Shown here: piece by piece, positions 1-64,000 of the stretch
How the letters are laid out: each line of letters starts with the position of its first letter
Numbering within the stretch: the stretch's first letter is position 1
Assembly: GCF_000243115.2 (NCBI RefSeq)
Contig: NZ_CP007035.1
Location: 248,001-312,000, forward strand
Origin: Niabella soli DSM 19437
Lineage (GTDB): Bacteria; Bacteroidota; Bacteroidia; Chitinophagales; Chitinophagaceae
Direction: 5' to 3'
DNA length: 64,000 nucleotides
Translations under genes and position numbers: made by a program
Notes under the pieces: generated by a model
What the model saw: the letters and a program-made list of their open reading frames with translations, nothing else
Told to the model about the DNA's origin: nothing
Databases searched by the model: none

Positions 1-96
1 ATGTTCGCTGATGTATTTCATCTGCGCCTCAAAATCAGACAGCGATACGGTGTTGAAGTCTTTCTCCGGAGCAATGTTGTGGTACATTAAGATCAT
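1..96 (-). CDS. Polysaccharide deacetylase-like protein, N-terminus only (cut by window edge)
   Basis: A minus-strand ATG at 94-96 opens a frame that stays open to the window edge, giving 32 residues beginning MILMYHNIAPEKDF. That start resembles NodB-type polysaccharide deacetylases, which remove acetyl groups from N-acetylated sugars. The catalytic motifs would lie outside the window, so the family call rests on the N-terminus and on the glycan-cluster context. It begins 22 bp after the stop of the glycosyltransferase gene on the same strand, so the two are probably cotranscribed. Confidence 0.5.
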   Translation of the reverse strand, partial: MILMYHNIAPEKDFNTVSLSDFEAQMKYISEH

Positions 97-118
97 AATA
101 ACCTTTTGAGCAAAGGTG

Positions 119-892
119 CTACATTTTTTTTAAGAAGAGGTCATAATTGTATTTCAGATGTCGATACAGGTGCCTGATGACCGTTAGTGCAGCGTTATTG
201 GAAGTGGAAATACTCTTACGCACCATGGTGCTCGGCTCCTGGTCCGAGTTTTCATGATCGAATAATTTTCGATAATCATTATAGAAAAGCGTTTTTCCTT
301 TTTTTCTGAAATAGGAGATACACATCCAGTATTCCGTCCGATCACCGGGAATACCTTCCCGGTAGTGACCAAACTTTTCGAGAAAATTATGGCGCCGCAG
401 ATGCGGAAGGTCAGAGTAATTATAAATCTTCGTATACTTTAGTGCAAGCGGGGCGTAATAAGTCAGCGAAAAATCCGGGTCTTTCGGAAAAGGCTTCATA
501 TAAGGATAACGTGAATGTGAAAAGAAGCGGGTCATGTCTATCGAATGGTCCGCTTCCATATATTGAAGTGCGCGCCGCAATTCCCCCGGAAATAATGGAT
601 CGGGCAGGAAATCTTCCTGTATATATAATACATAAGGTTTGCTCGTAGCCAGGTGGCCTTTATTCATGTTATTGCCTAACCCTTTATTGACGGGAGTGGT
701 AACGAATTTAAAATCATATTGGTTTTTGAGTTCGCTAATATAAGAAATATGTGGCTCAGGACTGCCATCGTCCGAAACGATAACTTCTCCAAAACGACAA
801 CCAATCGCCTGCAAGGACGCTAACAAGCGCTCCAGCGATTTACTGCGTTTGTAATGGGTGATCAGCAGGCTAACCTGGTCAAAATGAAACAT
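119..892 (-). CDS. Family 2 glycosyltransferase
   Basis: A 257-residue cytoplasmic GT-A fold enzyme, expected to add a sugar from a nucleotide-sugar donor to a surface polysaccharide. The N-terminus VSLLITHYKR is the first beta strand of the GT2 fold. VIVSDDGS (Asp41-Asp42) is the nucleotide-binding motif, and IQEDF around residue 93 occupies the place of the metal-binding DxD. No membrane segment is visible. It lies 42 bp downstream of a clear paralogue (935-1759) and upstream of a deacetylase-like gene on the same strand, which suggests a glycan assembly operon. Donor and acceptor cannot be predicted. Confidence 0.88.
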   Translation of the reverse strand: MFHFDQVSLLITHYKRSKSLERLLASLQAIGCRFGEVIVSDDGSPEPHISYISELKNQYDFKFVTTPVNKGLGNNMNKGHLATSKPYVLYIQEDFLPDPLFPGELRRALQYMEADHSIDMTRFFSHSRYPYMKPFPKDPDFSLTYYAPLALKYTKIYNYSDLPHLRRHNFLEKFGHYREGIPGDRTEYWMCISYFRKKGKTLFYNDYRKLFDHENSDQEPSTMVRKSISTSNNAALTVIRHLYRHLKYNYDLFLKKM

Positions 893-934
893 AAATAAGA
901 TTTGCGGCTTCAGTCAATAATAATCGGTGCTTGT

Positions 935-1759
935 TTATTCTTTCGTGGTATCGGGTGGGGAAATGGTTAATCCCTTTCGCAGTTGTTTTAATTCTTTTGT
1001 CCATTTCCACAATTTTACTTTTAGATGGGCCTGCCTCAGAACCCGTGCAAGCGGGTCTCTCCGGTCGCGCCACCTGTTAGTATCCCGGATGATAACGCTC
1101 GGTTCATCCGTTGTGTTAACCTGGTTAAAGATCCCGCTAAAATTAGTATGATACAAACTTTTGGCCTTGTTAACGATAAAGGAAAGGCTCATCAGATATT
1201 CGGTACGGTCGCCCGGGTAGCCCTCAACATACCGGCCAAATTTTTTAAAGAAATCGCTCCGGCGCAGGTGGGGATGATCACTATAGAAATAAAATTTTAT
1301 GTGTTTGTAATGGATCATGTTCGGCTTAAATACCTGTTCGTAAAACTCCCCGTCATAATACTTCAGGTATGGGTACCGTTTGTAAGCGTAAAAGCGCACC
1401 ATGTCCCACTGGGGTTCCCTTTCCATAATGGCCACTGCTTTTACAAAAGCCTCCGGGAAAGTGTCAAAAGGATCAAAATCTTCCTGAACGTAAAGGGTTA
1501 GCGGTTTAGTAACGGCATCCTGGGAGCGGTTGTTATTGACCCCTAATCCTTTATTTTCAGGAGTGGTCAACAACCGGAACCCGAATTTTTCCTGGAGCAT
1601 TTTTATATAATCCAGGTGCTCCTGGGGACTTCCATCGTCAGAAACAATAACTTCTCCGAAAGTACAATTAAGCCGTTTGAACGATTCTAACTGACGCTCC
1701 AGGGATCTACTTCTTTTGTAATGCGTAATTACAAGGCTGACATTTGGGAAATGGTACAT
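935..1759 (-). CDS. Family 2 glycosyltransferase, paralogue of the next gene
   Basis: A 274-residue GT-A glycosyltransferase. It shares with the 257-residue neighbour the blocks THYKRSRSLERQL, GEVIVSDDGSP, NKGLG and VQEDF, the spacing of these blocks, and a C-terminal HPHLRRSDFFKKFGRY segment. The two are therefore a tandem duplication that has since diverged. The C-terminus has an extra basic tail rich in Lys and Arg. It is the first gene of a minus-strand run reading toward the window start. The sugar specificity is unknown; tandem GT2 pairs of this sort often add successive residues of one glycan, which is inference here. Confidence 0.88.
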   Translation of the reverse strand: MYHFPNVSLVITHYKRSRSLERQLESFKRLNCTFGEVIVSDDGSPQEHLDYIKMLQEKFGFRLLTTPENKGLGVNNNRSQDAVTKPLTLYVQEDFDPFDTFPEAFVKAVAIMEREPQWDMVRFYAYKRYPYLKYYDGEFYEQVFKPNMIHYKHIKFYFYSDHPHLRRSDFFKKFGRYVEGYPGDRTEYLMSLSFIVNKAKSLYHTNFSGIFNQVNTTDEPSVIIRDTNRWRDRRDPLARVLRQAHLKVKLWKWTKELKQLRKGLTISPPDTTKE

Positions 1760-2139
1760 ATAGGGTAATTAAAAATGATGGATTTTAGCATATGGTAATG
1801 CAATTATGAATGCTCCTGCACCACAATTGTTCATAGTATACTTTTTACATCTCCGATATTATTTAGAGCGCTCCGCATATTACAGTTATTTCAGTTAGTA
1901 TAACGTTAATTAAATTTCTTCAAAAACAACAGAAGCCTCTGTCCTCAGTAACCCTAACAAAGATACATATAACTATTTTCTTTTTTGTTTTTTAAACTCA
2001 ATTCTTATTTGATTTAGCGCCTGTTTTAAAATTTATTTGCAAACGGAATATATCGATCTGCGATAACCGGAGCTATAATCGCAAAATATAATTTTTAAAC
2101 ACAAAAAATTATACCGCACCATTTCTGAAAAAATAAAGG
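1760..2139. other. Gene-free AT-rich gap
   Basis: This 380-bp stretch separates the two-glycosyltransferase unit from the acyltransferase unit on the same strand. It is AT-rich, with no reading frame of convincing composition, no strong hairpin and no clear TAnnTTTG box near the downstream start codon. It probably holds the promoter of the glycosyltransferase pair. Confidence 0.5.
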
Positions 2140-3315
2140 CTAAGCAAAGCTTCGTTTTAATTTCAGGAAATATTTTTCGATATATTGATAGCTTAGTATT
2201 GCAATTAACAGGGTCAGCAAAAAGCAAATACTGTCATCGATGAAAGCTTTTTCATATACATTTTTTATCGTAAAGGGAAATTTTACATACCCATATTCGA
2301 TACTCGCTAATAATGGGTAGTGATATAGGTAAATGCCATACGACCTTTTGCCAAGATATACAAGCGTTTTATTATTCAATATTTTGTTAAGGCCGCGGTT
2401 TTCTACATTTACAGCGTTGACTATTAGTATAGAAGCCATTATTGTAATCAAGTAGAAATTCAGGTTTAAAAAATACTTTGTATTGAAAAATAAAAAATAA
2501 CCAAAAAGGATAAGGGTTATGACCAATGAATATCTATTCGTATAAATTTTATTTATAAAGCGGGTGATTTTTTGGGTTTTTGGCGATCCGGTGTAAATGC
2601 GGTTATAAGCCATGTTAAAAAACAAGGCGGTATAACACCCAAAAAATATCTCAAAGAATCGCCAGCCAAAAAATTTATAGTATCGGTCTTTTAAAATAAT
2701 ACTGCTGGCAATCAATAACACCAGGAACAAAATATTAAAGGTGGGAAAAGTATCCAGTAAATTCTTTTTACTGCTGAATTTGGTATAGTAATGGAATGCA
2801 AATAGCAACACAAAAGTATAAAGCAGGTAAAATTGTTCTTCAACTGCTAGGGACCAACTGTGCCCAAAGAATACCGGGAACTGTAAGTTTTTGAAAAAAT
2901 GTAAAAAAAGCGGTACAATATCACCGGTATAAGTTACCAGAAAAAAGCTGTTGGATAATGCTTGCGTCTTATCTGCGATGAAATAAATAGGAATCACCAT
3001 CAGAATCAGTGCTACTCCTATGGCAGGGAAGAGCCTTAATGCACGGTTTAAATAAAATCTTGACTTATTGATGGTTCCTGTTTGGAGGATCTCTTTAAGG
3101 AGTATAGTTGTAATTAAATAACCAGACAGTACAAAAAAAACATCTACTCCATAGGTTCCTCCCGAAAACTGGAAAGGGCTTTTATCTACAGATAGCTGCC
3201 TTGAGATTTCCGAGTGGCATAGGAAAACGGCCAATACAGCAATTGCTCTTATCGAATCTAACCGGGGATAATAAGTATTATGACTCATTTTAGTAACGCA
3301 GTTATTGCTCATCAC
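2140..3315 (-). CDS. Acyltransferase family 3 membrane protein (OafA-like)
   Basis: A 391-residue integral membrane O-acyltransferase, of the kind that acetylates surface polysaccharides. Visible family marks are YYPRLDSIRAIAVLAVF followed by the conserved His34 (LCHSE), FFVLSGYLITT, and FGHSWSLAVEEQFYLLY. About ten hydrophobic segments follow. Length matches the family. An alternative start at Met10 (3288) lies just before the conserved block and may be the true one, since residues 1-9 look nonspecific. It stands alone between two AT-rich gaps on the same strand as the glycosyltransferases, consistent with decorating the same glycan. Confidence 0.9.
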   Translation of the reverse strand: MMSNNCVTKMSHNTYYPRLDSIRAIAVLAVFLCHSEISRQLSVDKSPFQFSGGTYGVDVFFVLSGYLITTILLKEILQTGTINKSRFYLNRALRLFPAIGVALILMVIPIYFIADKTQALSNSFFLVTYTGDIVPLFLHFFKNLQFPVFFGHSWSLAVEEQFYLLYTFVLLFAFHYYTKFSSKKNLLDTFPTFNILFLVLLIASSIILKDRYYKFFGWRFFEIFFGCYTALFFNMAYNRIYTGSPKTQKITRFINKIYTNRYSLVITLILFGYFLFFNTKYFLNLNFYLITIMASILIVNAVNVENRGLNKILNNKTLVYLGKRSYGIYLYHYPLLASIEYGYVKFPFTIKNVYEKAFIDDSICFLLTLLIAILSYQYIEKYFLKLKRSFA

Positions 3316-3470
3316 ATAAGGGATGATTTTTCAGGTCATGAATGACTGGTTGCCCGCTAGTAAGTTACTAAATTTAATTGATTTATTATTGAGTCTTTAA
3401 ATATATTTTTTTCAATATACCCGCCCGTGGATTTTGGAAGCAGGAAGGCTGCTCTTTATGCAATAATTGC

Positions 3471-4319
3471 TCACTCGATGATGTTTTCCTTCCGGTCTTT
3501 GTAATGGTTTTCCTTTGTAAAATAGTATTTCAATCCTTTGAGGTTTGCGAAGGCTCTTTTTATAAAACTGTTAAAAAAGGAGCCATCCTTGCCCACCGTT
3601 CCGTATCCTGTGATCACCCTTGCGGCCCGGTTTCGCAGGAAGAAAAGCCGTCCGTATTTTTTCAGACCGAGCGCCATCATCCCGTCCTCGCCGCGTTTAA
3701 TGTGAACGGGGAAGCCTACCTGTCTGCCCCATTCCGTGTGGTAGCCGAATACCATGCCTCTTACGCTAAGTTCCGGCCGGCGGGCGGATTGTATCCGCAA
3801 ATGAATGTCTCTCAGCAGTTCATAAAGTTTTACTCCCAGCCAGGAGTGCTTTTCATCTGGCATGTAACTCCATAATGAATAAACGCCGGCTACGCCCGGT
3901 TGCTCAAGGTGGCTGACCATCAGTTCAATATACCCGGGGGGGTACAGGGTATCGGCATCTATGCAGATGTAGTATTTTCCGCGGGCATGATTTAAACCGC
4001 ATAGGCGGGCATAGCCCGGGCTTTGCTTCAACTCATTATAATAAGGAAGACCAACAGCTTTATAAACGTCTTCAGTATTGTCTTTTGAATTGTTATTGAC
4101 GCCTATGATTTCAACAGGATATTTGCATTGCGACTCGCTTAGCGACCACAGGCAGCCCAGTAATCTTTTTCCTTCATTGTAGGCGATGACCACCACGGAT
4201 ACCAGTGGCTGGTCGTTTTGCAGTTGTTGCAGGTTCTCTTTTATGGTAGCTATTGTTGCGGCAGGTGCGGCTTCAAACGGCTTTTCGTAAACGGATAAAT
4301 ATTTTGAATACCATTTCAT
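3471..4319 (-). CDS. Family 2 glycosyltransferase
   Basis: A 282-residue GT2 enzyme. SVVVIAYNEGKRL (residues 41-53) is the donor-binding strand, EIIGVNNNSKDNT follows, and ICIDADTLYPPGY contains the DAD metal-binding motif at residues 121-123. Residues 1-40 are a polar extension and no membrane anchor is visible, so it probably acts at the inner face of the membrane on a lipid-linked or nascent glycan. Its ATG overlaps the stop of the upstream hexapeptide acyltransferase by 4 bp, indicating translational coupling. It is unrelated in detail to the glycosyltransferase pair at 119-1759. Confidence 0.9.
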   Translation of the reverse strand: MKWYSKYLSVYEKPFEAAPAATIATIKENLQQLQNDQPLVSVVVIAYNEGKRLLGCLWSLSESQCKYPVEIIGVNNNSKDNTEDVYKAVGLPYYNELKQSPGYARLCGLNHARGKYYICIDADTLYPPGYIELMVSHLEQPGVAGVYSLWSYMPDEKHSWLGVKLYELLRDIHLRIQSARRPELSVRGMVFGYHTEWGRQVGFPVHIKRGEDGMMALGLKKYGRLFFLRNRAARVITGYGTVGKDGSFFNSFIKRAFANLKGLKYYFTKENHYKDRKENIIE

Positions 4320-4960
4320 CTGTTCGTTATTTGCCGGGAATTTTCTGCGTATTTCTTCCAGGTATTTTCTTCTCTGTTGTATTGCTTAATGATTTTTCCG
4401 GGATTGCCCACTACCACAGAATAGGGTGGAACATCCTTGGTAACCACACTGCCGGCGCCAATTACGGCATGTCGCCCGATCCGTATTCCGGCGGTTATGG
4501 TGGCATTTGCGCCGATCCATACATCATCTTCAACAATTATTTCCCCGGTGGTAATGCCCTGCTGTACGGGAGCGATGGTGACATCCTGGAAATTATGATT
4601 AAGGCCGGAAAGGACAACATGCTGGGCAAAAAGCACATTGTTGCCCACCGTTACAGGACCAATAACGACATTGCTCAGGCCTATGATCGAATTGCTGCCG
4701 ATCCGTACCGCTCCAACCGTATTGTTGATGATGGAAAAATCTTCAATAATGGTTCTATCGCCAATGCTGCAGGAGTTATTCGGAAGGAGATCCAGGCGCA
4801 CGGATTTTCTGATCAGCGCTCCCCGGCCTTTTTTGCAGATAAAAGGGATAACAAATATCCTGAACCAAAGGCGCGGCCGGTAATCATTTTTGGGCATCAT
4901 TAAACGATACACTTTCTTTTTTAATGATGGATTATTTAGTATACTGCTTCGGAGGCCCAT
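4316..4960 (-). CDS. Hexapeptide-repeat (left-handed beta-helix) acetyltransferase
   Basis: A 214-residue member of the LbetaH acyltransferases (maltose/serine O-acetyltransferase type). From about residue 65 it consists of hexapeptide turns such as IGDRTI, IGSNSI, VTVGNN, IGANAT, IRIGRHAVIGAGSVVTKDV, ending in the typical VVVGNPGKII. His122 in GLNHNF sits where the catalytic His of this family is found. It likely transfers acetyl from acetyl-CoA to a sugar. It is translationally coupled (4-bp overlap) to the downstream GT2 gene, so the pair probably builds and acetylates one glycan. Confidence 0.9.
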   Translation of the reverse strand: MGLRSSILNNPSLKKKVYRLMMPKNDYRPRLWFRIFVIPFICKKGRGALIRKSVRLDLLPNNSCSIGDRTIIEDFSIINNTVGAVRIGSNSIIGLSNVVIGPVTVGNNVLFAQHVVLSGLNHNFQDVTIAPVQQGITTGEIIVEDDVWIGANATITAGIRIGRHAVIGAGSVVTKDVPPYSVVVGNPGKIIKQYNREENTWKKYAENSRQITNR

Positions 4961-5076
4961 TCCCGCAAAAAGATGTTAGTTGATGAATTCATAAAGATAT
5001 TCAAAAATTGTTTTTTAATTGAAGAATTTTAATTTTATTTTGTAGTCAAAACCAGGGGGATTAATATTTATCCTTT

Positions 5077-5655
5077 ATGAATCGGAGAACTGCAGTTAAA
5101 AGCATTTTTATTTATGGGGCAGCAATCGGGGGTGTTGTTTCGGCGTATGAATTTTTTAAGCTGAACAGGAAAGTTGATAAAGAATACATTCAGTCCCGGA
5201 AAAAACTAATTGAACAACTTACAGAACTGATTATTCCTGCTACAGATACGCCGGGGGCGCGGGAAGCAGGGGCCGGGGACTATGTTGCACGGGCTGTTTC
5301 AGAAAATTTATCCAGGAAAGACGCAAACAATTTTATAGACGGATTGAAAGAACTGGAACGGCTTTCGAGATCAAAAAAGAAAAAGGATTTCCTGGAATGT
5401 TCAATGGAAGAGCAAAAAGAGCTTTTACAGATAATAAAGGCGCCCCCTTTCTATGGTAATAATAAGACTGTGAAGAAAATTGACCGGAAAATTTTAGGCG
5501 CTTCTTTTTTCGATACCCTGAAGCAGCAGACCGTTATTGGCTACTGTACTTCTGAACTGGGCGCCACCAAAGGAATGAACTATGATTATATTCCCGGTCA
5601 TTACGCCGGTTGTATTCCACTTGAAAAAGGACAAAAATGCTGGGCTACAAAATAG
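5077..5655 (+). CDS. Gluconate 2-dehydrogenase subunit 3-family protein
   Basis: A 192-residue exported small subunit. The N-terminus MNRRTAVKSIFIYGAAIGG has two Arg before a hydrophobic stretch and looks like a Tat-type signal, in keeping with a partner of a flavoprotein exported folded. The block LTELIIPATDTPGAREAGAGDYV is typical of the family, as is the C-terminal YDYIPGHYAGCIPLEKGQKCW. It ends 7 bp before the GMC oxidoreductase, its expected catalytic partner. A second such pair lies at 37772-40166 with gene order reversed. The substrate is unknown; gluconate is only the name-giving example. Confidence 0.85.
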   Translation: MNRRTAVKSIFIYGAAIGGVVSAYEFFKLNRKVDKEYIQSRKKLIEQLTELIIPATDTPGAREAGAGDYVARAVSENLSRKDANNFIDGLKELERLSRSKKKKDFLECSMEEQKELLQIIKAPPFYGNNKTVKKIDRKILGASFFDTLKQQTVIGYCTSELGATKGMNYDYIPGHYAGCIPLEKGQKCWATK

Positions 5656-5662
5656 ATGCTTT

Positions 5663-7330
5663 ATGTATTATGATGCAATTGTGATCGGTTCGGGTATTAG
5701 CGGAGGCTGGGCGGCCAAAGAACTGTGCGAGAAAGGACTGAAGACCTTGCTGCTGGAGCGTGGGCGGGATGTAAAGCATGTTACCGATTACACTACGGCC
5801 ATGTTAAACCCATGGGATTTCCCCAACCGGTTGCAGCAGACCCAACGCGACAGGGAGGAGAACCCGGTGCAATGTAATTTTTATAATGAAGGTTCCAAAG
5901 CTTTTTTTGTTAAGGACCGGGAGCACCCGTATATACAGGAAAAACCGTTTTTATGGGCGCAGGGAAACCAGGTGGGAGGCCGGTCGTTGGTATGGGGGAG
6001 GCAATGCTATCGCTGGAGTGATCTTGATTTTGAAGCCAATACCAGGGAAGGCATCGGGGTAGACTGGCCGATACGATACCAGGATATCGCTTCCTGGTAT
6101 GATTATGTGGAGCGTTTTATAGGGGTGAGCGGGAGCAAAGAAAATTTGCCCCAACTGCCGGATGGCGTATTTCAGGATCCGATGCAATTGAATTGCATTG
6201 AAGAGCATCTGAAGGCATCGATAAAAAAAAATTATGAACAGCGCCTCCTGACGATTGCGCGCGTGGCCAATCTAACCAGCCCCCTTGGCAGCCGGTATGC
6301 CTGTCAGAACCGGGATTTATGTAACCGGGGCTGTCCTTTCGGAGCCTATTTTAGCAGTAATAGTTCTACGATTCCAGCGGCATTAAATACGGGAAATCTT
6401 ACGTTGCGACCTTTTTCGACCGTTACTGAAATTATTTTTGATGACGTCACACAAAAAGCCAAAGGCGTTCGGGTAATTGATACCATTAGCCTGCAGACGG
6501 TAGAGTTTTTTGCAAAAATTATTTTTTTAAATGCTTCTACCATCGCGTCCACAGCGCTTTTATTGAACTCTACTTCGAAAAGATTTCCGCACGGTATGGG
6601 AAATGATAGCGGGGAACTGGGGCACAATTTAATGGATCATCATTCCTCAGCAGGCGCAGCCGGAGCGCACGACGGATTCCAGGGTTCGTATTATAAAGGG
6701 CGAAGACCTTGCGGATTCCTTATTCCACGTTTCAGGAATATTGATAGCAATAAAACCGCTGATTTTAAAAGAGGCTATAATATTCAGGGAGACGGGGAGC
6801 GCAGGGAATGGTTCGATACGGCTGGCGATACAGCCGACGATTTTGGCGCTTCTTTCAAAGACGCGCTTACAAAGCCCGGCCCCTGGTCTATATGGATGGC
6901 GGGCTGGGGCGAATGCCTGCCTTATCATGAAAATAAGATCAGCCTGAGTAAGGAGAAAAATAAATGGGGGATCCCAATTGTGAAAATTGATTTTGAATTT
7001 AAGGATAATGAGAACAAGATGATGAAGGATATTCAGCAGTCCTGTGCCGAAATGCTTGAAAAAGCAGGATTCAAAGATGTAAACTCCTTTAACTATCACC
7101 GGCCAGGCGGAGGCACCGTGCATGAAATGGGCACCGCCCGCATGGGAAATGATCCCAGAACTTCTGTACTAAATAAATTTAACCAGGTGCATGCGGTCAA
7201 AAACCTGTTCGTGACCGATGGAAGTTGTATGACCTCCTCTGCCTGCCAGAACCCTTCCCTTACTTATATGGCGCTAACGGCCAGGGCCTGCCAGTATGCA
7301 TTTGACCAGCTTAAAAAAGGTGAACTTTAG
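5663..7330 (+). CDS. GMC-family FAD oxidoreductase
   Basis: A 555-residue flavoprotein dehydrogenase for a sugar, sugar acid or alcohol. The Rossmann dinucleotide motif GSGISG is at residues 9-14, followed by LLLERG. The C-terminal half has HEMGTARMG and VTDGSCM...NPSLTYMALTARA, the GMC C-terminal signature with His and Asn active-site candidates. I chose the ATG at 5663, 7 bp after the upstream stop, because the protein then begins MYYDAIVIGSG as the family does; the frame is open further up, but only through shadow sequence inside the neighbour. Partner of the subunit-3 gene just upstream and close relative of the protein at 37772. Confidence 0.93.
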   Translation: MYYDAIVIGSGISGGWAAKELCEKGLKTLLLERGRDVKHVTDYTTAMLNPWDFPNRLQQTQRDREENPVQCNFYNEGSKAFFVKDREHPYIQEKPFLWAQGNQVGGRSLVWGRQCYRWSDLDFEANTREGIGVDWPIRYQDIASWYDYVERFIGVSGSKENLPQLPDGVFQDPMQLNCIEEHLKASIKKNYEQRLLTIARVANLTSPLGSRYACQNRDLCNRGCPFGAYFSSNSSTIPAALNTGNLTLRPFSTVTEIIFDDVTQKAKGVRVIDTISLQTVEFFAKIIFLNASTIASTALLLNSTSKRFPHGMGNDSGELGHNLMDHHSSAGAAGAHDGFQGSYYKGRRPCGFLIPRFRNIDSNKTADFKRGYNIQGDGERREWFDTAGDTADDFGASFKDALTKPGPWSIWMAGWGECLPYHENKISLSKEKNKWGIPIVKIDFEFKDNENKMMKDIQQSCAEMLEKAGFKDVNSFNYHRPGGGTVHEMGTARMGNDPRTSVLNKFNQVHAVKNLFVTDGSCMTSSACQNPSLTYMALTARACQYAFDQLKKGEL

Positions 7331-7388
7331 ATAGGGGCAAATGATTTAAGTGCCGAATATCGGTCTAATAATGAGAGATTAACCCGGT

Positions 7389-8720
7389 TTATGCAGCTCG
7401 TTTTTTAAAAATATAGCTGCGGATAAATTCAGGATAAAACTTCACCGCATAGATCCAGGGATTAAAAAAATTGATGCTAAAAAGCCTTTTTAAAAGGATC
7501 TGCGATACAGTGAAGGAAATAACGCCTGCCGCTAATGTGGCGTAGGCCGCTCCCATAACGCCCCATATTCTTATAAAAAATAAGTTAAATAATATTACCA
7601 GGAAGGTGGACAGCAGCATGGTATAAAAATTGATCTTGGCCCTGCCGGTAGCGGCCAGTATAATGCCGCTTTGCCGCCCGTACGGAGAAAACACACATCC
7701 TAACAGGGTTACATGCAAAAGCGAAACGGCGCTTTCATATTTCCCACTGGCGATGATGATCAAAATGTATCTAGAAAAAAAATACATGAACAGTATGGCT
7801 GGAACTAATAATGCGAGCACCACACCTACTGATTTTTCATACAAATATTTGATCGCCTCACTGCCTTCTTCTTCAAACCGTTTTGAACTTTTAGGAAAAA
7901 CAATAGTGGCCATGCTGTTAACGGGTATATCTGTAATACTGGTTATACGCACCGCAACATTGTAGGAGCTGCTGGCCGATTTGGAAAGCATGGATCCCAG
8001 CATCATCTGGTCCACAGATCCGGATAACGAAGAGCTCAGTGAAATGCCAAATGAATATTTGCCGAAATTTAAGATCTTCTTTATCCAGCTTTTATCCACC
8101 CGTTTTTTAATACGGATATATTTTGCCGTAAATGCGTAGGAAATAATTGCCGCCCCGGTAATGGAAACAATATTCATCACCGCCAGGTGAACCGGCGTAA
8201 TGGTTATTTTCCTGATAAAACAAAACCCTATATAGAAAAAGGGAATAAGCTGTCTGAACAGCGTAGCGCTGGAAACCCCTTTGAACTGGAAGTGCGACTG
8301 CTCAATGCAATTCACCTGTGATGTAAAACCCGAAATAAAAAAAACAATGATGTAAAGATTAATCATCAGCGGCAGCTCGGGCGAATGCCAAATATCGCCG
8401 GCATAAGAAGAAAAAATAAGACAAAAAACAGATACAGTAATAGCCGTGCATAAATTAATTAGCATTGCATTAAAACTGATCACACTTTTGGTGTTTTCAT
8501 CGGCCGCGGATAAATATTTTATGGTAGCTTCCTGGGTAAGGCCGTTTTTTGCCAGTTCCACAAGTGTAATGATGCTGTTAAAAATGATCCAGACTCCATA
8601 TTCCTCTTTATTCAGCATTCTGGTTAGCATGTAAAAGGTAAGGAGGCTGAACATAATACCGGTAATACTTGGTAAAATGTTAAGGACGCCGTTTTTCAAC
8701 CAGTAATTTTTATCTGTCAT
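7389..8720 (-). CDS. Polysaccharide flippase (Wzx/MATE-like)
   Basis: A 443-residue multi-pass membrane protein with about 12 to 14 hydrophobic segments, matching the oligosaccharide/O-antigen flippase group of the MOP superfamily. The N-terminus NGVLNILPSITGIMFSLLTFYMLTRMLNKEEYGVW is characteristic, with the NKEEYG loop after the first helices. It is expected to move lipid-linked oligosaccharides to the periplasmic side. It follows the GT14 gene at 65 bp on the same strand. Together with the glycosyltransferases upstream it indicates that this is a functional glycan export locus, although no Wzy-type polymerase is visible in the window. Confidence 0.85.
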   Translation of the reverse strand: MTDKNYWLKNGVLNILPSITGIMFSLLTFYMLTRMLNKEEYGVWIIFNSIITLVELAKNGLTQEATIKYLSAADENTKSVISFNAMLINLCTAITVSVFCLIFSSYAGDIWHSPELPLMINLYIIVFFISGFTSQVNCIEQSHFQFKGVSSATLFRQLIPFFYIGFCFIRKITITPVHLAVMNIVSITGAAIISYAFTAKYIRIKKRVDKSWIKKILNFGKYSFGISLSSSLSGSVDQMMLGSMLSKSASSSYNVAVRITSITDIPVNSMATIVFPKSSKRFEEEGSEAIKYLYEKSVGVVLALLVPAILFMYFFSRYILIIIASGKYESAVSLLHVTLLGCVFSPYGRQSGIILAATGRAKINFYTMLLSTFLVILFNLFFIRIWGVMGAAYATLAAGVISFTVSQILLKRLFSINFFNPWIYAVKFYPEFIRSYIFKKRAA

Positions 8721-8785
8721 TTTGGATCAATACGTTTATTTGCCTGGAAAATTTATTTCGTTTTTTAAATAAGCGGCCGGGTACG

Positions 8786-9661
8786 CTATTGGTTGTCGCG
8801 GAGAAGTAGTCTTTTATCAATAAGGTCAAAAAGCTCCCTGTCAGTTTCCATATCCAATTTTCGTGCAAAAAAATGTTCGGATTGCTCCAGGGCAGCAAAG
8901 TCATTTTTTGTTAATGTTTTAGGATGCGCGTTCCCTTCCGACCAATCGATATAGCGCAGGTTGTTATTAATGGCAGTTGTTGTAACCGGTGCGTTCATGA
9001 TAATCGTGGGGAAAACGATCTCATCAATGCCCCAGGTAAATTTTGTAAACTGCTGTAATACGCGGTCATTGAGGATCCTGTCCGCTAAATGAGTCGCCGT
9101 TTCCGCATTTATCGTCCACCAGGTAGCACAGTTGCCTCCATATAAAGACCAATGGGCTGGAATACGCCGTTGGGGCATTACCCGGTTTACGAGTCGCTGC
9201 ACAAGGTACTTACCTCTAAAACTAAATTCATTAAAATGGTAGCGGCGAAACCGCTCCCGATTTTCCTGCCACCATTCACCGCCCTCTGTTTCCTTAATAA
9301 AGTGGATAAAGTTTTTATCAGGGTTGTTTTCTAAATAGCATACAAACCGGGCTACAGGTTTAATAGGATAGTCCTGAGCGCTTAAAAGATTTACATAATC
9401 GTACGGCACGCCGGAGGACGCTATTTCTTTAATGGCCCTGGCCACTGTCAATACCGTGGTAAATCCGCCCCAATGCACGGCTGTTCTGTTTTTGATGAAC
9501 GTAACATTTGGTTGGTTATCCAGTAAATCCCTGAAAGGGGCTTCAGCTACTTTCTTATCAATGTGTATAAAAGAACGGCATGCCGGGTGCGACAGCGCCT
9601 TCACTAATCTTTGCAGTTGCAAAGGATTTTTATGTGCCAGGATCAAATTGCAAATCTGCAT
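8786..9661 (-). CDS. GT14-like beta-1,6-N-acetylglucosaminyltransferase (core-2/I-branching type)
   Basis: A 291-residue protein beginning MQICNLILAHKNPLQLQRLV, followed by HIDKK and a YDYVNLLSAQDYPIKP block, the marks of the core-2/I-branching enzyme family (GT14). Further on, WSLYGGNCATWWTINAETA and FTWGIDEIVFPT fit the family's donor-binding half. In Bacteroidota such genes occur in surface-glycan clusters, probably adding branching sugars. No signal peptide or membrane segment is visible. It sits upstream of the flippase on the same strand. Confidence 0.87.
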   Translation of the reverse strand: MQICNLILAHKNPLQLQRLVKALSHPACRSFIHIDKKVAEAPFRDLLDNQPNVTFIKNRTAVHWGGFTTVLTVARAIKEIASSGVPYDYVNLLSAQDYPIKPVARFVCYLENNPDKNFIHFIKETEGGEWWQENRERFRRYHFNEFSFRGKYLVQRLVNRVMPQRRIPAHWSLYGGNCATWWTINAETATHLADRILNDRVLQQFTKFTWGIDEIVFPTIIMNAPVTTTAINNNLRYIDWSEGNAHPKTLTKNDFAALEQSEHFFARKLDMETDRELFDLIDKRLLLRDNQ

Positions 9662-9818
9662 TACAGCCTTTTTATTACGTTATGGTAGGGTGCGTCAATC
9701 CCAGCGAAAGTAAGACAGAAATTGCACTTTTAAGATTTAATCTGCAATGAAATACTATGTTCCCCATTGATGGGGCATATAAAAGTTGCCTGCCCCGGAC
9801 GGGCAGTTTAGGCACAGC

Positions 9819-11345
9819 TTAATTAATAACGGCGCCCACCCCGGGGATTTTTGAATTGAGATTGGTACTGTTTACTACTGCATCGCCCAGCGCGGCTTTG
9901 TAGAAATTATTTGAATTAACAGTGATCTTTGTATCAGACATATCGTTGATCAATTCCGCATCATTGTTTGCGAATGCAAGGTTGTTGTAAAACTCCAAGG
10001 TTCCATAAGTATTGTAAAGATCCAGCAGTCTGCCGGGAAATGAACTAAGGCTGGTGTTCATCTGGCCTGCGGTATTATTATATACTTTTGCATTGGCGGG
10101 TTTAAAAAGCGGGCTTGCCTTTACATAAGGAGGTACTTGAACCTCAAAGGCGCTGTATTTACGGCTGTTGTACACTATATTGTTGTAGATCTCGACTGTT
10201 TTGGGAGACGATACACTATAAAGCCAGGCCCTTATAGCATTGCCCTGATGGTTTTTTACGGTGTTATTGTAAAATTTACCATTGCCGGAAAGCATAAAGA
10301 TCCCGTTGTGATTGTCATTTTGGCTATTAATATTGTTGATAAGATTATCGTGTACATTATAGTCTTCACAAGCGCCCAGGGAAACCACGATCCCGATTCC
10401 CGGAGAATTGATGCAACTGATATGTCCTACCTCAACGTTCCTTAAAAGACCAGTGAAATTGCTGTTGCTGATATCGCCGGGCAGATTGATAAAGGTGTTA
10501 ATGTTTTCTCCGTCAAGGTTGAGGAAAGCAATATTGGAACGGTAGGATTGGGCCGAGCCGTCGTACACCAGTTTATCCAGGTCATTATAATAGATTACGT
10601 AATCCCCAATATTCTTAAACAGCATATTTTGAAGGGTGAAATTATTGATGGAGCCCGATAATTCAACGGCTCTGTATGCACTGTTGGTAAAAGCAAATCC
10701 TCTGTCCGTAGGAGAAGTTCCTGCACCCGAAACGGTAACATTATTTAAATTGGACAGCCGTAGCCATCCTCCGCCGTTTAATGTGACTAATCCGCTGTTG
10801 GAAAAAGTAACTCGGATCCCATTGGGGACGGTTACATTTTTAATGGTGATGCTGCTATAGAGACCACCTTTTATTTGCACGATATCACCATTTTGGAAAT
10901 TGTATTTTGCGCCGTTCACAACAAAATTGTTTCCATCAATAGATAGGTCGCCCGCACCGATCCCCACAGTGATTATTCTTCCATTTGTTATGGGCGGGGG
11001 AGGGGGGGCTGCGGGAGTGCCACTGCCACCACTGCCGCCACTGCCTGGGTTGTTCACTTTTGCTAATGAATCTGCAATGCGGGTCGAATCAGCAATACGT
11101 ATAGAATCTGAGCGCAGCAAGGAATCTTTGATCTTGGTTGAATCTGTTTTTAAAGAATCGCTGATTTTGCCATTGTCGTGTATTTTAACGGAATCTATAA
11201 CCTTGCCCGGCAACCCGCGATCCGGAACTTCATTATTGTCCAATGTTGAAGATTTTTTACAACTAAAAAAAATAACACAGCTAATGAATGACGATAACAA
11301 AGGGATATAAAACTTGCTTTTGCGAAGAATAGATAATGTAAGCAC
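9819..11345 (-). CDS. Parallel beta-helix lipoprotein A
   Basis: A 508-residue lipoprotein. The signal segment ends FISCVIFFSC with a lipobox Cys followed by Lys-Lys. Residues about 45-95 are a low-complexity linker built on repeats of the form (K/R)I(A/K)DS, then a Gly-Ser and a Pro run. From about 120 on, Asn-rich turns such as NGRIITVG, FTLQNMLFKNIGDYVIYYNDLD and VEIYNNIVYNSRKYSAF indicate a right-handed beta-helix of the pectate-lyase/PbH1 type, which binds or cleaves polysaccharides. Its C-terminal half is nearly identical to that of the neighbour at 11740, while the N-terminal half and linker differ. Substrate unknown. Confidence 0.8.
   Translation of the reverse strand: MLTLSILRKSKFYIPLLSSFISCVIFFSCKKSSTLDNNEVPDRGLPGKVIDSVKIHDNGKISDSLKTDSTKIKDSLLRSDSIRIADSTRIADSLAKVNNPGSGGSGGSGTPAAPPPPPITNGRIITVGIGAGDLSIDGNNFVVNGAKYNFQNGDIVQIKGGLYSSITIKNVTVPNGIRVTFSNSGLVTLNGGGWLRLSNLNNVTVSGAGTSPTDRGFAFTNSAYRAVELSGSINNFTLQNMLFKNIGDYVIYYNDLDKLVYDGSAQSYRSNIAFLNLDGENINTFINLPGDISNSNFTGLLRNVEVGHISCINSPGIGIVVSLGACEDYNVHDNLINNINSQNDNHNGIFMLSGNGKFYNNTVKNHQGNAIRAWLYSVSSPKTVEIYNNIVYNSRKYSAFEVQVPPYVKASPLFKPANAKVYNNTAGQMNTSLSSFPGRLLDLYNTYGTLEFYNNLAFANNDAELINDMSDTKITVNSNNFYKAALGDAVVNSTNLNSKIPGVGAVIN
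9916..10634. repeat. 719-bp near-perfect direct repeat, copy 1
   Basis: Read base by base, this tract shows no difference from 11840-12558 (constant offset 1924). Flanking bases differ: 9905 and 9915 on one side and 10635 on the other are the first mismatches. It covers the beta-helix core of lipoprotein A. Confidence 0.9.
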
Positions 11346-11739
11346 TTGTCTTATTTAAAAATTAAAAATAGAGCGTCAAAAAATTTAATACAAACCAGTA
11401 AGGCTATATGTTATTCTTTATATATGTATAAATCCCTACTTATATTTTATTATGCTATAGCAGTCCAAATCCCATGCCAATTATTAAAAAAAATAATAAT
11501 TCGAATTATTTTTACATATGTATACTGCAATAAATATAATTGTGCTATAAAAATAGCAGGCAGAAGAATGGTTTATCGGATTTTCAGATTTTATAACCAG
11601 ATAAGTTGTTTAATGCGGGCTCTATGTTTTGGTTGAAATAACAGGGATTTGTAAAATCTTATTTCTAAAAACAACTGTGATCCTTGCAAAACGAATCAAA
11701 TGGTAGTTTAATCCAAACGCCTGCGTTGGACTAGTATTA
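11346..11739. other. Gene-free AT-rich gap between the two beta-helix genes
   Basis: This 394-bp stretch holds no convincing gene on either strand. It is very AT-rich and should contain the promoter of lipoprotein A (minus strand). I see no exact TAnnTTTG box close to the 11345 start and no strong terminator hairpin. Confidence 0.4.
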
Positions 11740-13095
11740 TTAAAATGCGGCAGTGGCGCCCACCCCGGGGATTTTCGAATTTAGATTGGTACTGTTTACT
11801 ACGGCATCGCCCAGCGCGGCTTTGTAGACATTATTTGAGTTAACAGTGATCTTTGTATCAGACATATCGTTGATCAATTCCGCATCATTGTTTGCGAATG
11901 CAAGGTTGTTGTAAAACTCCAAGGTTCCATAAGTATTGTAAAGATCCAGCAGTCTGCCGGGAAATGAACTAAGGCTGGTGTTCATCTGGCCTGCGGTATT
12001 ATTATATACTTTTGCATTGGCGGGTTTAAAAAGCGGGCTTGCCTTTACATAAGGAGGTACTTGAACCTCAAAGGCGCTGTATTTACGGCTGTTGTACACT
12101 ATATTGTTGTAGATCTCGACTGTTTTGGGAGACGATACACTATAAAGCCAGGCCCTTATAGCATTGCCCTGATGGTTTTTTACGGTGTTATTGTAAAATT
12201 TACCATTGCCGGAAAGCATAAAGATCCCGTTGTGATTGTCATTTTGGCTATTAATATTGTTGATAAGATTATCGTGTACATTATAGTCTTCACAAGCGCC
12301 CAGGGAAACCACGATCCCGATTCCCGGAGAATTGATGCAACTGATATGTCCTACCTCAACGTTCCTTAAAAGACCAGTGAAATTGCTGTTGCTGATATCG
12401 CCGGGCAGATTGATAAAGGTGTTAATGTTTTCTCCGTCAAGGTTGAGGAAAGCAATATTGGAACGGTAGGATTGGGCCGAGCCGTCGTACACCAGTTTAT
12501 CCAGGTCATTATAATAGATTACGTAATCCCCAATATTCTTAAACAGCATATTTTGAAGCGTAAAATTGTTGATGGTTCCCTCAAGAATAACTGCCCGGTA
12601 AGAATTGTTTAGAAACGCAAATCCCCTGCTCATACCATTCACACCGCCGCCGCTTACGGTAACATTATTTAAATTCGATAATGTCAGCATTTTATCTGTT
12701 CCGTCAAGGCTGATCAATCCCGCGTTTGCAATGGTTACCCGGTTGCCGTCAGGAACAGAGATATTTTGAACGGAAATAGAATTGTAGGAGCCTCCCTGAA
12801 TTTTTATGCTATCGCCATTTTGTAAATTCATTTTTGCACCATTCATCACGAAGTTATTTCCGTCAATAAGAAGATCTCCCGATCCTTTGCCTACAAGGAA
12901 AGTTCTCCCCTGTGGGGTTACTGTTACTGGTGGGGCAGGCACCACCGGTTGGGTAGTTGTTGAGGAATCAGCTTTAGGCGGATGGTTTGCCGCAAGCATA
13001 TTACCCCCTTTATTGCAGGCGAACGAAAAAGCCGTTAAAAGGAAAATAGCAAACAAATTAATTTTTGAAAAAGAATAAATTGTACGTGAAGACAT
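11740..13095 (-). CDS. Parallel beta-helix lipoprotein B
   Basis: A 451-residue paralogue of lipoprotein A. Signal peptide with lipobox ending AFSFAC followed by Asn-Lys, so probably lipid-anchored. The linker is shorter (about residues 30-60, Pro and Thr rich) and lacks the DS repeats of copy A. The region GRTFLVGKGSGDLLIDGNNFVMNGAK opens the beta-helix. From FTLQNMLFKNIGDY on, the sequence is almost identical to copy A, differing by few residues up to the end. Lies upstream of copy A on the same strand; the pair arose by tandem duplication. Catalytic activity cannot be read from the sequence. Confidence 0.8.
   Translation of the reverse strand: MSSRTIYSFSKINLFAIFLLTAFSFACNKGGNMLAANHPPKADSSTTTQPVVPAPPVTVTPQGRTFLVGKGSGDLLIDGNNFVMNGAKMNLQNGDSIKIQGGSYNSISVQNISVPDGNRVTIANAGLISLDGTDKMLTLSNLNNVTVSGGGVNGMSRGFAFLNNSYRAVILEGTINNFTLQNMLFKNIGDYVIYYNDLDKLVYDGSAQSYRSNIAFLNLDGENINTFINLPGDISNSNFTGLLRNVEVGHISCINSPGIGIVVSLGACEDYNVHDNLINNINSQNDNHNGIFMLSGNGKFYNNTVKNHQGNAIRAWLYSVSSPKTVEIYNNIVYNSRKYSAFEVQVPPYVKASPLFKPANAKVYNNTAGQMNTSLSSFPGRLLDLYNTYGTLEFYNNLAFANNDAELINDMSDTKITVNSNNVYKAALGDAVVNSTNLNSKIPGVGATAAF
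11840..12558. repeat. 719-bp near-perfect direct repeat, copy 2
   Basis: Partner of 9916-10634, inside lipoprotein B. The sharp ends of identity inside two otherwise diverged genes suggest recent gene conversion rather than recent duplication of whole genes. Confidence 0.9.
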
Positions 13096-13443
13096 TTGCT
13101 TAAATTATTGATTTTGAATGCAAAGGAACGAGAACCTTCCGATGATTCTTAGAAAAAACATATTAATAATTTTTCTAAACGGTGCAAAATTATCATTTAT
13201 TGTCTTAACTGGAAATTATTTTTTTATAATATAATTAATATACTGATTCTAAACTAGATGTAATTATACAAAATATTTCGAAAAATGTGGCATCCGGCAC
13301 CAGATAATTTAACAAAACGGTATTACGCTTTAACAAACAGTATTACCCTTAAAACGACTATCTTCGTGGTGGTAGTGCTTAACCGGTATAAAACACTGGT
13401 ATTTAAATAAGCCCGTATAACTACACCAAATTATTAACGCATT
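13096..13443. other. Divergent promoter region
   Basis: A 348-bp AT-rich region between divergently read genes. It must contain promoters for lipoprotein B (leftward) and the ATP-grasp gene (rightward). The box TATCTTCG near 13359 is one base off the TAnnTTTG consensus and reads toward the ATP-grasp gene, but it is about 80 bp from the start. No gene seen. Confidence 0.35.
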
Positions 13444-14604
13444 ATGTCTTCGGTGCTGATTGTTTGCAGGGGGAATTGGGATACCTGCACTGAAATTCCA
13501 TATATCCTGAAAAAAGGGGGCTACAGTAGGGTTGATATATATTGTTCTGATCAGTCTTGGTTGATCTGTAATAAATTTTATGATACATGGTATAAAAGCG
13601 AAACCAGTGATCAAAAGTTTATAGAAGGTCTCCGGGGCGTTTTGAATCAACACCCATATGATTGGGTAATTCTTGGAGATGAGATTGCGCTCAATTTATT
13701 TAATCACGAAATAAAGACGGATAGTGAATTCCTGAAAATTATGCCGCTTACAAAGCCGGAACACCGGTGGGTATTGTCTTCGAAGATCGGATTATCCAGG
13801 TTTTGTAAAAAAAATAACATTCCTTGTCCTGGATACCAGGTATATGGTAAGGAAAGTGATTGTGAGAAAATAAAAAATGATCTTCGTTTTCCGGTTGTTA
13901 TTAAGGCTGATTTTGGATGGGGTGGGGACGGCATGTTCATTTCCGAAACATATGACACTTTTGTTAGGGCGATTCATAAACTTCCAGTACATAAGCATGT
14001 CCTGGTGCAGGAATATATTGAGGGCACCGAATTTCCTGTAGAAGCCCTGTTTTCCAATGGGAAGCTGCTAATGTACCAAACTTCATCAATCAGAAAGTTC
14101 AGCGGCCACCGGTTTTCGTTCACTACCCAGCGGGATTATTTTCCCTGCCCTGACCTTAAGGATTATTTGGAAGACCTGGGTGAAAAACTTGGCCTGAACG
14201 GGTTTACTAGCATCGGTTATATGTTTGATCCCCGGGACGGGACCTATAATTTAATTGAAGTAGATATGCGCCCTAATTCCTGGACGGCGATGGGCCGCTT
14301 TTTATCTCCGGACCTGCTGGACGCCATTCGTTATTTATCGGAGAAAAACCCTGCAGTGCCCTTTCAGCAAAAGGGGATGAAAAACAAAACAAAACACCTG
14401 GCTTTGTTTTATAAAGATTTCCGGAGAGCTTACTGGGAAAAAGATTGGAAAACTGTTGTCTGGTGGATCTTTGATGTTAAGGGTTTCTGGCGGTACATAC
14501 CCTTCTATGATTCTAAATTATTGAGAAAAGTGACTTTCAGTATTTTTAATGAAATTTTTCTCGCCTACAAGGCTAAATATTTCCCCAGAAAAACCAAACC
14601 CTAG
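13444..14604 (+). CDS. ATP-grasp domain enzyme
   Basis: A 386-residue soluble ATP-grasp protein, a family that joins a carboxylate to an amine or thiol through an acyl-phosphate. A Rossmann-like start (SSVLIVCRGNWDTCTEIPYIL) leads to the ATP-grasp core: FPVVIKADFGWGGDGMFI (glycine-rich ATP loop), VLVQEYIEGTEFPVEALF, and YNLIEVDMRPNSW, where Glu, Asp and Asn would bind magnesium. The C-terminal 60 residues are basic. It resembles ATP-grasp genes found in cell-envelope clusters. The substrate cannot be named. Its stop overlaps the stop of the convergent glycoside hydrolase by 4 bp. Confidence 0.82.
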   Translation: MSSVLIVCRGNWDTCTEIPYILKKGGYSRVDIYCSDQSWLICNKFYDTWYKSETSDQKFIEGLRGVLNQHPYDWVILGDEIALNLFNHEIKTDSEFLKIMPLTKPEHRWVLSSKIGLSRFCKKNNIPCPGYQVYGKESDCEKIKNDLRFPVVIKADFGWGGDGMFISETYDTFVRAIHKLPVHKHVLVQEYIEGTEFPVEALFSNGKLLMYQTSSIRKFSGHRFSFTTQRDYFPCPDLKDYLEDLGEKLGLNGFTSIGYMFDPRDGTYNLIEVDMRPNSWTAMGRFLSPDLLDAIRYLSEKNPAVPFQQKGMKNKTKHLALFYKDFRRAYWEKDWKTVVWWIFDVKGFWRYIPFYDSKLLRKVTFSIFNEIFLAYKAKYFPRKTKP

Positions 14605-16193
14605 TTGATAGCATCTGTCTGAAGGAAAACAGGTTTTTCCGAAACATCAAAATGTACAGTTCCCTGGCTGATCGTCAGGCTTTGCGTTGTGCCCTGGTTA
14701 CTACCCGGTACCAATGAAGTTAATTGTGCACTTTTTGCCGCAGGGATGGATAGGGTATAGCCCGGCACCTTATAATCTTTACTGGTTTTTGCCCAAACTA
14801 CATATACTCCTTTTGAAGAGGCCACATCCTTAAATTTATAAACAAGTACATTAGGGTCGGTTGAATTTTGAGATCCCATAAAATGCATATTTGTTAAAAC
14901 ATTCTTTAAGGTATAAACATAATACCAGGATTTTTTGGGAGTAAAATCTCCTTTAGGACCCATCAGACCAGTGCTCGAAAACCAGGTTTTATTATTGGGA
15001 TCATAATCTCTCGACATATACATTTGAGCCCGGTCAACACCGGCCGCCGCAAAGGCAAGATAAGCGCGTACCAGCCAGATAGCCTGTATTTCCTGCATAT
15101 CCATGGATCCGATAGGAGGGGGCGCCAACACAGATTGCGGATTCGTGTCCCAGCCAAATTCAGAAACCCATACTTCTTTGCCGGGAAGGTTCTGATCCCG
15201 ATAGGCTACAACGGCTGCCAGCTTTTCTTTAAAACGGGCGTCTTCGGGGCTTAGTGCAGGACCGCCGCCCTGCCAGCTCTGCCCATCTTTAAAGGCATAA
15301 ATATGAAAGTTTAAAACGTCGGCGGCAAATTGTTTATCCTTCCGGTTCGCTTCAAACCAGGACTTCATCCGCTTAATGTAATTGATATCTACGTTGGAAA
15401 GCCCGCCCATTACCAGTTTTAGCGAGGGGTCAGCGTTTTTAATGCCGTATTGCTTGCCAAATTTGTTCAGGGTATTGCAGTGACCGTCATAATCGGCGCT
15501 GGCCATAGCGGCGTATTCTTCGGGGAGAAATTCGGCATCGCGCCCGCTCCAGTTTTTATCCTGCTCATTCCAGTCTTCAATATAATTCAGGTAATTTAGT
15601 CCCGAAAGCCTGGGTTGACCTGCGGCCAGTAAAAGATTCGCATCCGGAACCTTAACGCTTCCATATCGTGCAGCGAACTGGTATAGATGATTTGCTTTTG
15701 CATAATAGGAATAAGGCGATGTGGGGTCTGCACCAATTGCGTCCAATGGTTTATTGTCTGAGTTATAATCGCCGCTATGCGGCAACCAGTTCACGGATCC
15801 TTGCAAACAGGGAGCCACCTGAACATTGTTTTGTTTTAAACCCTGGTAAAAATCATCAAAACTCCACCCCGGATAACTGGGGGCAAATTTTATTTGATTG
15901 TTAGGAAAGCCGGGATAGTTACTGGCGCCATCACCTTCATCCCAGGCCCAGTTATGGTATTCCCGTATAAATCCGACAGCCGCTAATTTATCTACCGGGT
16001 CGTCAATAAATGCATTTGCCCCGATAAAACGATCCATTGTTGTAACGGTGGTCCCGGGACCTACTGAGTCATTTCCAGCCGGAACTCCGGGAGCAGGCGC
16101 TCCTCCTTTAGTTTCTTCTCCTGAGCCTCTGTGGCAAGAGAATAAAAGGATGGTAACAAGACTCAAGACCAGCAGCGGTTTGTTGGTTTTCAT
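14601..16193 (-). CDS. Glycoside hydrolase-like lipoprotein (clan GH-A fold)
   Basis: A 530-residue lipoprotein with lipobox ending ILLFSC (Cys20) and a Gly/Pro-rich linker to about residue 50. The body reads as a TIM-barrel retaining glycosidase: YIEDWNEQDKNW supplies a likely acid/base Glu210 (the WNE pattern), and VWVSEFGWDT supplies a likely nucleophile Glu345. Conserved-looking FIGANAF and EYHNW motifs near the start fit GH39- or GH5-like enzymes, but the exact family is not certain. The C-terminus (about 440-530) looks like a small beta domain. It is convergent with the ATP-grasp gene and likely acts on surface or external glycans. Confidence 0.75.
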   Translation of the reverse strand: MKTNKPLLVLSLVTILLFSCHRGSGEETKGGAPAPGVPAGNDSVGPGTTVTTMDRFIGANAFIDDPVDKLAAVGFIREYHNWAWDEGDGASNYPGFPNNQIKFAPSYPGWSFDDFYQGLKQNNVQVAPCLQGSVNWLPHSGDYNSDNKPLDAIGADPTSPYSYYAKANHLYQFAARYGSVKVPDANLLLAAGQPRLSGLNYLNYIEDWNEQDKNWSGRDAEFLPEEYAAMASADYDGHCNTLNKFGKQYGIKNADPSLKLVMGGLSNVDINYIKRMKSWFEANRKDKQFAADVLNFHIYAFKDGQSWQGGGPALSPEDARFKEKLAAVVAYRDQNLPGKEVWVSEFGWDTNPQSVLAPPPIGSMDMQEIQAIWLVRAYLAFAAAGVDRAQMYMSRDYDPNNKTWFSSTGLMGPKGDFTPKKSWYYVYTLKNVLTNMHFMGSQNSTDPNVLVYKFKDVASSKGVYVVWAKTSKDYKVPGYTLSIPAAKSAQLTSLVPGSNQGTTQSLTISQGTVHFDVSEKPVFLQTDAIN

Positions 16194-16322
16194 ACCTAAA
16201 GTTAATGATTTTCTTTCGACCTATTATATTTTAGATATATATATGGAAGTGGCTCCAGGAAGTATTTTTGGCCGGCAGAGCTAAGTTGTGCGCTAAAAAA
16301 CGACCCCCTGTATTTCAATGGC

Positions 16323-17396
16323 TCATTGCTCCCTGCCCGTATACCTACTCCATTTTTCAATAACCTGCTCCATATCCTGGGGCAGGGGACTTTCAAACAG
16401 TATTTCCTGTTCCGTATCCGGATGTATAAACCCCAGCGTTTTGGCGTGCAATGCCTGTCTCGGGCACAGGGCGAAGCAGTTCTCCACAAATTGTTTGTAT
16501 TTGGTGTAAACGGTGCCCTTTACAATTTTGTCGCCGCCATAAAAATCATCATTAAAAAGCGGGTGGCCTATATATTTCATATGCACCCGTATCTGGTGGG
16601 TACGACCTGTTTCTAAGATACACTGCACCAGGGTTACATAGCCAAAGCGCTCCAACACTTTATAATGGGTAATAGCCTCCTTACCGTGCTCCCCCTCAGG
16701 ATAGGCCTCAAATAATTTGCGGAAACGCTGGTGCCGCCCCACATGGGCAATAATGGTTCCTTCATCAGCCTCCATATCGCCCCAAACGAGGGCAATGTAT
16801 TTCCGGCTTACGGTGTGGTCAAAAAATTGCTTCGCCAGGAAACGCATAGCGTGTTCCGTTTTGGCAAGCACCAGTAAGCCGCTGGTATTTTTATCGATGC
16901 GATGCACCAGGCCAAAACGGGGTAGGGTTGTTTCAGTAATAGCTGCGTTCTCCTGCTGCAGGTGATAGGCTACGCCGTTTAAAAGCGTGCCGTCGTAGTT
17001 GCCCGAACCTGGATGCACCACCATACCCGGCGTTTTATTAATGATCATAACGGCATCATCCTCGTATTCGATATTCAGGGGTATATTTTGCGGAACGATA
17101 TCGCTTTCATCCGGCGCAGTGTCTGTGTACACCACAATTTCCTGTGCGCCCTTTAACTTGTAATTGGGTTTTATTTCTTTGCCATCAACCAATACCATTT
17201 TATTATGGATGGCCTGCTGGATCTTGTTGCGGGTGGCCCCCTCAATCCGGTTCATCAGGTATTTGTCGATCCGGAAAGGCTCCTGTCCCTTATCCGTTTT
17301 GTATATAAACTTCTGGTACAGGGCATCGTTGCTTTCCGTTCCTTCCGTAAAATCCCCGGGTTCTTCCGCGCTGTTTATTAACATTGATTGATCCAT
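16323..17396 (-). CDS. RluA-family pseudouridine synthase
   Basis: About 357 residues with this start. An S4 RNA-binding domain (RIDKYLMNRIEGATRNKIQQ) precedes the catalytic domain, whose signature HRIDKNTSGLLVLAKT holds the catalytic Asp. ETGRTHQIRVHMKYIGHPL is the second conserved block. Best match is the RluD type, which modifies 23S rRNA, though specificity is not proven. The frame is open to 17516, but I prefer the ATG at 17396: a perfect TACCTTTG promoter box lies at 17406-17413, which would leave any upstream start untranscribed, and the upstream 40 residues do not look like the family. Confidence 0.9.
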   Translation of the reverse strand: MDQSMLINSAEEPGDFTEGTESNDALYQKFIYKTDKGQEPFRIDKYLMNRIEGATRNKIQQAIHNKMVLVDGKEIKPNYKLKGAQEIVVYTDTAPDESDIVPQNIPLNIEYEDDAVMIINKTPGMVVHPGSGNYDGTLLNGVAYHLQQENAAITETTLPRFGLVHRIDKNTSGLLVLAKTEHAMRFLAKQFFDHTVSRKYIALVWGDMEADEGTIIAHVGRHQRFRKLFEAYPEGEHGKEAITHYKVLERFGYVTLVQCILETGRTHQIRVHMKYIGHPLFNDDFYGGDKIVKGTVYTKYKQFVENCFALCPRQALHAKTLGFIHPDTEQEILFESPLPQDMEQVIEKWSRYTGREQ

Positions 17397-17405
17397 TGAT
17401 TCCGG

Positions 17406-17413
17406 CAAAGGTA
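17406..17413 (-). promoter_or_regulatory. TAnnTTTG promoter -7 box for the pseudouridine synthase
   Basis: On the minus strand the sequence reads TACCTTTG, an exact match to the Bacteroidota housekeeping -7 consensus, nine bases before the ATG at 17396. The mRNA would have almost no leader. An upstream TTTTA-type -33 element lies at suitable distance. Confidence 0.6.
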
Positions 17414-18184
17414 CTGCATCTGTCGTATCTTGTATTAAAAGACGAGCGCGTGAATTTGAAAGCTGCCATAAATCCTCCAGAGACGGACACAGTTCCATCG
17501 TTCTGCGTAGCAGCATGATTTAGGATACAATGAAAATGATCCACATAGATCAGCGGCCAAAAAGTCTCCCGGAGATTGCGCAGACTTCCGCAGAAGAAGG
17601 AAGTGTAATCCGCGCCGCGCCATCGGCTCCCGATTTATCGGGATGCGCGTCATGCTAAGCGCTAGATTCAATCTGCTGGAACTGCAACTACAACAGCATT
17701 TGAGCCATTCCCGCTCCGTTAGGAGCGTTGTGTTTATAGCAATCGCAATGGTATTTGTTCGGGCTGTTTACGCGGCCCCGCTGAGGCGGGAGAGCCGATG
17801 CGTTGCGTAGATGATCATGAATACTATAAACACGCGGCGCTTACAGCGCCTGAATCGTGTTCTTTATCTTGACGTACATGCGATTTATCGGGATGCGCAA
17901 ATCTGCGGGCCCCAAATGAACTTCCCACCAGAATGACTTTGTTGGGTTGGCGTTCGTGCAGGGTTAAAAAGTTTAAACAACTTTAATATCTTTGCCGATC
18001 AATTAGGTTATAAAAGGTGAAAGGGCTGCTCACAGAAGCCACAGATTTTCACAGAAAGGGTTCGTGACCTGGCGGAAAATTTAAAAAGCTTCTGTGTAAT
18101 TCTGATAAATCTGTGTAAACTAAAAATGTTATAAAGCCTAAAACGTCAGACATCAGACGTCAGACTTGAAACGGAATAGCGACA
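17414..18184. other. Long gene-free region with palindromes and word repeats
   Basis: About 770 bp without a credible gene; I looked for tRNA cloverleafs and saw none. It carries several small palindromes: TCCCGAT-TT-ATCGGGA at 17628-17643, CGCTCC-GTTA-GGAGCG at 17712-17727, and a GGCGC/GCGCC hairpin near 17834. The string CGATTTATCGGGATGCGC occurs twice (about 17631 and 17881). A heptamer array (CGTCAGA, CATCAGA, CGTCAGA) at 18144-18164 ends shortly before lipB. This looks like a landing zone of dispersed repeats. Confidence 0.6.
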
Positions 18185-18913
18185 ATGAACCAGGAAGTAT
18201 TTTTCGAAGATATAGGCGCCGTGCGTTATAAAGACGCCTGGGATTACCAGGAAAAATTATTGCAGGAAAATGTAGCCATTAAAACGACATTGCGCGAGGC
18301 GGAGGAGCGTGGTGAAACGATAAACGATAAACGACAAACGATAAATCATTTGCTGTTTGTAGAGCATCCGCATGTGTACACGCTGGGTAAGAGCGGGCAT
18401 ATTGAAAATGTTTTGCTGAGCGAGGAAAATCTCGCGAAGCGCGGGATCGATTTCTTCCGGATCAACCGGGGCGGGGATATTACCTATCATGGTCCCGGCC
18501 AGGTGGTGGGTTATCCCATTTTTGACCTGGAGCGGTTTTATACAGACATTGGCCGCTACCTGCGCAATATCGAAGAAGTGATCATCCGGACCATTGGGGA
18601 ATATGGTTTAAAAGGGGAGCGGTCTCCGGGCGAAACGGGGGTTTGGCTGGATCCCTTTATAAAAGGCCGTGAGCGGAAGATCTGCGCCATCGGGGTGCGC
18701 ACCAGCCGGTGGATCACCATGCATGGTTTTGCCCTGAATGTAAATACAGACCTGGATTATTTCAATTTTATTATCCCTTGCGGAATACAGAACAAACAGG
18801 TAACCTCTCTCCAAAAAGAATTGGGACGGAACGTGGCTATGGAAGAGGTAAAGCAAAAACTGCGGAATAATTTTGAAGCGGTGTTTGAAATTTCGTTAAA
18901 GAGCAACAAATGA
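18185..18913 (+). CDS. lipB: Octanoyl-[ACP]:protein N-octanoyltransferase LipB
   Basis: A 242-residue cytoplasmic enzyme that moves octanoyl from acyl carrier protein to lipoyl-domain lysines, the first step of lipoate synthesis. Visible marks: EHPHVYTLGKSG, the RGGDITYHGPGQ block (95-106), Lys165 in KICAIGV and the catalytic Cys199 in IIPCGI. Length and end fit the family. Residues 45-54 (TINDKRQTIN) are encoded by a degenerate 7-nt tandem repeat (18317-18344), an in-frame simple-sequence segment just before the conserved core. It stands alone; the aromatic operon starts about 100 bp later. Confidence 0.95.
   Translation: MNQEVFFEDIGAVRYKDAWDYQEKLLQENVAIKTTLREAEERGETINDKRQTINHLLFVEHPHVYTLGKSGHIENVLLSEENLAKRGIDFFRINRGGDITYHGPGQVVGYPIFDLERFYTDIGRYLRNIEEVIIRTIGEYGLKGERSPGETGVWLDPFIKGRERKICAIGVRTSRWITMHGFALNVNTDLDYFNFIIPCGIQNKQVTSLQKELGRNVAMEEVKQKLRNNFEAVFEISLKSNK
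18317..18344 (+). repeat. Heptamer repeat inside lipB
   Basis: Four 7-nt units, ACGATAA, ACGATAA, ACGACAA, ACGATAA, lie in frame within lipB. A gain or loss of one unit would shift the reading frame. Confidence 0.85.
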
Positions 18914-18998
18914 GCAATATTCTTATAAGTTATTCGATAACAACTGTTAGTTGTTGATTTTTTTTGAAAAAAATTTTTCTGATTTTAAAATTTCATTT

Positions 18999-19006
18999 TA
19001 TCTTTG
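18999..19006 (+). promoter_or_regulatory. TAnnTTTG promoter -7 box of the aromatic amino-acid operon
   Basis: TATCTTTG is an exact -7 consensus match ten bases before the leader-peptide ATG at 19017. The -33 element is weak (TTTTC about 20 bases upstream). Transcription should start near 19011-19014, just ahead of the leader peptide. Confidence 0.65.
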
Positions 19007-19016
19007 GCACTCAATT

Positions 19017-19100
19017 ATGAAATCAACAAGATTCTATACCTGGTTTTATTTTAGCTTTTTCTTTTTTGGAGCAAAGCCGGGTTCGCTTTTGTTGAAGTAA
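19017..19100 (+). CDS. Aromatic leader peptide of a Phe/Tyr attenuator
   Basis: A 27-codon open frame beginning MKSTRFYTWFYFSFFFFG. Ten of its first 17 residues are aromatic (seven Phe, two Tyr, one Trp), and it lies between an exact promoter box and a strong terminator in front of pheA. This is the layout of a transcription attenuator: with scarce charged tRNA-Phe or tRNA-Tyr the ribosome stalls on the aromatic codons. GCCGGG at 19076-19081, inside the leader, can pair with CCCGGC at 19139-19144, the left arm of the terminator, so a stalled ribosome would favour the antiterminator. The peptide itself probably has no other job. No homologue comparison was possible. Confidence 0.85.
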   Translation: MKSTRFYTWFYFSFFFFGAKPGSLLLK

Positions 19101-19136
19101 TTTAAATAGAAATAAAATCACTAGAAATAAAAGAAG

Positions 19137-19166
19137 ATCCCGGCGAAGAAGGCCGGGATTTTTTTT
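19137..19166 (+). terminator. Attenuator terminator before pheA
   Basis: ATCCCGGC (19137-19144), a 7-nt loop and GCCGGGAT (19152-19159) form a perfect 8-bp stem followed by a run of eight T. It lies 25 bp before the pheA start and 36 bp after the leader stop codon, so it must be read through for the operon to be expressed. Confidence 0.9.
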
Positions 19167-19191
19167 AACCCAATTGTAAAATAATGGCGTT

Positions 19192-20082
19192 ATGACCCCC
19201 AAAGAATCTGAAATAACAAAAATAAGTAAAGGCACCGTGGGCAACCTGGCGGCTGCAGGGCCTATTGCGATCCAGGGGTTTGAGGGGAGCTTTCACCAGA
19301 TGGCTGCAAGATTCTTTTATGGTAAAGAAACGGAAGTGCGCTGCTGCAGTACCTTCCGGGAAGTGATAGATGCGGCTAAGGATAAAAAAAGAACCGATGG
19401 CTGCATCATGGCGATTGAAAACTCTATTGCCGGAAGCATCTTACCTAATTACAACCTGATCCAGAAAAGTAATCTCCATATTGTTGGGGAGATTTACCTG
19501 CAGGTCGACCAAAACCTGTTGGTGAATCATAATGTGGAACTGGAAGATATTAAAGAAGTGCATTCGCACACCATGGCCTTACAACAATGTTATGACTACC
19601 TGGACCAGCACAAGTGGAAACTGGTAGAATCCGAGGATACGGCTTTAAGCGCCAAACATATCGCGCAATACAAATCGAAACATACAGCGGCGATCGCCAG
19701 TACACTGGCTGCTGAATTATTTGATCTGAAAGTGATCGCCCCCAGGATCCAGACGCAGAAAAAGAATTACACAAGATTTATTGTGCTGAAACGGCCGGAA
19801 GATGTGGGGGTGGCTCAGGGAGGCAATAAGGCATCTATCAATTTTCAAACGGTACACAAAGAGGGAAGCCTGGCGAGGGTATTAGGCGTCATTGCCATAC
19901 ATAAAGTAAACCTCACCAAATTACAAAGCTTCCCTATCCCGGGATCGGAGTTCAAATACCAGTTTCATGCGGATATGGAATTTGACAGTCTGCTCTCCTT
20001 TGAAAGAGTGATCGAGAAAATGAAACCCTTAACAGAACAGATAAAAATTTACGGAGTCTATAATAAAGGTGTATGGAAGTAG
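19192..20082 (+). CDS. pheA: Prephenate dehydratase
   Basis: A 296-residue enzyme that converts prephenate to phenylpyruvate in phenylalanine synthesis. The catalytic domain shows IQGFEGSFHQMAARFFY, MAIENSIAGSILPNYNLI and the YTRFIVL motif that carries the catalytic Thr. A regulatory ACT domain follows from about residue 215 (KEGSLARVLGVIAIHKVNLTKLQSFPIPG); the usual ESRP of Phe-binding ACT domains reads QSFP here, so feedback binding may differ. No chorismate mutase part is fused; that activity sits in the DAHP synthase gene of this operon. Overlaps the aminotransferase start by 10 bp. Expression is expected to depend on the attenuator upstream. Confidence 0.95.
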   Translation: MTPKESEITKISKGTVGNLAAAGPIAIQGFEGSFHQMAARFFYGKETEVRCCSTFREVIDAAKDKKRTDGCIMAIENSIAGSILPNYNLIQKSNLHIVGEIYLQVDQNLLVNHNVELEDIKEVHSHTMALQQCYDYLDQHKWKLVESEDTALSAKHIAQYKSKHTAAIASTLAAELFDLKVIAPRIQTQKKNYTRFIVLKRPEDVGVAQGGNKASINFQTVHKEGSLARVLGVIAIHKVNLTKLQSFPIPGSEFKYQFHADMEFDSLLSFERVIEKMKPLTEQIKIYGVYNKGVWK

Positions 20083-21230
20083 CAAAGAGATTACAGGGGG
20101 TGGGCGAATACTATTTCTCAAAAAAACTGAGAGAAATAGATGCGCTGAATCAGCAGGGTAAAAATATCATCAATCTTGGTATCGGAAGCCCTGATCTGCC
20201 GCCGCACCCGGATGTAATAAAGGTGTTGCAGGAAGAAGCGCAAAAGCCCAATGTACATGGGTACCAGAATTATAAAGGCAGCCCGGTTTTACGAAAGGCT
20301 TATGCAGACTGGTATCAGGGCTGGTATGGCGTTACCCTGGATCCGGAAACAGAGATCCTGCCGCTGATCGGCAGCAAAGAGGGGATCATGCATATTTGTA
20401 TGACCTATTTGAACGAAGGGGATAAGGCATTGGTGCCCAACCCCGGCTACCCAACCTATGCCAGCAATGTGAAGATCGCAGGGGGTGTTACAGTGAGTTA
20501 TGAGCTGACGGCAGAACATAATTACCAGCCCAACCTGGAAGCGCTGGAGGCCAATGATCTGACAGGCGTAAAACTGATGTTCGTAAATTATCCCCAGATG
20601 CCTACGGGGCAACAGCCGGATAAAACGGTTTTTGAAAAGCTGGTACTGTTCGCAAAAAAACACGGTATACTCATCGTGCATGACAACCCGTATAGCTTTA
20701 TATTAAATGATCACCCGATCAGTTTTTTAAGTGTAGCGGGGGCCAGAGAGGTAGTGATCGAATTGAACTCGCTCAGTAAATCGCATAATATGGCCGGCTG
20801 GCGCCTGGGCGTTTTAGTGGGCGCCGCTGATCGTATCAATGAAGTGTTGCGCTTTAAGAGCAATATGGACAGCGGTATGTTCCTTCCGCTGCAACTGGCA
20901 GCAGCAAAAGCCTTAACGTTGGGTAAAGAATGGCATGATGCAGTAAATGCGGTGTACCGCGAACGGCGGCAGAAAGTATATGAACTGCTGGACCTGTTAG
21001 GATGTACCTATTCAAAAGAGCAGGTAGGCCTGTTCATGTGGGCCGCTATTCCTGCAACCTACAAAGACGGGTATGAACTGGCCGACGATATTTTATATAA
21101 CGCCAACGTATTTATTACCCCCGGCGGCATTTTTGGCAATGCAGGGGATCAATATATCCGCATTAGCTTATGCGGATCAACAGGGCGGTTTGAAGAAGCC
21201 ATCAAACGGGTAAAAGAAATAAAGCATTAG
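20073..21230 (+). CDS. Class I/II PLP-dependent aminotransferase (probable aromatic aminotransferase)
   Basis: A 385-residue fold-type I aminotransferase. The PLP lysine is Lys236 in LNSLSKSHNMAGWR, with Asp204 (VHDNPYS) and the Asn/Tyr substrate-binding elements typical of class I. Sequence alone would also allow aspartate or LL-diaminopimelate aminotransferase. Its place between pheA and tyrA, overlapping pheA by 10 bp and ending 4 bp before tyrA, argues that it turns phenylpyruvate and hydroxyphenylpyruvate into Phe and Tyr. Confidence 0.88.
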   Translation: MEVAKRLQGVGEYYFSKKLREIDALNQQGKNIINLGIGSPDLPPHPDVIKVLQEEAQKPNVHGYQNYKGSPVLRKAYADWYQGWYGVTLDPETEILPLIGSKEGIMHICMTYLNEGDKALVPNPGYPTYASNVKIAGGVTVSYELTAEHNYQPNLEALEANDLTGVKLMFVNYPQMPTGQQPDKTVFEKLVLFAKKHGILIVHDNPYSFILNDHPISFLSVAGAREVVIELNSLSKSHNMAGWRLGVLVGAADRINEVLRFKSNMDSGMFLPLQLAAAKALTLGKEWHDAVNAVYRERRQKVYELLDLLGCTYSKEQVGLFMWAAIPATYKDGYELADDILYNANVFITPGGIFGNAGDQYIRISLCGSTGRFEEAIKRVKEIKH

Positions 21231-21234
21231 TAAG

Positions 21235-22086
21235 ATGAGCAATCGTAAGCGCATAGCAATTGTTGGGGTAGGGTTGATCGGCGGCTCGATGGCATTGCAG
21301 TTGCACGAAAAAAAATTATCGGCAAAGCTGATAGGGGTGGAGGCAAACCAGGAGCATGCGGAACAGGCGCTGGAATATGAATTGGTGGATGAATTTTTGC
21401 CCCTGGAAGAAGCAATAGCAGCCGCTGAAGTAATTGTGTTGGCGATCCCTGTAAATAAAATGGTAAGCCTGTTGCCGCAAGTACTGGATCGGGTGACGGA
21501 TCAGATCGTTTTTGATATGGGATCAACAAAGGCTGCATTGATCGAAGCGGTAAAAGAACATCCCAAACGCGGGCGCTATGTAGCCACGCATCCTATGTGG
21601 GGTACGGAGTACAGCGGGCCCAAAGCCGCTCAGCGCGGGGCCTTTGAAGGAAAGGCGGTGATTCTTTGCAATACCCATGAGTCGGATCCTGACGCGCTGG
21701 ACTGGATAAAGAAAATGTATGAAAAAATAGGCATGCGCCTGGTGGAAATGGAAGCCAAAGCCCATGATCTGCATGTGGCCTATGTAAGTCATATCTCGCA
21801 CATCACGTCTTTTGCATTGGCCAATACGGTTTTGGAAAAAGAAAAAGTGGAGAGCGCTATCTTTGAAATTGCATCAGCGGGTTTTGAAAGTACCGTGCGC
21901 CTGGCAAAGAGCAACCCGGAGATGTGGGTGCCCATCTTCCTGCAAAATAAAGAAAATGTCATCGATGTATTGACGGAGCATATTGATCAGCTTACCAAAT
22001 TTAAAGAATCGATACAATCCAATGATAGCAAGGGCTTGCAGGCATTGATCGACGACGCCAATAAAATAAAACGGATCATCAAATAA
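21235..22086 (+). CDS. tyrA: Prephenate dehydrogenase
   Basis: A 283-residue NAD-dependent enzyme converting prephenate to 4-hydroxyphenylpyruvate for tyrosine synthesis. The Rossmann motif GVGLIGGSMALQL starts at residue 11. ATHPMWGTEYSGP contains the catalytic-site His of the TyrA family, and LHVAYVSHISHITSFALAN the second conserved His block. No ACT or chorismate mutase domain is fused. It lies 4 bp after the aminotransferase and 16 bp before the DAHP synthase gene, so one transcript is expected. Confidence 0.94.
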   Translation: MSNRKRIAIVGVGLIGGSMALQLHEKKLSAKLIGVEANQEHAEQALEYELVDEFLPLEEAIAAAEVIVLAIPVNKMVSLLPQVLDRVTDQIVFDMGSTKAALIEAVKEHPKRGRYVATHPMWGTEYSGPKAAQRGAFEGKAVILCNTHESDPDALDWIKKMYEKIGMRLVEMEAKAHDLHVAYVSHISHITSFALANTVLEKEKVESAIFEIASAGFESTVRLAKSNPEMWVPIFLQNKENVIDVLTEHIDQLTKFKESIQSNDSKGLQALIDDANKIKRIIK

Positions 22087-22102
22087 TTAATAATTTAAAA
22101 AA

Positions 22103-23194
22103 ATGAAAACGGCTGAAATGACGGATAAAGAAAAAACACAACAGGTATGGGCAAAACGCCCGATAGTGATCAGCGGGCCTTGCAGCGCTGAAACGGAAGA
22201 GCAGGTAATTGCAACGGCTAAGCGCCTTGCGGCTACCGGAAAAGTTGATGCTTTACGGGCCGGTATATGGAAACCGCGTACCAAGCCGGGTATGTTTGAA
22301 GGCATTGGCGCAAAGGGACTCCCCTGGTTGCAGGCTGCAAAAAAAGCAACCGGTTTGCCTACGGCAATTGAAGTGGCAACAGCCAAACAGGTAGAGGACG
22401 CCTTAACGTTTGATGTGGATATTCTCTGGATCGGCGCGCGTACTACGGTAAATCCGTTCAGCGTACAGGAAGTGGCAGATGCGCTTCGCGGCGTTGATGT
22501 GCCGGTACTGGTGAAAAATCCGATCAATCCCGACCTGGAATTGTGGGGCGGCGGTGTGGAGCGCATTGCACGCGCCGGCGTTAAAGACATAGGCCTGATC
22601 CACCGTGGCTTCTCTTCTTATGGAAACACACAGTTTCGTAATGCACCCATGTGGCACCTGGCTATTGAAATGAAGCTGCGTTACCCTGAGCTGCCGATCA
22701 TCAACGATCCTTCGCATATTTGCGGAAATCGGGACGGCCTGTTTGATGTGGCACAAAAGGCGATCGACCTGGATTATGATGGCGTTATGATCGAATCGCA
22801 TATCGATCCGGACAATGCCTGGAGCGATGCCAAACAACAAATAACACCGGAGCGCTTAAAGGAAATGCTGGAAGCGATCGTATGGAGAAAAGAAAGTAAG
22901 GACAACTCCCAGTTGCAGGGCGGCCTGGAAAAATTACGCCAGCAGATCAATCACCTCGATGATGAAATGCTGCAGATCCTTTCCCAGCGGATGAAGATCG
23001 CCGATAAGATCGGACAGTATAAAAAAGAGAATAACCTGACCATTTTACAAACCAACCGATGGCAGGAGATCTTAGATAAAATGATGGCTAAAGGCGAAAA
23101 GCTGGGATTGAGCAAAGATTTCATTATGAAATACCTCGATGCCGTGCATTTGGAGAGCATTAATCATCAGAAAAATATAATGGACGCATCTTAG
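22103..23194 (+). CDS. Bifunctional DAHP synthase / chorismate mutase
   Basis: A 363-residue fusion. Residues about 15-265 are a type I-beta DAHP synthase (ISGPCSAETEEQV, ALRAGIWKPRTKPG, DPSHICGNRDG), which condenses PEP and erythrose-4-phosphate at the entry to the shikimate pathway. Residues about 275-355 are an AroQ-type chorismate mutase (LEKLRQQINHLDDEMLQILSQRMKIADKIG...), which makes prephenate. The fusion couples the entry and branch point, and mutase-domain ligands often regulate such synthases. An internal Met (residue 6, MTDKE) is an alternative start. Confidence 0.94.
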   Translation: MKTAEMTDKEKTQQVWAKRPIVISGPCSAETEEQVIATAKRLAATGKVDALRAGIWKPRTKPGMFEGIGAKGLPWLQAAKKATGLPTAIEVATAKQVEDALTFDVDILWIGARTTVNPFSVQEVADALRGVDVPVLVKNPINPDLELWGGGVERIARAGVKDIGLIHRGFSSYGNTQFRNAPMWHLAIEMKLRYPELPIINDPSHICGNRDGLFDVAQKAIDLDYDGVMIESHIDPDNAWSDAKQQITPERLKEMLEAIVWRKESKDNSQLQGGLEKLRQQINHLDDEMLQILSQRMKIADKIGQYKKENNLTILQTNRWQEILDKMMAKGEKLGLSKDFIMKYLDAVHLESINHQKNIMDAS

Positions 23195-23208
23195 CTCATA
23201 GTTTGATA

Positions 23209-23263
23209 GTTCATAGATCATAGTTCATGGGTCATAGCGCGCCATGAACTATGATCTATGAAC
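23209..23263. repeat. 22-bp-stem hairpin made of heptamer words
   Basis: The arms 23209-23230 and 23242-23263 are exact reverse complements over 22 bp with an 11-nt loop. The left arm and loop consist of 7-nt words (TTCATAG, ATCATAG, TTCATGG, GTCATAG). There is no T run, so it is not a standard terminator; it could slow polymerase or protect mRNA between the DAHP synthase and aroB cistrons. Confidence 0.85.
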
Positions 23264-23279
23264 CATGATCCTTTCATAA

Positions 23280-24305
23280 ATGGAAAAAATAATAAAATTC
23301 TCCACCGCTGCCACACATTTTTACTTTGCAGCAGCCATCAGTAAGCTCAAAGAAATCGCTGATAAAAAAATGGCGGTGATCATTACCGATGAACATATTT
23401 ATACTGCACACAGTAAAAAGTTCAGCGGCTGGAAAACCATCGTGCTAAAACCGGGCGAACAATACAAGGTTCAGCCTACCGTTGATGAAGTGATTCAGCA
23501 ATTGATTGGACTGCAGGCCGACCGGAAAACGACATTGATTGGCGTTGGCGGAGGTGTTATTACCGATATCACCGGGTATATTGCCTCCGTTTATATGCGG
23601 GGGCTTCGCTTTGGATTTGTGCCTACGTCCATCCTGGGTTTGGTGGATGCTTCTATCGGTGGTAAAAACGGCATTGACGTTGGCCCGTATAAAAATATGG
23701 TTGGTGTCATCCGGCAGCCTTCGTTTATCCTGCATGATATGAACCTGCTTAACTCCCTGCCGCAACTGGAATGGGAGAATGGGTTTGCGGAAGTGATCAA
23801 ACATGCCTGTATTAAAGATGCCGCGCTGTTTGCTGCGCTCGAAAAGAATACATTAAAAGATTATCAAAGCCGCAGGAAAACGATCGCTGAATTAGTGGAA
23901 CGGAACGCCCTGATAAAGATCAGGGTAGTGCAAAAAGACGAGTTTGAAAAAGGAGACCGTCGTTTGCTGAACCTGGGGCACACGCTGGGACATGCCATAG
24001 AAACGCAATACAACCTGATCCACGGTCACGCTATAGCTATCGGTATGGTAGCTGCCTGCCGTATCTCGGAGCAGTTGTCAGGATTCAAACAAACGGAGCG
24101 GGTGGTACAGCTTTTGGAAAGATATCATTTGCCCACCCATTTGGATTTTGATCCCGGAAAAGTTTTTGAGGTATTAAAGATGGACAAAAAACGGGAACTG
24201 AAAACAATGAATTTTGTGTTGCTGGATAAGATCGGCAAAGCGGTGGTGCGGGCAATTCCCATGAAACAACTGGAGCAGATCATCGGAGGGTTGAATCAGA
24301 AATAA
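23280..24305 (+). CDS. aroB: 3-Dehydroquinate synthase
   Basis: A 341-residue NAD- and metal-dependent enzyme of the shikimate pathway. GVGGGVITDITGYIASVYMRG is the NAD-binding block, VPTSILGLVDASIGGKNGID the substrate-binding block, and GFAEVIKHACI with NLGHTLGHAIE and HGHAIAIGM provides the metal-binding Glu and His residues. Length is typical. It follows the DAHP synthase by 85 bp containing a large hairpin. Confidence 0.96.
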   Translation: MEKIIKFSTAATHFYFAAAISKLKEIADKKMAVIITDEHIYTAHSKKFSGWKTIVLKPGEQYKVQPTVDEVIQQLIGLQADRKTTLIGVGGGVITDITGYIASVYMRGLRFGFVPTSILGLVDASIGGKNGIDVGPYKNMVGVIRQPSFILHDMNLLNSLPQLEWENGFAEVIKHACIKDAALFAALEKNTLKDYQSRRKTIAELVERNALIKIRVVQKDEFEKGDRRLLNLGHTLGHAIETQYNLIHGHAIAIGMVAACRISEQLSGFKQTERVVQLLERYHLPTHLDFDPGKVFEVLKMDKKRELKTMNFVLLDKIGKAVVRAIPMKQLEQIIGGLNQK

Positions 24306-24306
24306 G

Positions 24307-24324
24307 TCCCGATAACTATCGGGA
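24307..24324. repeat. Small palindrome TCCCGAT/ATCGGGA
   Basis: A 7-bp stem with a 4-nt loop between aroB and aroA, followed by A-rich heptamer-like words (ATCAGAA, ATTAGAA). The same TCCCGAT...ATCGGGA palindrome occurs at 17628, so it is a dispersed element rather than a gene-specific signal. Confidence 0.7.
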
Positions 24325-24351
24325 TAAAAAATCAGAAATAAAAAATTAGAA

Positions 24352-25701
24352 ATGAGGGTCACCATACATCCTTCTCAGCTATCAGGTTCTATTTATGCCC
24401 CTGCTTCCAAAAGCTCCATGCAACGGGCTTGTGCGGCGGCGTTGTTAGCAACTTCAAAAGTTGTGATCACTAATCCGGGCCATAGTAATGATGACAAGGC
24501 AGCACAGGGGATTATAACCGCGCTGGGAGCAACGATCTCAACAATTGATCCCGAGACTATCGAAATAGAAAGTGGCTTCCTGAAAGATCCTGCGGCGATC
24601 CATTCCAAAGAGGATGCGGTGAATTGCGGTGAAAGTGGCTTAAGCATCCGGATGTTTACACCTGTTGTTTCGTTATGTACCAATGCCGTTACCATTAATG
24701 GTGAAGGGAGCCTGGTCACCCGTCCGATGGATTTCTTTGACCAGGTGTTGCCGGAACTCGGGGTAGCCATCACCTCCAATGCCGGGAAATTACCGTTGCA
24801 GGTGAAGGGCCCCTTGCAGGCGAAGGATATTACGATAGATGGGTCACTAAGCTCGCAGTTTCTTACGGGCTTACTGATGGCCTTTAGCGTGGCGCCGATC
24901 ACAAAACCCGTTGCCATTAAAGTAACAGATCTGAAGAGCAAACCGTATATTGATCTTACATTGAATGTAATGAAGCAATTCGGGATGAACGTCCCGGAGA
25001 ATAGAAATTACGAAGAATTTATTTTTCATAGGACTGAATCAGAAATCAGAAATCAGAAATCAGAAATTATAAATTATACCGTTGAAGGCGACTGGAGCGG
25101 CGGTGCTTTTTTATTGGTGGCCGGGGCTATTGCCGGTAACATTCACGTAAGAGGATTGCAGCAAGGCAGCACCCAGGCCGATAAAAAGATCCTGGAAGCA
25201 TTGATGGCTGCCAATGCAGGTATAGCAATGGATGCAAAGGGTATCACGCTGCATGCGGCGCCCTTAACAGCCTTTGAATTTGATGCCACGGACTGTCCGG
25301 ATCTGTTTCCGCCACTGGTGGCACTGGCCGCCAATTGTAAAGGCATTACTTCTGTAAAAGGCGTAAGCCGGCTGGCGCATAAAGAAAGCGACCGCGGGCT
25401 GACCCTGCAGCAGGAATTTGGAAAGATGGGAATCAAAATAGACCTGGAAGGCGACTGGATGCGCATTCATGGCGGACCGGTAAATGGAGCAGTGGTGCAT
25501 TCCCGGCACGATCATCGTATTGCGATGGCCTGCGCTACGGCTGCATTGAAAGCAGATGGTGCAACTGTTATCGAAGAGGCGCAGGCGATCAATAAATCGT
25601 ATCCCGATTTTTATGATCACTTAAAACAGTTGGGCGCAACAGTTGACAGCGGGATCAATTACATCGATTCATTGAAACAAACTTTTTCAGACAACGGATA
25701 G
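24352..25701 (+). CDS. aroA: 3-Phosphoshikimate 1-carboxyvinyltransferase (EPSP synthase)
   Basis: A 449-residue enzyme that joins shikimate-3-phosphate and PEP. Conserved parts: ASKSSMQRACAAALL, CGESGLSIRMF, SSQFLTGLLMA, TDCPDLFPPLVALAANCKG, RLAHKESDR and HDHRIAMACA. Residues about 227-240 (RTESEIRNQKSEI) are encoded by four exact copies of AATCAGA and do not resemble the family; they sit in a surface loop region just before GDWSGGAFLLVAGAI. The frame is intact, so the enzyme is probably active. The shikimate genes aroD, aroE and aroK are not in the window. Confidence 0.95.
   Translation: MRVTIHPSQLSGSIYAPASKSSMQRACAAALLATSKVVITNPGHSNDDKAAQGIITALGATISTIDPETIEIESGFLKDPAAIHSKEDAVNCGESGLSIRMFTPVVSLCTNAVTINGEGSLVTRPMDFFDQVLPELGVAITSNAGKLPLQVKGPLQAKDITIDGSLSSQFLTGLLMAFSVAPITKPVAIKVTDLKSKPYIDLTLNVMKQFGMNVPENRNYEEFIFHRTESEIRNQKSEIINYTVEGDWSGGAFLLVAGAIAGNIHVRGLQQGSTQADKKILEALMAANAGIAMDAKGITLHAAPLTAFEFDATDCPDLFPPLVALAANCKGITSVKGVSRLAHKESDRGLTLQQEFGKMGIKIDLEGDWMRIHGGPVNGAVVHSRHDHRIAMACATAALKADGATVIEEAQAINKSYPDFYDHLKQLGATVDSGINYIDSLKQTFSDNG
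25037..25064 (+). repeat. Heptamer repeat inside aroA
   Basis: Four exact copies of AATCAGA (28 nt), in frame inside aroA. Change by one copy would cause a frameshift. Similar words stand in the intergenic region just upstream of aroA. Confidence 0.9.
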
Positions 25702-25809
25702 GCATGGGTGTGGTAGGCGGTGATCGCAACATAAAATCGGAACAGGATTGATAGTTGCTTTTAGCGCTCACGTTTAACGCCTCATGTCTCACGACTCAAA
25801 TCATAAAGT

Positions 25810-26802
25810 ATGAATTCATTCGGCCAGTTATTCAGAGTGCAGATATTTGGAGAATCGCATGGGGAGTGCGTGGGAGTGGTGTTGGACGGGGTTCCTGCGG
25901 GCCTTGCGGTTCCGGTGGAAGATTTTTTGCCCGATATGGAGCGCCGGAAGGGAGGCAACCAAAAGGGTGCCACGCCCCGGAAAGAAGACGATATTCCTAT
26001 TTTTAAGAGCGGTGTTTTTAATGAGAAAACAACCGGCTTCCCGGTAATGATCTATTTTGAAAATAAGAATACGCGCAGCGGCGATTATGAGAAATTAAGA
26101 AGTTTCCCCCGGCCGGGTCATGCAGATTTTGTTGCGCATAAAAAATTTGGCGGCTTTGAAGACTACCGGGGTGGCGGCCATTTCAGCGCCCGTCTTACAA
26201 CAGGTTTGGTTGCTGGCGGTGTTATCGCGAAAAAGTTATTGAGGAACATTACGATCGATGCTGTTATAACAGAAATCGGCGGTGATCCCGATCCGGAGCG
26301 CGGGCTTCAAAAAGCTATCGATGCAAAAGATTCCGTAGGGGGATTGATCGAATGCCGCGTAAAGGGCCTGCCGGTTGGGTTAGGAGAACCTTATTTTGAC
26401 TCAGTAGAGTCATTGTTGGCACATATGTTATTTACGATCCCAGCGGTTAAGGGGGTGGAGTTCGGAAGCGGTTTTGCGGCTGCAAAAATGTTCGGCTCTC
26501 AACATAATGACCCCATCGAAACTATGGAGGGAAAAACGTCCACCAACCATGCGGGAGGCATTGTAGGGGGGATCACTAATGGCAATGAGCTGGTTTTCCG
26601 TATCGCCATTAAGCCAACAGCCTCTACCCCCAAGCCCCAGCACAGCCTGAACTGGGAAACCGGCCAAATGGAAGATTTTTCAGTAAAAGGGCGCCATGAT
26701 CTTTGTGTGGCTTTACGTGCACCGGTAATTGTAGAGGCGGTAACGGCAATTGTATTGGCTGACCTGATGATGCAGGCAGGTCATATTGCACGGGTCATTT
26801 GA
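25810..26802 (+). CDS. aroC: Chorismate synthase
   Basis: A 330-residue FMN-dependent enzyme that makes chorismate, the last common step to aromatic amino acids. The start MNSFGQLFRVQIFGESHGECVGVVLDGVPAG is canonical, FRPGHAD-type (FPRPGHADFV) and GGGHFSARLT follow, and the C-terminal RHDLCVALRAPVIVEA block holds the conserved Arg and His residues. It is somewhat shorter than the usual 350-365 residues, without any visible missing motif. It ends the operon, 108 bp after aroA. Confidence 0.95.
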   Translation: MNSFGQLFRVQIFGESHGECVGVVLDGVPAGLAVPVEDFLPDMERRKGGNQKGATPRKEDDIPIFKSGVFNEKTTGFPVMIYFENKNTRSGDYEKLRSFPRPGHADFVAHKKFGGFEDYRGGGHFSARLTTGLVAGGVIAKKLLRNITIDAVITEIGGDPDPERGLQKAIDAKDSVGGLIECRVKGLPVGLGEPYFDSVESLLAHMLFTIPAVKGVEFGSGFAAAKMFGSQHNDPIETMEGKTSTNHAGGIVGGITNGNELVFRIAIKPTASTPKPQHSLNWETGQMEDFSVKGRHDLCVALRAPVIVEAVTAIVLADLMMQAGHIARVI

Positions 26803-26906
26803 TCCTGGGGTATGTTGATAACCCGGTGCCAAATTTTTTATTTTGGCATGTTTTTTTATGTTAGTTTTAAGTGTCGGAATTTTATTTCACATAAAAACTA
26901 AAAACT

Positions 26907-27170
26907 ATGGGCATTTTATCTTGGATCATTTTCGGATTGATTGCAGGTGCAATTGCTAAAGCACTACATCCTGGTAAGGACCCCGGCGGATGGATCGTTA
27001 CCATTCTTATTGGTATTGCCGGCGCTTTTGTGGGTGGATGGATTGGAACACAGGTATTGGGAATTTCTATTAATGGGAACTGGTCGTTTAAAGGATTTCT
27101 ATTTGCCATCCTGGGCGCTATTCTCTTATTATGGCTGTATGGATTGGCTACCCGTAAAAAGGGCGCTTGA
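26907..27170 (+). CDS. GlsB/YeaQ/YmgE-family small membrane protein
   Basis: An 87-residue protein with three hydrophobic segments, Gly-rich, beginning MGILSWIIFGLIAGAIAKALHPGKDPGG and continuing with IVTILIGIAGAFVGGWIGTQVLG. These are the marks of the transglycosylase-associated/YeaQ family, inner-membrane proteins often induced under stress; molecular role unknown. It has its own terminator just downstream. Confidence 0.9.
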   Translation: MGILSWIIFGLIAGAIAKALHPGKDPGGWIVTILIGIAGAFVGGWIGTQVLGISINGNWSFKGFLFAILGAILLLWLYGLATRKKGA

Positions 27171-27191
27171 TCCTTGGCTTAAAATTTGTTG

Positions 27192-27224
27192 AATCATCCT
27201 GGCTTTTGGCAGGATGATTTTTTT
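27192..27224 (+). terminator. Rho-independent terminator after the YeaQ-type gene
   Basis: AATCATCCTG and CAGGATGATT form a 10-bp stem (27192-27201 with 27210-27219) followed by a T run. It lies between this gene and the convergent purU. Confidence 0.85.
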
Positions 27225-27225
27225 A

Positions 27226-28059
27226 TCAGTTTTCAAACACCACCGTTTTGTTTTTGTCAACAATAACGCGGTCCTGTAATACGAGTTGCAAAGCTTTTGC
27301 CAGCACCGCTTCTTCTACTTCCTTACCCAGGGTAACCATATCCTTAACGGAATGCGCATGATTTACCGGGATGATTTGCTGTGCTATAATAGGTCCTTCA
27401 TCAAGGGTATCGGTTACAAAATGCGCAGTAGCGCCGATTAGTTTTACCCCCCGCTCGTGCGCCTGCCGGTAAGGATTAGCCCCGATAAATGCGGGCAGAA
27501 ATGAGTGGTGTATGTTGATGATCCGGTAAGGAAATACTGCCACGAAGCCGGGGGAAAGAATGCGCATAAATTTGGCCAGCACAATATAGTCAAATGAATA
27601 GTTGCTTAATGTTTGCATCAATGTTTCTTCAAAATATTCCTTCGATATATCAGTATGATCTATGAAATGGAAGGGGATGTCAAATTTTTCCGTTAATCCA
27701 CGTAACGTTTCATGATTGCCGATAACGCATGCTACACTGGCGCCGAGCGTATTAAAATAATTCCTCAGCAGAATATCACCCAGGCAATGGTATTCTTTGG
27801 TAACCAGTACCACAATTTTTTTCTTTGTGCCGGTAGCAATACCGATTGAACTGTTCTCCGGCAGCACTTTTTCCAATGCCGTTTTTACAAATGCCGGCTC
27901 GAAATTTTCGTCGGCAACCTCAAGGCGCAGGTAAAACCGGTTGGCATCAATGTTCACATACTCCCGCATAGAGATGATGTTAAGACCGGCATTTGCCGTT
28001 ACTTTCGAAACAGCAGCCACCAATCCTACCTGGTCAACGCATTGAATTAAAATAATCAT
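27226..28059 (-). CDS. purU: Formyltetrahydrofolate deformylase
   Basis: A 277-residue enzyme that hydrolyses 10-formyl-THF to formate and THF. Residues 1-80 form an ACT-like domain (CVDQVGLVAAVSKVTANAGLNIIS). The formyltransferase-fold part follows, with MRILSP, INIHHSFLPAFIGANPYRQAHERGVKLIGATAHFV carrying the catalytic Asn-His pair, and LDEGPIIAQ with the Asp. Length matches PurU. Convergent with the small membrane-protein gene and divergent from bshC by about 70 bp. Confidence 0.95.
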   Translation of the reverse strand: MIILIQCVDQVGLVAAVSKVTANAGLNIISMREYVNIDANRFYLRLEVADENFEPAFVKTALEKVLPENSSIGIATGTKKKIVVLVTKEYHCLGDILLRNYFNTLGASVACVIGNHETLRGLTEKFDIPFHFIDHTDISKEYFEETLMQTLSNYSFDYIVLAKFMRILSPGFVAVFPYRIINIHHSFLPAFIGANPYRQAHERGVKLIGATAHFVTDTLDEGPIIAQQIIPVNHAHSVKDMVTLGKEVEEAVLAKALQLVLQDRVIVDKNKTVVFEN

Positions 28060-28131
28060 TCACTAAAAATAAAACTATTTCATTTTAAAAATGTTATTGT
28101 ATTTTTCATTTTGTTTTGCAATCTGATCTAT

Positions 28132-29733
28132 ATGGACTGTAAGGTTTTGAATATTTCGTACGGGGAAACCGGTTATTTTGGCAAACTGGTGCTGGACTAT
28201 CTGGGCCGGGATGAAAAATTAAAATCCTTTTACAATGGTTTTCCTGATAAGCAGGCCATTGGTGATGCGATCAGCCGCCGGCAGGATACTGCTACCAGCC
28301 GGACCTTGCTGGCAAACGTTTTACAACAACAATATTCGGAAGTACAACCTTTTCAAAAGGTAAAGGAGCATATTGAATTGCTCCGGAAAGAAACTACTTT
28401 CACCATTACGACGGCACATCAGCCCAATATTTTTACCGGACCTTTATACTTTATCTATAAAATATTGCATGCTGTAAAACTGGCGGCCTATTGCAAACAA
28501 CTGTTTCCTGAATTTGATTTTGTTCCCGTTTATTATATGGGTAGCGAGGATGCCGATCTTGAAGAGCTGGGGCAACTATCGGTCAATGGTGAAAAGCTGG
28601 TTTGGAGTACGGATCAAACAGGCGCCGTGGGGCGTATGAAGGTGGATAAACCTTTGCTGGAGCTTATTGCGCGGATAGAAGCCCAGGTGAATGTATTGCC
28701 TTTCGGGCAGGAAATTACCAGGAAAATTAAAGATTTTTACAGGGAGGGGGCCTTAATACAAGAGGCAACTTTGCACTTCGTTAATTTCCTGTTTGCCGCT
28801 TACGGGTTGGTTGTGCTGATTGCTGATAACAAAGAGCTGAAAGCCACTGCTGCCGATATTTTCAGGGATGAACTGTTGCAGGGCCACTCTATACAATTGG
28901 TGGAAGAAACGGCGAAAGAATTGGCTGAAGCCGGTTATAAAGTGCAGGCTCATGGCCGCCCGATCAATTTGTTTTATTTGTCTGATGAAGGGCGGAACCG
29001 GATTGAACGTGCCGGCGGTCAATGGAACGTGGTTGATACCCAAAAGGTATTTACACAGGAACAAATAATAAAGGAGGTCGATACGAATCCCGAAAGATTT
29101 AGCCCCAACGTGATCCTGCGACCGGTATACCAGGAACGGATACTTCCGAATCTTTTATTCATCGGCGGTGGCGGGGAACTGGCCTATTGGACGCAGCTCA
29201 AAAGAGTATTCGCCCGGTATAATGTGCCTTACCCGGTGCTGGTGCTCCGTAATTCATTCCTTTTTATTAACAGGCAACAGGCCGCTCTCGAAGAAAAATT
29301 AGGAATTTCGCCAACACAGCTTTTTCAAACTTCTTTTGATCTGAAGAAGGAGTGGGTCAGCACGAACACTGAAAAAGAGCTGGATACAAAAAAAACAGTG
29401 GAAGCCTTTTCGGTCATCTATGACCAATTAAAAGCCCAGGCAACACCGATCGATGGTACATTGGTACAGCATGTTGCAGCCTTGGAGCATGCCGCCTTAA
29501 AAAAGATAGAAGCGTTGGGTAAAAAAATGTTGCGTGCGGAAAAGCGCAATCACCAGGATGCCATGCGTCAGATCGACAAACTCAAGAATCAGCTATTTCC
29601 CGGTGACGGGCTCCAGGAACGCATTGAGAACTTTATTCCTTTTTATGCCCAATATGGCAATGATTTTATCACAACCCTCTACCAACACTCCCTTGCCCTG
29701 GAACAGGAATTTGTTGTTTTGGAACAACAATAA
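28132..29733 (+). CDS. bshC: Putative cysteine ligase BshC (bacillithiol synthesis)
   Basis: A 533-residue protein matching BshC, the last step of bacillithiol synthesis (adding Cys to GlcN-malate). MDCKVLNISYGETGYFGKLVLDYL starts like Bacteroidota homologues; TAHQPNIFTGPLYFIYKI, PVYYMGSEDADLEEL and NVILRPVYQERILPNLLFIGGGGELAYW are the conserved core. A coiled segment (about 440-500) is typical. I prefer the ATG at 28132 to the in-frame one at 28111 because it gives the family start. Implies bacillithiol as the low-molecular-weight thiol; bshA and bshB are not in the window. Confidence 0.94.
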   Translation: MDCKVLNISYGETGYFGKLVLDYLGRDEKLKSFYNGFPDKQAIGDAISRRQDTATSRTLLANVLQQQYSEVQPFQKVKEHIELLRKETTFTITTAHQPNIFTGPLYFIYKILHAVKLAAYCKQLFPEFDFVPVYYMGSEDADLEELGQLSVNGEKLVWSTDQTGAVGRMKVDKPLLELIARIEAQVNVLPFGQEITRKIKDFYREGALIQEATLHFVNFLFAAYGLVVLIADNKELKATAADIFRDELLQGHSIQLVEETAKELAEAGYKVQAHGRPINLFYLSDEGRNRIERAGGQWNVVDTQKVFTQEQIIKEVDTNPERFSPNVILRPVYQERILPNLLFIGGGGELAYWTQLKRVFARYNVPYPVLVLRNSFLFINRQQAALEEKLGISPTQLFQTSFDLKKEWVSTNTEKELDTKKTVEAFSVIYDQLKAQATPIDGTLVQHVAALEHAALKKIEALGKKMLRAEKRNHQDAMRQIDKLKNQLFPGDGLQERIENFIPFYAQYGNDFITTLYQHSLALEQEFVVLEQQ

Positions 29734-29774
29734 TTTTGCGGGGTTGCCGGCGCGCTGCGCCTATAGGGATTTGT

Positions 29775-30037
29775 GCCGCGCTGCGGCTAAGAAATTGCGA
29801 TAGACCGGACAATTTGTCTTAAGGTGTATTTTGTATCTATTCATTTAAAAAACACATCGAAGGCGCAACAAGATCTCCGATGCGTTACCCTCAAGGTAAA
29901 CCTGGATGTTGACTTATCGGCATTTATGCCGCGCTGCGACCGCGTTATTACAATCTTTATCGGATATTACATTTCAGGTGCAGCGCACCGCCGAAATCTA
30001 TAGACTAGGGGCGTTCGGATCTGAGCCGCAGCGCGGC
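29775..30037. repeat. REP-like inverted GC-rich palindromes upstream of the IS200-like gene
   Basis: GCCGCGCTGCGGCT at 29775-29788 and its exact reverse complement at 30024-30037 flank about 235 bp. Further partial copies (GCCGCGCTGCG near 29931) lie between them. Each unit is itself a short palindrome. The rest of the 29734-30105 gap shows no gene. Such clusters are what REP-associated transposases act on, and one begins at 30106. Confidence 0.75.
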
Positions 30038-30105
30038 GAAACATAAAATGCCGCGAACGTTTCTCGTTAAAAAATCGTAGATTCATGGTGACAAAAGCAC
30101 CCACC

Positions 30106-30564
30106 ATGGCAAACACCTACACACAATGTTACGTTCACCTGGTATTTTCGCCCAAAAACCGACAAGCCTTAATAAAGAAGGAGTGGAAAGATCTTTTGGA
30201 GAAGTATATAACGGGGATCGTGCAGAACAATAAACATAAATTGATAGCCATATACGCTATGCCCGATCATATTCACATTTTTATTGGCTATAATGTAAAT
30301 CAGTTAATACCCGACCTGGTCGAAAATATCAAGACCTCATCCAATGCCTGGATCAACCATAATGGGTTTACGAAATGCAAATTTGAATGGCAACGCGGAT
30401 ATGGAGCGTTTACGCATGCTCATGCGCAGATCGGCACCGTGGCGGAATACGTACATAACCAGGAAGCACACCATCAGGAAAAAACATTTCACAACGAATA
30501 CCTGGCATTGCTGAAGCAAAACAATATTGATTTCAGGGATCAGTATCTGTTTGAGTTTTTTTGA
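30106..30564 (+). mobile_element. IS200/IS605-type Y1 (HUH) transposase
   Basis: About 152 residues. The HUH metal-binding motif is HIH at residues 55-57 (AMPDHIHIFIG), and Tyr115 in TVAEYVHNQEAHH is the likely nucleophile for single-strand DNA cleavage. MANTYTQCYVHLVFSPKNRQ is a standard IS200-type start, so I chose 30106 over the in-frame ATG at 30085. The frame is intact. No TnpB/IscB gene adjoins. The REP-like palindromes just upstream and solitary state fit a REP-associated (RAYT-like) transposase, but the protein also fits plain IS200 TnpA. Confidence 0.9.
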
Positions 30565-30585
30565 GAAGCCGGCTTCGTCTATTTA

Positions 30586-31104
30586 TCAAGAGGGATCAAA
30601 CGCGTTGGGTTGCCCTTTAGACCGGAGCTGTTCTACTTTTCCCAGGACTTCCGTTTCCATGGCTCTTTTGTACGCCGCTATTTTTTCGTTAAGGGTATCG
30701 TCTGACGCCCCGATGATCTGGGCGGCGAGGATGCCCGCATTTTTTGCGGCATTTAACGCAACAGTGGCCACCGGCACACCATTCGGCATTTGCAGAATAC
30801 TCAGCACAGAATCCCATCCGTCAATGGAATTGCTTGATTTTACAGGAACGCCAATCACCGGTAAGGTGGTTATAGAGGCCACCATTCCCGGAAGATGCGC
30901 TGCACCACCGGCGCCGGCAATGATCACTTTCAGCCCCCGCTCTTTTGCTTTTGTAGCGTATTCGATCATACGCAGGGGGGTGCGATGCGCAGAAACCACC
31001 GTTACTTCGTATGCGATTCCAAACGTTTTAAGGATGGCTGCAGCCGGTTCCATAACGGGCAGATCGCTGTCGCTGCCCATGATAATGCCTACCTGTATTG
31101 TCAT
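30586..31104 (-). CDS. purE: N5-carboxyaminoimidazole ribonucleotide mutase
   Basis: A 172-residue purine-synthesis enzyme converting N5-CAIR to CAIR. The start [25 protein letters not shown] (catalytic His) and [17 protein letters not shown] are diagnostic for class I PurE, with [15 protein letters not shown] following. Length is typical. It reads toward the IS200-like gene. purK is not in the window. A near-consensus -7 box (TTTCTTTG, one base off) lies just upstream of the start. Confidence 0.96.
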
Positions 31105-31238
31105 GCTGCAAAGAAAAGTAAAAAATCAGAATTAGCCACAGCGAATAAAAGCTGTAAGGCAGTTGTAACCGCAAAGGAGTCGCTTCCTCTGCGTCCTTGC
31201 GTGAAACTGCTTCCGCGCCACTGCTCCGCTGCGCCTCC

Positions 31239-31368
31239 GCGTGAAATCTTTGCGTCCTTATGTGAAACCCTTACTGTTGCTGCGTGAAATAAACGCCGCG
31301 TGAAATCTTTGCGTCCTTATGTGAAACCCTTACTGTTGCTGCGTGAAATAAACGCCGCGTGAAATCTT
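31239..31368. repeat. 59-bp tandem repeat, 2.2 copies
   Basis: The unit beginning GCGTGAAATCTTTGCGTCC starts at 31239, 31298 and (partial) 31357. It is built from smaller words (GCGTGAAA, TTGCGTCC) that also occur upstream at 31190-31230. It fills the 313-bp gap between purE and pncB; no gene is seen there. Confidence 0.9.
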
Positions 31369-31405
31369 CAGCAAGCCAATCATTCTGTAAACCCCAAAAA
31401 ATATG

Positions 31406-31413
31406 TAGGTTTG
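31406..31413 (+). promoter_or_regulatory. TAnnTTTG promoter -7 box of pncB
   Basis: TAGGTTTG matches the consensus exactly and ends 4 bp before the pncB ATG, so transcription should begin at or beside the start codon and the mRNA may be leaderless. Confidence 0.6.
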
Positions 31414-31417
31414 AAAT

Positions 31418-32608
31418 ATGAACAAAACCGAACATCTTTTCCCTTGCGTATCGTTGCTGGATAATGATTTTTATAAATTTACCATGCAATGCGCCGTAAT
31501 GCAATTGTTCCCTGATGTAAAGGCCCGCTATGCTTTTATTAACCGTGGCAGGCATGAATTCCCTGAGGGCTTTGGTGCGGCATTAAAAGAACAGGTGGAG
31601 CAAATGGCAACTTTAAGGCTAACAAAAAAAGAGCGGGAGTATCTTGTGAAAAACTGCCCTTATTTAAATGCAGCTTATCTGGATCTGCTGACGGGCTATC
31701 AGTATGATCCCGCAGAAGTGAGCATCGTTCAGCAGGGAAAAGAGCTCGAAGTTACAGTGGAAGGGCATTGGTTCCGGACCATTTTATGGGAAGTGCCTAT
31801 CTTATTCCTGATAAGCGAACTGTATTATAAAATGACCGGTCAGCAACGGAATGCCGATCAAGAGGTGATAAAAAATACCATAGAAAAAACAAGGATCTAT
31901 AAAGACCTGGATGTGCCGGTTGCGGAGTTTGGAACCCGGCGAAGACATTCTTATGAAGTGCAGCAACTGGTGGTAAACACCCTTGCAAAGCATGGCGGGA
32001 AAAGCTTCGTGGGAACAAGCAATGTACACCTGGCGATGCTTTCAAATAAAAAACCGATAGGAACACATGCACACGAATGGTTTATGTTTCATGGCGCTAA
32101 ATATGGTTTTACAATGGCTAACAGCCTCAGCCTGGAACACTGGGCAGCCGTGTATCGCGGTGACCTGGGCGTAGCGCTTTCGGACACCTATACCAATGAT
32201 GTTTTTTTTGAGCAATTCGATAAAAAGTTTGCAAAGCTCTTTGATGGGGTACGCCATGACAGCGGGGAGCCGATCGCCTATGCAGAAAAAGTGATCGCCC
32301 ATTATAAAAAATTAGGCATCAATCCCGCTTATAAGTTTATCATATTTTCCGATGGATTGAACTCAGAAAAAGTGGCAGAGATCACCCATGCAACCAGGGA
32401 TAAAATAGGGATATCCTTTGGCATCGGAACGAACCTGACGAACGATGTGGGGTTAGAGCCCATGAATATTGTAATGAAACTAACGGGTGTTCAACTGGAG
32501 GGCCGGCGCTGGATCTCCACAGTAAAACTTTCAGATGAAAACGGAAAACATACAGGGGACCCCCAAATGATTGAGCTGGCTAAGAAAGTGCTGGGTATTG
32601 GGAATTAA
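31418..32608 (+). CDS. pncB: Nicotinate phosphoribosyltransferase
   Basis: A 396-residue enzyme that makes nicotinate mononucleotide from nicotinate and PRPP with ATP, in NAD salvage. LLDNDFYKFTMQCAVMQLFP at the N-terminus, EFGTRRRHSYEVQ, GTSNVHLA, GTHAHEWFMFHGA and GVRHDSGEP are the family blocks. Length matches the long bacterial PncB form. The start is fixed by the promoter box 4 bp upstream. Confidence 0.96.
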   Translation: MNKTEHLFPCVSLLDNDFYKFTMQCAVMQLFPDVKARYAFINRGRHEFPEGFGAALKEQVEQMATLRLTKKEREYLVKNCPYLNAAYLDLLTGYQYDPAEVSIVQQGKELEVTVEGHWFRTILWEVPILFLISELYYKMTGQQRNADQEVIKNTIEKTRIYKDLDVPVAEFGTRRRHSYEVQQLVVNTLAKHGGKSFVGTSNVHLAMLSNKKPIGTHAHEWFMFHGAKYGFTMANSLSLEHWAAVYRGDLGVALSDTYTNDVFFEQFDKKFAKLFDGVRHDSGEPIAYAEKVIAHYKKLGINPAYKFIIFSDGLNSEKVAEITHATRDKIGISFGIGTNLTNDVGLEPMNIVMKLTGVQLEGRRWISTVKLSDENGKHTGDPQMIELAKKVLGIGN

Positions 32609-32833
32609 ATATATACAAATTATTTTATATTAAATATTTCTTTTAGGTTTTTTGTAACGAAAAAACCGGCCGCCTGCAGTACCTTTGCAGCGGTTTCAGG
32701 GAAAATTGTCTGTACACTGTGAGCGGCTGAAATGGGAATTGCGATTATTATGCTGCTTAAGTCCCCTAAATCGTACCAAACCTTATTATCAGTTTTTAAT
32801 AATTTAAATAATTAAAAAAGAGATTTTTTAACT

Positions 32834-33595
32834 ATGAGGTCTTCTATTGTGAAAAAGATTGTACCGGTACTACTGTTAGTCGTGGCAATGGCAACCAGCT
32901 CCTGGCGGTTTGATGCGCCGGTGGAACCGACGGTATCCGAAAGCGATTTTAAGGATATTATCGGATGGCATTGGGGAGCGGGTTCTTTCTTAACGGGTGC
33001 TTCATCGGCTCACGAATTGATGTATGATAGCCTGGGGCTGGATCTGAAAGGCCTTTCCGAGCAGGCATTTTTGGATGCCATGGAAGGTTTTGATGAGTTG
33101 AAAAAAGAGGGGCTTCTGAAAAACGATTCCATCATAACCGTGATCGATTTCGATCAGCCCAGCATTAATAAACGCATGTATGTGCTGGATATAAAACATT
33201 ACCAGGTATTGTTTAATACCTGGGCGGCACATGGAAGAAATTCGGGAAGCCTGATGGCCACTTCGTTTAGTAATGCCATGTCTTCAAATAAAAGTAGTCT
33301 TGGTTTTTATCTTACAGATGAGCCTTATTACGGAGGAAACGGCTATTCACTCAAATTAAAAGGGTTGGAGTCCGGCGTGAACGATAAGGCGATGGTGCGT
33401 GCGATTGTGTTGCATGGAGCCGATTATGTAAGCCAGTCGAGCATTAATGAACTGGGATACCTGGGACGAAGCTTTGGCTGCCCGGCGGTGCCCAGGGCTT
33501 TGAGTCGCCCGATTATTGATGTAATTAAAGAAGGATCGGTATTGTTTATATATAACAGCACCTATCATCCGGCAGCCCGGTACGCGGCAGGTTAG
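32834..33595 (+). CDS. Secreted L,D-transpeptidase-like protein (YkuD_2 type)
   Basis: A 253-residue exported protein with signal peptide at residues 1-25. The catalytic region has IVLHGADYVS with a conserved His and LGYLGRSFGCPAVPRALS, where the Cys in SFGCPAVP is the expected nucleophile. This pattern is the Bacteroidota murein L,D-transpeptidase catalytic family (YkuD_2), acting on peptidoglycan in the periplasm. YVLDIKHYQVLFNTWAAHGRNSG is also typical. It is followed by its own terminator. Confidence 0.88.
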   Translation: MRSSIVKKIVPVLLLVVAMATSSWRFDAPVEPTVSESDFKDIIGWHWGAGSFLTGASSAHELMYDSLGLDLKGLSEQAFLDAMEGFDELKKEGLLKNDSIITVIDFDQPSINKRMYVLDIKHYQVLFNTWAAHGRNSGSLMATSFSNAMSSNKSSLGFYLTDEPYYGGNGYSLKLKGLESGVNDKAMVRAIVLHGADYVSQSSINELGYLGRSFGCPAVPRALSRPIIDVIKEGSVLFIYNSTYHPAARYAAG

Positions 33596-33623
33596 AATCC
33601 TGCATAATATATCTTTAGTAATG

Positions 33624-33647
33624 CCAGGGTTGCCCCTGGTTTTTTTA
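33624..33647 (+). terminator. Rho-independent terminator after the L,D-transpeptidase gene
   Basis: CCAGGG and CCCTGG form a short GC-rich stem with a 4-nt loop, followed by TTTTTTT. Confidence 0.8.
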
Positions 33648-33690
33648 TGCCCTGAAATCGCCGTATTTTTAAAACCCAAAAACGAATTGT

Positions 33691-35673
33691 ATGATGCCAA
33701 AAATAGTACTACAGCCCTTGTTGTTGTTTTTATTGTTTTTTGTGACGCTGTGCGCTGATGCAATGGTAAAATTACCGGCGCTGTTTAGTAATAATATGGT
33801 ATTGCAACGGCAAACCAATGCGGCTATCTGGGGCACGGCAACAGCAGGAAAAACAGTTACGGTGCAAACCTCCTGGAATAAAAAAACCTATTGGGCAAAA
33901 GCCGATGCCGGTGGCAACTGGAGTTTGAAAGTGAGCACTCCAGGGTATGGCGGCCCCTTCAGCATCAGCGTTGCGGAGGAAAATACGATTAAGTTAGAAA
34001 ATGTGCTGATCGGTGATGTGTGGCTCTGCTCCGGTCAGTCAAATATGGAAATGCCGTTGGCCGGCTGGGGTAAAGTAATGAATTACCAGCAGGAGATCGC
34101 GGCTGCCAACTACCCCGCTATAAGACTGTTGCAAGCCTTACACGTAACCAGCAATACGCCGGCAAAAGATCTTGCAGTAAGAAACAACGGCTGGGATATT
34201 TGTACTCCGCAAACGATAGCTGAATTTTCTGCTGCGGCCTATTTTTTTGCCCGGGAAATTTATGAAAAAACGAAGATCCCTGTTGGTTTAATCCATAGTT
34301 CCTGGGGCGGTACGATTGCTGAAGCATGGACGAGTTTTGAAACCTTACAAACGCTTCCGGATTTTGCGGCAGCAGCCAAAAAAGTAAGGACCACTCCCGA
34401 GCTGGACAAGGCTTCGTACGATGAGCAAATGAAGCAATGGGGTCAGAAAAAAAATCAGGCCGATAAGGGATTGGTGTCGGGCAAACCTGTTTGGGCCGCC
34501 ATGGACCTGGATACCAGCGGCTGGCAAACCATGCAGTTGCCGGGCTTATGGGAAAATAAAGGATACCCGGATCTGGATGGAGTGGTGTGGTTTCGTAAAA
34601 AAGTAACAATACCCGGATCCTGGAATGATAAGGACCTTGCCCTGAGTTTAAGTACGATTGATGATGACGATATTACTTATTTTAACGGCGTGCAGGTGGG
34701 GGCAACCATAGGTTATGATCATGACCGGGTTTATAAAGTGCCAGCCAGCCTGGCAAAAAAAGGCGATAATTACATTACTGTAAGGGTTATGGATAACGGT
34801 GGCGGGGGAGGCCTGTATGGAGATGCGAAACAAATGTTCCTGGGAACGACAGCAGGGCAGCAAATCGATCTTTCGGGAAATTGGATCTACAAAATATCCT
34901 TTACCTTCAAAGACCTGCCCCCGGCGCCGGAAAGTCCGCAAAACCCCGACCGCCCCGGTGTATTGTACAATGCGATGATCCACCCCATCACCCGGTTTGC
35001 TATAAAAGGCGTTATCTGGTACCAGGGAGAATCCAATGCCGGAAGGGCCGGGCAGTACCGGGAGTTGTTTCCTGCACTGATTGAAGACTGGAGGAAAAGA
35101 TTCCCTTCCGGTGATTTCCCTTTTTATTTTGTACAACTGGCCAATTACAGGAAGCGTGCATCCCTGCCGGCTGCATCCGACTGGGCGGAACTGCGGGAGG
35201 CGCAACTGATGACCACGCGGCTCCCCCATACGGGGATGGCAACGATTATCGATATTGGCGCCGCCGATGATATTCATCCCAAAAACAAACAAGAGGTGGG
35301 CAGGCGCCTGGCGCTGATCGCATTGAATAAAGTGTACGGACAGAAAAACGAATATTCCGGTCCGGTGTATCAATCGCAGCAAATAAGCGGCGGTGCAGTT
35401 ACCCTGTCCTTTACACATGCAAAAGGGATGAGCGCAAAAGACGGGTCATTAAAAGGTTTTGCCCTTGCCGGTTCCGATAAAAAATTTTACTGGGCCGATG
35501 CGACAATTAAAGGAAATACTGTTGTAGTGCGGTCCGCCAGTGTTAAGGCCCCTGTTGCAGTGCGCTATGCCTGGGCCGATAATCCGGAGGCGAACCTCGT
35601 AAACAACGATGGGCTTCCGGCATCGCCTTTCAGAACTGATAGCTGGGACGGTGTTACAAAAGGCAAAAAGTAA
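33691..35673 (+). CDS. Sialate O-acetylesterase-family protein (SGNH esterase)
   Basis: A 660-residue secreted esterase with signal peptide (residues 1-25). Domains in order: a beta domain (KLPALFSNNMVLQRQ...), the SGNH block with the GQSNMEMP motif (nucleophile Ser), a jelly-roll-like insertion near 270-400 (VWFRKKVTIPGSWNDKDLALSL), and the second half with GVIWYQGESNAG and DDIHPKNKQEVGRRLA (Asp and His of the triad). It removes O-acetyl groups from sialic acids or other glycans. Plausible partner of the esterase 56 bp downstream. Confidence 0.92.
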   Translation: MMPKIVLQPLLLFLLFFVTLCADAMVKLPALFSNNMVLQRQTNAAIWGTATAGKTVTVQTSWNKKTYWAKADAGGNWSLKVSTPGYGGPFSISVAEENTIKLENVLIGDVWLCSGQSNMEMPLAGWGKVMNYQQEIAAANYPAIRLLQALHVTSNTPAKDLAVRNNGWDICTPQTIAEFSAAAYFFAREIYEKTKIPVGLIHSSWGGTIAEAWTSFETLQTLPDFAAAAKKVRTTPELDKASYDEQMKQWGQKKNQADKGLVSGKPVWAAMDLDTSGWQTMQLPGLWENKGYPDLDGVVWFRKKVTIPGSWNDKDLALSLSTIDDDDITYFNGVQVGATIGYDHDRVYKVPASLAKKGDNYITVRVMDNGGGGGLYGDAKQMFLGTTAGQQIDLSGNWIYKISFTFKDLPPAPESPQNPDRPGVLYNAMIHPITRFAIKGVIWYQGESNAGRAGQYRELFPALIEDWRKRFPSGDFPFYFVQLANYRKRASLPAASDWAELREAQLMTTRLPHTGMATIIDIGAADDIHPKNKQEVGRRLALIALNKVYGQKNEYSGPVYQSQQISGGAVTLSFTHAKGMSAKDGSLKGFALAGSDKKFYWADATIKGNTVVVRSASVKAPVAVRYAWADNPEANLVNNDGLPASPFRTDSWDGVTKGKK

Positions 35674-35729
35674 TTATTCCGGAACAAGTTTAATTGGTTA
35701 TTTTGGTAGTAGAATTAAAAACGACATTC

Positions 35730-36461
35730 ATGAAGAAAGATATTTTTTCCTGGTACAGTCCTTCCCTGCAAAAAGAAATGCCGATTGTTTCTTATGGAGA
35801 TTATGGCTCCGTATTTCTTTTGGTGCCCACCGCAGGAGCCGATTTCCTGGAATACGAGCGCTTCCAGTTGATCGACTCGCTGGCCCCGTTTATTAATGCC
35901 GGTAAACTGAAGATCTATTCTGTGGATAGCGTAAATAATGAAAGCTGGCTGAACAAAGAAATGAATAACTGGGATAAAGCGCAACGGCATGAACAATGGA
36001 ATGCCTATATCTATCATGAAGTATTGCCGTATATAAAAAATGAATCGGGAGCAGATACGCCTGTTTTTATAAGCGGAGCATCCTTTGGCGCCCTGCACAG
36101 CATGAACCTGTTTTTGAAACGCCCTGATCTTTTAAGTGGCGTTATCGCGATGAGCGGCGTTTACGATCTGACCTATTACACGGACGGGTTTATGAACGAC
36201 ACTGTTTATTTTAACAGCCCCCGGCATTATATGCCCAATTTGACGGATCATGATATTTTAGAAGAGATACGTAAAAGTCCCCATATACACATTCTCACCG
36301 GGGCCGGAGCATATGAAGATCCCCGGGCAGGGGGAGAATTTGCCAAGATCCTCTACGATAAAGGAATTTATTATGAATTTGACAACTGGGGAGAAGACTA
36401 TAAGCACGACTGGCCGACCTGGCGTGCGATGCTGCCGCATTATATAGGAACGCGTTTTTAG
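35730..36461 (+). CDS. Alpha/beta-hydrolase esterase
   Basis: A 243-residue soluble protein of the putative esterase (esterase D-like) group. GASFGALHSMNLFLKRPDLLSGVIAMSGVYD holds the nucleophile-elbow Ser, and HDWPTWRAMLPHY near the end holds the likely catalytic His. I chose the ATG at 35730, giving MKKDIFSWYSPSLQKEMPIV, rather than the open frame from 35694. No signal peptide is visible. Follows the sialate esterase gene on the same strand, so it may act on a product of that pathway, but its substrate is unknown. Confidence 0.82.
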   Translation: MKKDIFSWYSPSLQKEMPIVSYGDYGSVFLLVPTAGADFLEYERFQLIDSLAPFINAGKLKIYSVDSVNNESWLNKEMNNWDKAQRHEQWNAYIYHEVLPYIKNESGADTPVFISGASFGALHSMNLFLKRPDLLSGVIAMSGVYDLTYYTDGFMNDTVYFNSPRHYMPNLTDHDILEEIRKSPHIHILTGAGAYEDPRAGGEFAKILYDKGIYYEFDNWGEDYKHDWPTWRAMLPHYIGTRF

Positions 36462-36605
36462 GCTGAACGCTTAATGCTTAATGTGGGAAGCCAGATTCTG
36501 GACTTCCGACGATGACCTAGTTCGGAGCGCGCATTTAGCGTTGTGCGTTAAGCATTCAGCATTTTGCGCAGCATGCACTATTGACCATTGACTATTGACT
36601 GTTCA
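36462..36605. repeat. Heptamer/word repeats between the esterase and aat
   Basis: Words such as CTTAATG (twice) and, at 36578-36605, CTATTGA, CCATTGA, CTATTGA, CTGTTCA. The last array runs into the 3' end of aat, forming its stop codon and last few codons on the minus strand. Confidence 0.75.
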
Positions 36606-37239
36606 CGGGTAGATATCGTTCAAATGCTTCCCTCGTAATCATCCGTGCCCCCATACTTTCCAGGTAGGCAGAATGTACCTGGCAGTCGATCAATTGCACG
36701 TTTTCCGTTTTCAACTGCATAATATATTTTGTAAAGGCATACCGGGAGGCATTGTTCACCAGGCTAAACATGCTCTCCCCGCAAAATACAGCGCCCGTGC
36801 GTATGCCATACAGGCCGCCAACTAATTCCTTCTCCTGCCATACTTCTGCGCTGTGGGCATAGCCCATTTCGTGCAACTCGGTATAGGACCGAATAACTCC
36901 CTCGGTGATCCAGGTGCCGTCCTGGCCGGGACGCTTTACCTGCTGGCAGTGACGGATCACCTTTTCAAAAGCGGTATTCACGGTAAATTGAAAGCTGTTT
37001 TTGTTGAGGAGCGATCTGATGGTCTTGCTCGTTTTATATTCTTCAGGAAATAACACAAACCTTGGATCGGGGCTCCACCAAAGCACCGGCGGCGTATCAT
37101 ACCAGGGAAAAATACCTTTTGAATAAGCCAGCAAGATCCGTTCCGGGCTTAAATCGCCTCCGATTGCTAGCAACCCGTCGGGTTCAGCAAGATGCGTAGG
37201 TGGAAAATAAAGACGATCAGAAAGGGCAAAAACAGCCAT
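36592..37239 (-). CDS. aat: Leucyl/phenylalanyl-tRNA-protein transferase
   Basis: A 215-residue enzyme that adds Leu or Phe from tRNA to proteins starting with Arg or Lys, marking them for ClpS/ClpAP. LLAIGGDLSPERILLAYSKGIFPWYDTPPVLWWSPDPR is diagnostic, with GLYGIRTGAVFCGESMFS and IDCQVHSAYLESMGARMITREAFERYL following. The final codons and stop lie inside a heptamer array. It lies 17 bp after clpS on the same strand, so both parts of the bacterial N-end rule appear as one operon. Confidence 0.96.
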   Translation of the reverse strand: MAVFALSDRLYFPPTHLAEPDGLLAIGGDLSPERILLAYSKGIFPWYDTPPVLWWSPDPRFVLFPEEYKTSKTIRSLLNKNSFQFTVNTAFEKVIRHCQQVKRPGQDGTWITEGVIRSYTELHEMGYAHSAEVWQEKELVGGLYGIRTGAVFCGESMFSLVNNASRYAFTKYIMQLKTENVQLIDCQVHSAYLESMGARMITREAFERYLPVNSQ

Positions 37240-37256
37240 TTGGGATAAGTTTGCTG

Positions 37257-37559
37257 TCAGGTTACCAGCTCCTCAAGGGTTGCTGCAATGCCCCTGTCAA
37301 GAATAGCGTTGCACATCGGTTCCAGGTCTTCATACATTCCTTCTTTAACGCCATATTTCCCTTTATAATGAATGAATAAAGAACATTGCTCGGCCTGCTC
37401 ATAGGTATGCCCGCATACCTCTATCAGTGTTTCAATAACCCAATCAAATGTATTGACCTCGTCATTCCACACAATAAGCTGCCACGAAGGAGCTACCTCT
37501 GTTAATGTAGCAACTTCAGGAGCTGTCTTTGTGAAGGGTTGTGCTGAAGAAAAAAGCAT
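37257..37559 (-). CDS. clpS: Clp protease adaptor ClpS
   Basis: A 100-residue adaptor that binds N-degron substrates and hands them to the Clp protease. WQLIVWNDEVNTFDWVIETLIEVCGHTYEQAEQC is the ClpS core: the Asn-Asp-Glu and the Met-like gate surround the N-terminal residue pocket, and a conserved His follows in helix 2. The N-terminal 25 residues are a flexible tail. It is first in a two-gene unit with aat, behind an exact promoter box. Confidence 0.94.
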   Translation of the reverse strand: MLFSSAQPFTKTAPEVATLTEVAPSWQLIVWNDEVNTFDWVIETLIEVCGHTYEQAEQCSLFIHYKGKYGVKEGMYEDLEPMCNAILDRGIAATLEELVT

Positions 37560-37563
37560 ACCG

Positions 37564-37571
37564 CAAAGATA
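37564..37571 (-). promoter_or_regulatory. TAnnTTTG promoter -7 box of clpS-aat
   Basis: On the minus strand the sequence is TATCTTTG, exact consensus, 4 bp before the clpS ATG. The transcript would be nearly leaderless. Confidence 0.6.
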
Positions 37572-37771
37572 AATTATTCTGAATAATTACTTCAAAAAGC
37601 GGATCTGTTAGAAAAAATTCAAAAAAAGGTGGTATGTATTTAATACACAATATTGTTCATGAGATTGTAAAAAAAATAATGGTGAATTGGATTTAAAGCA
37701 ATATTTTTATAACGGTTTTTATGATTGTTGACAGATACTAACGATTTTGTGAAATTTTTAAAAACAATTTA

Positions 37772-39451
37772 ATGGCAGAAAATACTTACGACGCTATTGT
37801 TATTGGTAGTGGTATTTCCGGCGGTTGGGCTGCAAAAGAGCTGACCGAGAAAGGATTAAAAGTTATTATGCTCGAGCGGGGAAAGAATATTGAGCATGTG
37901 AAGGACTATGTGAATGCGGGCAAGGCCCCCTGGGAGTTTCCGCACCGCGGAAGTAAAACGCAGGCGATGATCAAAGATCACCCGGTGTTGAATCGTGATT
38001 ACCCCCTGAATGAAACAAACCTGGATTGGTGGGTGGATGAAAAAGAATCGCCTTATACGGAAATAAAGCGCTTTGACTGGTTCCGGGGCTACCATGTGGG
38101 CGGACGTTCCCTGTTATGGGGCCGCCAGAGCTACCGCTGGTCTGATCTGGATTTTGGAGCTAACGCAAAAGACGGTATTGCCATAGACTGGCCCGTGCGT
38201 TATAACGAAATTGCACCCTGGTACGATTACGTGGAAAAATTTGCGGGCATCAGCGGTAACAGGGATGGCTTGGCGGTATTGCCCGATGGGCAGTTCATGC
38301 CACCCATGGAAATGACCGTTGTAGAAAAAGATTTTGCTTCTAAAATAAAAGATCTGTACAAGGGGCAGCGTCCTGTAATTATCGGTCGTACGGCCAATAT
38401 TACACAACCGCTTCCGGGACGGACCAATTGCCAGTACCGTAACAAATGCTGGCTGGGTTGTCCTTTTGGCGCCTACTTCAGCACCCAGTCCTCAACATTG
38501 CCTGCGGCTATGAAAACAGGCAACCTTACCCTGAGGCCGATGAGCATTGTTACAAAGATCTTGTACGATAAGGATAAAAAACGTGCTACTGGTGTGGAAG
38601 TGCTGGATGCTACAGACAATAAGACCTATACCTACAACGCAAAGATCATTTTCCTGAATGCTTCTACATTAAACAGCGCCTGGGTGTTGATGAATTCAGC
38701 TACCGATATATGGCCGGGCGGATTGGGAAGCTCCAGTGGTGAGCTGGGCCACAACCTGATGGACCATCACCTTGGGGTGGGCGCTTCCGGACGTGTGGAA
38801 GGGTATGAAGATAAATATACGTATGGGCGTCGTGCCAACGGTATTTATATTCCGCGTTTCCGCAACCTGAACGGAGAAAAACGCGATTATATACGCGGAT
38901 TTGGTTACCAGGGCGGTGGTGGAAGAGGCAGGGGCAATGCTTCTGCTGAGGAGCTGAGCATTGGCGTTGGTTTAAAAGAAGCGCTTACCGAACCAGGAAG
39001 CTGGAGTATCGGCATTGGCGGTTTTGGTGAAATTCTTCCTTATCATGAAAATACGGTAACACTTGATAAAACTAAAAAAGATAAATGGGGCCTGAATGTG
39101 TTAGCCATTGATTCGGAGTGGAAGGATAACGAACGCAAGATGCGGGTGGATATGAAGAACGACGCGATCGAGATGCTGGAAAAATTTGGCGCCAAAGATG
39201 TTAAAGGAAGAGAAGGGGATGGCACTATTGGCCGGGGTATTCATGAAATGGGTACCGCCCGTATGGGAGCCGACCCTAAAACCTCCGTGTTAAATAAATT
39301 TAACCAGGTTTGGGATGCGCCTAACGTGTTTGTAACAGACGGTTCCTTCATGGTTTCTGCCAACTGCGTGAACCCTTCATTAACCTACATGGCCTTTACC
39401 GCCCGCGCGGTAGATCATGCGGTAAGCGAATTGAAAAAACAAAATCTTTAA
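37772..39451 (+). CDS. GMC-family FAD oxidoreductase
   Basis: A 559-residue flavoprotein. YDAIVIGSGISGGWAAKELTEKGLKVIMLERG gives the FAD-binding GSGISG motif, and RGIHEMGTARMG and VTDGSFMVSANCVNPSLTYMAFTARA the GMC C-terminal signature. Nearly every block is shared with the 5663-7330 protein (YHVGGRSLLWGRQSYRWSDLDFGAN against its counterpart), so the two are paralogues. Its subunit-3 partner follows at 55 bp. It probably oxidises a sugar or sugar alcohol in the periplasm; the partner carries the export signal. Confidence 0.94.
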   Translation: MAENTYDAIVIGSGISGGWAAKELTEKGLKVIMLERGKNIEHVKDYVNAGKAPWEFPHRGSKTQAMIKDHPVLNRDYPLNETNLDWWVDEKESPYTEIKRFDWFRGYHVGGRSLLWGRQSYRWSDLDFGANAKDGIAIDWPVRYNEIAPWYDYVEKFAGISGNRDGLAVLPDGQFMPPMEMTVVEKDFASKIKDLYKGQRPVIIGRTANITQPLPGRTNCQYRNKCWLGCPFGAYFSTQSSTLPAAMKTGNLTLRPMSIVTKILYDKDKKRATGVEVLDATDNKTYTYNAKIIFLNASTLNSAWVLMNSATDIWPGGLGSSSGELGHNLMDHHLGVGASGRVEGYEDKYTYGRRANGIYIPRFRNLNGEKRDYIRGFGYQGGGGRGRGNASAEELSIGVGLKEALTEPGSWSIGIGGFGEILPYHENTVTLDKTKKDKWGLNVLAIDSEWKDNERKMRVDMKNDAIEMLEKFGAKDVKGREGDGTIGRGIHEMGTARMGADPKTSVLNKFNQVWDAPNVFVTDGSFMVSANCVNPSLTYMAFTARAVDHAVSELKKQNL

Positions 39452-39506
39452 TAAAATAAGATCTGTCAGGTTTTTAAAGCTGGCAGGTCTGTTTAAAATA
39501 CAAACA

Positions 39507-40166
39507 ATGAACAGAAGAGAAGCTTTATCACGTGTAAGTATTTTATTGGGCGGAACCATTATCGGCGCCGAAGTTTTTTTATCGGGTTGTAAAACAACGC
39601 CGGCAAAGACGGCCGCATTCTCCGCAGAAGACATCGCTATGCTTGATGAAATAGGAGAAACGATCATTCCCACCACGCCGGATTCGCCCGGCGCTAAAGC
39701 AGCCCAGATCGGTAATTTTATGAAAACGATCGTGAATGATTGCTATACTGAAAATCAGCAAAAGGCCTTTGGTGAAGGCATCGATAAATTTAAGGACGCC
39801 TGCAATGCCAAATACAAAAAAGATTTTGTTAGTCTGACGCCGGCGGAAAGAACCGAATTCCTTACCGCGCTGGATAAAGAAGCAAAAGATCTGGCGAAAT
39901 CCGATGACTACAAAAAGAAAAAAGAAGCGTTTGATAAGCAACAGGATGACTGGGTAAAAGCAGAAGAAGCTAAAAAGAACTTTGGCGCCTCTCATTTAAA
40001 GGAAAGCTATCCCCCGCATTATTTTGCTATGATGAAACAATTAACGCTTTGGGGCTATTTCACGTCCAAACCCGGGGCCACACAGGCTTTGCGTTATATG
40101 GAAACGCCCGGTAAATTTGACGGAGCTTATCCCTATAAGAAAGGGGATAAAGCCTGGGCATTGTAA
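39507..40166 (+). CDS. Gluconate 2-dehydrogenase subunit 3-family protein
   Basis: A 219-residue exported protein. MNRREALSRVSILLGGTIIGAEVFLSGC combines twin Arg, a hydrophobic core and a lipobox-like Cys28, so it may be a Tat-exported lipoprotein. LDEIGETIIPTTPDSPGAKAAQIGNFM is the family block. The C-terminus ETPGKFDGAYPYKKGDKAWAL parallels that of the 5077-5655 protein. The region around 130-150 is Lys-rich. It serves as partner of the GMC protein upstream; a strong terminator closes the pair. Confidence 0.87.
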   Translation: MNRREALSRVSILLGGTIIGAEVFLSGCKTTPAKTAAFSAEDIAMLDEIGETIIPTTPDSPGAKAAQIGNFMKTIVNDCYTENQQKAFGEGIDKFKDACNAKYKKDFVSLTPAERTEFLTALDKEAKDLAKSDDYKKKKEAFDKQQDDWVKAEEAKKNFGASHLKESYPPHYFAMMKQLTLWGYFTSKPGATQALRYMETPGKFDGAYPYKKGDKAWAL

Positions 40167-40187
40167 GCAAGCCCCTGCATTTATTAT

Positions 40188-40236
40188 AAAACCCGGTCCG
40201 GATCGAACGAATAAAAGTTTGCCGGGCCGGGTTTGT
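40188..40236 (+). terminator. Rho-independent terminator after the second GMC pair
   Basis: AAACCCGGTCCGG and CCGGGCCGGGTTT pair over 13 positions with one G-U, followed by a T-rich run. It separates the dehydrogenase pair from the nuclease remnant. Confidence 0.8.
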
Positions 40237-40257
40237 TTTTGTTTGTAATTTTGCATA

Positions 40258-40541
40258 AGAGAATATTTCAGAAGCTCTTTAGAATTGCTGAGGTGGCGAG
40301 CTTAAAAGAGGAGGAATACATGTTATATCAAAAAGATATTTTAGACAAATGGACCGAGTATGCTGTGCTGAAAACAGCAGCCGAAAAAGGTGTAGAAAAG
40401 GGCGCGGAGCAGAAAAGTCATGAGGTAGTTAAGAATCTCATCAGCAAGCATGATTTTACTGACGAGCAAGCTGCGAGTGCCGCCGGGGTTTCTGTTGATT
40501 TTGTAAAAAGAATCCGGATTTCCTTAAAGAAGAAAAAATAA
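40258..40541 (+). pseudogene. C-terminal remnant of an Rpn/PD-(D/E)XK-type transposase
   Basis: The translation FQKLFRIAEVASLKEEEYMLYQKDILDKWTEYAVLKTAAEKG, then a VEKGAEQKSHEVVKNLI stretch and DEQAASAAGVSVDFVKRI, matches the C-terminal tail of Rpn-family recombination-promoting nuclease/putative transposases, with the coiled Glu/Lys-Gly stretch and small final helix pair. The catalytic N-terminal part (normally about 200 residues) is absent and replaced by the terminator of the neighbouring gene. It abuts the convergent ABC-F stop. A short frame could still be translated, but I read it as debris. Confidence 0.65.
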
Positions 40542-42419
40542 TTATTCCATCATTTCGCTTAGCTCCAGCCAGCGCATTTCTTTTTCGTCCAACAGTGCCG
40601 TTATTTCACCGATGCGGCGCGATAGTTGTTCCAGCTCTTCAAAACCCAGCGTTCCCTCCCCCAGTTGCAGGGTGACCGCCTCCTTTTCTTTGGTGAGCGC
40701 CTCAATTTCTTTTTCTAATAATTCATATTCCCTTTTCTCTTTAAAAGATACTTTTTTAGAAATGGCTTTGGGAGCCGGAGTAGCTGCCCCGGCGCTTATA
40801 TTTTCTTTTGGAGCAGCAGCGGTGTTACTCGTTTTTTCCTGCAGGCGATACTGGGTATAGTTCCCGGGAAAATCTTTTATAACACCATCGCCTTCAAAAA
40901 CAAATAAGTGATCCACGAGGCGGTCCATAAAATAGCGATCGTGCGATACAATTAGTAAACAGCCGGGGTATTCGCTTAAGAAGTTTTCCAGCACAGAAAG
41001 CGTAGGCAGATCCAGGTCGTTGGTGGGCTCATCCAGGATCAGGAAATTGGGGTTGCGGAATAATATGGAAAGCAAATGGAGCCGCCTTTTTTCACCGCCG
41101 CTCAGTTTGCTGATGTAGGTATATTGTTTATCGGGATCAAAAAGGAATAGCTGTAAAAATTGTGCGGCGCTTAGCGTACCGCCCTTTGCCAGCGGAAAAT
41201 TTTCGGCAATATTTTTTACAAATTCGATCACGCGCATGTCTTCTTTTACCACCAGCCCCTGCTGGGAGTAATTGCCAAATACGATGGTGTCGCCCACATT
41301 GATCTTGCCGCTATCGGCCTGTTCCATGCCCTGTAAAATATTGATAAAGGTCGATTTGCCCGCGCCGTTCTTGCCAATAACGCCTACACGTTCTCCTTTC
41401 TTAAACGTATAGTCGAATCCGTCCAGTATTTTTTTTGCCCCAAATGATTTGTATACCTTTTTTAGCTCCACCACCTTGCCGCCCAGCCGGTTCATCTTCA
41501 TTTGCAACTGCACCTGGTCGTCCGTCACCTGTTGCTTGGCCACTTTTTCAATATTGTAAAAATTATCTTCCCGGCTTTTGGACTTGGTGGTGCGTGCCTT
41601 GGGTTGTTTGCGCATCCACTCCAGCTCCCTGCGGTAAAGATTCCGCGCCTTGTCAATAGTGGCATTCATGTTTTCCATGCGCTGCGCTTTTTGCTCCAGG
41701 TAGTTTTCATAATCACCTTTATGCACATACAGTTCGCCGCCTTCTATTTCCCAAATTTCATCGCATACGGCGTCTAAAAAATACCGGTCGTGCGTAACCA
41801 GCACCAGCGTTACATTTTCTTTTCCCAAAAAATGTTCCAGCCATTCCACCATACCCACGTCCAGGTGGTTGGTGGGCTCATCCATGATCAGTAGCACGTG
41901 TTTGTGCTCAAAGCCAATATCGATCAACGTGCGGGCCAGCGCCACCCGTTTTTTCTGGCCGCCGCTAAGGGTGTTTACTTTTTGATCCAGGTGGTGAATA
42001 TTCAGTTTGCCAAAGATCTGTTTTACCTTGGCATCAAAATCCCAGGCATTCAGCTCGTCCAGTTTTACCAGCGCCGCACTGATGCGATCGGCATTTTCGC
42101 TTTCGCTTGCCAGTTCGTATTCCCGGATCGCCTGCACGGTTGGGTTATTATGAAAGAAAATGTTTTCAGAAACGGAAAGGGCTTCATTAAGATCCGGTTC
42201 CTGTTCAAAAAGAATGGTTTCCACATCTTTATGGATCCAGAGTTTGCCCTCGTCGGGCGTTTCCTTTCCTGCAAGGATCTTTAGCAGCGTGGATTTTCCC
42301 GTACCGTTGCGCGCCACAATGGCTACTTTATCGCCTTCCTCAATATGAAACGAAATGCCCGAAAACAAGGGTTGTATCCCGTAACTCTTTCCTAATCCTT
42401 CTGCTGAAACGTAATGCAT
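40542..42419 (-). CDS. ABC-F family ATPase (Uup-like)
   Basis: A 625-residue protein with two ABC cassettes and no membrane part. First Walker A ARNGTGKST near residue 37, signature LSGGQKKRVALA, Walker B LLIMDEPTNHLD; second Walker A GKNGAGKST, signature LSGGEKRRLHLL, Walker B FLILDEPTNDLD. The linker WMRKQPKARTTKSKSREDNF and a C-terminal coiled-coil (about 550-620) point to the Uup/EttA group, which works on ribosomes or DNA. Its first codons and upstream region are duplicated at 45301-45435. Confidence 0.93.
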   Translation of the reverse strand: MHYVSAEGLGKSYGIQPLFSGISFHIEEGDKVAIVARNGTGKSTLLKILAGKETPDEGKLWIHKDVETILFEQEPDLNEALSVSENIFFHNNPTVQAIREYELASESENADRISAALVKLDELNAWDFDAKVKQIFGKLNIHHLDQKVNTLSGGQKKRVALARTLIDIGFEHKHVLLIMDEPTNHLDVGMVEWLEHFLGKENVTLVLVTHDRYFLDAVCDEIWEIEGGELYVHKGDYENYLEQKAQRMENMNATIDKARNLYRRELEWMRKQPKARTTKSKSREDNFYNIEKVAKQQVTDDQVQLQMKMNRLGGKVVELKKVYKSFGAKKILDGFDYTFKKGERVGVIGKNGAGKSTFINILQGMEQADSGKINVGDTIVFGNYSQQGLVVKEDMRVIEFVKNIAENFPLAKGGTLSAAQFLQLFLFDPDKQYTYISKLSGGEKRRLHLLSILFRNPNFLILDEPTNDLDLPTLSVLENFLSEYPGCLLIVSHDRYFMDRLVDHLFVFEGDGVIKDFPGNYTQYRLQEKTSNTAAAPKENISAGAATPAPKAISKKVSFKEKREYELLEKEIEALTKEKEAVTLQLGEGTLGFEELEQLSRRIGEITALLDEKEMRWLELSEMME

Positions 42420-42546
42420 TTAATAAATGTGAAAATGTGCAAATATGAAAATGTGATAATGTTTGTCCGGCTGAACGCCTTTCGGACGGGTGCAAAGGTA
42501 GGCAGAATGGAGAAATGTGGTAATTTGAAAATTGGGGAATGTGGAA
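42391..42546. repeat. ABC-F 5' end and upstream region, original copy of a duplicated segment
   Basis: Contains the first codons of the ABC-F gene plus its upstream region with 8-nt words (AAAATGTG, ATAATGTG types). A close copy with a few substitutions and small deletions lies at 45301-45435. Confidence 0.75.
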
Positions 42547-42674
42547 ATGCAGAATAGGCAGTGAGAAGAGGGAGGTGCCCCTGGCCATGGTAAAGTTAAA
42601 AACCACATTAAATAATAAATGTAGGGGGGCGTTTGAAAAGAGCCGGCAAGTCTTTTACATTTACGTATTGTTTT

Positions 42675-42890
42675 ATGAAAAGATTTCTTATAGTAACTAT
42701 TTTAGTTCCCGTGATTTTAAAAACATTCGGACAAGAACCGGACACTGCACAATACAGTTCAGCAAAAGAGGTTTTTGGGTTTTACACTAAACTGGTATCG
42801 CTTAAATTCAGGAAAGCCAAAATAGTTTGTAACCTGCCATATTTAATTGCTCTTATTGCATTCGCAGTGATTTTTATTTGTATGATCTGA
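42675..42890 (+). CDS. Small secreted or membrane protein of unknown function
   Basis: A 71-residue open frame from the ATG at 42675. MKRFLIVTILVPVILKTFGQ is a good signal peptide of the Bacteroidota style (cleavage after FGQ is common), followed by a polar middle and a C-terminal hydrophobic segment (NLPYLIALIAFAVIFICMI) that would span the membrane. The upstream in-frame ATG at 42633 is less likely. I recognise no family. Confidence 0.55.
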   Translation: MKRFLIVTILVPVILKTFGQEPDTAQYSSAKEVFGFYTKLVSLKFRKAKIVCNLPYLIALIAFAVIFICMI

Positions 42891-43138
42891 TCTCTTTACT
42901 AAGCCAAATAAGGGGATATTTTTGCATATGCACCTTCTCCACGACAACATATCGGGGTTGGTATGCTTTGGATTTAAAGGAACGGCTACAATTTTAAAAT
43001 TACGGTCAGATGCTATGCAGTATAACGCACAAAAAAGTAAATTCGAAAAATTTTAAGCGGCGCTGACATTGCCCGAATTACTCTATATTCGCCTATTGTT
43101 TTAGTAGACAAATATTTTGTTATTATAGTATCAAAAAC

Positions 43139-45235
43139 ATGAGGTCTGTTAACACGCGTAAAAATAGCTCCTTAATAAAAAGTGTGCCGCTTGCCATTTT
43201 TTTTATGTTGAGCCTTGTGCTGCCCTGTATGGCGGATAAAAAACCCAATATTATTTTAATAGTAGCCGATGATATGGGGTATTCGGATCTTGGAAGTTAT
43301 GGCGGTGAAATAAAAACACCCCATATTGACCGGCTGGCAAAGGAGGGCATCCGCTACCAGCAATTTTACAATGCTTCCCGTTGTTGCCCTTCCCGGGCAG
43401 CGCTAATGACCGGCCTGTACCCGCATGAAACCGGTATGGGATGGATGGCGGCTGCCGACCTGGGTACCTATGCTTACCATGGTAATCTTAATAATGATTG
43501 CGTTACTATAGCCGAAGTATTAAAAAACGGCGGTTATCATACGTATATGAGTGGGAAGTGGCATTTAACAAACGAACGAAAAATTGATGGCGCCGTAACA
43601 GATAACTGGCCACACCAGCGGGGTTTTGACCGGTATTTTGGCATTATACCCGGCGGGGCTAATTATTATACCCCGTTTGTTTATAGCAATAACACCCGCT
43701 ATAAGGCGCCCAAAGGTTTTTATTTAACTAATGCCATCAGCGATACATCCGTTAAGTTTCTGAAGGAGCATTTTACAAAAGCAAAGGGCGAGCCTTTTTT
43801 TATGTATGTGGCCTATACGGCGCCCCATTGGCCCCTGCATGCACCGGATAGTGTAATCAACAGATACAAAAATGCCTATAAGGCCGGGTGGGACAGTATC
43901 CGCGCCAGGAGGTTTGCAAAGCAGGTAGCATTGGGGCTAATTCCTGCAAACACGGTGTTGTCTCCACGCGATAGTACTGTTCCTGCCTGGAATACGCTGT
44001 CCGCCGGCGAGCAGCAGGAGATGGCAATGCGTATGGCAATCTATGCCGCCCAGGTTGATATTATGGACCAGGGCATCGGACGCATTGTACAAACACTAAA
44101 GGCTAATAATGAACTGGACAATACGCTTATCATGTTTTTAAGCGATAATGGCGCCTGCGCAGAATTTATCAGCAGCGGTAAAAGCAAAGAAGTAAACGGG
44201 CAGGAAAACACATTTGAAAGCTACCGGATCAACTGGGCCAATGTGAGCAGCACCCCTTTCAGGGAATACAAACATTTTACCCATGAAGGAGGAATTGCTA
44301 CACCGCTGATTGTGCATTGGCCAAAGGGAATAGCCCCTAACCTTAACAATACTTTTATAAGAGACTATGGGCATATTACCGATATTATGGCCACCTGTAC
44401 TGATGTTACCGGGGCAATATACCCCACAATATATAAGGGCCATAAAATACACCCGCTGGAGGGAAAAAGCCTGGTGCCTAATTTCAAAGGCAAACCCAAT
44501 CATCGTGGCCTTGTTTTCTGGGAGCACGAAGCCAATATAGCAGTGAGGGACGGAAAGTGGAAGCTGGTGGCAAAAACGGAGCAGGATCATATATTTGATC
44601 CGGCTGCGCTGGAGTTATATAACCTGCAGGAAGACCCTTCAGAAATGTATGACCTTAGTAAAAAAGACCCCGGCCGGCTTCAAAAGATGTATGCCCTCTG
44701 GAAAGCCTGGGCGAACAGGGTAGGTGTATTCCCCTTTGATACCAGGGAGTATGGCGCCCGGATGCAGGCCTACCGCAAACAGGTTAACGGCGAGTTTGAG
44801 GATAATCTGGGGGGATGGAATGTAAAAATAACAGCGCCGGTAACCGGTTCGATCGATATTGATACGACGGGCCGGCTGTCGGGCAAAAAATCAGCCCGTA
44901 TCGCTGTTGAAAAACCGGGAAGCCGTCCTGCTGATATGGCACTCTTCTGGCCCTTTCGGGCCCTCCCCGGCGAGCAATATAAAATTACAGTGACCGCCGC
45001 GGCGAACCATCCTGTTTCGTTTTATGCAAGGCTGGAAAACGTGAAGGAGCCGGGAAAGAAATTGATGGACGAGGTGGTGCGGGCAAATAAAGCCAAACAA
45101 ACAATTGAATGGGTTGCGCAACCGGTATTGTCCGAAGGTACCTACAGGGTAGCATTTTATTTTGGTACGGTGGCACCGGGCACCAAGCTATGGCTGGATG
45201 GCATTCGGCTGAGCCCTGTAGCCCAGGCACATTAA
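43139..45235 (+). CDS. Arylsulfatase-like type I sulfatase
   Basis: A 698-residue secreted enzyme with signal peptide (about residues 15-31). KPNIILIVADDMGYSDLGSYGG holds the metal-binding Asp-Asp (44-45). RCCPSRAALMTG contains the C-x-P-S-R motif at Cys82, the residue converted to formylglycine by a maturase (not in this window). MSGKWHLTNE and SDNGACAE are further core blocks. After about residue 560 a beta-sandwich extension follows (GSIDIDTTGRLSGKKSARI), likely carbohydrate-binding. It removes sulfate from polysaccharides, outside the cytoplasm. Confidence 0.94.
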   Translation: MRSVNTRKNSSLIKSVPLAIFFMLSLVLPCMADKKPNIILIVADDMGYSDLGSYGGEIKTPHIDRLAKEGIRYQQFYNASRCCPSRAALMTGLYPHETGMGWMAAADLGTYAYHGNLNNDCVTIAEVLKNGGYHTYMSGKWHLTNERKIDGAVTDNWPHQRGFDRYFGIIPGGANYYTPFVYSNNTRYKAPKGFYLTNAISDTSVKFLKEHFTKAKGEPFFMYVAYTAPHWPLHAPDSVINRYKNAYKAGWDSIRARRFAKQVALGLIPANTVLSPRDSTVPAWNTLSAGEQQEMAMRMAIYAAQVDIMDQGIGRIVQTLKANNELDNTLIMFLSDNGACAEFISSGKSKEVNGQENTFESYRINWANVSSTPFREYKHFTHEGGIATPLIVHWPKGIAPNLNNTFIRDYGHITDIMATCTDVTGAIYPTIYKGHKIHPLEGKSLVPNFKGKPNHRGLVFWEHEANIAVRDGKWKLVAKTEQDHIFDPAALELYNLQEDPSEMYDLSKKDPGRLQKMYALWKAWANRVGVFPFDTREYGARMQAYRKQVNGEFEDNLGGWNVKITAPVTGSIDIDTTGRLSGKKSARIAVEKPGSRPADMALFWPFRALPGEQYKITVTAAANHPVSFYARLENVKEPGKKLMDEVVRANKAKQTIEWVAQPVLSEGTYRVAFYFGTVAPGTKLWLDGIRLSPVAQAH

Positions 45236-45300
45236 TCGCAGCAGGGGCTTCTTATGAATTCATGAACGGCGTTTAGTGGGAACACCCGGTTTGGGAGGGC

Positions 45301-45435
45301 TTCCTGATCCTTCTGCTGAAACGTAATGCATTTAGTAAATGTGAAAATGTGCAAATGTGATAATGTGATAATGTTCGTCCGGCTGAACGCCCTTCAGGCG
45401 GGTATGGTAATTTGAAAATTTGAGAATGTGGAAAA
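45301..45435. repeat. Duplicated copy of the ABC-F 5' end and upstream words
   Basis: CTTCTGCTGAAACGTAATGC and the following words repeat those at the ABC-F start (42391-42546), including ten codons that would read MHYVSAEGSG on the minus strand before leaving the frame. No ABC-F gene follows. It sits between the sulfatase and response-regulator 3' ends. Confidence 0.8.
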
Positions 45436-45441
45436 AGGAAA

Positions 45442-46107
45442 TTACACAATACCCATTTTTACACAATGGGCGATCAGTTGTTCGTTGGTGGAAAAATTGA
45501 GAGCTTCTTTTATGTAGTTAAGGCGTTTTTCAATGCTGCTTAAGCCGGCTGGCTGAATATTATTTTTTCTTAGGTGATCCGATATTTCCTGTTGCCGTTT
45601 CCCTTCAATCATTAAAGACAGAATCGTTAGATCAAATTCAGAAAACTCATGGGCATTTTTTTGTTTGGTTTGCTGAACAAATGCTCTGGGAAAATAACGC
45701 TGATTGCCGATGATATAATTAATAGCCGTTTTAAGCTCTTTTGCGTCACCCCGGGCTTTGCGTACATAGCCGTCAATATGTAGCTTATGAAACAAGTCGT
45801 CAATAATCGCTGGTTTGCTTTCGGCAGAAAACACAAGTATTTTTAGTTCCGGCTGCACAACCCGTGCTGCTGCAATAAGCGCTTTCCCATTAAGAAGGTG
45901 TTGCTCCCGGTGATCTTTTTCAAAATAAAGGTCGGTAATAAGCAGGTCATAAGAAGCTGCTGCCTGTTTGGCTTTTTGTATCTTAAGCAGTGCGTCATCA
46001 CAATAGTATACATAATCAGGGGGCGCGATTCGGAGCTCTTCCAACGTTTTTTGTACAGAAATATTGGCACTTTCGTGGTCTTCGGCTATGAGTACTTTGT
46101 TGATCAT
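45442..46107 (-). CDS. Response regulator with LuxR-type output
   Basis: A 221-residue two-component regulator. The receiver domain has VLIAEDHES (acidic pocket with Glu9-Asp10), the phosphoacceptor Asp59 in LLITDLYF, Ser in FSAES and a Lys in the YVRKARG region. The C-terminal domain (about 150-221, FSEFDLTILSLMIEGKRQQEISDHL) is a helix-turn-helix of LuxR type, somewhat diverged. It starts 6 bp after the histidine kinase stop, so they form a pair. Confidence 0.9.
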   Translation of the reverse strand: MINKVLIAEDHESANISVQKTLEELRIAPPDYVYYCDDALLKIQKAKQAAASYDLLITDLYFEKDHREQHLLNGKALIAAARVVQPELKILVFSAESKPAIIDDLFHKLHIDGYVRKARGDAKELKTAINYIIGNQRYFPRAFVQQTKQKNAHEFSEFDLTILSLMIEGKRQQEISDHLRKNNIQPAGLSSIEKRLNYIKEALNFSTNEQLIAHCVKMGIV

Positions 46108-46113
46108 TTTGAT

Positions 46114-47757
46114 TTAAACGATTGGAATATATAATTGAATTTTCAATCCTTCTGTCGTTGTCTTGTCAAAAATAATCCTGCCTTTGATCACTTTCATACG
46201 GTTTTCCGTACTGTTGAGACCATTTCCATAATGGAAATCAGGAGGAAGGCCTGCACCGTCATCGGAGTAGTTGATCTTTATCAGATTGGTTGACCGCTCA
46301 AATTTTACTACTACATTTTCGGCAGCACTATGTCTTTTCATATTGATCATTAATTCCTGAAAAATATGTTCTAATTCTGTTTTTGTTTTTGGTGGCAAGC
46401 CGTTCCATATTTCTTTAGCGTTACCTACTATCAGGACGCGGGTGGTTTCACTGGCGAATGATTCCAGCAATTCGGTAATGGATTGCTGAAAATCCGGGTG
46501 AATGTTTTCAGAAGGCTCATAAGATATATTACGTGAGCGCTCATATACAACGTCCAGCTTATCAAGCAACGGCTCTTTTTGTAAAAATTCAGTGTGCTCT
46601 ATTTCCGACATGATCCGGTAAATACCATTAGCTACTTCATCGTGCACTTTCTGGGATGTTTTTAATTGTTGATTGCGGATCATGCGTTGTTTCCGTCTCC
46701 TGTACCAAAAGAAAATAAGAATAGTAAAGACGATAGTGCCCGAAAGCACCCCTCTTTGAACCAGGATCTGGATCTTTTTTTCGGTATTGTCTTTTTGCAG
46801 GGCAAGGTTATCCGCTTTGGTTTTAGCAGCTTCATAACGAATAAGCGCAAATTGATTTTTGGCATTATTCCGGCTGGTTTGTAAGCTGTCGTTTAAATGC
46901 CAATAACGGATAAAGTATTTTTTTATGGCTTCTGGAGGACTTAAGGTAATCAGTTTTTGCAACGCTTCCAATTCGTCATCCGGGCTGCTACGCTGTTGGG
47001 CCAGCGCATACATCTTACCTGCGTAGATCAGTGCTGAATCACTGTGGGTGTGGGTATAATAATTGGACAGGTGTGCATAGCTTGCATTTAGACCCCGGCC
47101 GTCTTTTTCATTTTCTCGAATCTGCAAAGCCATTAATAACTCGGCAGTTGCATTGTAATTAGTGTCTTTCAGCCATTTAGTATTAGCGATATTTGATAAG
47201 ATTCGCGCATATTCTTTTTTATAGTGTGTGCTTTTATCAATAGCGGAACGAAAGATCATTAGTGCCTGATCATATTGTTTTTTTTTCTGGTAGGCCAGTG
47301 CTTTATTATTTAAGATAACTACTTTAAAACTATCGTCCCTGGCAAACTTTAAAGCCAGGTCATAATAACCAATTGCGGCGCTCTGGTTATTCAGATCAGC
47401 GCTGGTATATCCTAATTCATTGTAATTGGATACAAGAAGTCCTTGATCCCTTTCTCTTTTTTCATTCAGGAGCTTCAATGACTGCAACAGGCTTTCCTGG
47501 CTGCCAAAATGATCTCCTGCATCCGATTGGATAATTGCCATATAAGTATAAGCCTTTGCTACCTGCAGACTGTCTCTGGATCCGGCAAGAACCTTGTTAA
47601 AATAATAAAATGCAGAATCGTTATTCACATTAAATAAAGAAACGCCTTTTATATAATCTGGTGATGTTACAGCCGGAGCAACTTTGCGCGGCTGTTTACA
47701 TCCGAAAAAGCATCCTATACTAAAGAGCAGTAAAAAGGAGTAGTGAAATTGTGTCAA
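46114..47757 (-). CDS. TPR sensor histidine kinase (lipoprotein-type signal)
   Basis: A 547-residue kinase. The N-terminus has a lipobox (FSIGCFFGC, Cys20), then six or more TPR-like helical repeats (about 35-290) facing the periplasm, one membrane helix (336-352), a dimerisation/phosphorylation helix with His372 in SQKVHDEVANGI (HisKA_3 type) and an HATPase domain near the end (NYSDDGAGLPP, GNGLNSTENRM). This is the usual Bacteroidota design, with sensing probably through the TPR part. Signal unknown. The response regulator follows at 6 bp. Confidence 0.9.
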   Translation of the reverse strand: MTQFHYSFLLLFSIGCFFGCKQPRKVAPAVTSPDYIKGVSLFNVNNDSAFYYFNKVLAGSRDSLQVAKAYTYMAIIQSDAGDHFGSQESLLQSLKLLNEKRERDQGLLVSNYNELGYTSADLNNQSAAIGYYDLALKFARDDSFKVVILNNKALAYQKKKQYDQALMIFRSAIDKSTHYKKEYARILSNIANTKWLKDTNYNATAELLMALQIRENEKDGRGLNASYAHLSNYYTHTHSDSALIYAGKMYALAQQRSSPDDELEALQKLITLSPPEAIKKYFIRYWHLNDSLQTSRNNAKNQFALIRYEAAKTKADNLALQKDNTEKKIQILVQRGVLSGTIVFTILIFFWYRRRKQRMIRNQQLKTSQKVHDEVANGIYRIMSEIEHTEFLQKEPLLDKLDVVYERSRNISYEPSENIHPDFQQSITELLESFASETTRVLIVGNAKEIWNGLPPKTKTELEHIFQELMINMKRHSAAENVVVKFERSTNLIKINYSDDGAGLPPDFHYGNGLNSTENRMKVIKGRIIFDKTTTEGLKIQLYIPIV

Positions 47758-47782
47758 AACAGTTATTTCACCTAAAATTAAA

Positions 47783-47813
47783 AAAAATAAGGCAAGTAGA
47801 ATGCTTGCCTTAT
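47783..47813 (-). terminator. Terminator of the small gene at 47835
   Basis: On the minus strand AAGGCAAG, a 7-nt loop and CTTGCCTT form an 8-bp stem followed by A and eight T. It lies upstream of the kinase gene, so kinase transcription must start after it or read through. Confidence 0.8.
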
Positions 47814-47834
47814 CTGTTTTGCCAACATCAGTTA

Positions 47835-48002
47835 TCAGGGCAGGGGTGGTGGAGGAATATGTCCTTTTTCTCCACCCGTATCAGTTGTATCGCTCAGGAC
47901 GCCCTGTGTGCTTATATATATACCACTGTTTGCAGTTGTCCGTACCGGGTTCGGTTGATGCGATAATAATGACAACAGGAATGCTAATATGAACTCCGTC
48001 AT
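47835..48002 (-). CDS. Small secreted or membrane peptide
   Basis: A 55-residue frame beginning MTEFILAFLLSLLSHQPNPV: a short hydrophobic N-terminus like a signal or anchor, a polar middle with TTANSGIYIST and a Pro-rich end (HIPPPPLP). It has its own terminator 22 bp downstream and lies just upstream of the kinase on the same strand, so it looks like a real short gene, perhaps linked to the two-component system. No family recognised. Confidence 0.5.
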   Translation of the reverse strand: MTEFILAFLLSLLSHQPNPVRTTANSGIYISTQGVLSDTTDTGGEKGHIPPPPLP

Positions 48003-48364
48003 AATTTTAATTTTTAAAATTTTAGAAATGCTGCAGCCGGTTGAAAACCTTCCGGCGCAGGGATTTAAGTGCGGTAAGAAGCGCTTCTTACGCGTTTGGG
48101 AAAGGGTTGGGTATTGGTTGTGAAAGCCGGTAAACGTTTCCCAAAACCGGTTAACAGTAAACACTTTCAATACCCCGAGCAATCAGTTCTGTACGGTAGG
48201 GCTCTTAGCAAGGGAGCACTTCAACCGATTGCGAAAACGAAAATAGCTCATGATAAGCCGCTGGTTAACAATCGATTCCGGTAATTCCGGTCTTTCCTTT
48301 TTAATTCCGGTAATGCTTACGGGATTCCGTAAATTCCGTAGCTTTATTGCACAAACTTTGTAAT
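48003..48364. other. Gap with TTCCGGTAA-type words
   Basis: About 360 bp between divergent genes. It contains repeats of ATTCCGGTA/ATTCCGTAA at 48283-48341 and a near-consensus box AAACTTTG seven bases before the 48365 start codon, probably the promoter for the rightward gene. No other gene seen. Confidence 0.4.
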
Positions 48365-49312
48365 ATGTTTGATGATTATACAAAGCTGGTACTGCAAGAT
48401 TATGAGACAAAAAAGGCCGCGGGTCTGCTGCCATTAAATCTTAGTAAGCCCACTCCTGCACGGCTAAGGGATGAATGTTTAATTGCATATAAAGGAAGAC
48501 CTCAACGCAAAGACGAAAATATGTTGAGAGACTTTTTTGGGAAGGCAGACAATGATATCGGTTATTGGCGCATTGTAAAGAAATGTGCTATCGACCGTTT
48601 TAGGCCCCTGATCAATTTTCTAAAAAAGCCAACCATTAGAACTGATGAAAAAAATGTGGAGCTCCTGGCCTGGTTGATCGATTTTGAGCCAAGACCTTTT
48701 CAACTTTCGAGTAGATATGATCTTAATGATGAGGAGAAAGACATGATTGATGAAAAAACCGGGCAACCGGAAAACGACCGGATAGCCGAAGCGCAAAAAG
48801 GAGTGCTATCACCTGATGAACCGATAGATGAAAAAGATGAAGAAGGCGAAATGCCGGTATTTTTAAATCCACAGCCCGTTTTAAATGAACATAAGTATCC
48901 TTTTAAACTTTCAACGGCATTGATAATTATTGTAGTGCTGGCCTTGTCCGGACTATTTATTTATCAGAATATCAGGAAAGGAGAACTCCTTAATGCAATG
49001 GGTACCACTTTAAATAGGAGGGATGCCTGCATGTATTGGACGGGTGACCATTACCAGCAAATACCCTGCGGCCAAAAAGTATACGGTACTATGGTGATTG
49101 CGCTGGATTCGGAAAAGCTGGTCCATTTTAAGAAAATAACTAAACCAGATACCCTAAGCGAAGCGGATATTCGCCGGGTGTTTTATATAAAGTATGGCGG
49201 GAAAATTGAATTTTACACAGGAGGGGGACCCCATCCGGTTTACACAGACCGTAGCCTGAAACCCCTTACAGCATATATTTATGAAAAATATATTCTTCCC
49301 TTAAAACACTAA
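48365..49312 (+). CDS. Single-span membrane protein of unknown function
   Basis: A 315-residue protein starting MFDDYTKLVLQDYETKKA. The cytoplasmic half (1-185) includes LRDECLIAYKGRPQRKDENMLRDFFG, a motif I associate with uncharacterised Bacteroidota proteins, and an acidic linker. One membrane helix (about 186-207, ALIIIVVLALSGLFIYQN) is followed by a periplasmic domain with two Cys (ACMYWTGDHYQQIPCGQ) that could form a disulfide. This topology, soluble domain plus one span plus small outer domain, resembles anti-sigma or signalling proteins, but I see no diagnostic motif. I chose 48365 over 48347 because of the near-consensus promoter box. Confidence 0.7.
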   Translation: MFDDYTKLVLQDYETKKAAGLLPLNLSKPTPARLRDECLIAYKGRPQRKDENMLRDFFGKADNDIGYWRIVKKCAIDRFRPLINFLKKPTIRTDEKNVELLAWLIDFEPRPFQLSSRYDLNDEEKDMIDEKTGQPENDRIAEAQKGVLSPDEPIDEKDEEGEMPVFLNPQPVLNEHKYPFKLSTALIIIVVLALSGLFIYQNIRKGELLNAMGTTLNRRDACMYWTGDHYQQIPCGQKVYGTMVIALDSEKLVHFKKITKPDTLSEADIRRVFYIKYGGKIEFYTGGGPHPVYTDRSLKPLTAYIYEKYILPLKH

Positions 49313-49371
49313 TACGGTTTTCCGTAAGGTTTCAATTGCATGTGAAAATACATTCGCGGAAATAATAAAAA

Positions 49372-49587
49372 ATGAAGTGGATTCATTCCTTTAAATATTG
49401 GAGCTGTGCCTTTTTAGTGCTGACTTCCTGCAGTGCGGCTCGTAACGAGAGCCCGTATTTTTTAAAAGCTGATTACGCAAATGAAAGGGCTACCTGTACA
49501 GGCAGCAAGTCTTGTAGCGCATGTAAAAACTGCAAGTACTGCAAGCACTGCGCAAAGAATGGCGGCACCTGTGGCGTATGCAAATAA
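49372..49587 (+). CDS. Cysteine-ladder small lipoprotein
   Basis: A 71-residue protein with lipobox LVLTSC (Cys20). The mature part ends in a striking Cys series: Cys42, 48, 51, 54, 57, 60, 67 and 70, that is five Cys in a row at C-x2-C spacing, interspersed with Lys (SCSACKNCKYCKHC). It would suit metal binding at the cell surface. It precedes the nuclease gene by 9 bp, so the two are probably cotranscribed. No named family known to me; the motif occurs in other Bacteroidota small proteins, as far as I recall. Confidence 0.75.
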   Translation: MKWIHSFKYWSCAFLVLTSCSAARNESPYFLKADYANERATCTGSKSCSACKNCKYCKHCAKNGGTCGVCK

Positions 49588-49596
49588 ATATGAAGA

Positions 49597-50127
49597 ATGC
49601 CCCTGCTAATTAATTATTTATTGGTATTTACCCTTCTTACTATCGGCCGTTGCAACCCTGTACCTAATGAAATTTTCCGAAATAGCGTTAAACCAATGGC
49701 CGTCAGCTATAAGGTAATTGGCATTAAAGATGGAGACACTTTTGTATTGTTGATGGGTGGTAAAGAACAGGTAGTGCGACTGGCGCATATCGACTGCCCC
49801 GAAAAGAAACAGCCTTTTGGCAATAACGCAAAGCAATTTGCTTCTGGCGTATGTTTTGGGAAAAAAGTGATGCTCCTGCATCATAATAAATATGACCGAA
49901 ATAAACGGTTGATAGCGGAAGTGCTTTTGGAAGATGGACAAAATATCAACAAGGAGCTGGTGCGGAACGGCCTGGCCTGGTATTTTAAAAAGTATTCTGA
50001 CAGCCGGGAATATGCAGCGCTGGAAGCGGAAGCAAGGCTCCGGAAAAAAGGCCTTTGGGCAGATAAAGCGCCGATAGCACCCTGGAACTGGCGGCATCGG
50101 AAAAAAACCGGTATAAAAAATGTATAA
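49597..50127 (+). CDS. Secreted thermonuclease-family (SNase) nuclease
   Basis: A 176-residue protein with an N-terminal signal (LLINYLLVFTLLTIGRCN, possibly a lipobox). The SNase fold shows KVIGIKDGDTFVLLMGGKEQVVRLAHIDCPEKKQPFGNNAKQF, where Asp and Arg residues match the catalytic set, and RLIAEVLLEDGQNINKELVRNGLAW. It degrades DNA or RNA outside the cytoplasm. It follows the Cys-ladder lipoprotein by 9 bp. Confidence 0.92.
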   Translation: MPLLINYLLVFTLLTIGRCNPVPNEIFRNSVKPMAVSYKVIGIKDGDTFVLLMGGKEQVVRLAHIDCPEKKQPFGNNAKQFASGVCFGKKVMLLHHNKYDRNKRLIAEVLLEDGQNINKELVRNGLAWYFKKYSDSREYAALEAEARLRKKGLWADKAPIAPWNWRHRKKTGIKNV

Positions 50128-50273
50128 CCCCGGGCAGCCAAAATGTATATAAACCATTAGCCTTTTCGAAAAAACACTTTTTTTTAATTCGCACAATTTT
50201 GTTGTTTTACGGGTTTCCGTATTTTATTAGCCCGGCCGTCTGTTATTTTAGCGATAGAAATAACTGTAGCAAC

Positions 50274-51386
50274 ATGGAGAATGACTTAAAACTAAAGCTG
50301 GAGCAACTGCATCAAAGAGTAGCTGCGTTGAAGGACCAGATCCATACAGAAGAAGCCACTAAAAATGCTTTTGTGATGCCCTTTATCCAGATCCTCGGGT
50401 ACGATATTTTTAATCCTACCGAAGTGATCCCGGAATATATTTGCGATATCGGAACGAAAAAAGGGGAGAAGATCGATTACGTGATTAAAAAGGAGGGAGA
50501 GCCCATCCTGATCATTGAATGTAAACACTGGAAGGAAAATGCAGATGCACATAACTCCCAATTGCACCGGTATTATCACGTTTCCAAATCCCGTTTTGGA
50601 GTACTGACAAATGGCATGGTGTACAATTTTTATGCAGATCTGGAGCGCCCGAACATCATGGATGATAAACCCTTTTTTACTTTGGAGCTTTCCAATCTCA
50701 AAGACGCAGGTGTTAAGATCCTCGAAAAGTTTACCCGGAATGGCTATAATCTCGAAGGTATCCTGGATTCGGCGGAGGACTTAAAATATATAAAAGCCAT
50801 TCGCAACGAGTTTGAAAAAGAGCTGAAAGACCCGTCAGATGAGCTGGTGAAACTTTTGGTAAACCGTTTTTTCGAAAAACCGTTAACGGCATCACGGCTC
50901 ACCAGTTTTAAGGAATATGCTAGAAGGGCTATCTCCAATTCTATTAATGAGTCTATCAATTTCCGGTTAAAGAATGCATTAAACATCAATGAAAAAACAC
51001 CTTCCAAACAGGAGCAGCGGGAAGTAGTTCCGGTTGATGAAAACCCCGATGGCACCAGGGTGGTTACTACGGAGGAGGAAATAGAAGGTTCGCAGATCAT
51101 CAAGGCCATTCTTAGAGAAGTCATTCCGGCAGCGCGGATCGCTTTCCGGGACACGCAATCCTATTTCGGCATTTTACTGGACGATAATAACCGGAAGCCA
51201 CTGGCAAGACTGCATTTCAACTTTTCAAAAAAATACCTGGAATTATTTCATAAGGGGAAAGATAATGGCGAGAGAAAGCTGTTAGCGTCGCTGGATGATA
51301 TTTACCAGTATAAGAAAGAGCTTTTGGGTACGGTTGATAATTATCTGGGAAAAAATGATACAGAGGGGGCTTCAAATGAAAGATAA
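50274..51386 (+). CDS. Type I restriction HsdR N-terminal-domain nuclease-like protein
   Basis: A 370-residue protein from the ATG at 50274 (the in-frame ATG at 50199 gives an unrelated hydrophobic lead). After a short coiled-coil, residues about 30-150 match the HSDR_N/PD-(D/E)XK domain: NPTEVIPEYICDIG, Asp68 in EKIDYVI, and Glu82-Cys-Lys84 in LIIECKHW form a plausible catalytic triad. Helical middle, then a C-terminal domain (about 240-370, QIIKAILREVIPAARIAFRDTQSYFGILLDDNNRKPLARL) of a kind seen in stand-alone relatives. No helicase or methylase adjoins, so this is not a full type I system. It overlaps the HNH gene by 11 bp. Confidence 0.85.
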   Translation: MENDLKLKLEQLHQRVAALKDQIHTEEATKNAFVMPFIQILGYDIFNPTEVIPEYICDIGTKKGEKIDYVIKKEGEPILIIECKHWKENADAHNSQLHRYYHVSKSRFGVLTNGMVYNFYADLERPNIMDDKPFFTLELSNLKDAGVKILEKFTRNGYNLEGILDSAEDLKYIKAIRNEFEKELKDPSDELVKLLVNRFFEKPLTASRLTSFKEYARRAISNSINESINFRLKNALNINEKTPSKQEQREVVPVDENPDGTRVVTTEEEIEGSQIIKAILREVIPAARIAFRDTQSYFGILLDDNNRKPLARLHFNFSKKYLELFHKGKDNGERKLLASLDDIYQYKKELLGTVDNYLGKNDTEGASNER

Positions 51387-51648
51387 AGTGTATTATGGAG
51401 AAAAGCTGTTTGATCCCCGATGGATAGAAAAGCGAAAACGAATTTTGCGCCGAGACAATAATAAATGCGCCATTTGTGGTAAAGCAGAAGGAAGGCTGCA
51501 TGTCCATCATAAACAATACCACTTTATTAAACGCTTACAAAAGCATGTTGACCCCTGGGAGTATCAGGATAGTTTATTAACCACTTTGTGTGAAAGTTGT
51601 CATTGCCGTGGGCACTATCGATATGAAATACCGATAAAATACATTTAA
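51376..51648 (+). CDS. HNH-type zinc nuclease-like small protein
   Basis: A 90-residue protein with CAICGK (Cys31, Cys34), LHVHHKQYHFIKR (His44-His45) and CESCHCRGH (Cys72, Cys75), the pattern of HNH endonucleases with a zinc ribbon. It starts inside the end of the HsdR-N-like gene (11-bp overlap), so the two are coupled. It could be a nicking or double-strand DNA nuclease, perhaps an effector of the upstream protein; this is inferred. Confidence 0.8.
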   Translation: MKDKVYYGEKLFDPRWIEKRKRILRRDNNKCAICGKAEGRLHVHHKQYHFIKRLQKHVDPWEYQDSLLTTLCESCHCRGHYRYEIPIKYI

Positions 51649-51676
51649 TAATAGTACACCTAAACTAATTTAAGAA

Positions 51677-52252
51677 ATGGGATTTTTTGACTTGTTTAAA
51701 AAGAAAGAACCCGCTCCGGTCGAAATACCTGTAGAAGTTAAGAGTAGTTCACTTCCTGAGATCAGGGAGGAAGACTTCATTGATAATACAAATCCAACAG
51801 AAGAAAATACGACAACCTATTCTGTGGAATTTGGTTCAAAATTGCCAATAGACATTATTTATAGTTTTTTAAAAGAAGACTATGAGCATAAAGCGTACAA
51901 TGATGCTTTGACAAACCCTGATAAGTCATATAAAGACGCAAATCTGGCGATTATTCACAGTAATCTGGAAATAAAGTTTAAACAGGTTTTTTTGAAATAT
52001 GAAGATATGTTAAGAGAGATCCATTTTCATATACATTCCCGGGGGCAGGCTGGCTTAACGGATATTGTTGAACTGCTTAAATCGAGGCAGAGTACATATG
52101 AAAAACATTTGGAAGAGTTAAAAAAGATGAAAGAAGATCTTGATAAGGAAGAGTTGTATATGGTGGGAATCTTCAAGTCTTATGAGGTGGGATTTACGCG
52201 GGGGCTGGCATCCCTTTCTTTACATAACTTAAAAATAGACAGTGTGCTATGA
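51677..52252 (+). CDS. Unknown cytoplasmic protein coupled to the DUF4407 gene
   Basis: A 191-residue soluble protein, beginning MGFFDLFKKKEPAPVEIPVEV, an amphipathic start often seen in small membrane-associated proteins, followed by an acidic linker and a mostly helical body with a coiled-coil (about 130-165, KHLEELKKMKEDLDKEEL). No known motif. Its stop overlaps the start of the DUF4407 gene by 4 bp, so the products probably work together. Confidence 0.7.
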   Translation: MGFFDLFKKKEPAPVEIPVEVKSSSLPEIREEDFIDNTNPTEENTTTYSVEFGSKLPIDIIYSFLKEDYEHKAYNDALTNPDKSYKDANLAIIHSNLEIKFKQVFLKYEDMLREIHFHIHSRGQAGLTDIVELLKSRQSTYEKHLEELKKMKEDLDKEELYMVGIFKSYEVGFTRGLASLSLHNLKIDSVL

Positions 52253-53211
52253 TGAAAGATTGGTGGGCGAAATTCGGGTGTTTTCTTACAGGCTGGAACT
52301 ACCAGATATTGGGTGGCTGTACCGAAGCCAGCAGGAAACAGTTAAAAAAATATTCTTCTGCAATTTTAATACTGGTCATACTTTGGTCATTCATAGGGTA
52401 CTCTTTTGCTGAACGGTACGTAGGAGCACCCATCTGGGGCCGTATCCTAACCGCCTTTATTTTTGTGGTGATCATTGTTCAGATTGAGCGCCAGATCATT
52501 CTTACCGTAGGTCGTAGTAAATGGCTTAGCTGGTTTCGTGTAGCCATTGCTTTTATTATGGCTATTCTCGGATCCTCTATTCTGGACCAGATTATTTTCA
52601 AAGATGATATTCAAAAAAAGATGATCCAGATCGTAGACCGGCAGGTAAATGAACAATTGTCTGGCCGGTTAACGATTATTGATAAAAAGCTTGGGGAACT
52701 GCAGGTTGAAATAGATTCACTGGATAAGAAAAATCTGATTTTATACGAAGAAATATCAAAGCAACCAACCATAAAAACGGTTTCTCAAACAATAACCAAG
52801 ATACAATTCAGGCAAGGCGATGGCAGCTTTACTACTAGGCCTCAGACAACCATATCAACCACGCCGATTCCCAATCCCAAAGTGAAGGAAACCGAAATAA
52901 ACGAACAAAACCTGGAGGTATTCCGGAAGCAAAAAGAAGATTACACGCAAAAGAAAATAAAAGCCGAAGCATCATTGAGGCAGGAATTAAAATCAAAACA
53001 AGGCTTCCTGGAAGAATTAAATGCAATTATCGAAATATTAAGAGAGCGGTCTGTGGCCTTATTCTTTTATTCAATTCTTTTTTTCTTTTTAATGTTCCTT
53101 GAATTATTTGTTGTGGCCAGCAAAACTAAGGACACAAAATCTGATTATGATCTTGTTGTGGAACATCAATTAAGCCAGAAGGTAAAAACATTGAATCAAT
53201 TGGTAAAATAG
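52249..53211 (+). CDS. DUF4407-type four-helix membrane protein
   Basis: A 320-residue protein with three hydrophobic helices near the N-terminus (about 35-55, 62-82, 95-115), a long coiled central part (about 120-270) with a Pro/Thr break, and one helix near the end (about 278-300). FGCFLTGWNYQILGGCTEASRKQLKKYSSAILIL is typical of the DUF4407 family of Bacteroidota. Function unknown. It is coupled to the gene before it by a 4-bp overlap. It closes the cluster next to the CRISPR locus. Confidence 0.83.
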   Translation: MMKDWWAKFGCFLTGWNYQILGGCTEASRKQLKKYSSAILILVILWSFIGYSFAERYVGAPIWGRILTAFIFVVIIVQIERQIILTVGRSKWLSWFRVAIAFIMAILGSSILDQIIFKDDIQKKMIQIVDRQVNEQLSGRLTIIDKKLGELQVEIDSLDKKNLILYEEISKQPTIKTVSQTITKIQFRQGDGSFTTRPQTTISTTPIPNPKVKETEINEQNLEVFRKQKEDYTQKKIKAEASLRQELKSKQGFLEELNAIIEILRERSVALFFYSILFFFLMFLELFVVASKTKDTKSDYDLVVEHQLSQKVKTLNQLVK

Positions 53212-53529
53212 CTGGTGCTTATTTCTGATCAATATTCTGTCAATTCCAAACAGTTTAAAAATCGGCTACTCAGCGCGACTGATGAGCATGCGATAATCAC
53301 CGATCTTTTAATTGAGCAACAGAGGGAGTAAAAAAATGCTACAGTATATTGAGGGTCTTAAGGCCTCCAGGGATATGATGGACCGTTTGGCGCAGAAATA
53401 GTGTGACCTTTTATGTTAGAATGATTCCTGGTGCTATTTCACAATTGACGCTTCATTTCCTTGGTGATTCGCTTTTTATTGAGGATGAAAATAACCACTT
53501 GGAAGCGCTTTCTGTTTTGTTCATTTTGT
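53212..53529. other. Gap with possible decayed coding fragments
   Basis: Short open fragments can be read (for example SVNSKQFKNRLLSATDEHAI near 53240-53299 and MLQYIEGLKASRDMMDRLAQ at 53337-53396) but in different frames with stops between, so they look like a degraded gene. No family assigned. The tracrRNA terminator begins just after this stretch on the minus strand. Confidence 0.4.
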
Positions 53530-53533
53530 TACT

Positions 53534-53611
53534 AAAACAAAAATGCCCCGCAGATAGGCGAGGCGCTAAATGTTTTCACAACGGAATAATCCTTATTGTG
53601 AATTGCTTTCA
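53534..53611 (-). ncRNA. tracrRNA of the type II-C system
   Basis: Minus-strand unit. The anti-repeat TGAAAGCAATTCACAA (53596-53611) is perfectly complementary to the first part of the array repeat read on the minus strand. It is followed by TAAGGATTATTCCG and a Bacteroidota-type tail, ending in a hairpin (GCCTCGC with GCGGGGC, one G-U) and a T run at 53534-53543. The anti-repeat-ACAAUAAGG order resembles known II-C tracrRNAs (Neisseria, from memory). An exact promoter lies directly upstream, so the RNA should start at the anti-repeat and be about 78 nt. The internal TTCACAA/TTGTGAA pairing may compete with the anti-repeat duplex. Confidence 0.88.
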
Positions 53612-53614
53612 GGG

Positions 53615-53644
53615 CAAATATAGCATAATTCGTATTTGATCAAA
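53615..53644 (-). promoter_or_regulatory. Promoter of the tracrRNA
   Basis: On the minus strand: TTTG (53641-53644), an 18-nt spacer, then TATATTTG (53615-53622). Both boxes match the Bacteroidota consensus. The start site would fall 4-8 nt downstream, at the first bases of the anti-repeat. Confidence 0.8.
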
Positions 53645-53787
53645 TACGGGAAACCGTAAACATTGAAATATATAATATATTATTTTAGAAAATGAATTAA
53701 AGAAATTTAGGAAACGAGTTCAGCAAATTGGAAAGTTATAAACTTGCTGCAGGGGAGTTGTAGTATTTTTTAATTTTCCAATTCGCT
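53623..53787. other. Gap between tracrRNA and crRNA-like unit with an inverted repeat
   Basis: The arms AGCAAATTGGAAA (53732-53744) and TTTCCAATTCGCT (53775-53787) are reverse complements at 12 of 13 positions. They could form a hairpin in read-through RNA. Otherwise AT-rich, no gene. Confidence 0.45.
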
Positions 53788-53863
53788 AAAAACGGGGTTG
53801 GTAATGAAGCAATTCACAACACACCACTCACAAAATGACGAAGGAATGGTATCTACCAACCCC
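53788..53863 (-). ncRNA. Candidate crRNA-like regulatory RNA with a degenerate repeat tag
   Basis: Minus-strand unit of about 76 nt. It starts with GGGGTTGGTA (53854-53863) and ends with the exact complement TACCAACCCC (53794-53803) followed by GTTTTT, a terminator-like closing stem. Inside lie about 30 nt of spacer-like sequence (53821-53850) and then GTTGTGAATTGCTTCA (53805-53820), which is the 5' tag of the repeat with one base missing and would pair with the tracrRNA anti-repeat (16 bp with one bulge). The last 10 nt of the spacer-like part, TGAGTGGTGT, recur at 53892-53901, upstream of cas9. An exact -7 box precedes it. Function (autoregulation) is inferred. Confidence 0.6.
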
Positions 53864-53867
53864 AAAG

Positions 53868-53875
53868 CAAAGATA
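53868..53875 (-). promoter_or_regulatory. TAnnTTTG -7 box for the crRNA-like RNA
   Basis: Minus strand reads TATCTTTG, exact consensus, 4 bp before the GGGG that begins the stem. A -33 TTTG at the usual distance is missing; the -33 region overlaps the seed-matching site at 53892-53901. Confidence 0.5.
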
Positions 53876-53891
53876 AGTTTTTTACAAAGAT

Positions 53892-53901
53892 TGAGTGGTG
53901 T
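53892..53901 (+). promoter_or_regulatory. Possible self-target site upstream of cas9
   Basis: TGAGTGGTGT equals the PAM-proximal 10 nt of the spacer-like part of the crRNA-like RNA. It lies 50 bp before the cas9 start, in a region that must hold the cas9 promoter (a near-consensus TATATTTA box is at 53925-53932). The flank on the 3' side is GAGTTCTT. The PAM of this Cas9 is not known to me. Confidence 0.45.
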
Positions 53902-53950
53902 GAGTTCTTATAAATAATTTTTCGTATATTTATTTGAAAAATAACGAATT

Positions 53951-56900
53951 ATGCCGCGAAAAAATATACTAGGCCTAGATCTTGGCACCACTTCCATCGG
54001 CTTTGCCAAAATAATTGAGGATGATGATTATCAGTGCTCTTCTGTTGAGTTGATCGGTGTACGTGTAAATCCCTTGACCACGGATGAACAAACTAATTTT
54101 GAGAAAGGGAAACCGGTATCTGTAAATGCTGATAGAACACTCAAAAGAGGAATGCGCCGCAATCTGGACCGTTACCAGCTGCGGAGGGATTATTTAATTG
54201 AGATACTGAGAACGCACCATATTATTACTGCGGATACAAAACTTGCTGAGGACGGCAAAAATACCACACATACTACTTATGCTTTAAGAGCATTGGCTGC
54301 TACCGCGGAAATTCCATTGGAGGCTTTTGTCCGGGTCCTTTTGGCTATTAATAAAAAACGAGGCTACAAAAGCAGCCGGAAAGCTAAGAATGAAGATGAG
54401 GGTCAACTGATTGACGGGATGGCGATAGCCAGAAGGCTGTATGAAGAAAGCCTGACTCCTGGACAATTTTCTTATCAGTTATTGAAAGAGGGCAAAAAAT
54501 ACCTGCCCGATTTTTACCGGTCCGATTTAAATACAGAATTGAATAAGGTATGGAATTTTCAAAAACAATTTTACCCGGAGATATTGACCGATGAATTTAA
54601 AAGGCACCTGGAGGGAAAAGGCCAGCGGGCTACAGCAGTGGCATTTTGGGGGCAACATGGATTTAGCATGGCGGAAAATAAAGGGAGCAGGGAGGAGAAG
54701 AAACTGCATGCCTATAAATGGCGCAGCGAAGCGGCACATAAACAACTAACAAAAGAGGAAGTGGCGTTTGTGATTACTGAGATCAATAACGATCTTAATA
54801 AATCCAGCGGCTACTTAGGTGCCATTTCTGACAGAAGCAAGGAATTGTTTTTTAATAAGCAAACGGTTGGCCAGTATTTACACCAACAGCTGAAAGAAAA
54901 CCCGCACACACGTTTGAAAGGACAGGTTTTTTACCGTCAGGATTACCTGGATGAGTTTGAAACAATTTGGGAAATGCAGGCAAAATTCTATTCGGCGTTA
55001 ACCCTTGAACTGAAAGAAGAAGTTCGAGATGTCGTTATTTTTTATCAGCGAAAACTGAAATCACAAATGGGATTGATCAGCCTCTGTGAATTTGAGAGTA
55101 AGGAAATTGAGATTGAAAAGAACGGGGAAAAGGCAAAGAAGCGGATAGGCTTACGGGTTGCTCCTAAATCATCGCCGTTGTTCCAGGAGTTTAAAATATG
55201 GCAGGTATTGAATAATCTGGAGTTTCGTAATAAAAAGACCAAAGAAGTGTTTGTTCCGGAGATGGCCGCTAAACAGCAATTGTTTGATGAGCTTAATATT
55301 AAAGGGAATCTGTTGGCGAGTGAAGCTATAAAAATTCTGGGTTATAAAACAAAGGATTGGGAAGCTAATTATCATACATTGGAAGGGAATCGAACCAATA
55401 AATCTTTATATGATGCCTGGCTTAAAATTTTAGAGTTAGAGGGTTATGATGAAAATTTGTTGAAGCTAAGCGGTAGCGATGATATTGATGTCTCCAAAAT
55501 TGAGAAGCCCGCGTTGGAAATCAGACAAATGGTGCTTGCTGTTTTTGAGGTTTTGGGTATTAGTGGCGCAATTTTGGATTTTGATGCAGAAGCAGATGGA
55601 AAAGCATTTGAACAACAGCCTGCATATCAGTTGTGGCATTTGCTGTATTCTGCGGAAGATGATGGTAAAAAATATTCACAGGAAGATATATTTACATATG
55701 GGCACGACAATATTGGATTAAAGAAGAAGCTGTGTGAAAAATTTGGTTTCAGGCCGGAGCATACGAAGATTTTAGTGAATGTTGTTTTCAGCGATGATTA
55801 TGGTAACCTGAGCAGCAAAGCTATGCGAAGAATTTATCCGTTTATCAAAGAGCTTACTTATGACAAAGCCTGTGCAGAAGCAGGGTACAGGCATTCGGCG
55901 GCTTCGCTCACGAAAGAAGAGATAGCGGCCCGGCCTTTACAAAATCGGTTGGATTTGTTAAAGAAGAATGAATTGCGCAGCCCTGTGGTAGAAAAAATCC
56001 TTAACCAAATGGTTAATGTTGTCAATACCCTGGTTGACGATGAAAACCAAAATCGAAAAGCCCGGGGATTATCTGAAGATTTTCATTTTGATGAAATAAG
56101 GATTGAACTGGCTCGTGAATTGAAAAAAAATGCTAAGGAACGTGCGGAGATGACAACAAATATCAACACTGCAAAACAATCACATGAAAAAATAATCAGA
56201 ATCCTGCAAACGGAATTTGGTGTGCCCAATCCTTCCCGGAACGATATTGTCCGCTACAAACTATATGAAGAGCTGAAGAATAACGGCTACAAAGATTTAT
56301 ATACCAATACCTATATTTCTCGTGACATCTTGTTCAGCAAGCAGATAGATGTTGATCATATTATTCCACAAATGAGCTTGTTTGATGATAGTTTCTCTAA
56401 TAAAACGGTGGTGTTCAGGAAAGATAACCAGGATAAGGGAAATAAAACCGCCTATGATTATATTCTTGGTAAATATGGAGAACAAGCATTGGAAGAATAT
56501 ATTTCCCGGATAACCAGCCTTTTTGAATTGGGAAAGAAAAATAAGGAAGAGGGCATTGGTAAGGCAAAGTTCCAAAAATTGCAGAAGCGCCTTGTTGATA
56601 TTGGTGACGGCTTTATAGAAAGAGATCTTCGGGAGAGCCAATACATAGCAAAAAAAGCAAATAATATGCTTTATGCTATATGTCGCAGTGTGGTTTCCAC
56701 CAGCGGCGAAATTACGGCAAGGTTGCGGGAGGACTGGGATTTGGTAAACGTAATGCAGGAAATTAACCTGCCAAAATTCAGGGCATTGGGTCTCACGGAA
56801 ATGGTTGAGAAAAAAGATGGCGCTCAAAAAGAGCGTATCACTGACTGGACCAAGCGTAATGATCATCGTCATCACGCGATGGATGCTTTGGCCATAGCGT

Positions 56901-58231
56901 TTACTCGCCATAGCCACATTCAATATCTGAATCACCTGAACGCTCGTAAAGATGAGGCAAACAAGTGGCACCCTGTCGTTAGCAAGATTGAGGAAAAAGA
57001 AACGGTTCTTATTTATGATGATCTCGGCAATCGGAAAAGGAAATTCAAAGCTCCTATGCCCAACTTTCGCGAAGTGGTAAAAGAGCACCTGGAAAATGTG
57101 CTGATTTCTCATAAAGCCAAGAATAAGGTCGTTACAAAGAATAAAAATAAAATAAAGACAGTCAGAGGTGAAAAGGTAAAAACAGAGCTTACGCCGCGCG
57201 GACAACTGCATAAAGAAACGATTTATGGTAGGTATCGTTATTATGAAAGCAAAGAGGAAAAAATAGGGCCGAAATTTGATGCGGAAATGATAGGAATGGT
57301 TACGAATCCCCAATATAAAAAACTTCTGTTGGAGCGACTTGCAGCAAATGGAAACGATCCTAAAAAGGCTTTCTGGGGTAAAAATGCGTTGAACAAGAAT
57401 CCTCTTTACGTTGATGAGGCCAGGCAAGAGCTTTTGCCTGAAAAAATTTTATTGCGCTGGCTAAACGATGATTATTCCATTCGCAAAGACGTAACGCCTG
57501 AAAATCTGAAAGATATAAAAACCATTGAAAAAATTTTAGATAAGGGAGTAAAGAAAATATTGTTGAAGCGCCTCGCCGACTTTGGCAATGACCCCAAGAA
57601 AGCTTTTTCCGATTTGGATAAAAATCCTATCTGGCAGAATGAGGCTAAACGAATTGCAATAAAACGGGTTACTATCAGTGGTATTAAAAATGCGGCGCCA
57701 TTACATCATAAGAAAGATCATCTTGGTAATGATATTTTAGACGAAAAAGGAAAGCAGATACCGAGCTCTTTTGTAAGTACCGGTAATAATCATCATGTAG
57801 CTATTTACCGTGATGCAGAAGGAAATCTACAGGAAAGAGTCGTTTCCTTGTTTGATGCCGTGCAATTAGTAAATGGTGGTGAACCGGTAATTGATAAGGA
57901 GTATAACAAAGGAATAGGTTGGCAGTTTCTGTTCACAATGAAGCAGAATGAGATGTTCGTTTTTCCTGATGAAAAAACAGGATTTAATCCCCGGGAGGTT
58001 GATTTGTTAAGTTCTGGGAATAGAAAGTTGATTAGTCCTAACTTATTCAGAGTACAGAAGTTGGCTAGTAAAAATTATTTTTTTCGGCATCATTTGGAAA
58101 CTAGTGTTGAAGAAAAGAAAGAGCTAAAGAATATCGCATATAAACCTCAATTGGGGCTTAATGCTCTAAGTAATATTGTTAAAGTTCGAATTAATCATAT
58201 AGGTGAAATAGTAAGCGTAGGTGAATATTAA
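53951..58231 (+). CDS. cas9: Type II-C Cas9 endonuclease
   Basis: A 1426-residue RNA-guided DNA endonuclease, the usual size for the large Bacteroidota II-C group. RuvC-I ILGLDLGTTSIGFA with Asp10, an Arg-rich bridge helix (RTLKRGMRRNLDRYQLRRDY, about 62-81), RuvC-II IRIELAREL with Glu719, HNH IDVDHIIPQ with His803 followed by the Asn pair (SNKTV, DKGNKT), and RuvC-III DHRHHAMDALAIAF with His975 and Asp978. All catalytic residues are present, so it should cleave both strands. The C-terminal 400 residues should contact the PAM. cas1 and cas2 follow and no csn2 or cas4 is seen, hence II-C. The next gene follows after 9 bp. Confidence 0.98.
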   Translation: MPRKNILGLDLGTTSIGFAKIIEDDDYQCSSVELIGVRVNPLTTDEQTNFEKGKPVSVNADRTLKRGMRRNLDRYQLRRDYLIEILRTHHIITADTKLAEDGKNTTHTTYALRALAATAEIPLEAFVRVLLAINKKRGYKSSRKAKNEDEGQLIDGMAIARRLYEESLTPGQFSYQLLKEGKKYLPDFYRSDLNTELNKVWNFQKQFYPEILTDEFKRHLEGKGQRATAVAFWGQHGFSMAENKGSREEKKLHAYKWRSEAAHKQLTKEEVAFVITEINNDLNKSSGYLGAISDRSKELFFNKQTVGQYLHQQLKENPHTRLKGQVFYRQDYLDEFETIWEMQAKFYSALTLELKEEVRDVVIFYQRKLKSQMGLISLCEFESKEIEIEKNGEKAKKRIGLRVAPKSSPLFQEFKIWQVLNNLEFRNKKTKEVFVPEMAAKQQLFDELNIKGNLLASEAIKILGYKTKDWEANYHTLEGNRTNKSLYDAWLKILELEGYDENLLKLSGSDDIDVSKIEKPALEIRQMVLAVFEVLGISGAILDFDAEADGKAFEQQPAYQLWHLLYSAEDDGKKYSQEDIFTYGHDNIGLKKKLCEKFGFRPEHTKILVNVVFSDDYGNLSSKAMRRIYPFIKELTYDKACAEAGYRHSAASLTKEEIAARPLQNRLDLLKKNELRSPVVEKILNQMVNVVNTLVDDENQNRKARGLSEDFHFDEIRIELARELKKNAKERAEMTTNINTAKQSHEKIIRILQTEFGVPNPSRNDIVRYKLYEELKNNGYKDLYTNTYISRDILFSKQIDVDHIIPQMSLFDDSFSNKTVVFRKDNQDKGNKTAYDYILGKYGEQALEEYISRITSLFELGKKNKEEGIGKAKFQKLQKRLVDIGDGFIERDLRESQYIAKKANNMLYAICRSVVSTSGEITARLREDWDLVNVMQEINLPKFRALGLTEMVEKKDGAQKERITDWTKRNDHRHHAMDALAIAFTRHSHIQYLNHLNARKDEANKWHPVVSKIEEKETVLIYDDLGNRKRKFKAPMPNFREVVKEHLENVLISHKAKNKVVTKNKNKIKTVRGEKVKTELTPRGQLHKETIYGRYRYYESKEEKIGPKFDAEMIGMVTNPQYKKLLLERLAANGNDPKKAFWGKNALNKNPLYVDEARQELLPEKILLRWLNDDYSIRKDVTPENLKDIKTIEKILDKGVKKILLKRLADFGNDPKKAFSDLDKNPIWQNEAKRIAIKRVTISGIKNAAPLHHKKDHLGNDILDEKGKQIPSSFVSTGNNHHVAIYRDAEGNLQERVVSLFDAVQLVNGGEPVIDKEYNKGIGWQFLFTMKQNEMFVFPDEKTGFNPREVDLLSSGNRKLISPNLFRVQKLASKNYFFRHHLETSVEEKKELKNIAYKPQLGLNALSNIVKVRINHIGEIVSVGEY

Positions 58232-58240
58232 AAGCAAAAG

Positions 58241-58842
58241 GTGCTCAATTTTAAAACATATTATCATATTTATAACCACGCCAATGGCGATGATAACCTG
58301 TTTCGGGAGAAGGAGAATTATAATTTCTTTTTAAAGAAATATCATCAGCATATCGATCCCATCGCCGAAACCATCGCCTGGTGCCTGCTGCCGAACCATT
58401 TTCATTTGCTTGTAAAGATAAAAAGCGAGGAAGCGATAGCCGAAACTCATCCAAAGTTTCAAACTTTGGATGAGTTTGAAGCCCGGACCGCTTTTTTAAG
58501 TAAACAATTCGCTAATTTCTTCAGTAGCTATACGCAGGCGTTTAATAAAGTTTACAAACGACGGGGTTCTTTATTTATAAAGAATTTTAAAAGAAAAGAG
58601 GTGTTGGATGACGATTATTTACGTAATCTGATATTATATATCCATCTCAATCCTGCTAAGCATGGATTTAAAAAAGAGATTGACGAATGGCCCTGGACAT
58701 CCTGGAACATGTTTCCAAACGAATACTCTCAATTGGCAAAAGAGCTGTTTGGTGACCTGGAACAATATAACCGGGCACATAAAAATAAACAAACAGATTT
58801 TGAAGAATATGTGAAATTGGAGAATGATTTAATACAGAGTAC

Positions 58843-58846
<4 letters not shown>
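58241..58846 (+). CDS. HUH (Y1) transposase of RAYT type inside the cas operon
   Basis: A 201-residue protein read from a GTG at 58241, 9 bp after cas9. LLPNHFHLLVKI holds the HUH motif (His53, His55) and Tyr133 in LRNLILYIHLNPAKHGF is the expected nucleophile, the pattern of REP-associated tyrosine transposases. Its stop overlaps the cas1 ATG by 4 bp, so translation is coupled to cas1. No inverted ends, REP array or footprint of a recent insertion is seen around it. A 35-nt palindrome lies inside the frame (residues about 68-79). The frame is intact, and family residues are kept, so it may still cleave single-strand DNA. Whether it serves CRISPR or is a passenger is unknown. Confidence 0.9.
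58443..58477. repeat. 35-nt perfect palindrome inside the RAYT-like gene
   Basis: AAACTCATCCAAAGTTT (58443-58459), one C, and the exact reverse complement (58461-58477). A 17-bp stem with a single-base centre, in frame in the transposase gene. Confidence 0.95.
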
Positions 58847-60091
<1,245 letters not shown>

Positions 60092-60092
60092 A

Positions 60093-60947
60093 ATGAAAAG
60101 ATCCGATTTTATCAGAGGAGTGGTTGGCTTTTTAGGCATTTCAGTATTGCCACCGGGTGTAGTAAAACAATACCACCGGATCTATTTACTGCAGACTTTT
60201 GTGCGGGGTTTCAGGTTTTATAAAGGGGTGGAGTTATTGGATCAGATGAATGAAGGGGATCTGTTGGAGCTGGTAAGAGAGCCGGATAATCAACACGATG
60301 AACGGGCGATTGCATTGCATTTTAACAAGCATAAGATCGGCTATGTTCCGCGGGAGGATAATGATATACTCAGTAAATTGATGGATGCTGAAATTATACC
60401 GTTACAGGCGGAGGTGACACACCTGAATAAAGAAGCCAGGGCCTGGGAAAATGTATATATTGCCGTATACGTGTTAAAAGAAACAGAGGGAAGTCTTCCG
60501 GGATCAGCAATGTATTTAACGCAACTGGAAACGCCGTATTATCGTAGTTTGAAATTGTCGGCAGATAAAGTGGCCAATGTTTATTTTAGAGAAGACGAGG
60601 ATGTTATGGATGCCGATGCGTTTTATGATGCTATGGTTACTAATTCGAAGGACGATAGTGTTTATACAATCCTTCATGATGATTTTGAGTCCGGACAAAA
60701 CTTGCAGGAGATAATCAGTCAGGGGCGGATTTTGGTAAATATCAACAGGCTTCCTGAGGATTTGAAGAGGGATGCCGTAATCCGGGCATTAAAAGATGGA
60801 GTAATAGCCCTGGATGATGTTTTTGACGACGGCGGTTATCTGGTGGCTAATATTAACCGGGTGGCGGGTCTTTCCGGCCGGATCGAAAGGGTAGTAGGCG
60901 CATTTGATAAGTCGGGAAGGCTGTTTTATGAGGTTCTGTTTGTGTAA
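60093..60947 (+). CDS. HIRAN-domain protein as last gene of the cas operon
   Basis: A 284-residue protein. Residues about 32-105 match the HIRAN domain: LLQTFVRGFRFYKGVELLDQM, LVREPDNQHDERAIAL and KIGYVPREDNDIL. HIRAN domains of eukaryotic HLTF bind free 3' ends of single-strand DNA (established for that protein). The N-terminus MKRSDFIRGVVGFLGISVLPP has a short hydrophobic run that might be a weak signal or anchor. The C-terminal half (about 150-284) is of unknown fold and acidic. It starts 1 bp after cas2 and ends 13 bp before the terminator, so it is clearly part of the cas transcript. Confidence 0.85.
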   Translation: MKRSDFIRGVVGFLGISVLPPGVVKQYHRIYLLQTFVRGFRFYKGVELLDQMNEGDLLELVREPDNQHDERAIALHFNKHKIGYVPREDNDILSKLMDAEIIPLQAEVTHLNKEARAWENVYIAVYVLKETEGSLPGSAMYLTQLETPYYRSLKLSADKVANVYFREDEDVMDADAFYDAMVTNSKDDSVYTILHDDFESGQNLQEIISQGRILVNINRLPEDLKRDAVIRALKDGVIALDDVFDDGGYLVANINRVAGLSGRIERVVGAFDKSGRLFYEVLFV

Positions 60948-60960
60948 AAATGGAAGAATT

Positions 60961-61000
60961 AGGATAAAAAAACGGGCAATATCGCCCGTTTTTTTATCCT
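60961..61000. terminator. Symmetric bidirectional terminator between cas operon and array
   Basis: A 17-bp perfect stem (60961-60977 with 60984-61000) around a 6-nt loop. One arm contains AAAAAAA and the other TTTTTTT, so the hairpin gives a T run on either strand. It can stop cas transcription from the left and array transcription from the right, as expected for convergent units. Confidence 0.88.
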
Positions 61001-61046
61001 GTTGACAACTTGAAATCCTTTGCTGTTGTGGGTTTTGACAAAACGT

Positions 61047-63930
61047 GTTGTCAAAGACCAAAGTTAATTCGAAAATTGAAAGCAATTCACAACATCAAAT
61101 ACCTGGTCAACTACTTTTCTTAGTTGTCAAAGACCAAAGTTAATTCGAAAATTGAAAGCAATTCACAACAAAGCCTAAAGGCATAAAAATCCAGCGGAAG
61201 TTGTCAAAGACCAAAGTTAATTCGAAAATTGAAAGCAATTCACAACAATAAGACATAGCGGCCAAAAAGCGCCATGAGTTGTCAAAGACCAAAGTTAATT
61301 CGAAAATTGAAAGCAATTCACAACGCACCTGTTGCACCCGATGCGTTGTACCGCGTTGTCAAAGACCAAAGTTAATTCGAAAATTGAAAGCAATTCACAA
61401 CGGTAGGATTCTCTTTGCCCCATGTTCTTAGTTGTCAAAGACCAAAGTTAATTCGAAAATTGAAAGCAATTCACAACTATTTTTGATGTAAATATTTACA
61501 GAAACAAGTTGTCAAAGACCAAAGTTAATTCGAAAATTGAAAGCAATTCACAACTTCCACCATCGATTAATCCCACCTGCCTATGTTGTCAAAGACCAAA
61601 GTTAATTCGAAAATTGAAAGCAATTCACAACAGCCAGTAGTGTTTTGCCACTCGGTATAGTGTTGTCAAAGACCAAAGTTAATTCGAAAATTGAAAGCAA
61701 TTCACAACTCAGGACCCGGCGGTCAGCCCGCGATGGCAGTTGTCAAAGACCAAAGTTAATTCGAAAATTGAAAGCAATTCACAACGCCCCGAATGCGGGT
61801 CCATTGAGGAGGCTGGTTGTCAAAGACCAAAGTTAATTCGAAAATTGAAAGCAATTCACAACCCCAACAGCATGGAACCGATGGATTAAACGTTGTCAAA
61901 GACCAAAGTTAATTCGAAAATTGAAAGCAATTCACAACCCGGAGACCGAAGGTATGGCCTTTCCTTGGTTGTCAAAGACCAAAGTTAATTCGAAAATTGA
62001 AAGCAATTCACAACCGGTGGTGCCGGTCTTATTGGTGGTACCATGTTGTCAAAGACCAAAGTTAATTCGAAAATTGAAAGCAATTCACAACTTCTCAGCC
62101 TTGGCTTCCCGGATTTCCTTTGTTGTCAAAGACCAAAGTTAATTCGAAAATTGAAAGCAATTCACAACGGTTGACATGGCTAAGTGTTTGACTCCTTTGT
62201 TGTCAAAGACCAAAGTTAATTCGAAAATTGAAAGCAATTCACAACCACAGAGTATAAATCTGTTCCTTCGAGTACGTTGTCAAAGACCAAAGTTAATTCG
62301 AAAATTGAAAGCAATTCACAACTTTATTAGTTCGTTATCGTCAATTTTGTTGTTGTCAAAGACCAAAGTTAATTCGAAAATTGAAAGCAATTCACAACTA
62401 CTGAGTATAAGTCTGTTCCTTCAAGTACGTTGTCAAAGACCAAAGTTAATTCGAAAATTGAAAGCAATTCACAACGTGCTGCATAGCTGGCCGGGTTACC
62501 CATCGTTGTCAAAGACCAAAGTTAATTCGAAAATTGAAAGCAATTCACAACGCAGCCTTCGGAATCATGAACGGGTTAACGTTGTCAAAGACCAAAGTTA
62601 ATTCGAAAATTGAAAGCAATTCACAACGCCGCCGCCCGCCGGACCACTTCATTCGGTGTTGTCAAAGACCAAAGTTAATTCGAAAATTGAAAGCAATTCA
62701 CAACAGAGTCAACGAAGGTGCCGTCATCGATGTAGTTGTCAAAGACCAAAGTTAATTCGAAAATTGAAAGCAATTCACAACAAGCGGCTTTAAATTTTGC
62801 AAGAGATTTTTGTTGTCAAAGACCAAAGTTAATTCGAAAATTGAAAGCAATTCACAACTGTCTGTATGTAATGCAACCACTTTTTCTGTTGTCAAAGACC
62901 AAAGTTAATTCGAAAATTGAAAGCAATTCACAACTGAAGGCTCTTTATGTTCAGCACGGCAGCGGTTGTCAAAGACCAAAGTTAATTCGAAAATTGAAAG
63001 CAATTCACAACAAAGTTGATGCGGCTCCTGTGGCTCACTCTGTTGTCAAAGACCAAAGTTAATTCGAAAATTGAAAGCAATTCACAACAGGCAGACAAAA
63101 GGGATAATATACGGCAACGTTGTCAAAGACCAAAGTTAATTCGAAAATTGAAAGCAATTCACAACAGAGAAGGATAAGGTTACTCGTGCCACGGTTGTCA
63201 AAGACCAAAGTTAATTCGAAAATTGAAAGCAATTCACAACCGCCCCGGCCGATATGGCATCAAAGGTTGTGTTGTCAAAGACCAAAGTTAATTCGAAAAT
63301 TGAAAGCAATTCACAACTCTTATGTTAACATCTATTCTATTCCTCCAGTTGTCAAAGACCAAAGTTAATTCGAAAATTGAAAGCAATTCACAACTGAAAT
63401 GATTCAATAGCATCCGCTTCGGCTGTTGTCAAAGACCAAAGTTAATTCGAAAATTGAAAGCAATTCACAACGGATACGAGTAATATAGTTCCTGGTACGC
63501 TGTTGTCAAAGACCAAAGTTAATTCGAAAATTGAAAGCAATTCACAACTGAATTGCAGGAGTTGTTGGACAAGCGTGCGTTGTCAAAGACCAAAGTTAAT
63601 TCGAAAATTGAAAGCAATTCACAACATACCGTTTTACTTCCTTGTTTTCGGTAAGGTTGTCAAAGACCAAAGTTAATTCGAAAATTGAAAGCAATTCACA
63701 ACCTAAATGATCCAGACACTACATAAGAACTAGTTGTCAAAGACCAAAGTTAATTCGAAAATTGAAAGCAATTCACAACCTAAATGATCCAGACACTACA
63801 TAAGAACTAGTTGTCAAAGACCAAAGTTAATTCGAAAATTGAAAGCAATTCACAACTAGCTGTCGTGAGCATGGTGTTATTATGGGTGTTGTCAAAGACC
63901 AAAGTTAATTCGAAAATTGAAAGCAATTCA
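61047..63930 (-). CRISPR. Type II-C CRISPR array, 38 repeats and 37 spacers
   Basis: Repeat of 47 nt, on the plus strand GTTGTCAAAGACC...AAAGCAATTCACAAC, first copy 61047-61093, last 63888-63930. All copies look identical except the last, in which the final CAAC is lost. Spacers are 28-31 nt, mostly 30. Orientation is given as minus because the tracrRNA anti-repeat pairs with the repeat read on that strand, and because every repeat carries TAACTTTG (an exact -7 box) on the minus strand at repeat bases 13-20, placing starts 5-9 nt before each spacer. Two spacers (63703-63732, 63780-63809) are identical and two (62246-62275, 62399-62428) match at 26 of 30 positions. Confidence 0.98.
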
Positions 63931-64000
63931 GATGCCCGATTCGTATTTCTCAGGGAAAGTAAAAAATTCGATGTTGTAGTTTTTACGGAACGTAACGCCT
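63931..64000. other. Flank beyond the degenerate terminal repeat
   Basis: 70 bp of non-repeat sequence up to the window end. It is either the distal flank or, if new spacers enter here, the leader. Too short to decide; no gene seen. Confidence 0.4.

Follow-up and report, generated by a model that had tools for sequence, protein, structure and literature searches.

The type II-C CRISPR-Cas9 locus of Niabella soli DSM 19437 raises the question of what is done by a short crRNA-like unit that lies between tracrRNA and cas9, and whose guide ends in ten nucleotides that occur again just ahead of cas9. The locus was analyzed within a window of 64,000 nucleotides (NZ_CP007035.1, positions 248,001 to 312,000), from a genome available as one contig of 4.7 Mb. 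The anatomy of the unit, the co-varying seed and target, the fit of the flank to the PAM, the place relative to promoter boxes and the recurrence in relatives were all read from sequence. On these grounds, the unit is very probably a dedicated crRNA-like regulatory RNA of the type II-C system that autorepresses cas9 and itself, an interpretation supported by the co-variation of seed and target and by the PAM fit.

Anatomy of the unit and of its locus

The locus comprised a minus-strand tracrRNA and the crRNA-like unit, followed by cas9, a 201-aa ORF, two genes that we take to be cas1 and cas2 from their sequence and place, a gene with a HIRAN domain, and the array (Table 1). The 201-aa ORF, located between cas9 and cas1, had no Pfam match; its PNHFHLL motif presumably resembles that of HUH transposases of the IS200/REP kind, and a similar ORF also adjoins cas9 in N. 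drilacis.

On the minus strand, the box TATCTTTG, a perfect instance of TANNTTTG, which we take to be the Bacteroidota -7 motif, was followed after a gap of 4 nt by the unit, which opened with GGGGTTGGTA, perfectly paired over 10 bp with TACCAACCCC, and ended in GTTTTT. Enclosed by these arms, a spacer-like guide of 33 nt was followed by the tag GTTGTGAATTGCTTCA, identical at 14 positions to the first 16 nt of the array repeat (GTTGTGAATTGCTTTC) and with a predicted pairing energy of -19.6 kcal/mol with the tracrRNA anti-repeat (-24.5 kcal/mol for a longer portion of that repeat). A preliminary description of this DNA had proposed the box, the 4-bp gap, the 76-nt unit, the 10-bp stem and the T run, together with about 30 spacer-like nucleotides and a repeat tag that can pair with the tracrRNA, and all of these were recovered. 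No upstream copy of the repeat was seen in the unit, which had a 3' tag only, so that there is no spacer between two repeats as in a mini-array. The unit and the array are separated by ~7 kb, and the unit has a promoter box and a terminator to itself. An Rfam scan of the window region resulted in no match above the gathering scores. The window array repeat itself includes TAACTTTG, a TANNTTTG box, and arrays of II-C systems are reported to carry their own promoter in each repeat (PMC12080349). The boxes assigned to the unit and to cas9 are consensus matches only, and hence predicted.

The last 10 nt of the guide (TGAGTGGTGT) reappear 49 nt ahead of the cas9 ATG, as the preliminary description had also noticed, at a site situated between the divergent promoters of the unit and cas9. 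A Cas9 complex on this target would overlay the upstream part of both promoters. From this arrangement we infer a homeostatic loop in which the unit RNA would be transcribed from its own promoter, pair through its repeat tag with the tracrRNA, and be loaded on Cas9. The 10-nt PAM-proximal seed would then direct the complex to the site between the promoters, where Cas9 is proposed to bind without cutting because the match is of only 10 nt, and would block transcription of both cas9 and the unit RNA. Repression would ease when Cas9 is taken up by crRNAs or anti-CRISPRs.

Table 1. Features of the window and of related loci, with sequence elements of the five loci of the same layout
Feature	Locus	Position	Strand	Remarks
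tracrRNA	window	53540..53615, ends approximate	-	anti-repeat 53610-53595, terminator near 53540
Putative crRNA-like regulatory RNA unit, 76 nt	window	53788..53863	-	stem arms 53854-53863 and 53794-53803, T run
Degenerate repeat 5' tag GTTGTGAATTGCTTCA	window	53805..53820	-	can pair with tracrRNA anti-repeat
Spacer-like guide, 33 nt	window	53821..53853	-	seed 53821-53830, TGAGTGGTGT on minus strand
Predicted -7 box TATCTTTG of the unit's own promoter	window	53868..53875	-	perfect TANNTTTG, from sequence; 16 nt from target
Seed target TGAGTGGTGT (protospacer strand)	window	53892..53901	+	between divergent promoters of unit and cas9
PAM flank GAGTTCTT	window	53902..53909	+	TT at positions 4-5; fits protospacer flanks
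Predicted cas9 -7 box TATATTTA	window	53925..53932	+	23 nt past target
cas9, 1426 aa	window	53951..58231	+	motifs LDLGTTS and DHIIPQ, presumed catalytic
201-aa ORF	window	58241-58846
CRISPR array as parsed, 47-nt repeat	window	61047..63856	crRNA sense -	extends slightly past parsed end
tRNA-like gene	L009	7628-7701		between targeted promoter and unit
tRNA-like gene	L013	7732-7806		between targeted promoter and unit
tRNA-like gene	L027	7745-7819		between targeted promoter and unit
DUF3800 gene beside unit	L024	6883-7617
DUF3800 gene beside unit	L146	7427-8161
DUF3800 gene beside unit	L214	3624-4358
NYN gene beside unit	L137	12441-13049
Unit beside distant Cas9 type	L134	6567	-	flanks of both units AWGTCC
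Unit beside distant Cas9 type	L216	6443	-	flanks of both units AWGTCC
Second tracrRNA-like copy	L041	7315	-
Phage CRISPR-like element	L133 (OR089151.1)	1330-1760
Phage CRISPR-like element	L194 (HQ396194.1)	1880-2200
Single ectopic repeat	L206	G131:C1:3060507
Single ectopic repeat		G008:C1:435523
Single ectopic repeat		G002:C7:22897
Seeds	window, L008, L146, L214, L019			TGAGTGGTGT, TGAGTAGTAT, AGATTAGTAT, ATATTAGTAT, AGATTATAGT
Target flanks	window, L008, L146, L214, L019			GAGTTC, GGGTTC, GAGTTT, GAGTTT, GAGTTT
cas9-side -7-like boxes	window, L008, L146, L214, L019			TATATTTA, TATATTTG, TATATTTA, TATATTCA, TATATTTG

Co-variation of seed and target, guide hairpin and PAM

The same layout was found in five loci: the window, L008 (N. 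drilacis), L146/L095, L214 and L019, with Cas9 identities to the window of 87% for L008, ~70% for L146/L095, 66.5% for L214 and ~67% for L019. At the level of the C-terminal regions, Cas9 from L137, L008, L024, L146 and L019 was 70-85% identical to that of the window. Guide and target were equal over 10 nt in all five own pairs, and none of the 20 cross-species pairs was perfect. In the orthologous unit of N. drilacis, the seed differed from that of the window (TGAGTAGTAT vs. TGAGTGGTGT), and the promoter site was altered at the same two positions. The seed match is thus kept while its sequence changes, which is the outcome for which the preliminary description had proposed looking in relatives. 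Position 11 was mismatched in 5/5 loci (guide G, target T), and the repeat tag was predicted to be able to pair with the tracrRNA in every case. The target was placed at 23, 23, 25, 23 and 25 nt from the cas9 -7-like box (window, L008, L146, L214 and L019, respectively) and, on the other side, at 16, 14, 8, 8 and 12 nt from the perfect TANNTTTG of the unit.

Arms that are complementary and co-vary between species would also be required of a mere hairpin, in leader RNA or DNA and with no role for Cas9, formed by the inverted repeat 53821-53830 / 53892-53901. The second arm, however, is located upstream of the points where transcription of the unit and of cas9 is predicted to start, so that no transcript of either would hold both arms, and a hairpin does not account for an arm that stops right where the repeat tag begins, for the flanking TT or for the presence of the tag. 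This alternative, which the preliminary description had raised and which the place of the site weakens, is considered most improbable. Reading the two arms as half-sites of a protein operator agrees with a position between two divergent promoters, but half-sites ~60 nt apart would not be expected to change in step between species, and the probability left to such an operator is next to negligible.

In the five same-layout guides, the 5' half can pair with the seed, and only 0 to 7 of 200 mononucleotide shuffles were as stable. Such folds were not general among the remaining units, in which the number of shuffles as stable (out of 200) was 128 for L009, 43 for L216, 39 for L041, 32 for L134 and 20 for L027. 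The outside target of L019 was distinct from the hairpin arm. A change in the L214 seed was considered as hairpin-breaking and rejected, given that the fold re-forms in another register. In an extraneous crRNA of C. jejuni, a guide hairpin was reported to inhibit targeting (PMC12080349), and the seed hairpin is the chief point against strong repression by the unit; it may tune repression or delay loading. The stability of the five folds, and the inhibition of extraneous crRNAs by guide hairpins described in that source, would suit a remnant or extraneous crRNA silenced by its own hairpin, with the promoter match as a by-product of an arm duplicated from the promoter region. Such an origin is very unlikely for a unit that lies ~7 kb from the array and carries its own promoter box and terminator; moreover, guide-target identity was exact in 5/5 loci whereas the hairpin contained G-U pairs or a bulge in 4/5, so that the match to promoter DNA seems to be the tighter constraint.

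The flank of the target pointed in the same direction as autorepression through Cas9. A spacer from genome G008 (Cas9 89%) matched protospacers in two other congeneric genomes, at 29/30 and 27/30 positions and with flanks CAATTAATG and TTATTAAGG, respectively; the 29/30 stretch was present also in an IMG/VR viral contig. Two spacers from G367, the host of L146, matched at 29/30 in its own genome (CATTTTTTT) and at 27/30 in a relative (GATTTTTTC). TT was found at flank positions 4-5 in all four protospacers with up to 3 mismatches (background TT frequency of 0.122), a basis of three spacers and four protospacers in which the two from G008 are homologous genes and not independent. All five same-layout targets carried TT as well, and the window flank, whose comparison with the PAM had been suggested in the preliminary description, fits this pattern. 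Among units with the window-type Cas9 family, TT at 4-5 was present in 10 of 15 (some of these sites having been picked after the fact; the exceptions were L013, L027, L032, L041 and L086), compared with 2 of the 20 matches that array spacers made by chance (p = 7e-4).

Searches of the arrays from the window, L013, L011, L146, L051 and L015 against phages yielded no usable protospacer, only phage-borne repeats and short weak matches, and the window array against plasmids likewise gave repeats or short weak matches and no usable protospacer. Six spacer patterns searched in viral contigs resulted in one match, to the same prophage stretch as L201, and the matches listed for the window array against 294 family genomes consisted of arrays and single repeats. 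When weak matches in genus genomes were re-read (15 stretches, spacers of six parsed arrays, up to 8 mismatches), one match was found beyond the four protospacers. It joined a window spacer to a site in the genome of the window with 7 mismatches and the flank GCTATACCG, which lacks TT; being at chance level, it was not counted. L212, considered as a protospacer, turned out to contain no spacer match. For the second Cas9 type (L134/L216), no protospacer was found. Single ectopic CRISPR repeats located off the arrays were observed in related genomes (Table 1). In addition, Riemerella phages RAP44 and CRP19 and about ten other records carried a short CRISPR-like element (partial repeat, spacer, host-type repeat and terminator), with additional spacer-repeat copies in CRP19; the element may be an RNA anti-CRISPR or else a mini-array of the phage.

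Chance level, wider family and neighbouring genes

The probability of the seed match had been put at about 2 in 10,000 in the preliminary description, a value that proved too optimistic in view of controls based on array spacers and sliding anchors. In the 250 nt upstream of cas9, 5 of 1596 array spacers from comparable AT-rich loci had an anchored match of at least 10 nt (three register shifts, both strands); in the 1 kb upstream, 20 of 1580 did. A strict null, in which the anchor slides over the same stretch of 1.5 kb, gave p = 0.019 for the window by itself. Taken singly, the window locus is only suggestive of a seed-target relation, which is made convincing by the comparative data.

A scan of 140 non-redundant cas9-upstream regions, 119 of them with a tracrRNA core at up to 4 mismatches, resulted in 19 tag matches. 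Not taken as units were the matches in L022 (the tracrRNA itself), in L146 on the plus strand at 1012, in L061 (a low-complexity direct repeat), and in L066 and one of the two from L190, both followed by a degenerate full repeat. With one L190 row left out, 18 rows were tested for a nearby match, and 7 of them had one of at least 10 nt outside their own RNA, vs. the 20/1580 array spacers (p = 5e-9, which is indicative only, as the rows are related by descent). The count of seven was used because, among ten rows reaching at least 10 nt, L061 was discarded as spurious, and L009 and L013 had the internal hairpin arm as their longest match. Strict p values per unit were poor for L137 (0.26), L086 (0.35), L032 (0.15), L041 (0.11) and L019 (0.11), and the outside sites of L009, L024 and L013 (8-9 nt) were chosen after the fact, as lying outside the RNA and upstream of the box. 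Of the 10 units whose outside match reached at least 10 nt, 8 had a perfect TANNTTTG within 50 nt past the target; its background was 3.0% of 40-nt windows (1613/53451).

The resulting family included 17 units (window, L008, L146, L214, L019, L009, L013, L027, L024, L137, L185, L032, L041, L134, L216, L086 and L190), L086 and L190 being weak members with a match of 7-9 nt. Most of the cas9 loci examined were devoid of such a unit, which is therefore not essential to II-C systems. In nearly all of the 17, the target was located upstream of a promoter from which the unit itself would be read; five loci, and perhaps L086 as a sixth, had cas9 next to the target as a second client. The preliminary description had assigned the target to the cas9 promoter, which would hold for these five, perhaps six, loci, and to the unit's own promoter only as a possibility, which turned out to be the common target. 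This distribution would favour a mainly self-limited filler guide that occupies spare Cas9 and tracrRNA, its promoter match holding its own level and the effect on cas9 being secondary. The spacing of 23-25 nt to the cas9 -7-like box, kept in the five same-layout loci, speaks against a filler, which is judged unlikely, and favours the autorepression of both cas9 and the unit.

The genes accompanying the units were diverse, and some units shared the strand of cas9. A tRNA-like gene lay between the targeted promoter and the unit in three hosts (L009, L013 and L027); these tRNA-like genes were assigned by ARAGORN to Ile-TAT (two) and Phe-GAA (one), scored 57.0-60.3 bits with the Rfam tRNA model, and had anticodon stems whose upper pairs look mismatched when read by eye. 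In L024 and L137, the unit was divergent from a DUF3800 gene and an NYN gene, respectively, with the target in between; a DUF3800 gene followed the unit in L146 and L214. In L185, the targeted promoter was followed by an ORF of only 21 aa, counted from its ATG. In L041 (Chryseobacterium oryctis), a second tracrRNA-like copy with a degraded anti-repeat was observed, divergent from the target of the unit. L134 and L216, with a Cas9 only ~25% identical, had 12-nt seeds differing in sequence and flanks AAGTCC and ATGTCC, respectively; the RNA stretch between promoter and guide was partly conserved in these two units. In L134, L135, L136, L140 and L141, from other genomes of the genus, an almost identical repeat went with a strongly divergent Cas9 (~25% identity), and the effector appears to have been exchanged.

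It is conceivable, if somewhat doubtful, that Bacteroidota II-C systems harbor a class of crRNA-like regulators that depend on Cas9, repress themselves and can exchange partners, the partner being either cas9 (homeostasis) or, in Cas9-based addiction or alarm modules similar to CreTA/CrePA, a tRNA-like RNA with a disrupted anticodon stem driven by the repressed promoter, or a DUF3800 or NYN gene facing it. The extension to Cas9-based guard modules is less certain than the II-C autorepressor. If the guard reading were true, a harmful product would be set free once Cas9 is lost or inhibited. Should the tRNA-like and nuclease-like partners be real, CRISPR-guarding modules would extend to Cas9, and the question of why cells keep costly Cas9 systems would become testable in culturable environmental Bacteroidota.

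Relation to known autorepressors and guard modules

Partial guides repressing the genes of Cas9 have already been described in II-A systems (tracr-L), as have crRNA-like autorepressors in type I and V-A. Literature searches on a dedicated crRNA-like autorepressor in II-C gave no such paper among the matches listed, and such elements, according to Shmakov et al. 2023, are reportedly found mostly in type I plus V-A. A separate, tracrRNA-dependent autorepressor in II-C, if true, would demonstrate that this type of control arose as well in the other large branch of Cas9, and the 10-nt seed, the mismatch at position 11 and the seed hairpin would represent natural rules for non-cutting Cas9 binding.

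Among systems in which Cas9 represses without cutting, the F. novicida II-B scaRNA is described as steering catalytically active Cas9 through a degenerate repeat and a partial match of 15 bp to a lipoprotein operon (PMC9458426); the unit is built alike, but matches the cas9 and own promoter region instead. The scaRNA of Neisseria II-C is reported to act after transcription (PMC13431127). The extraneous crRNA of II-C systems, as presented in PMC12080349, similarly has its guide covered by a hairpin, but derives from an extra repeat of the array, unlike the unit, with its own terminator ~7 kb away. With the type I CreTA and CrePA modules (PMC9458426, PMC12737573), the unit would share an ectopic crRNA-like RNA acting at a neighbouring promoter, and some of its relatives have a tRNA-like or nuclease-like neighbour; the effector, in contrast to the accounts given there, would be Cas9, and the neighbour in the window is cas9 and not a toxin-like gene.

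CreR RNAs have been reported from types I-B, I-E and V-A (PMC13131331) and from type I and V-A (PMC12737573). As in these accounts, the unit is a degenerate-repeat, crRNA-like RNA located outside the array at the cas locus and partly complementary to a cas promoter, with a 10-nt match and TT at positions 4-5. It differs from CreR as described there in a single tag with no upstream repeat, in a PAM-proximal seed at the 3' end of the guide, and in its putative effector, Cas9 with tracrRNA instead of type I or V-A, for which reason it is regarded as CreR-like in its working and not filed among the described CreRs.

The closest known system is tracr-L, the natural single guide RNA of S. pyogenes II-A, in which a short partial match is reported to lead to repression of the cas promoter and not to cutting (PMC11417352). 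In that account, the guide belongs to a long isoform of the tracrRNA itself, whereas the unit would be a separate crRNA-like RNA of a II-C system, with a guide ending in a repeat tag and not in an anti-repeat, and with its own promoter also as a target. In an engineered version from the same source, Pcas was repressed by the short tracrRNA together with a crRNA that matches over 11 nt, which is the arrangement that we infer for the unit. The unit is best read as a type II-C counterpart of CreR and tracr-L autorepression, perhaps with CreTA-like branches.
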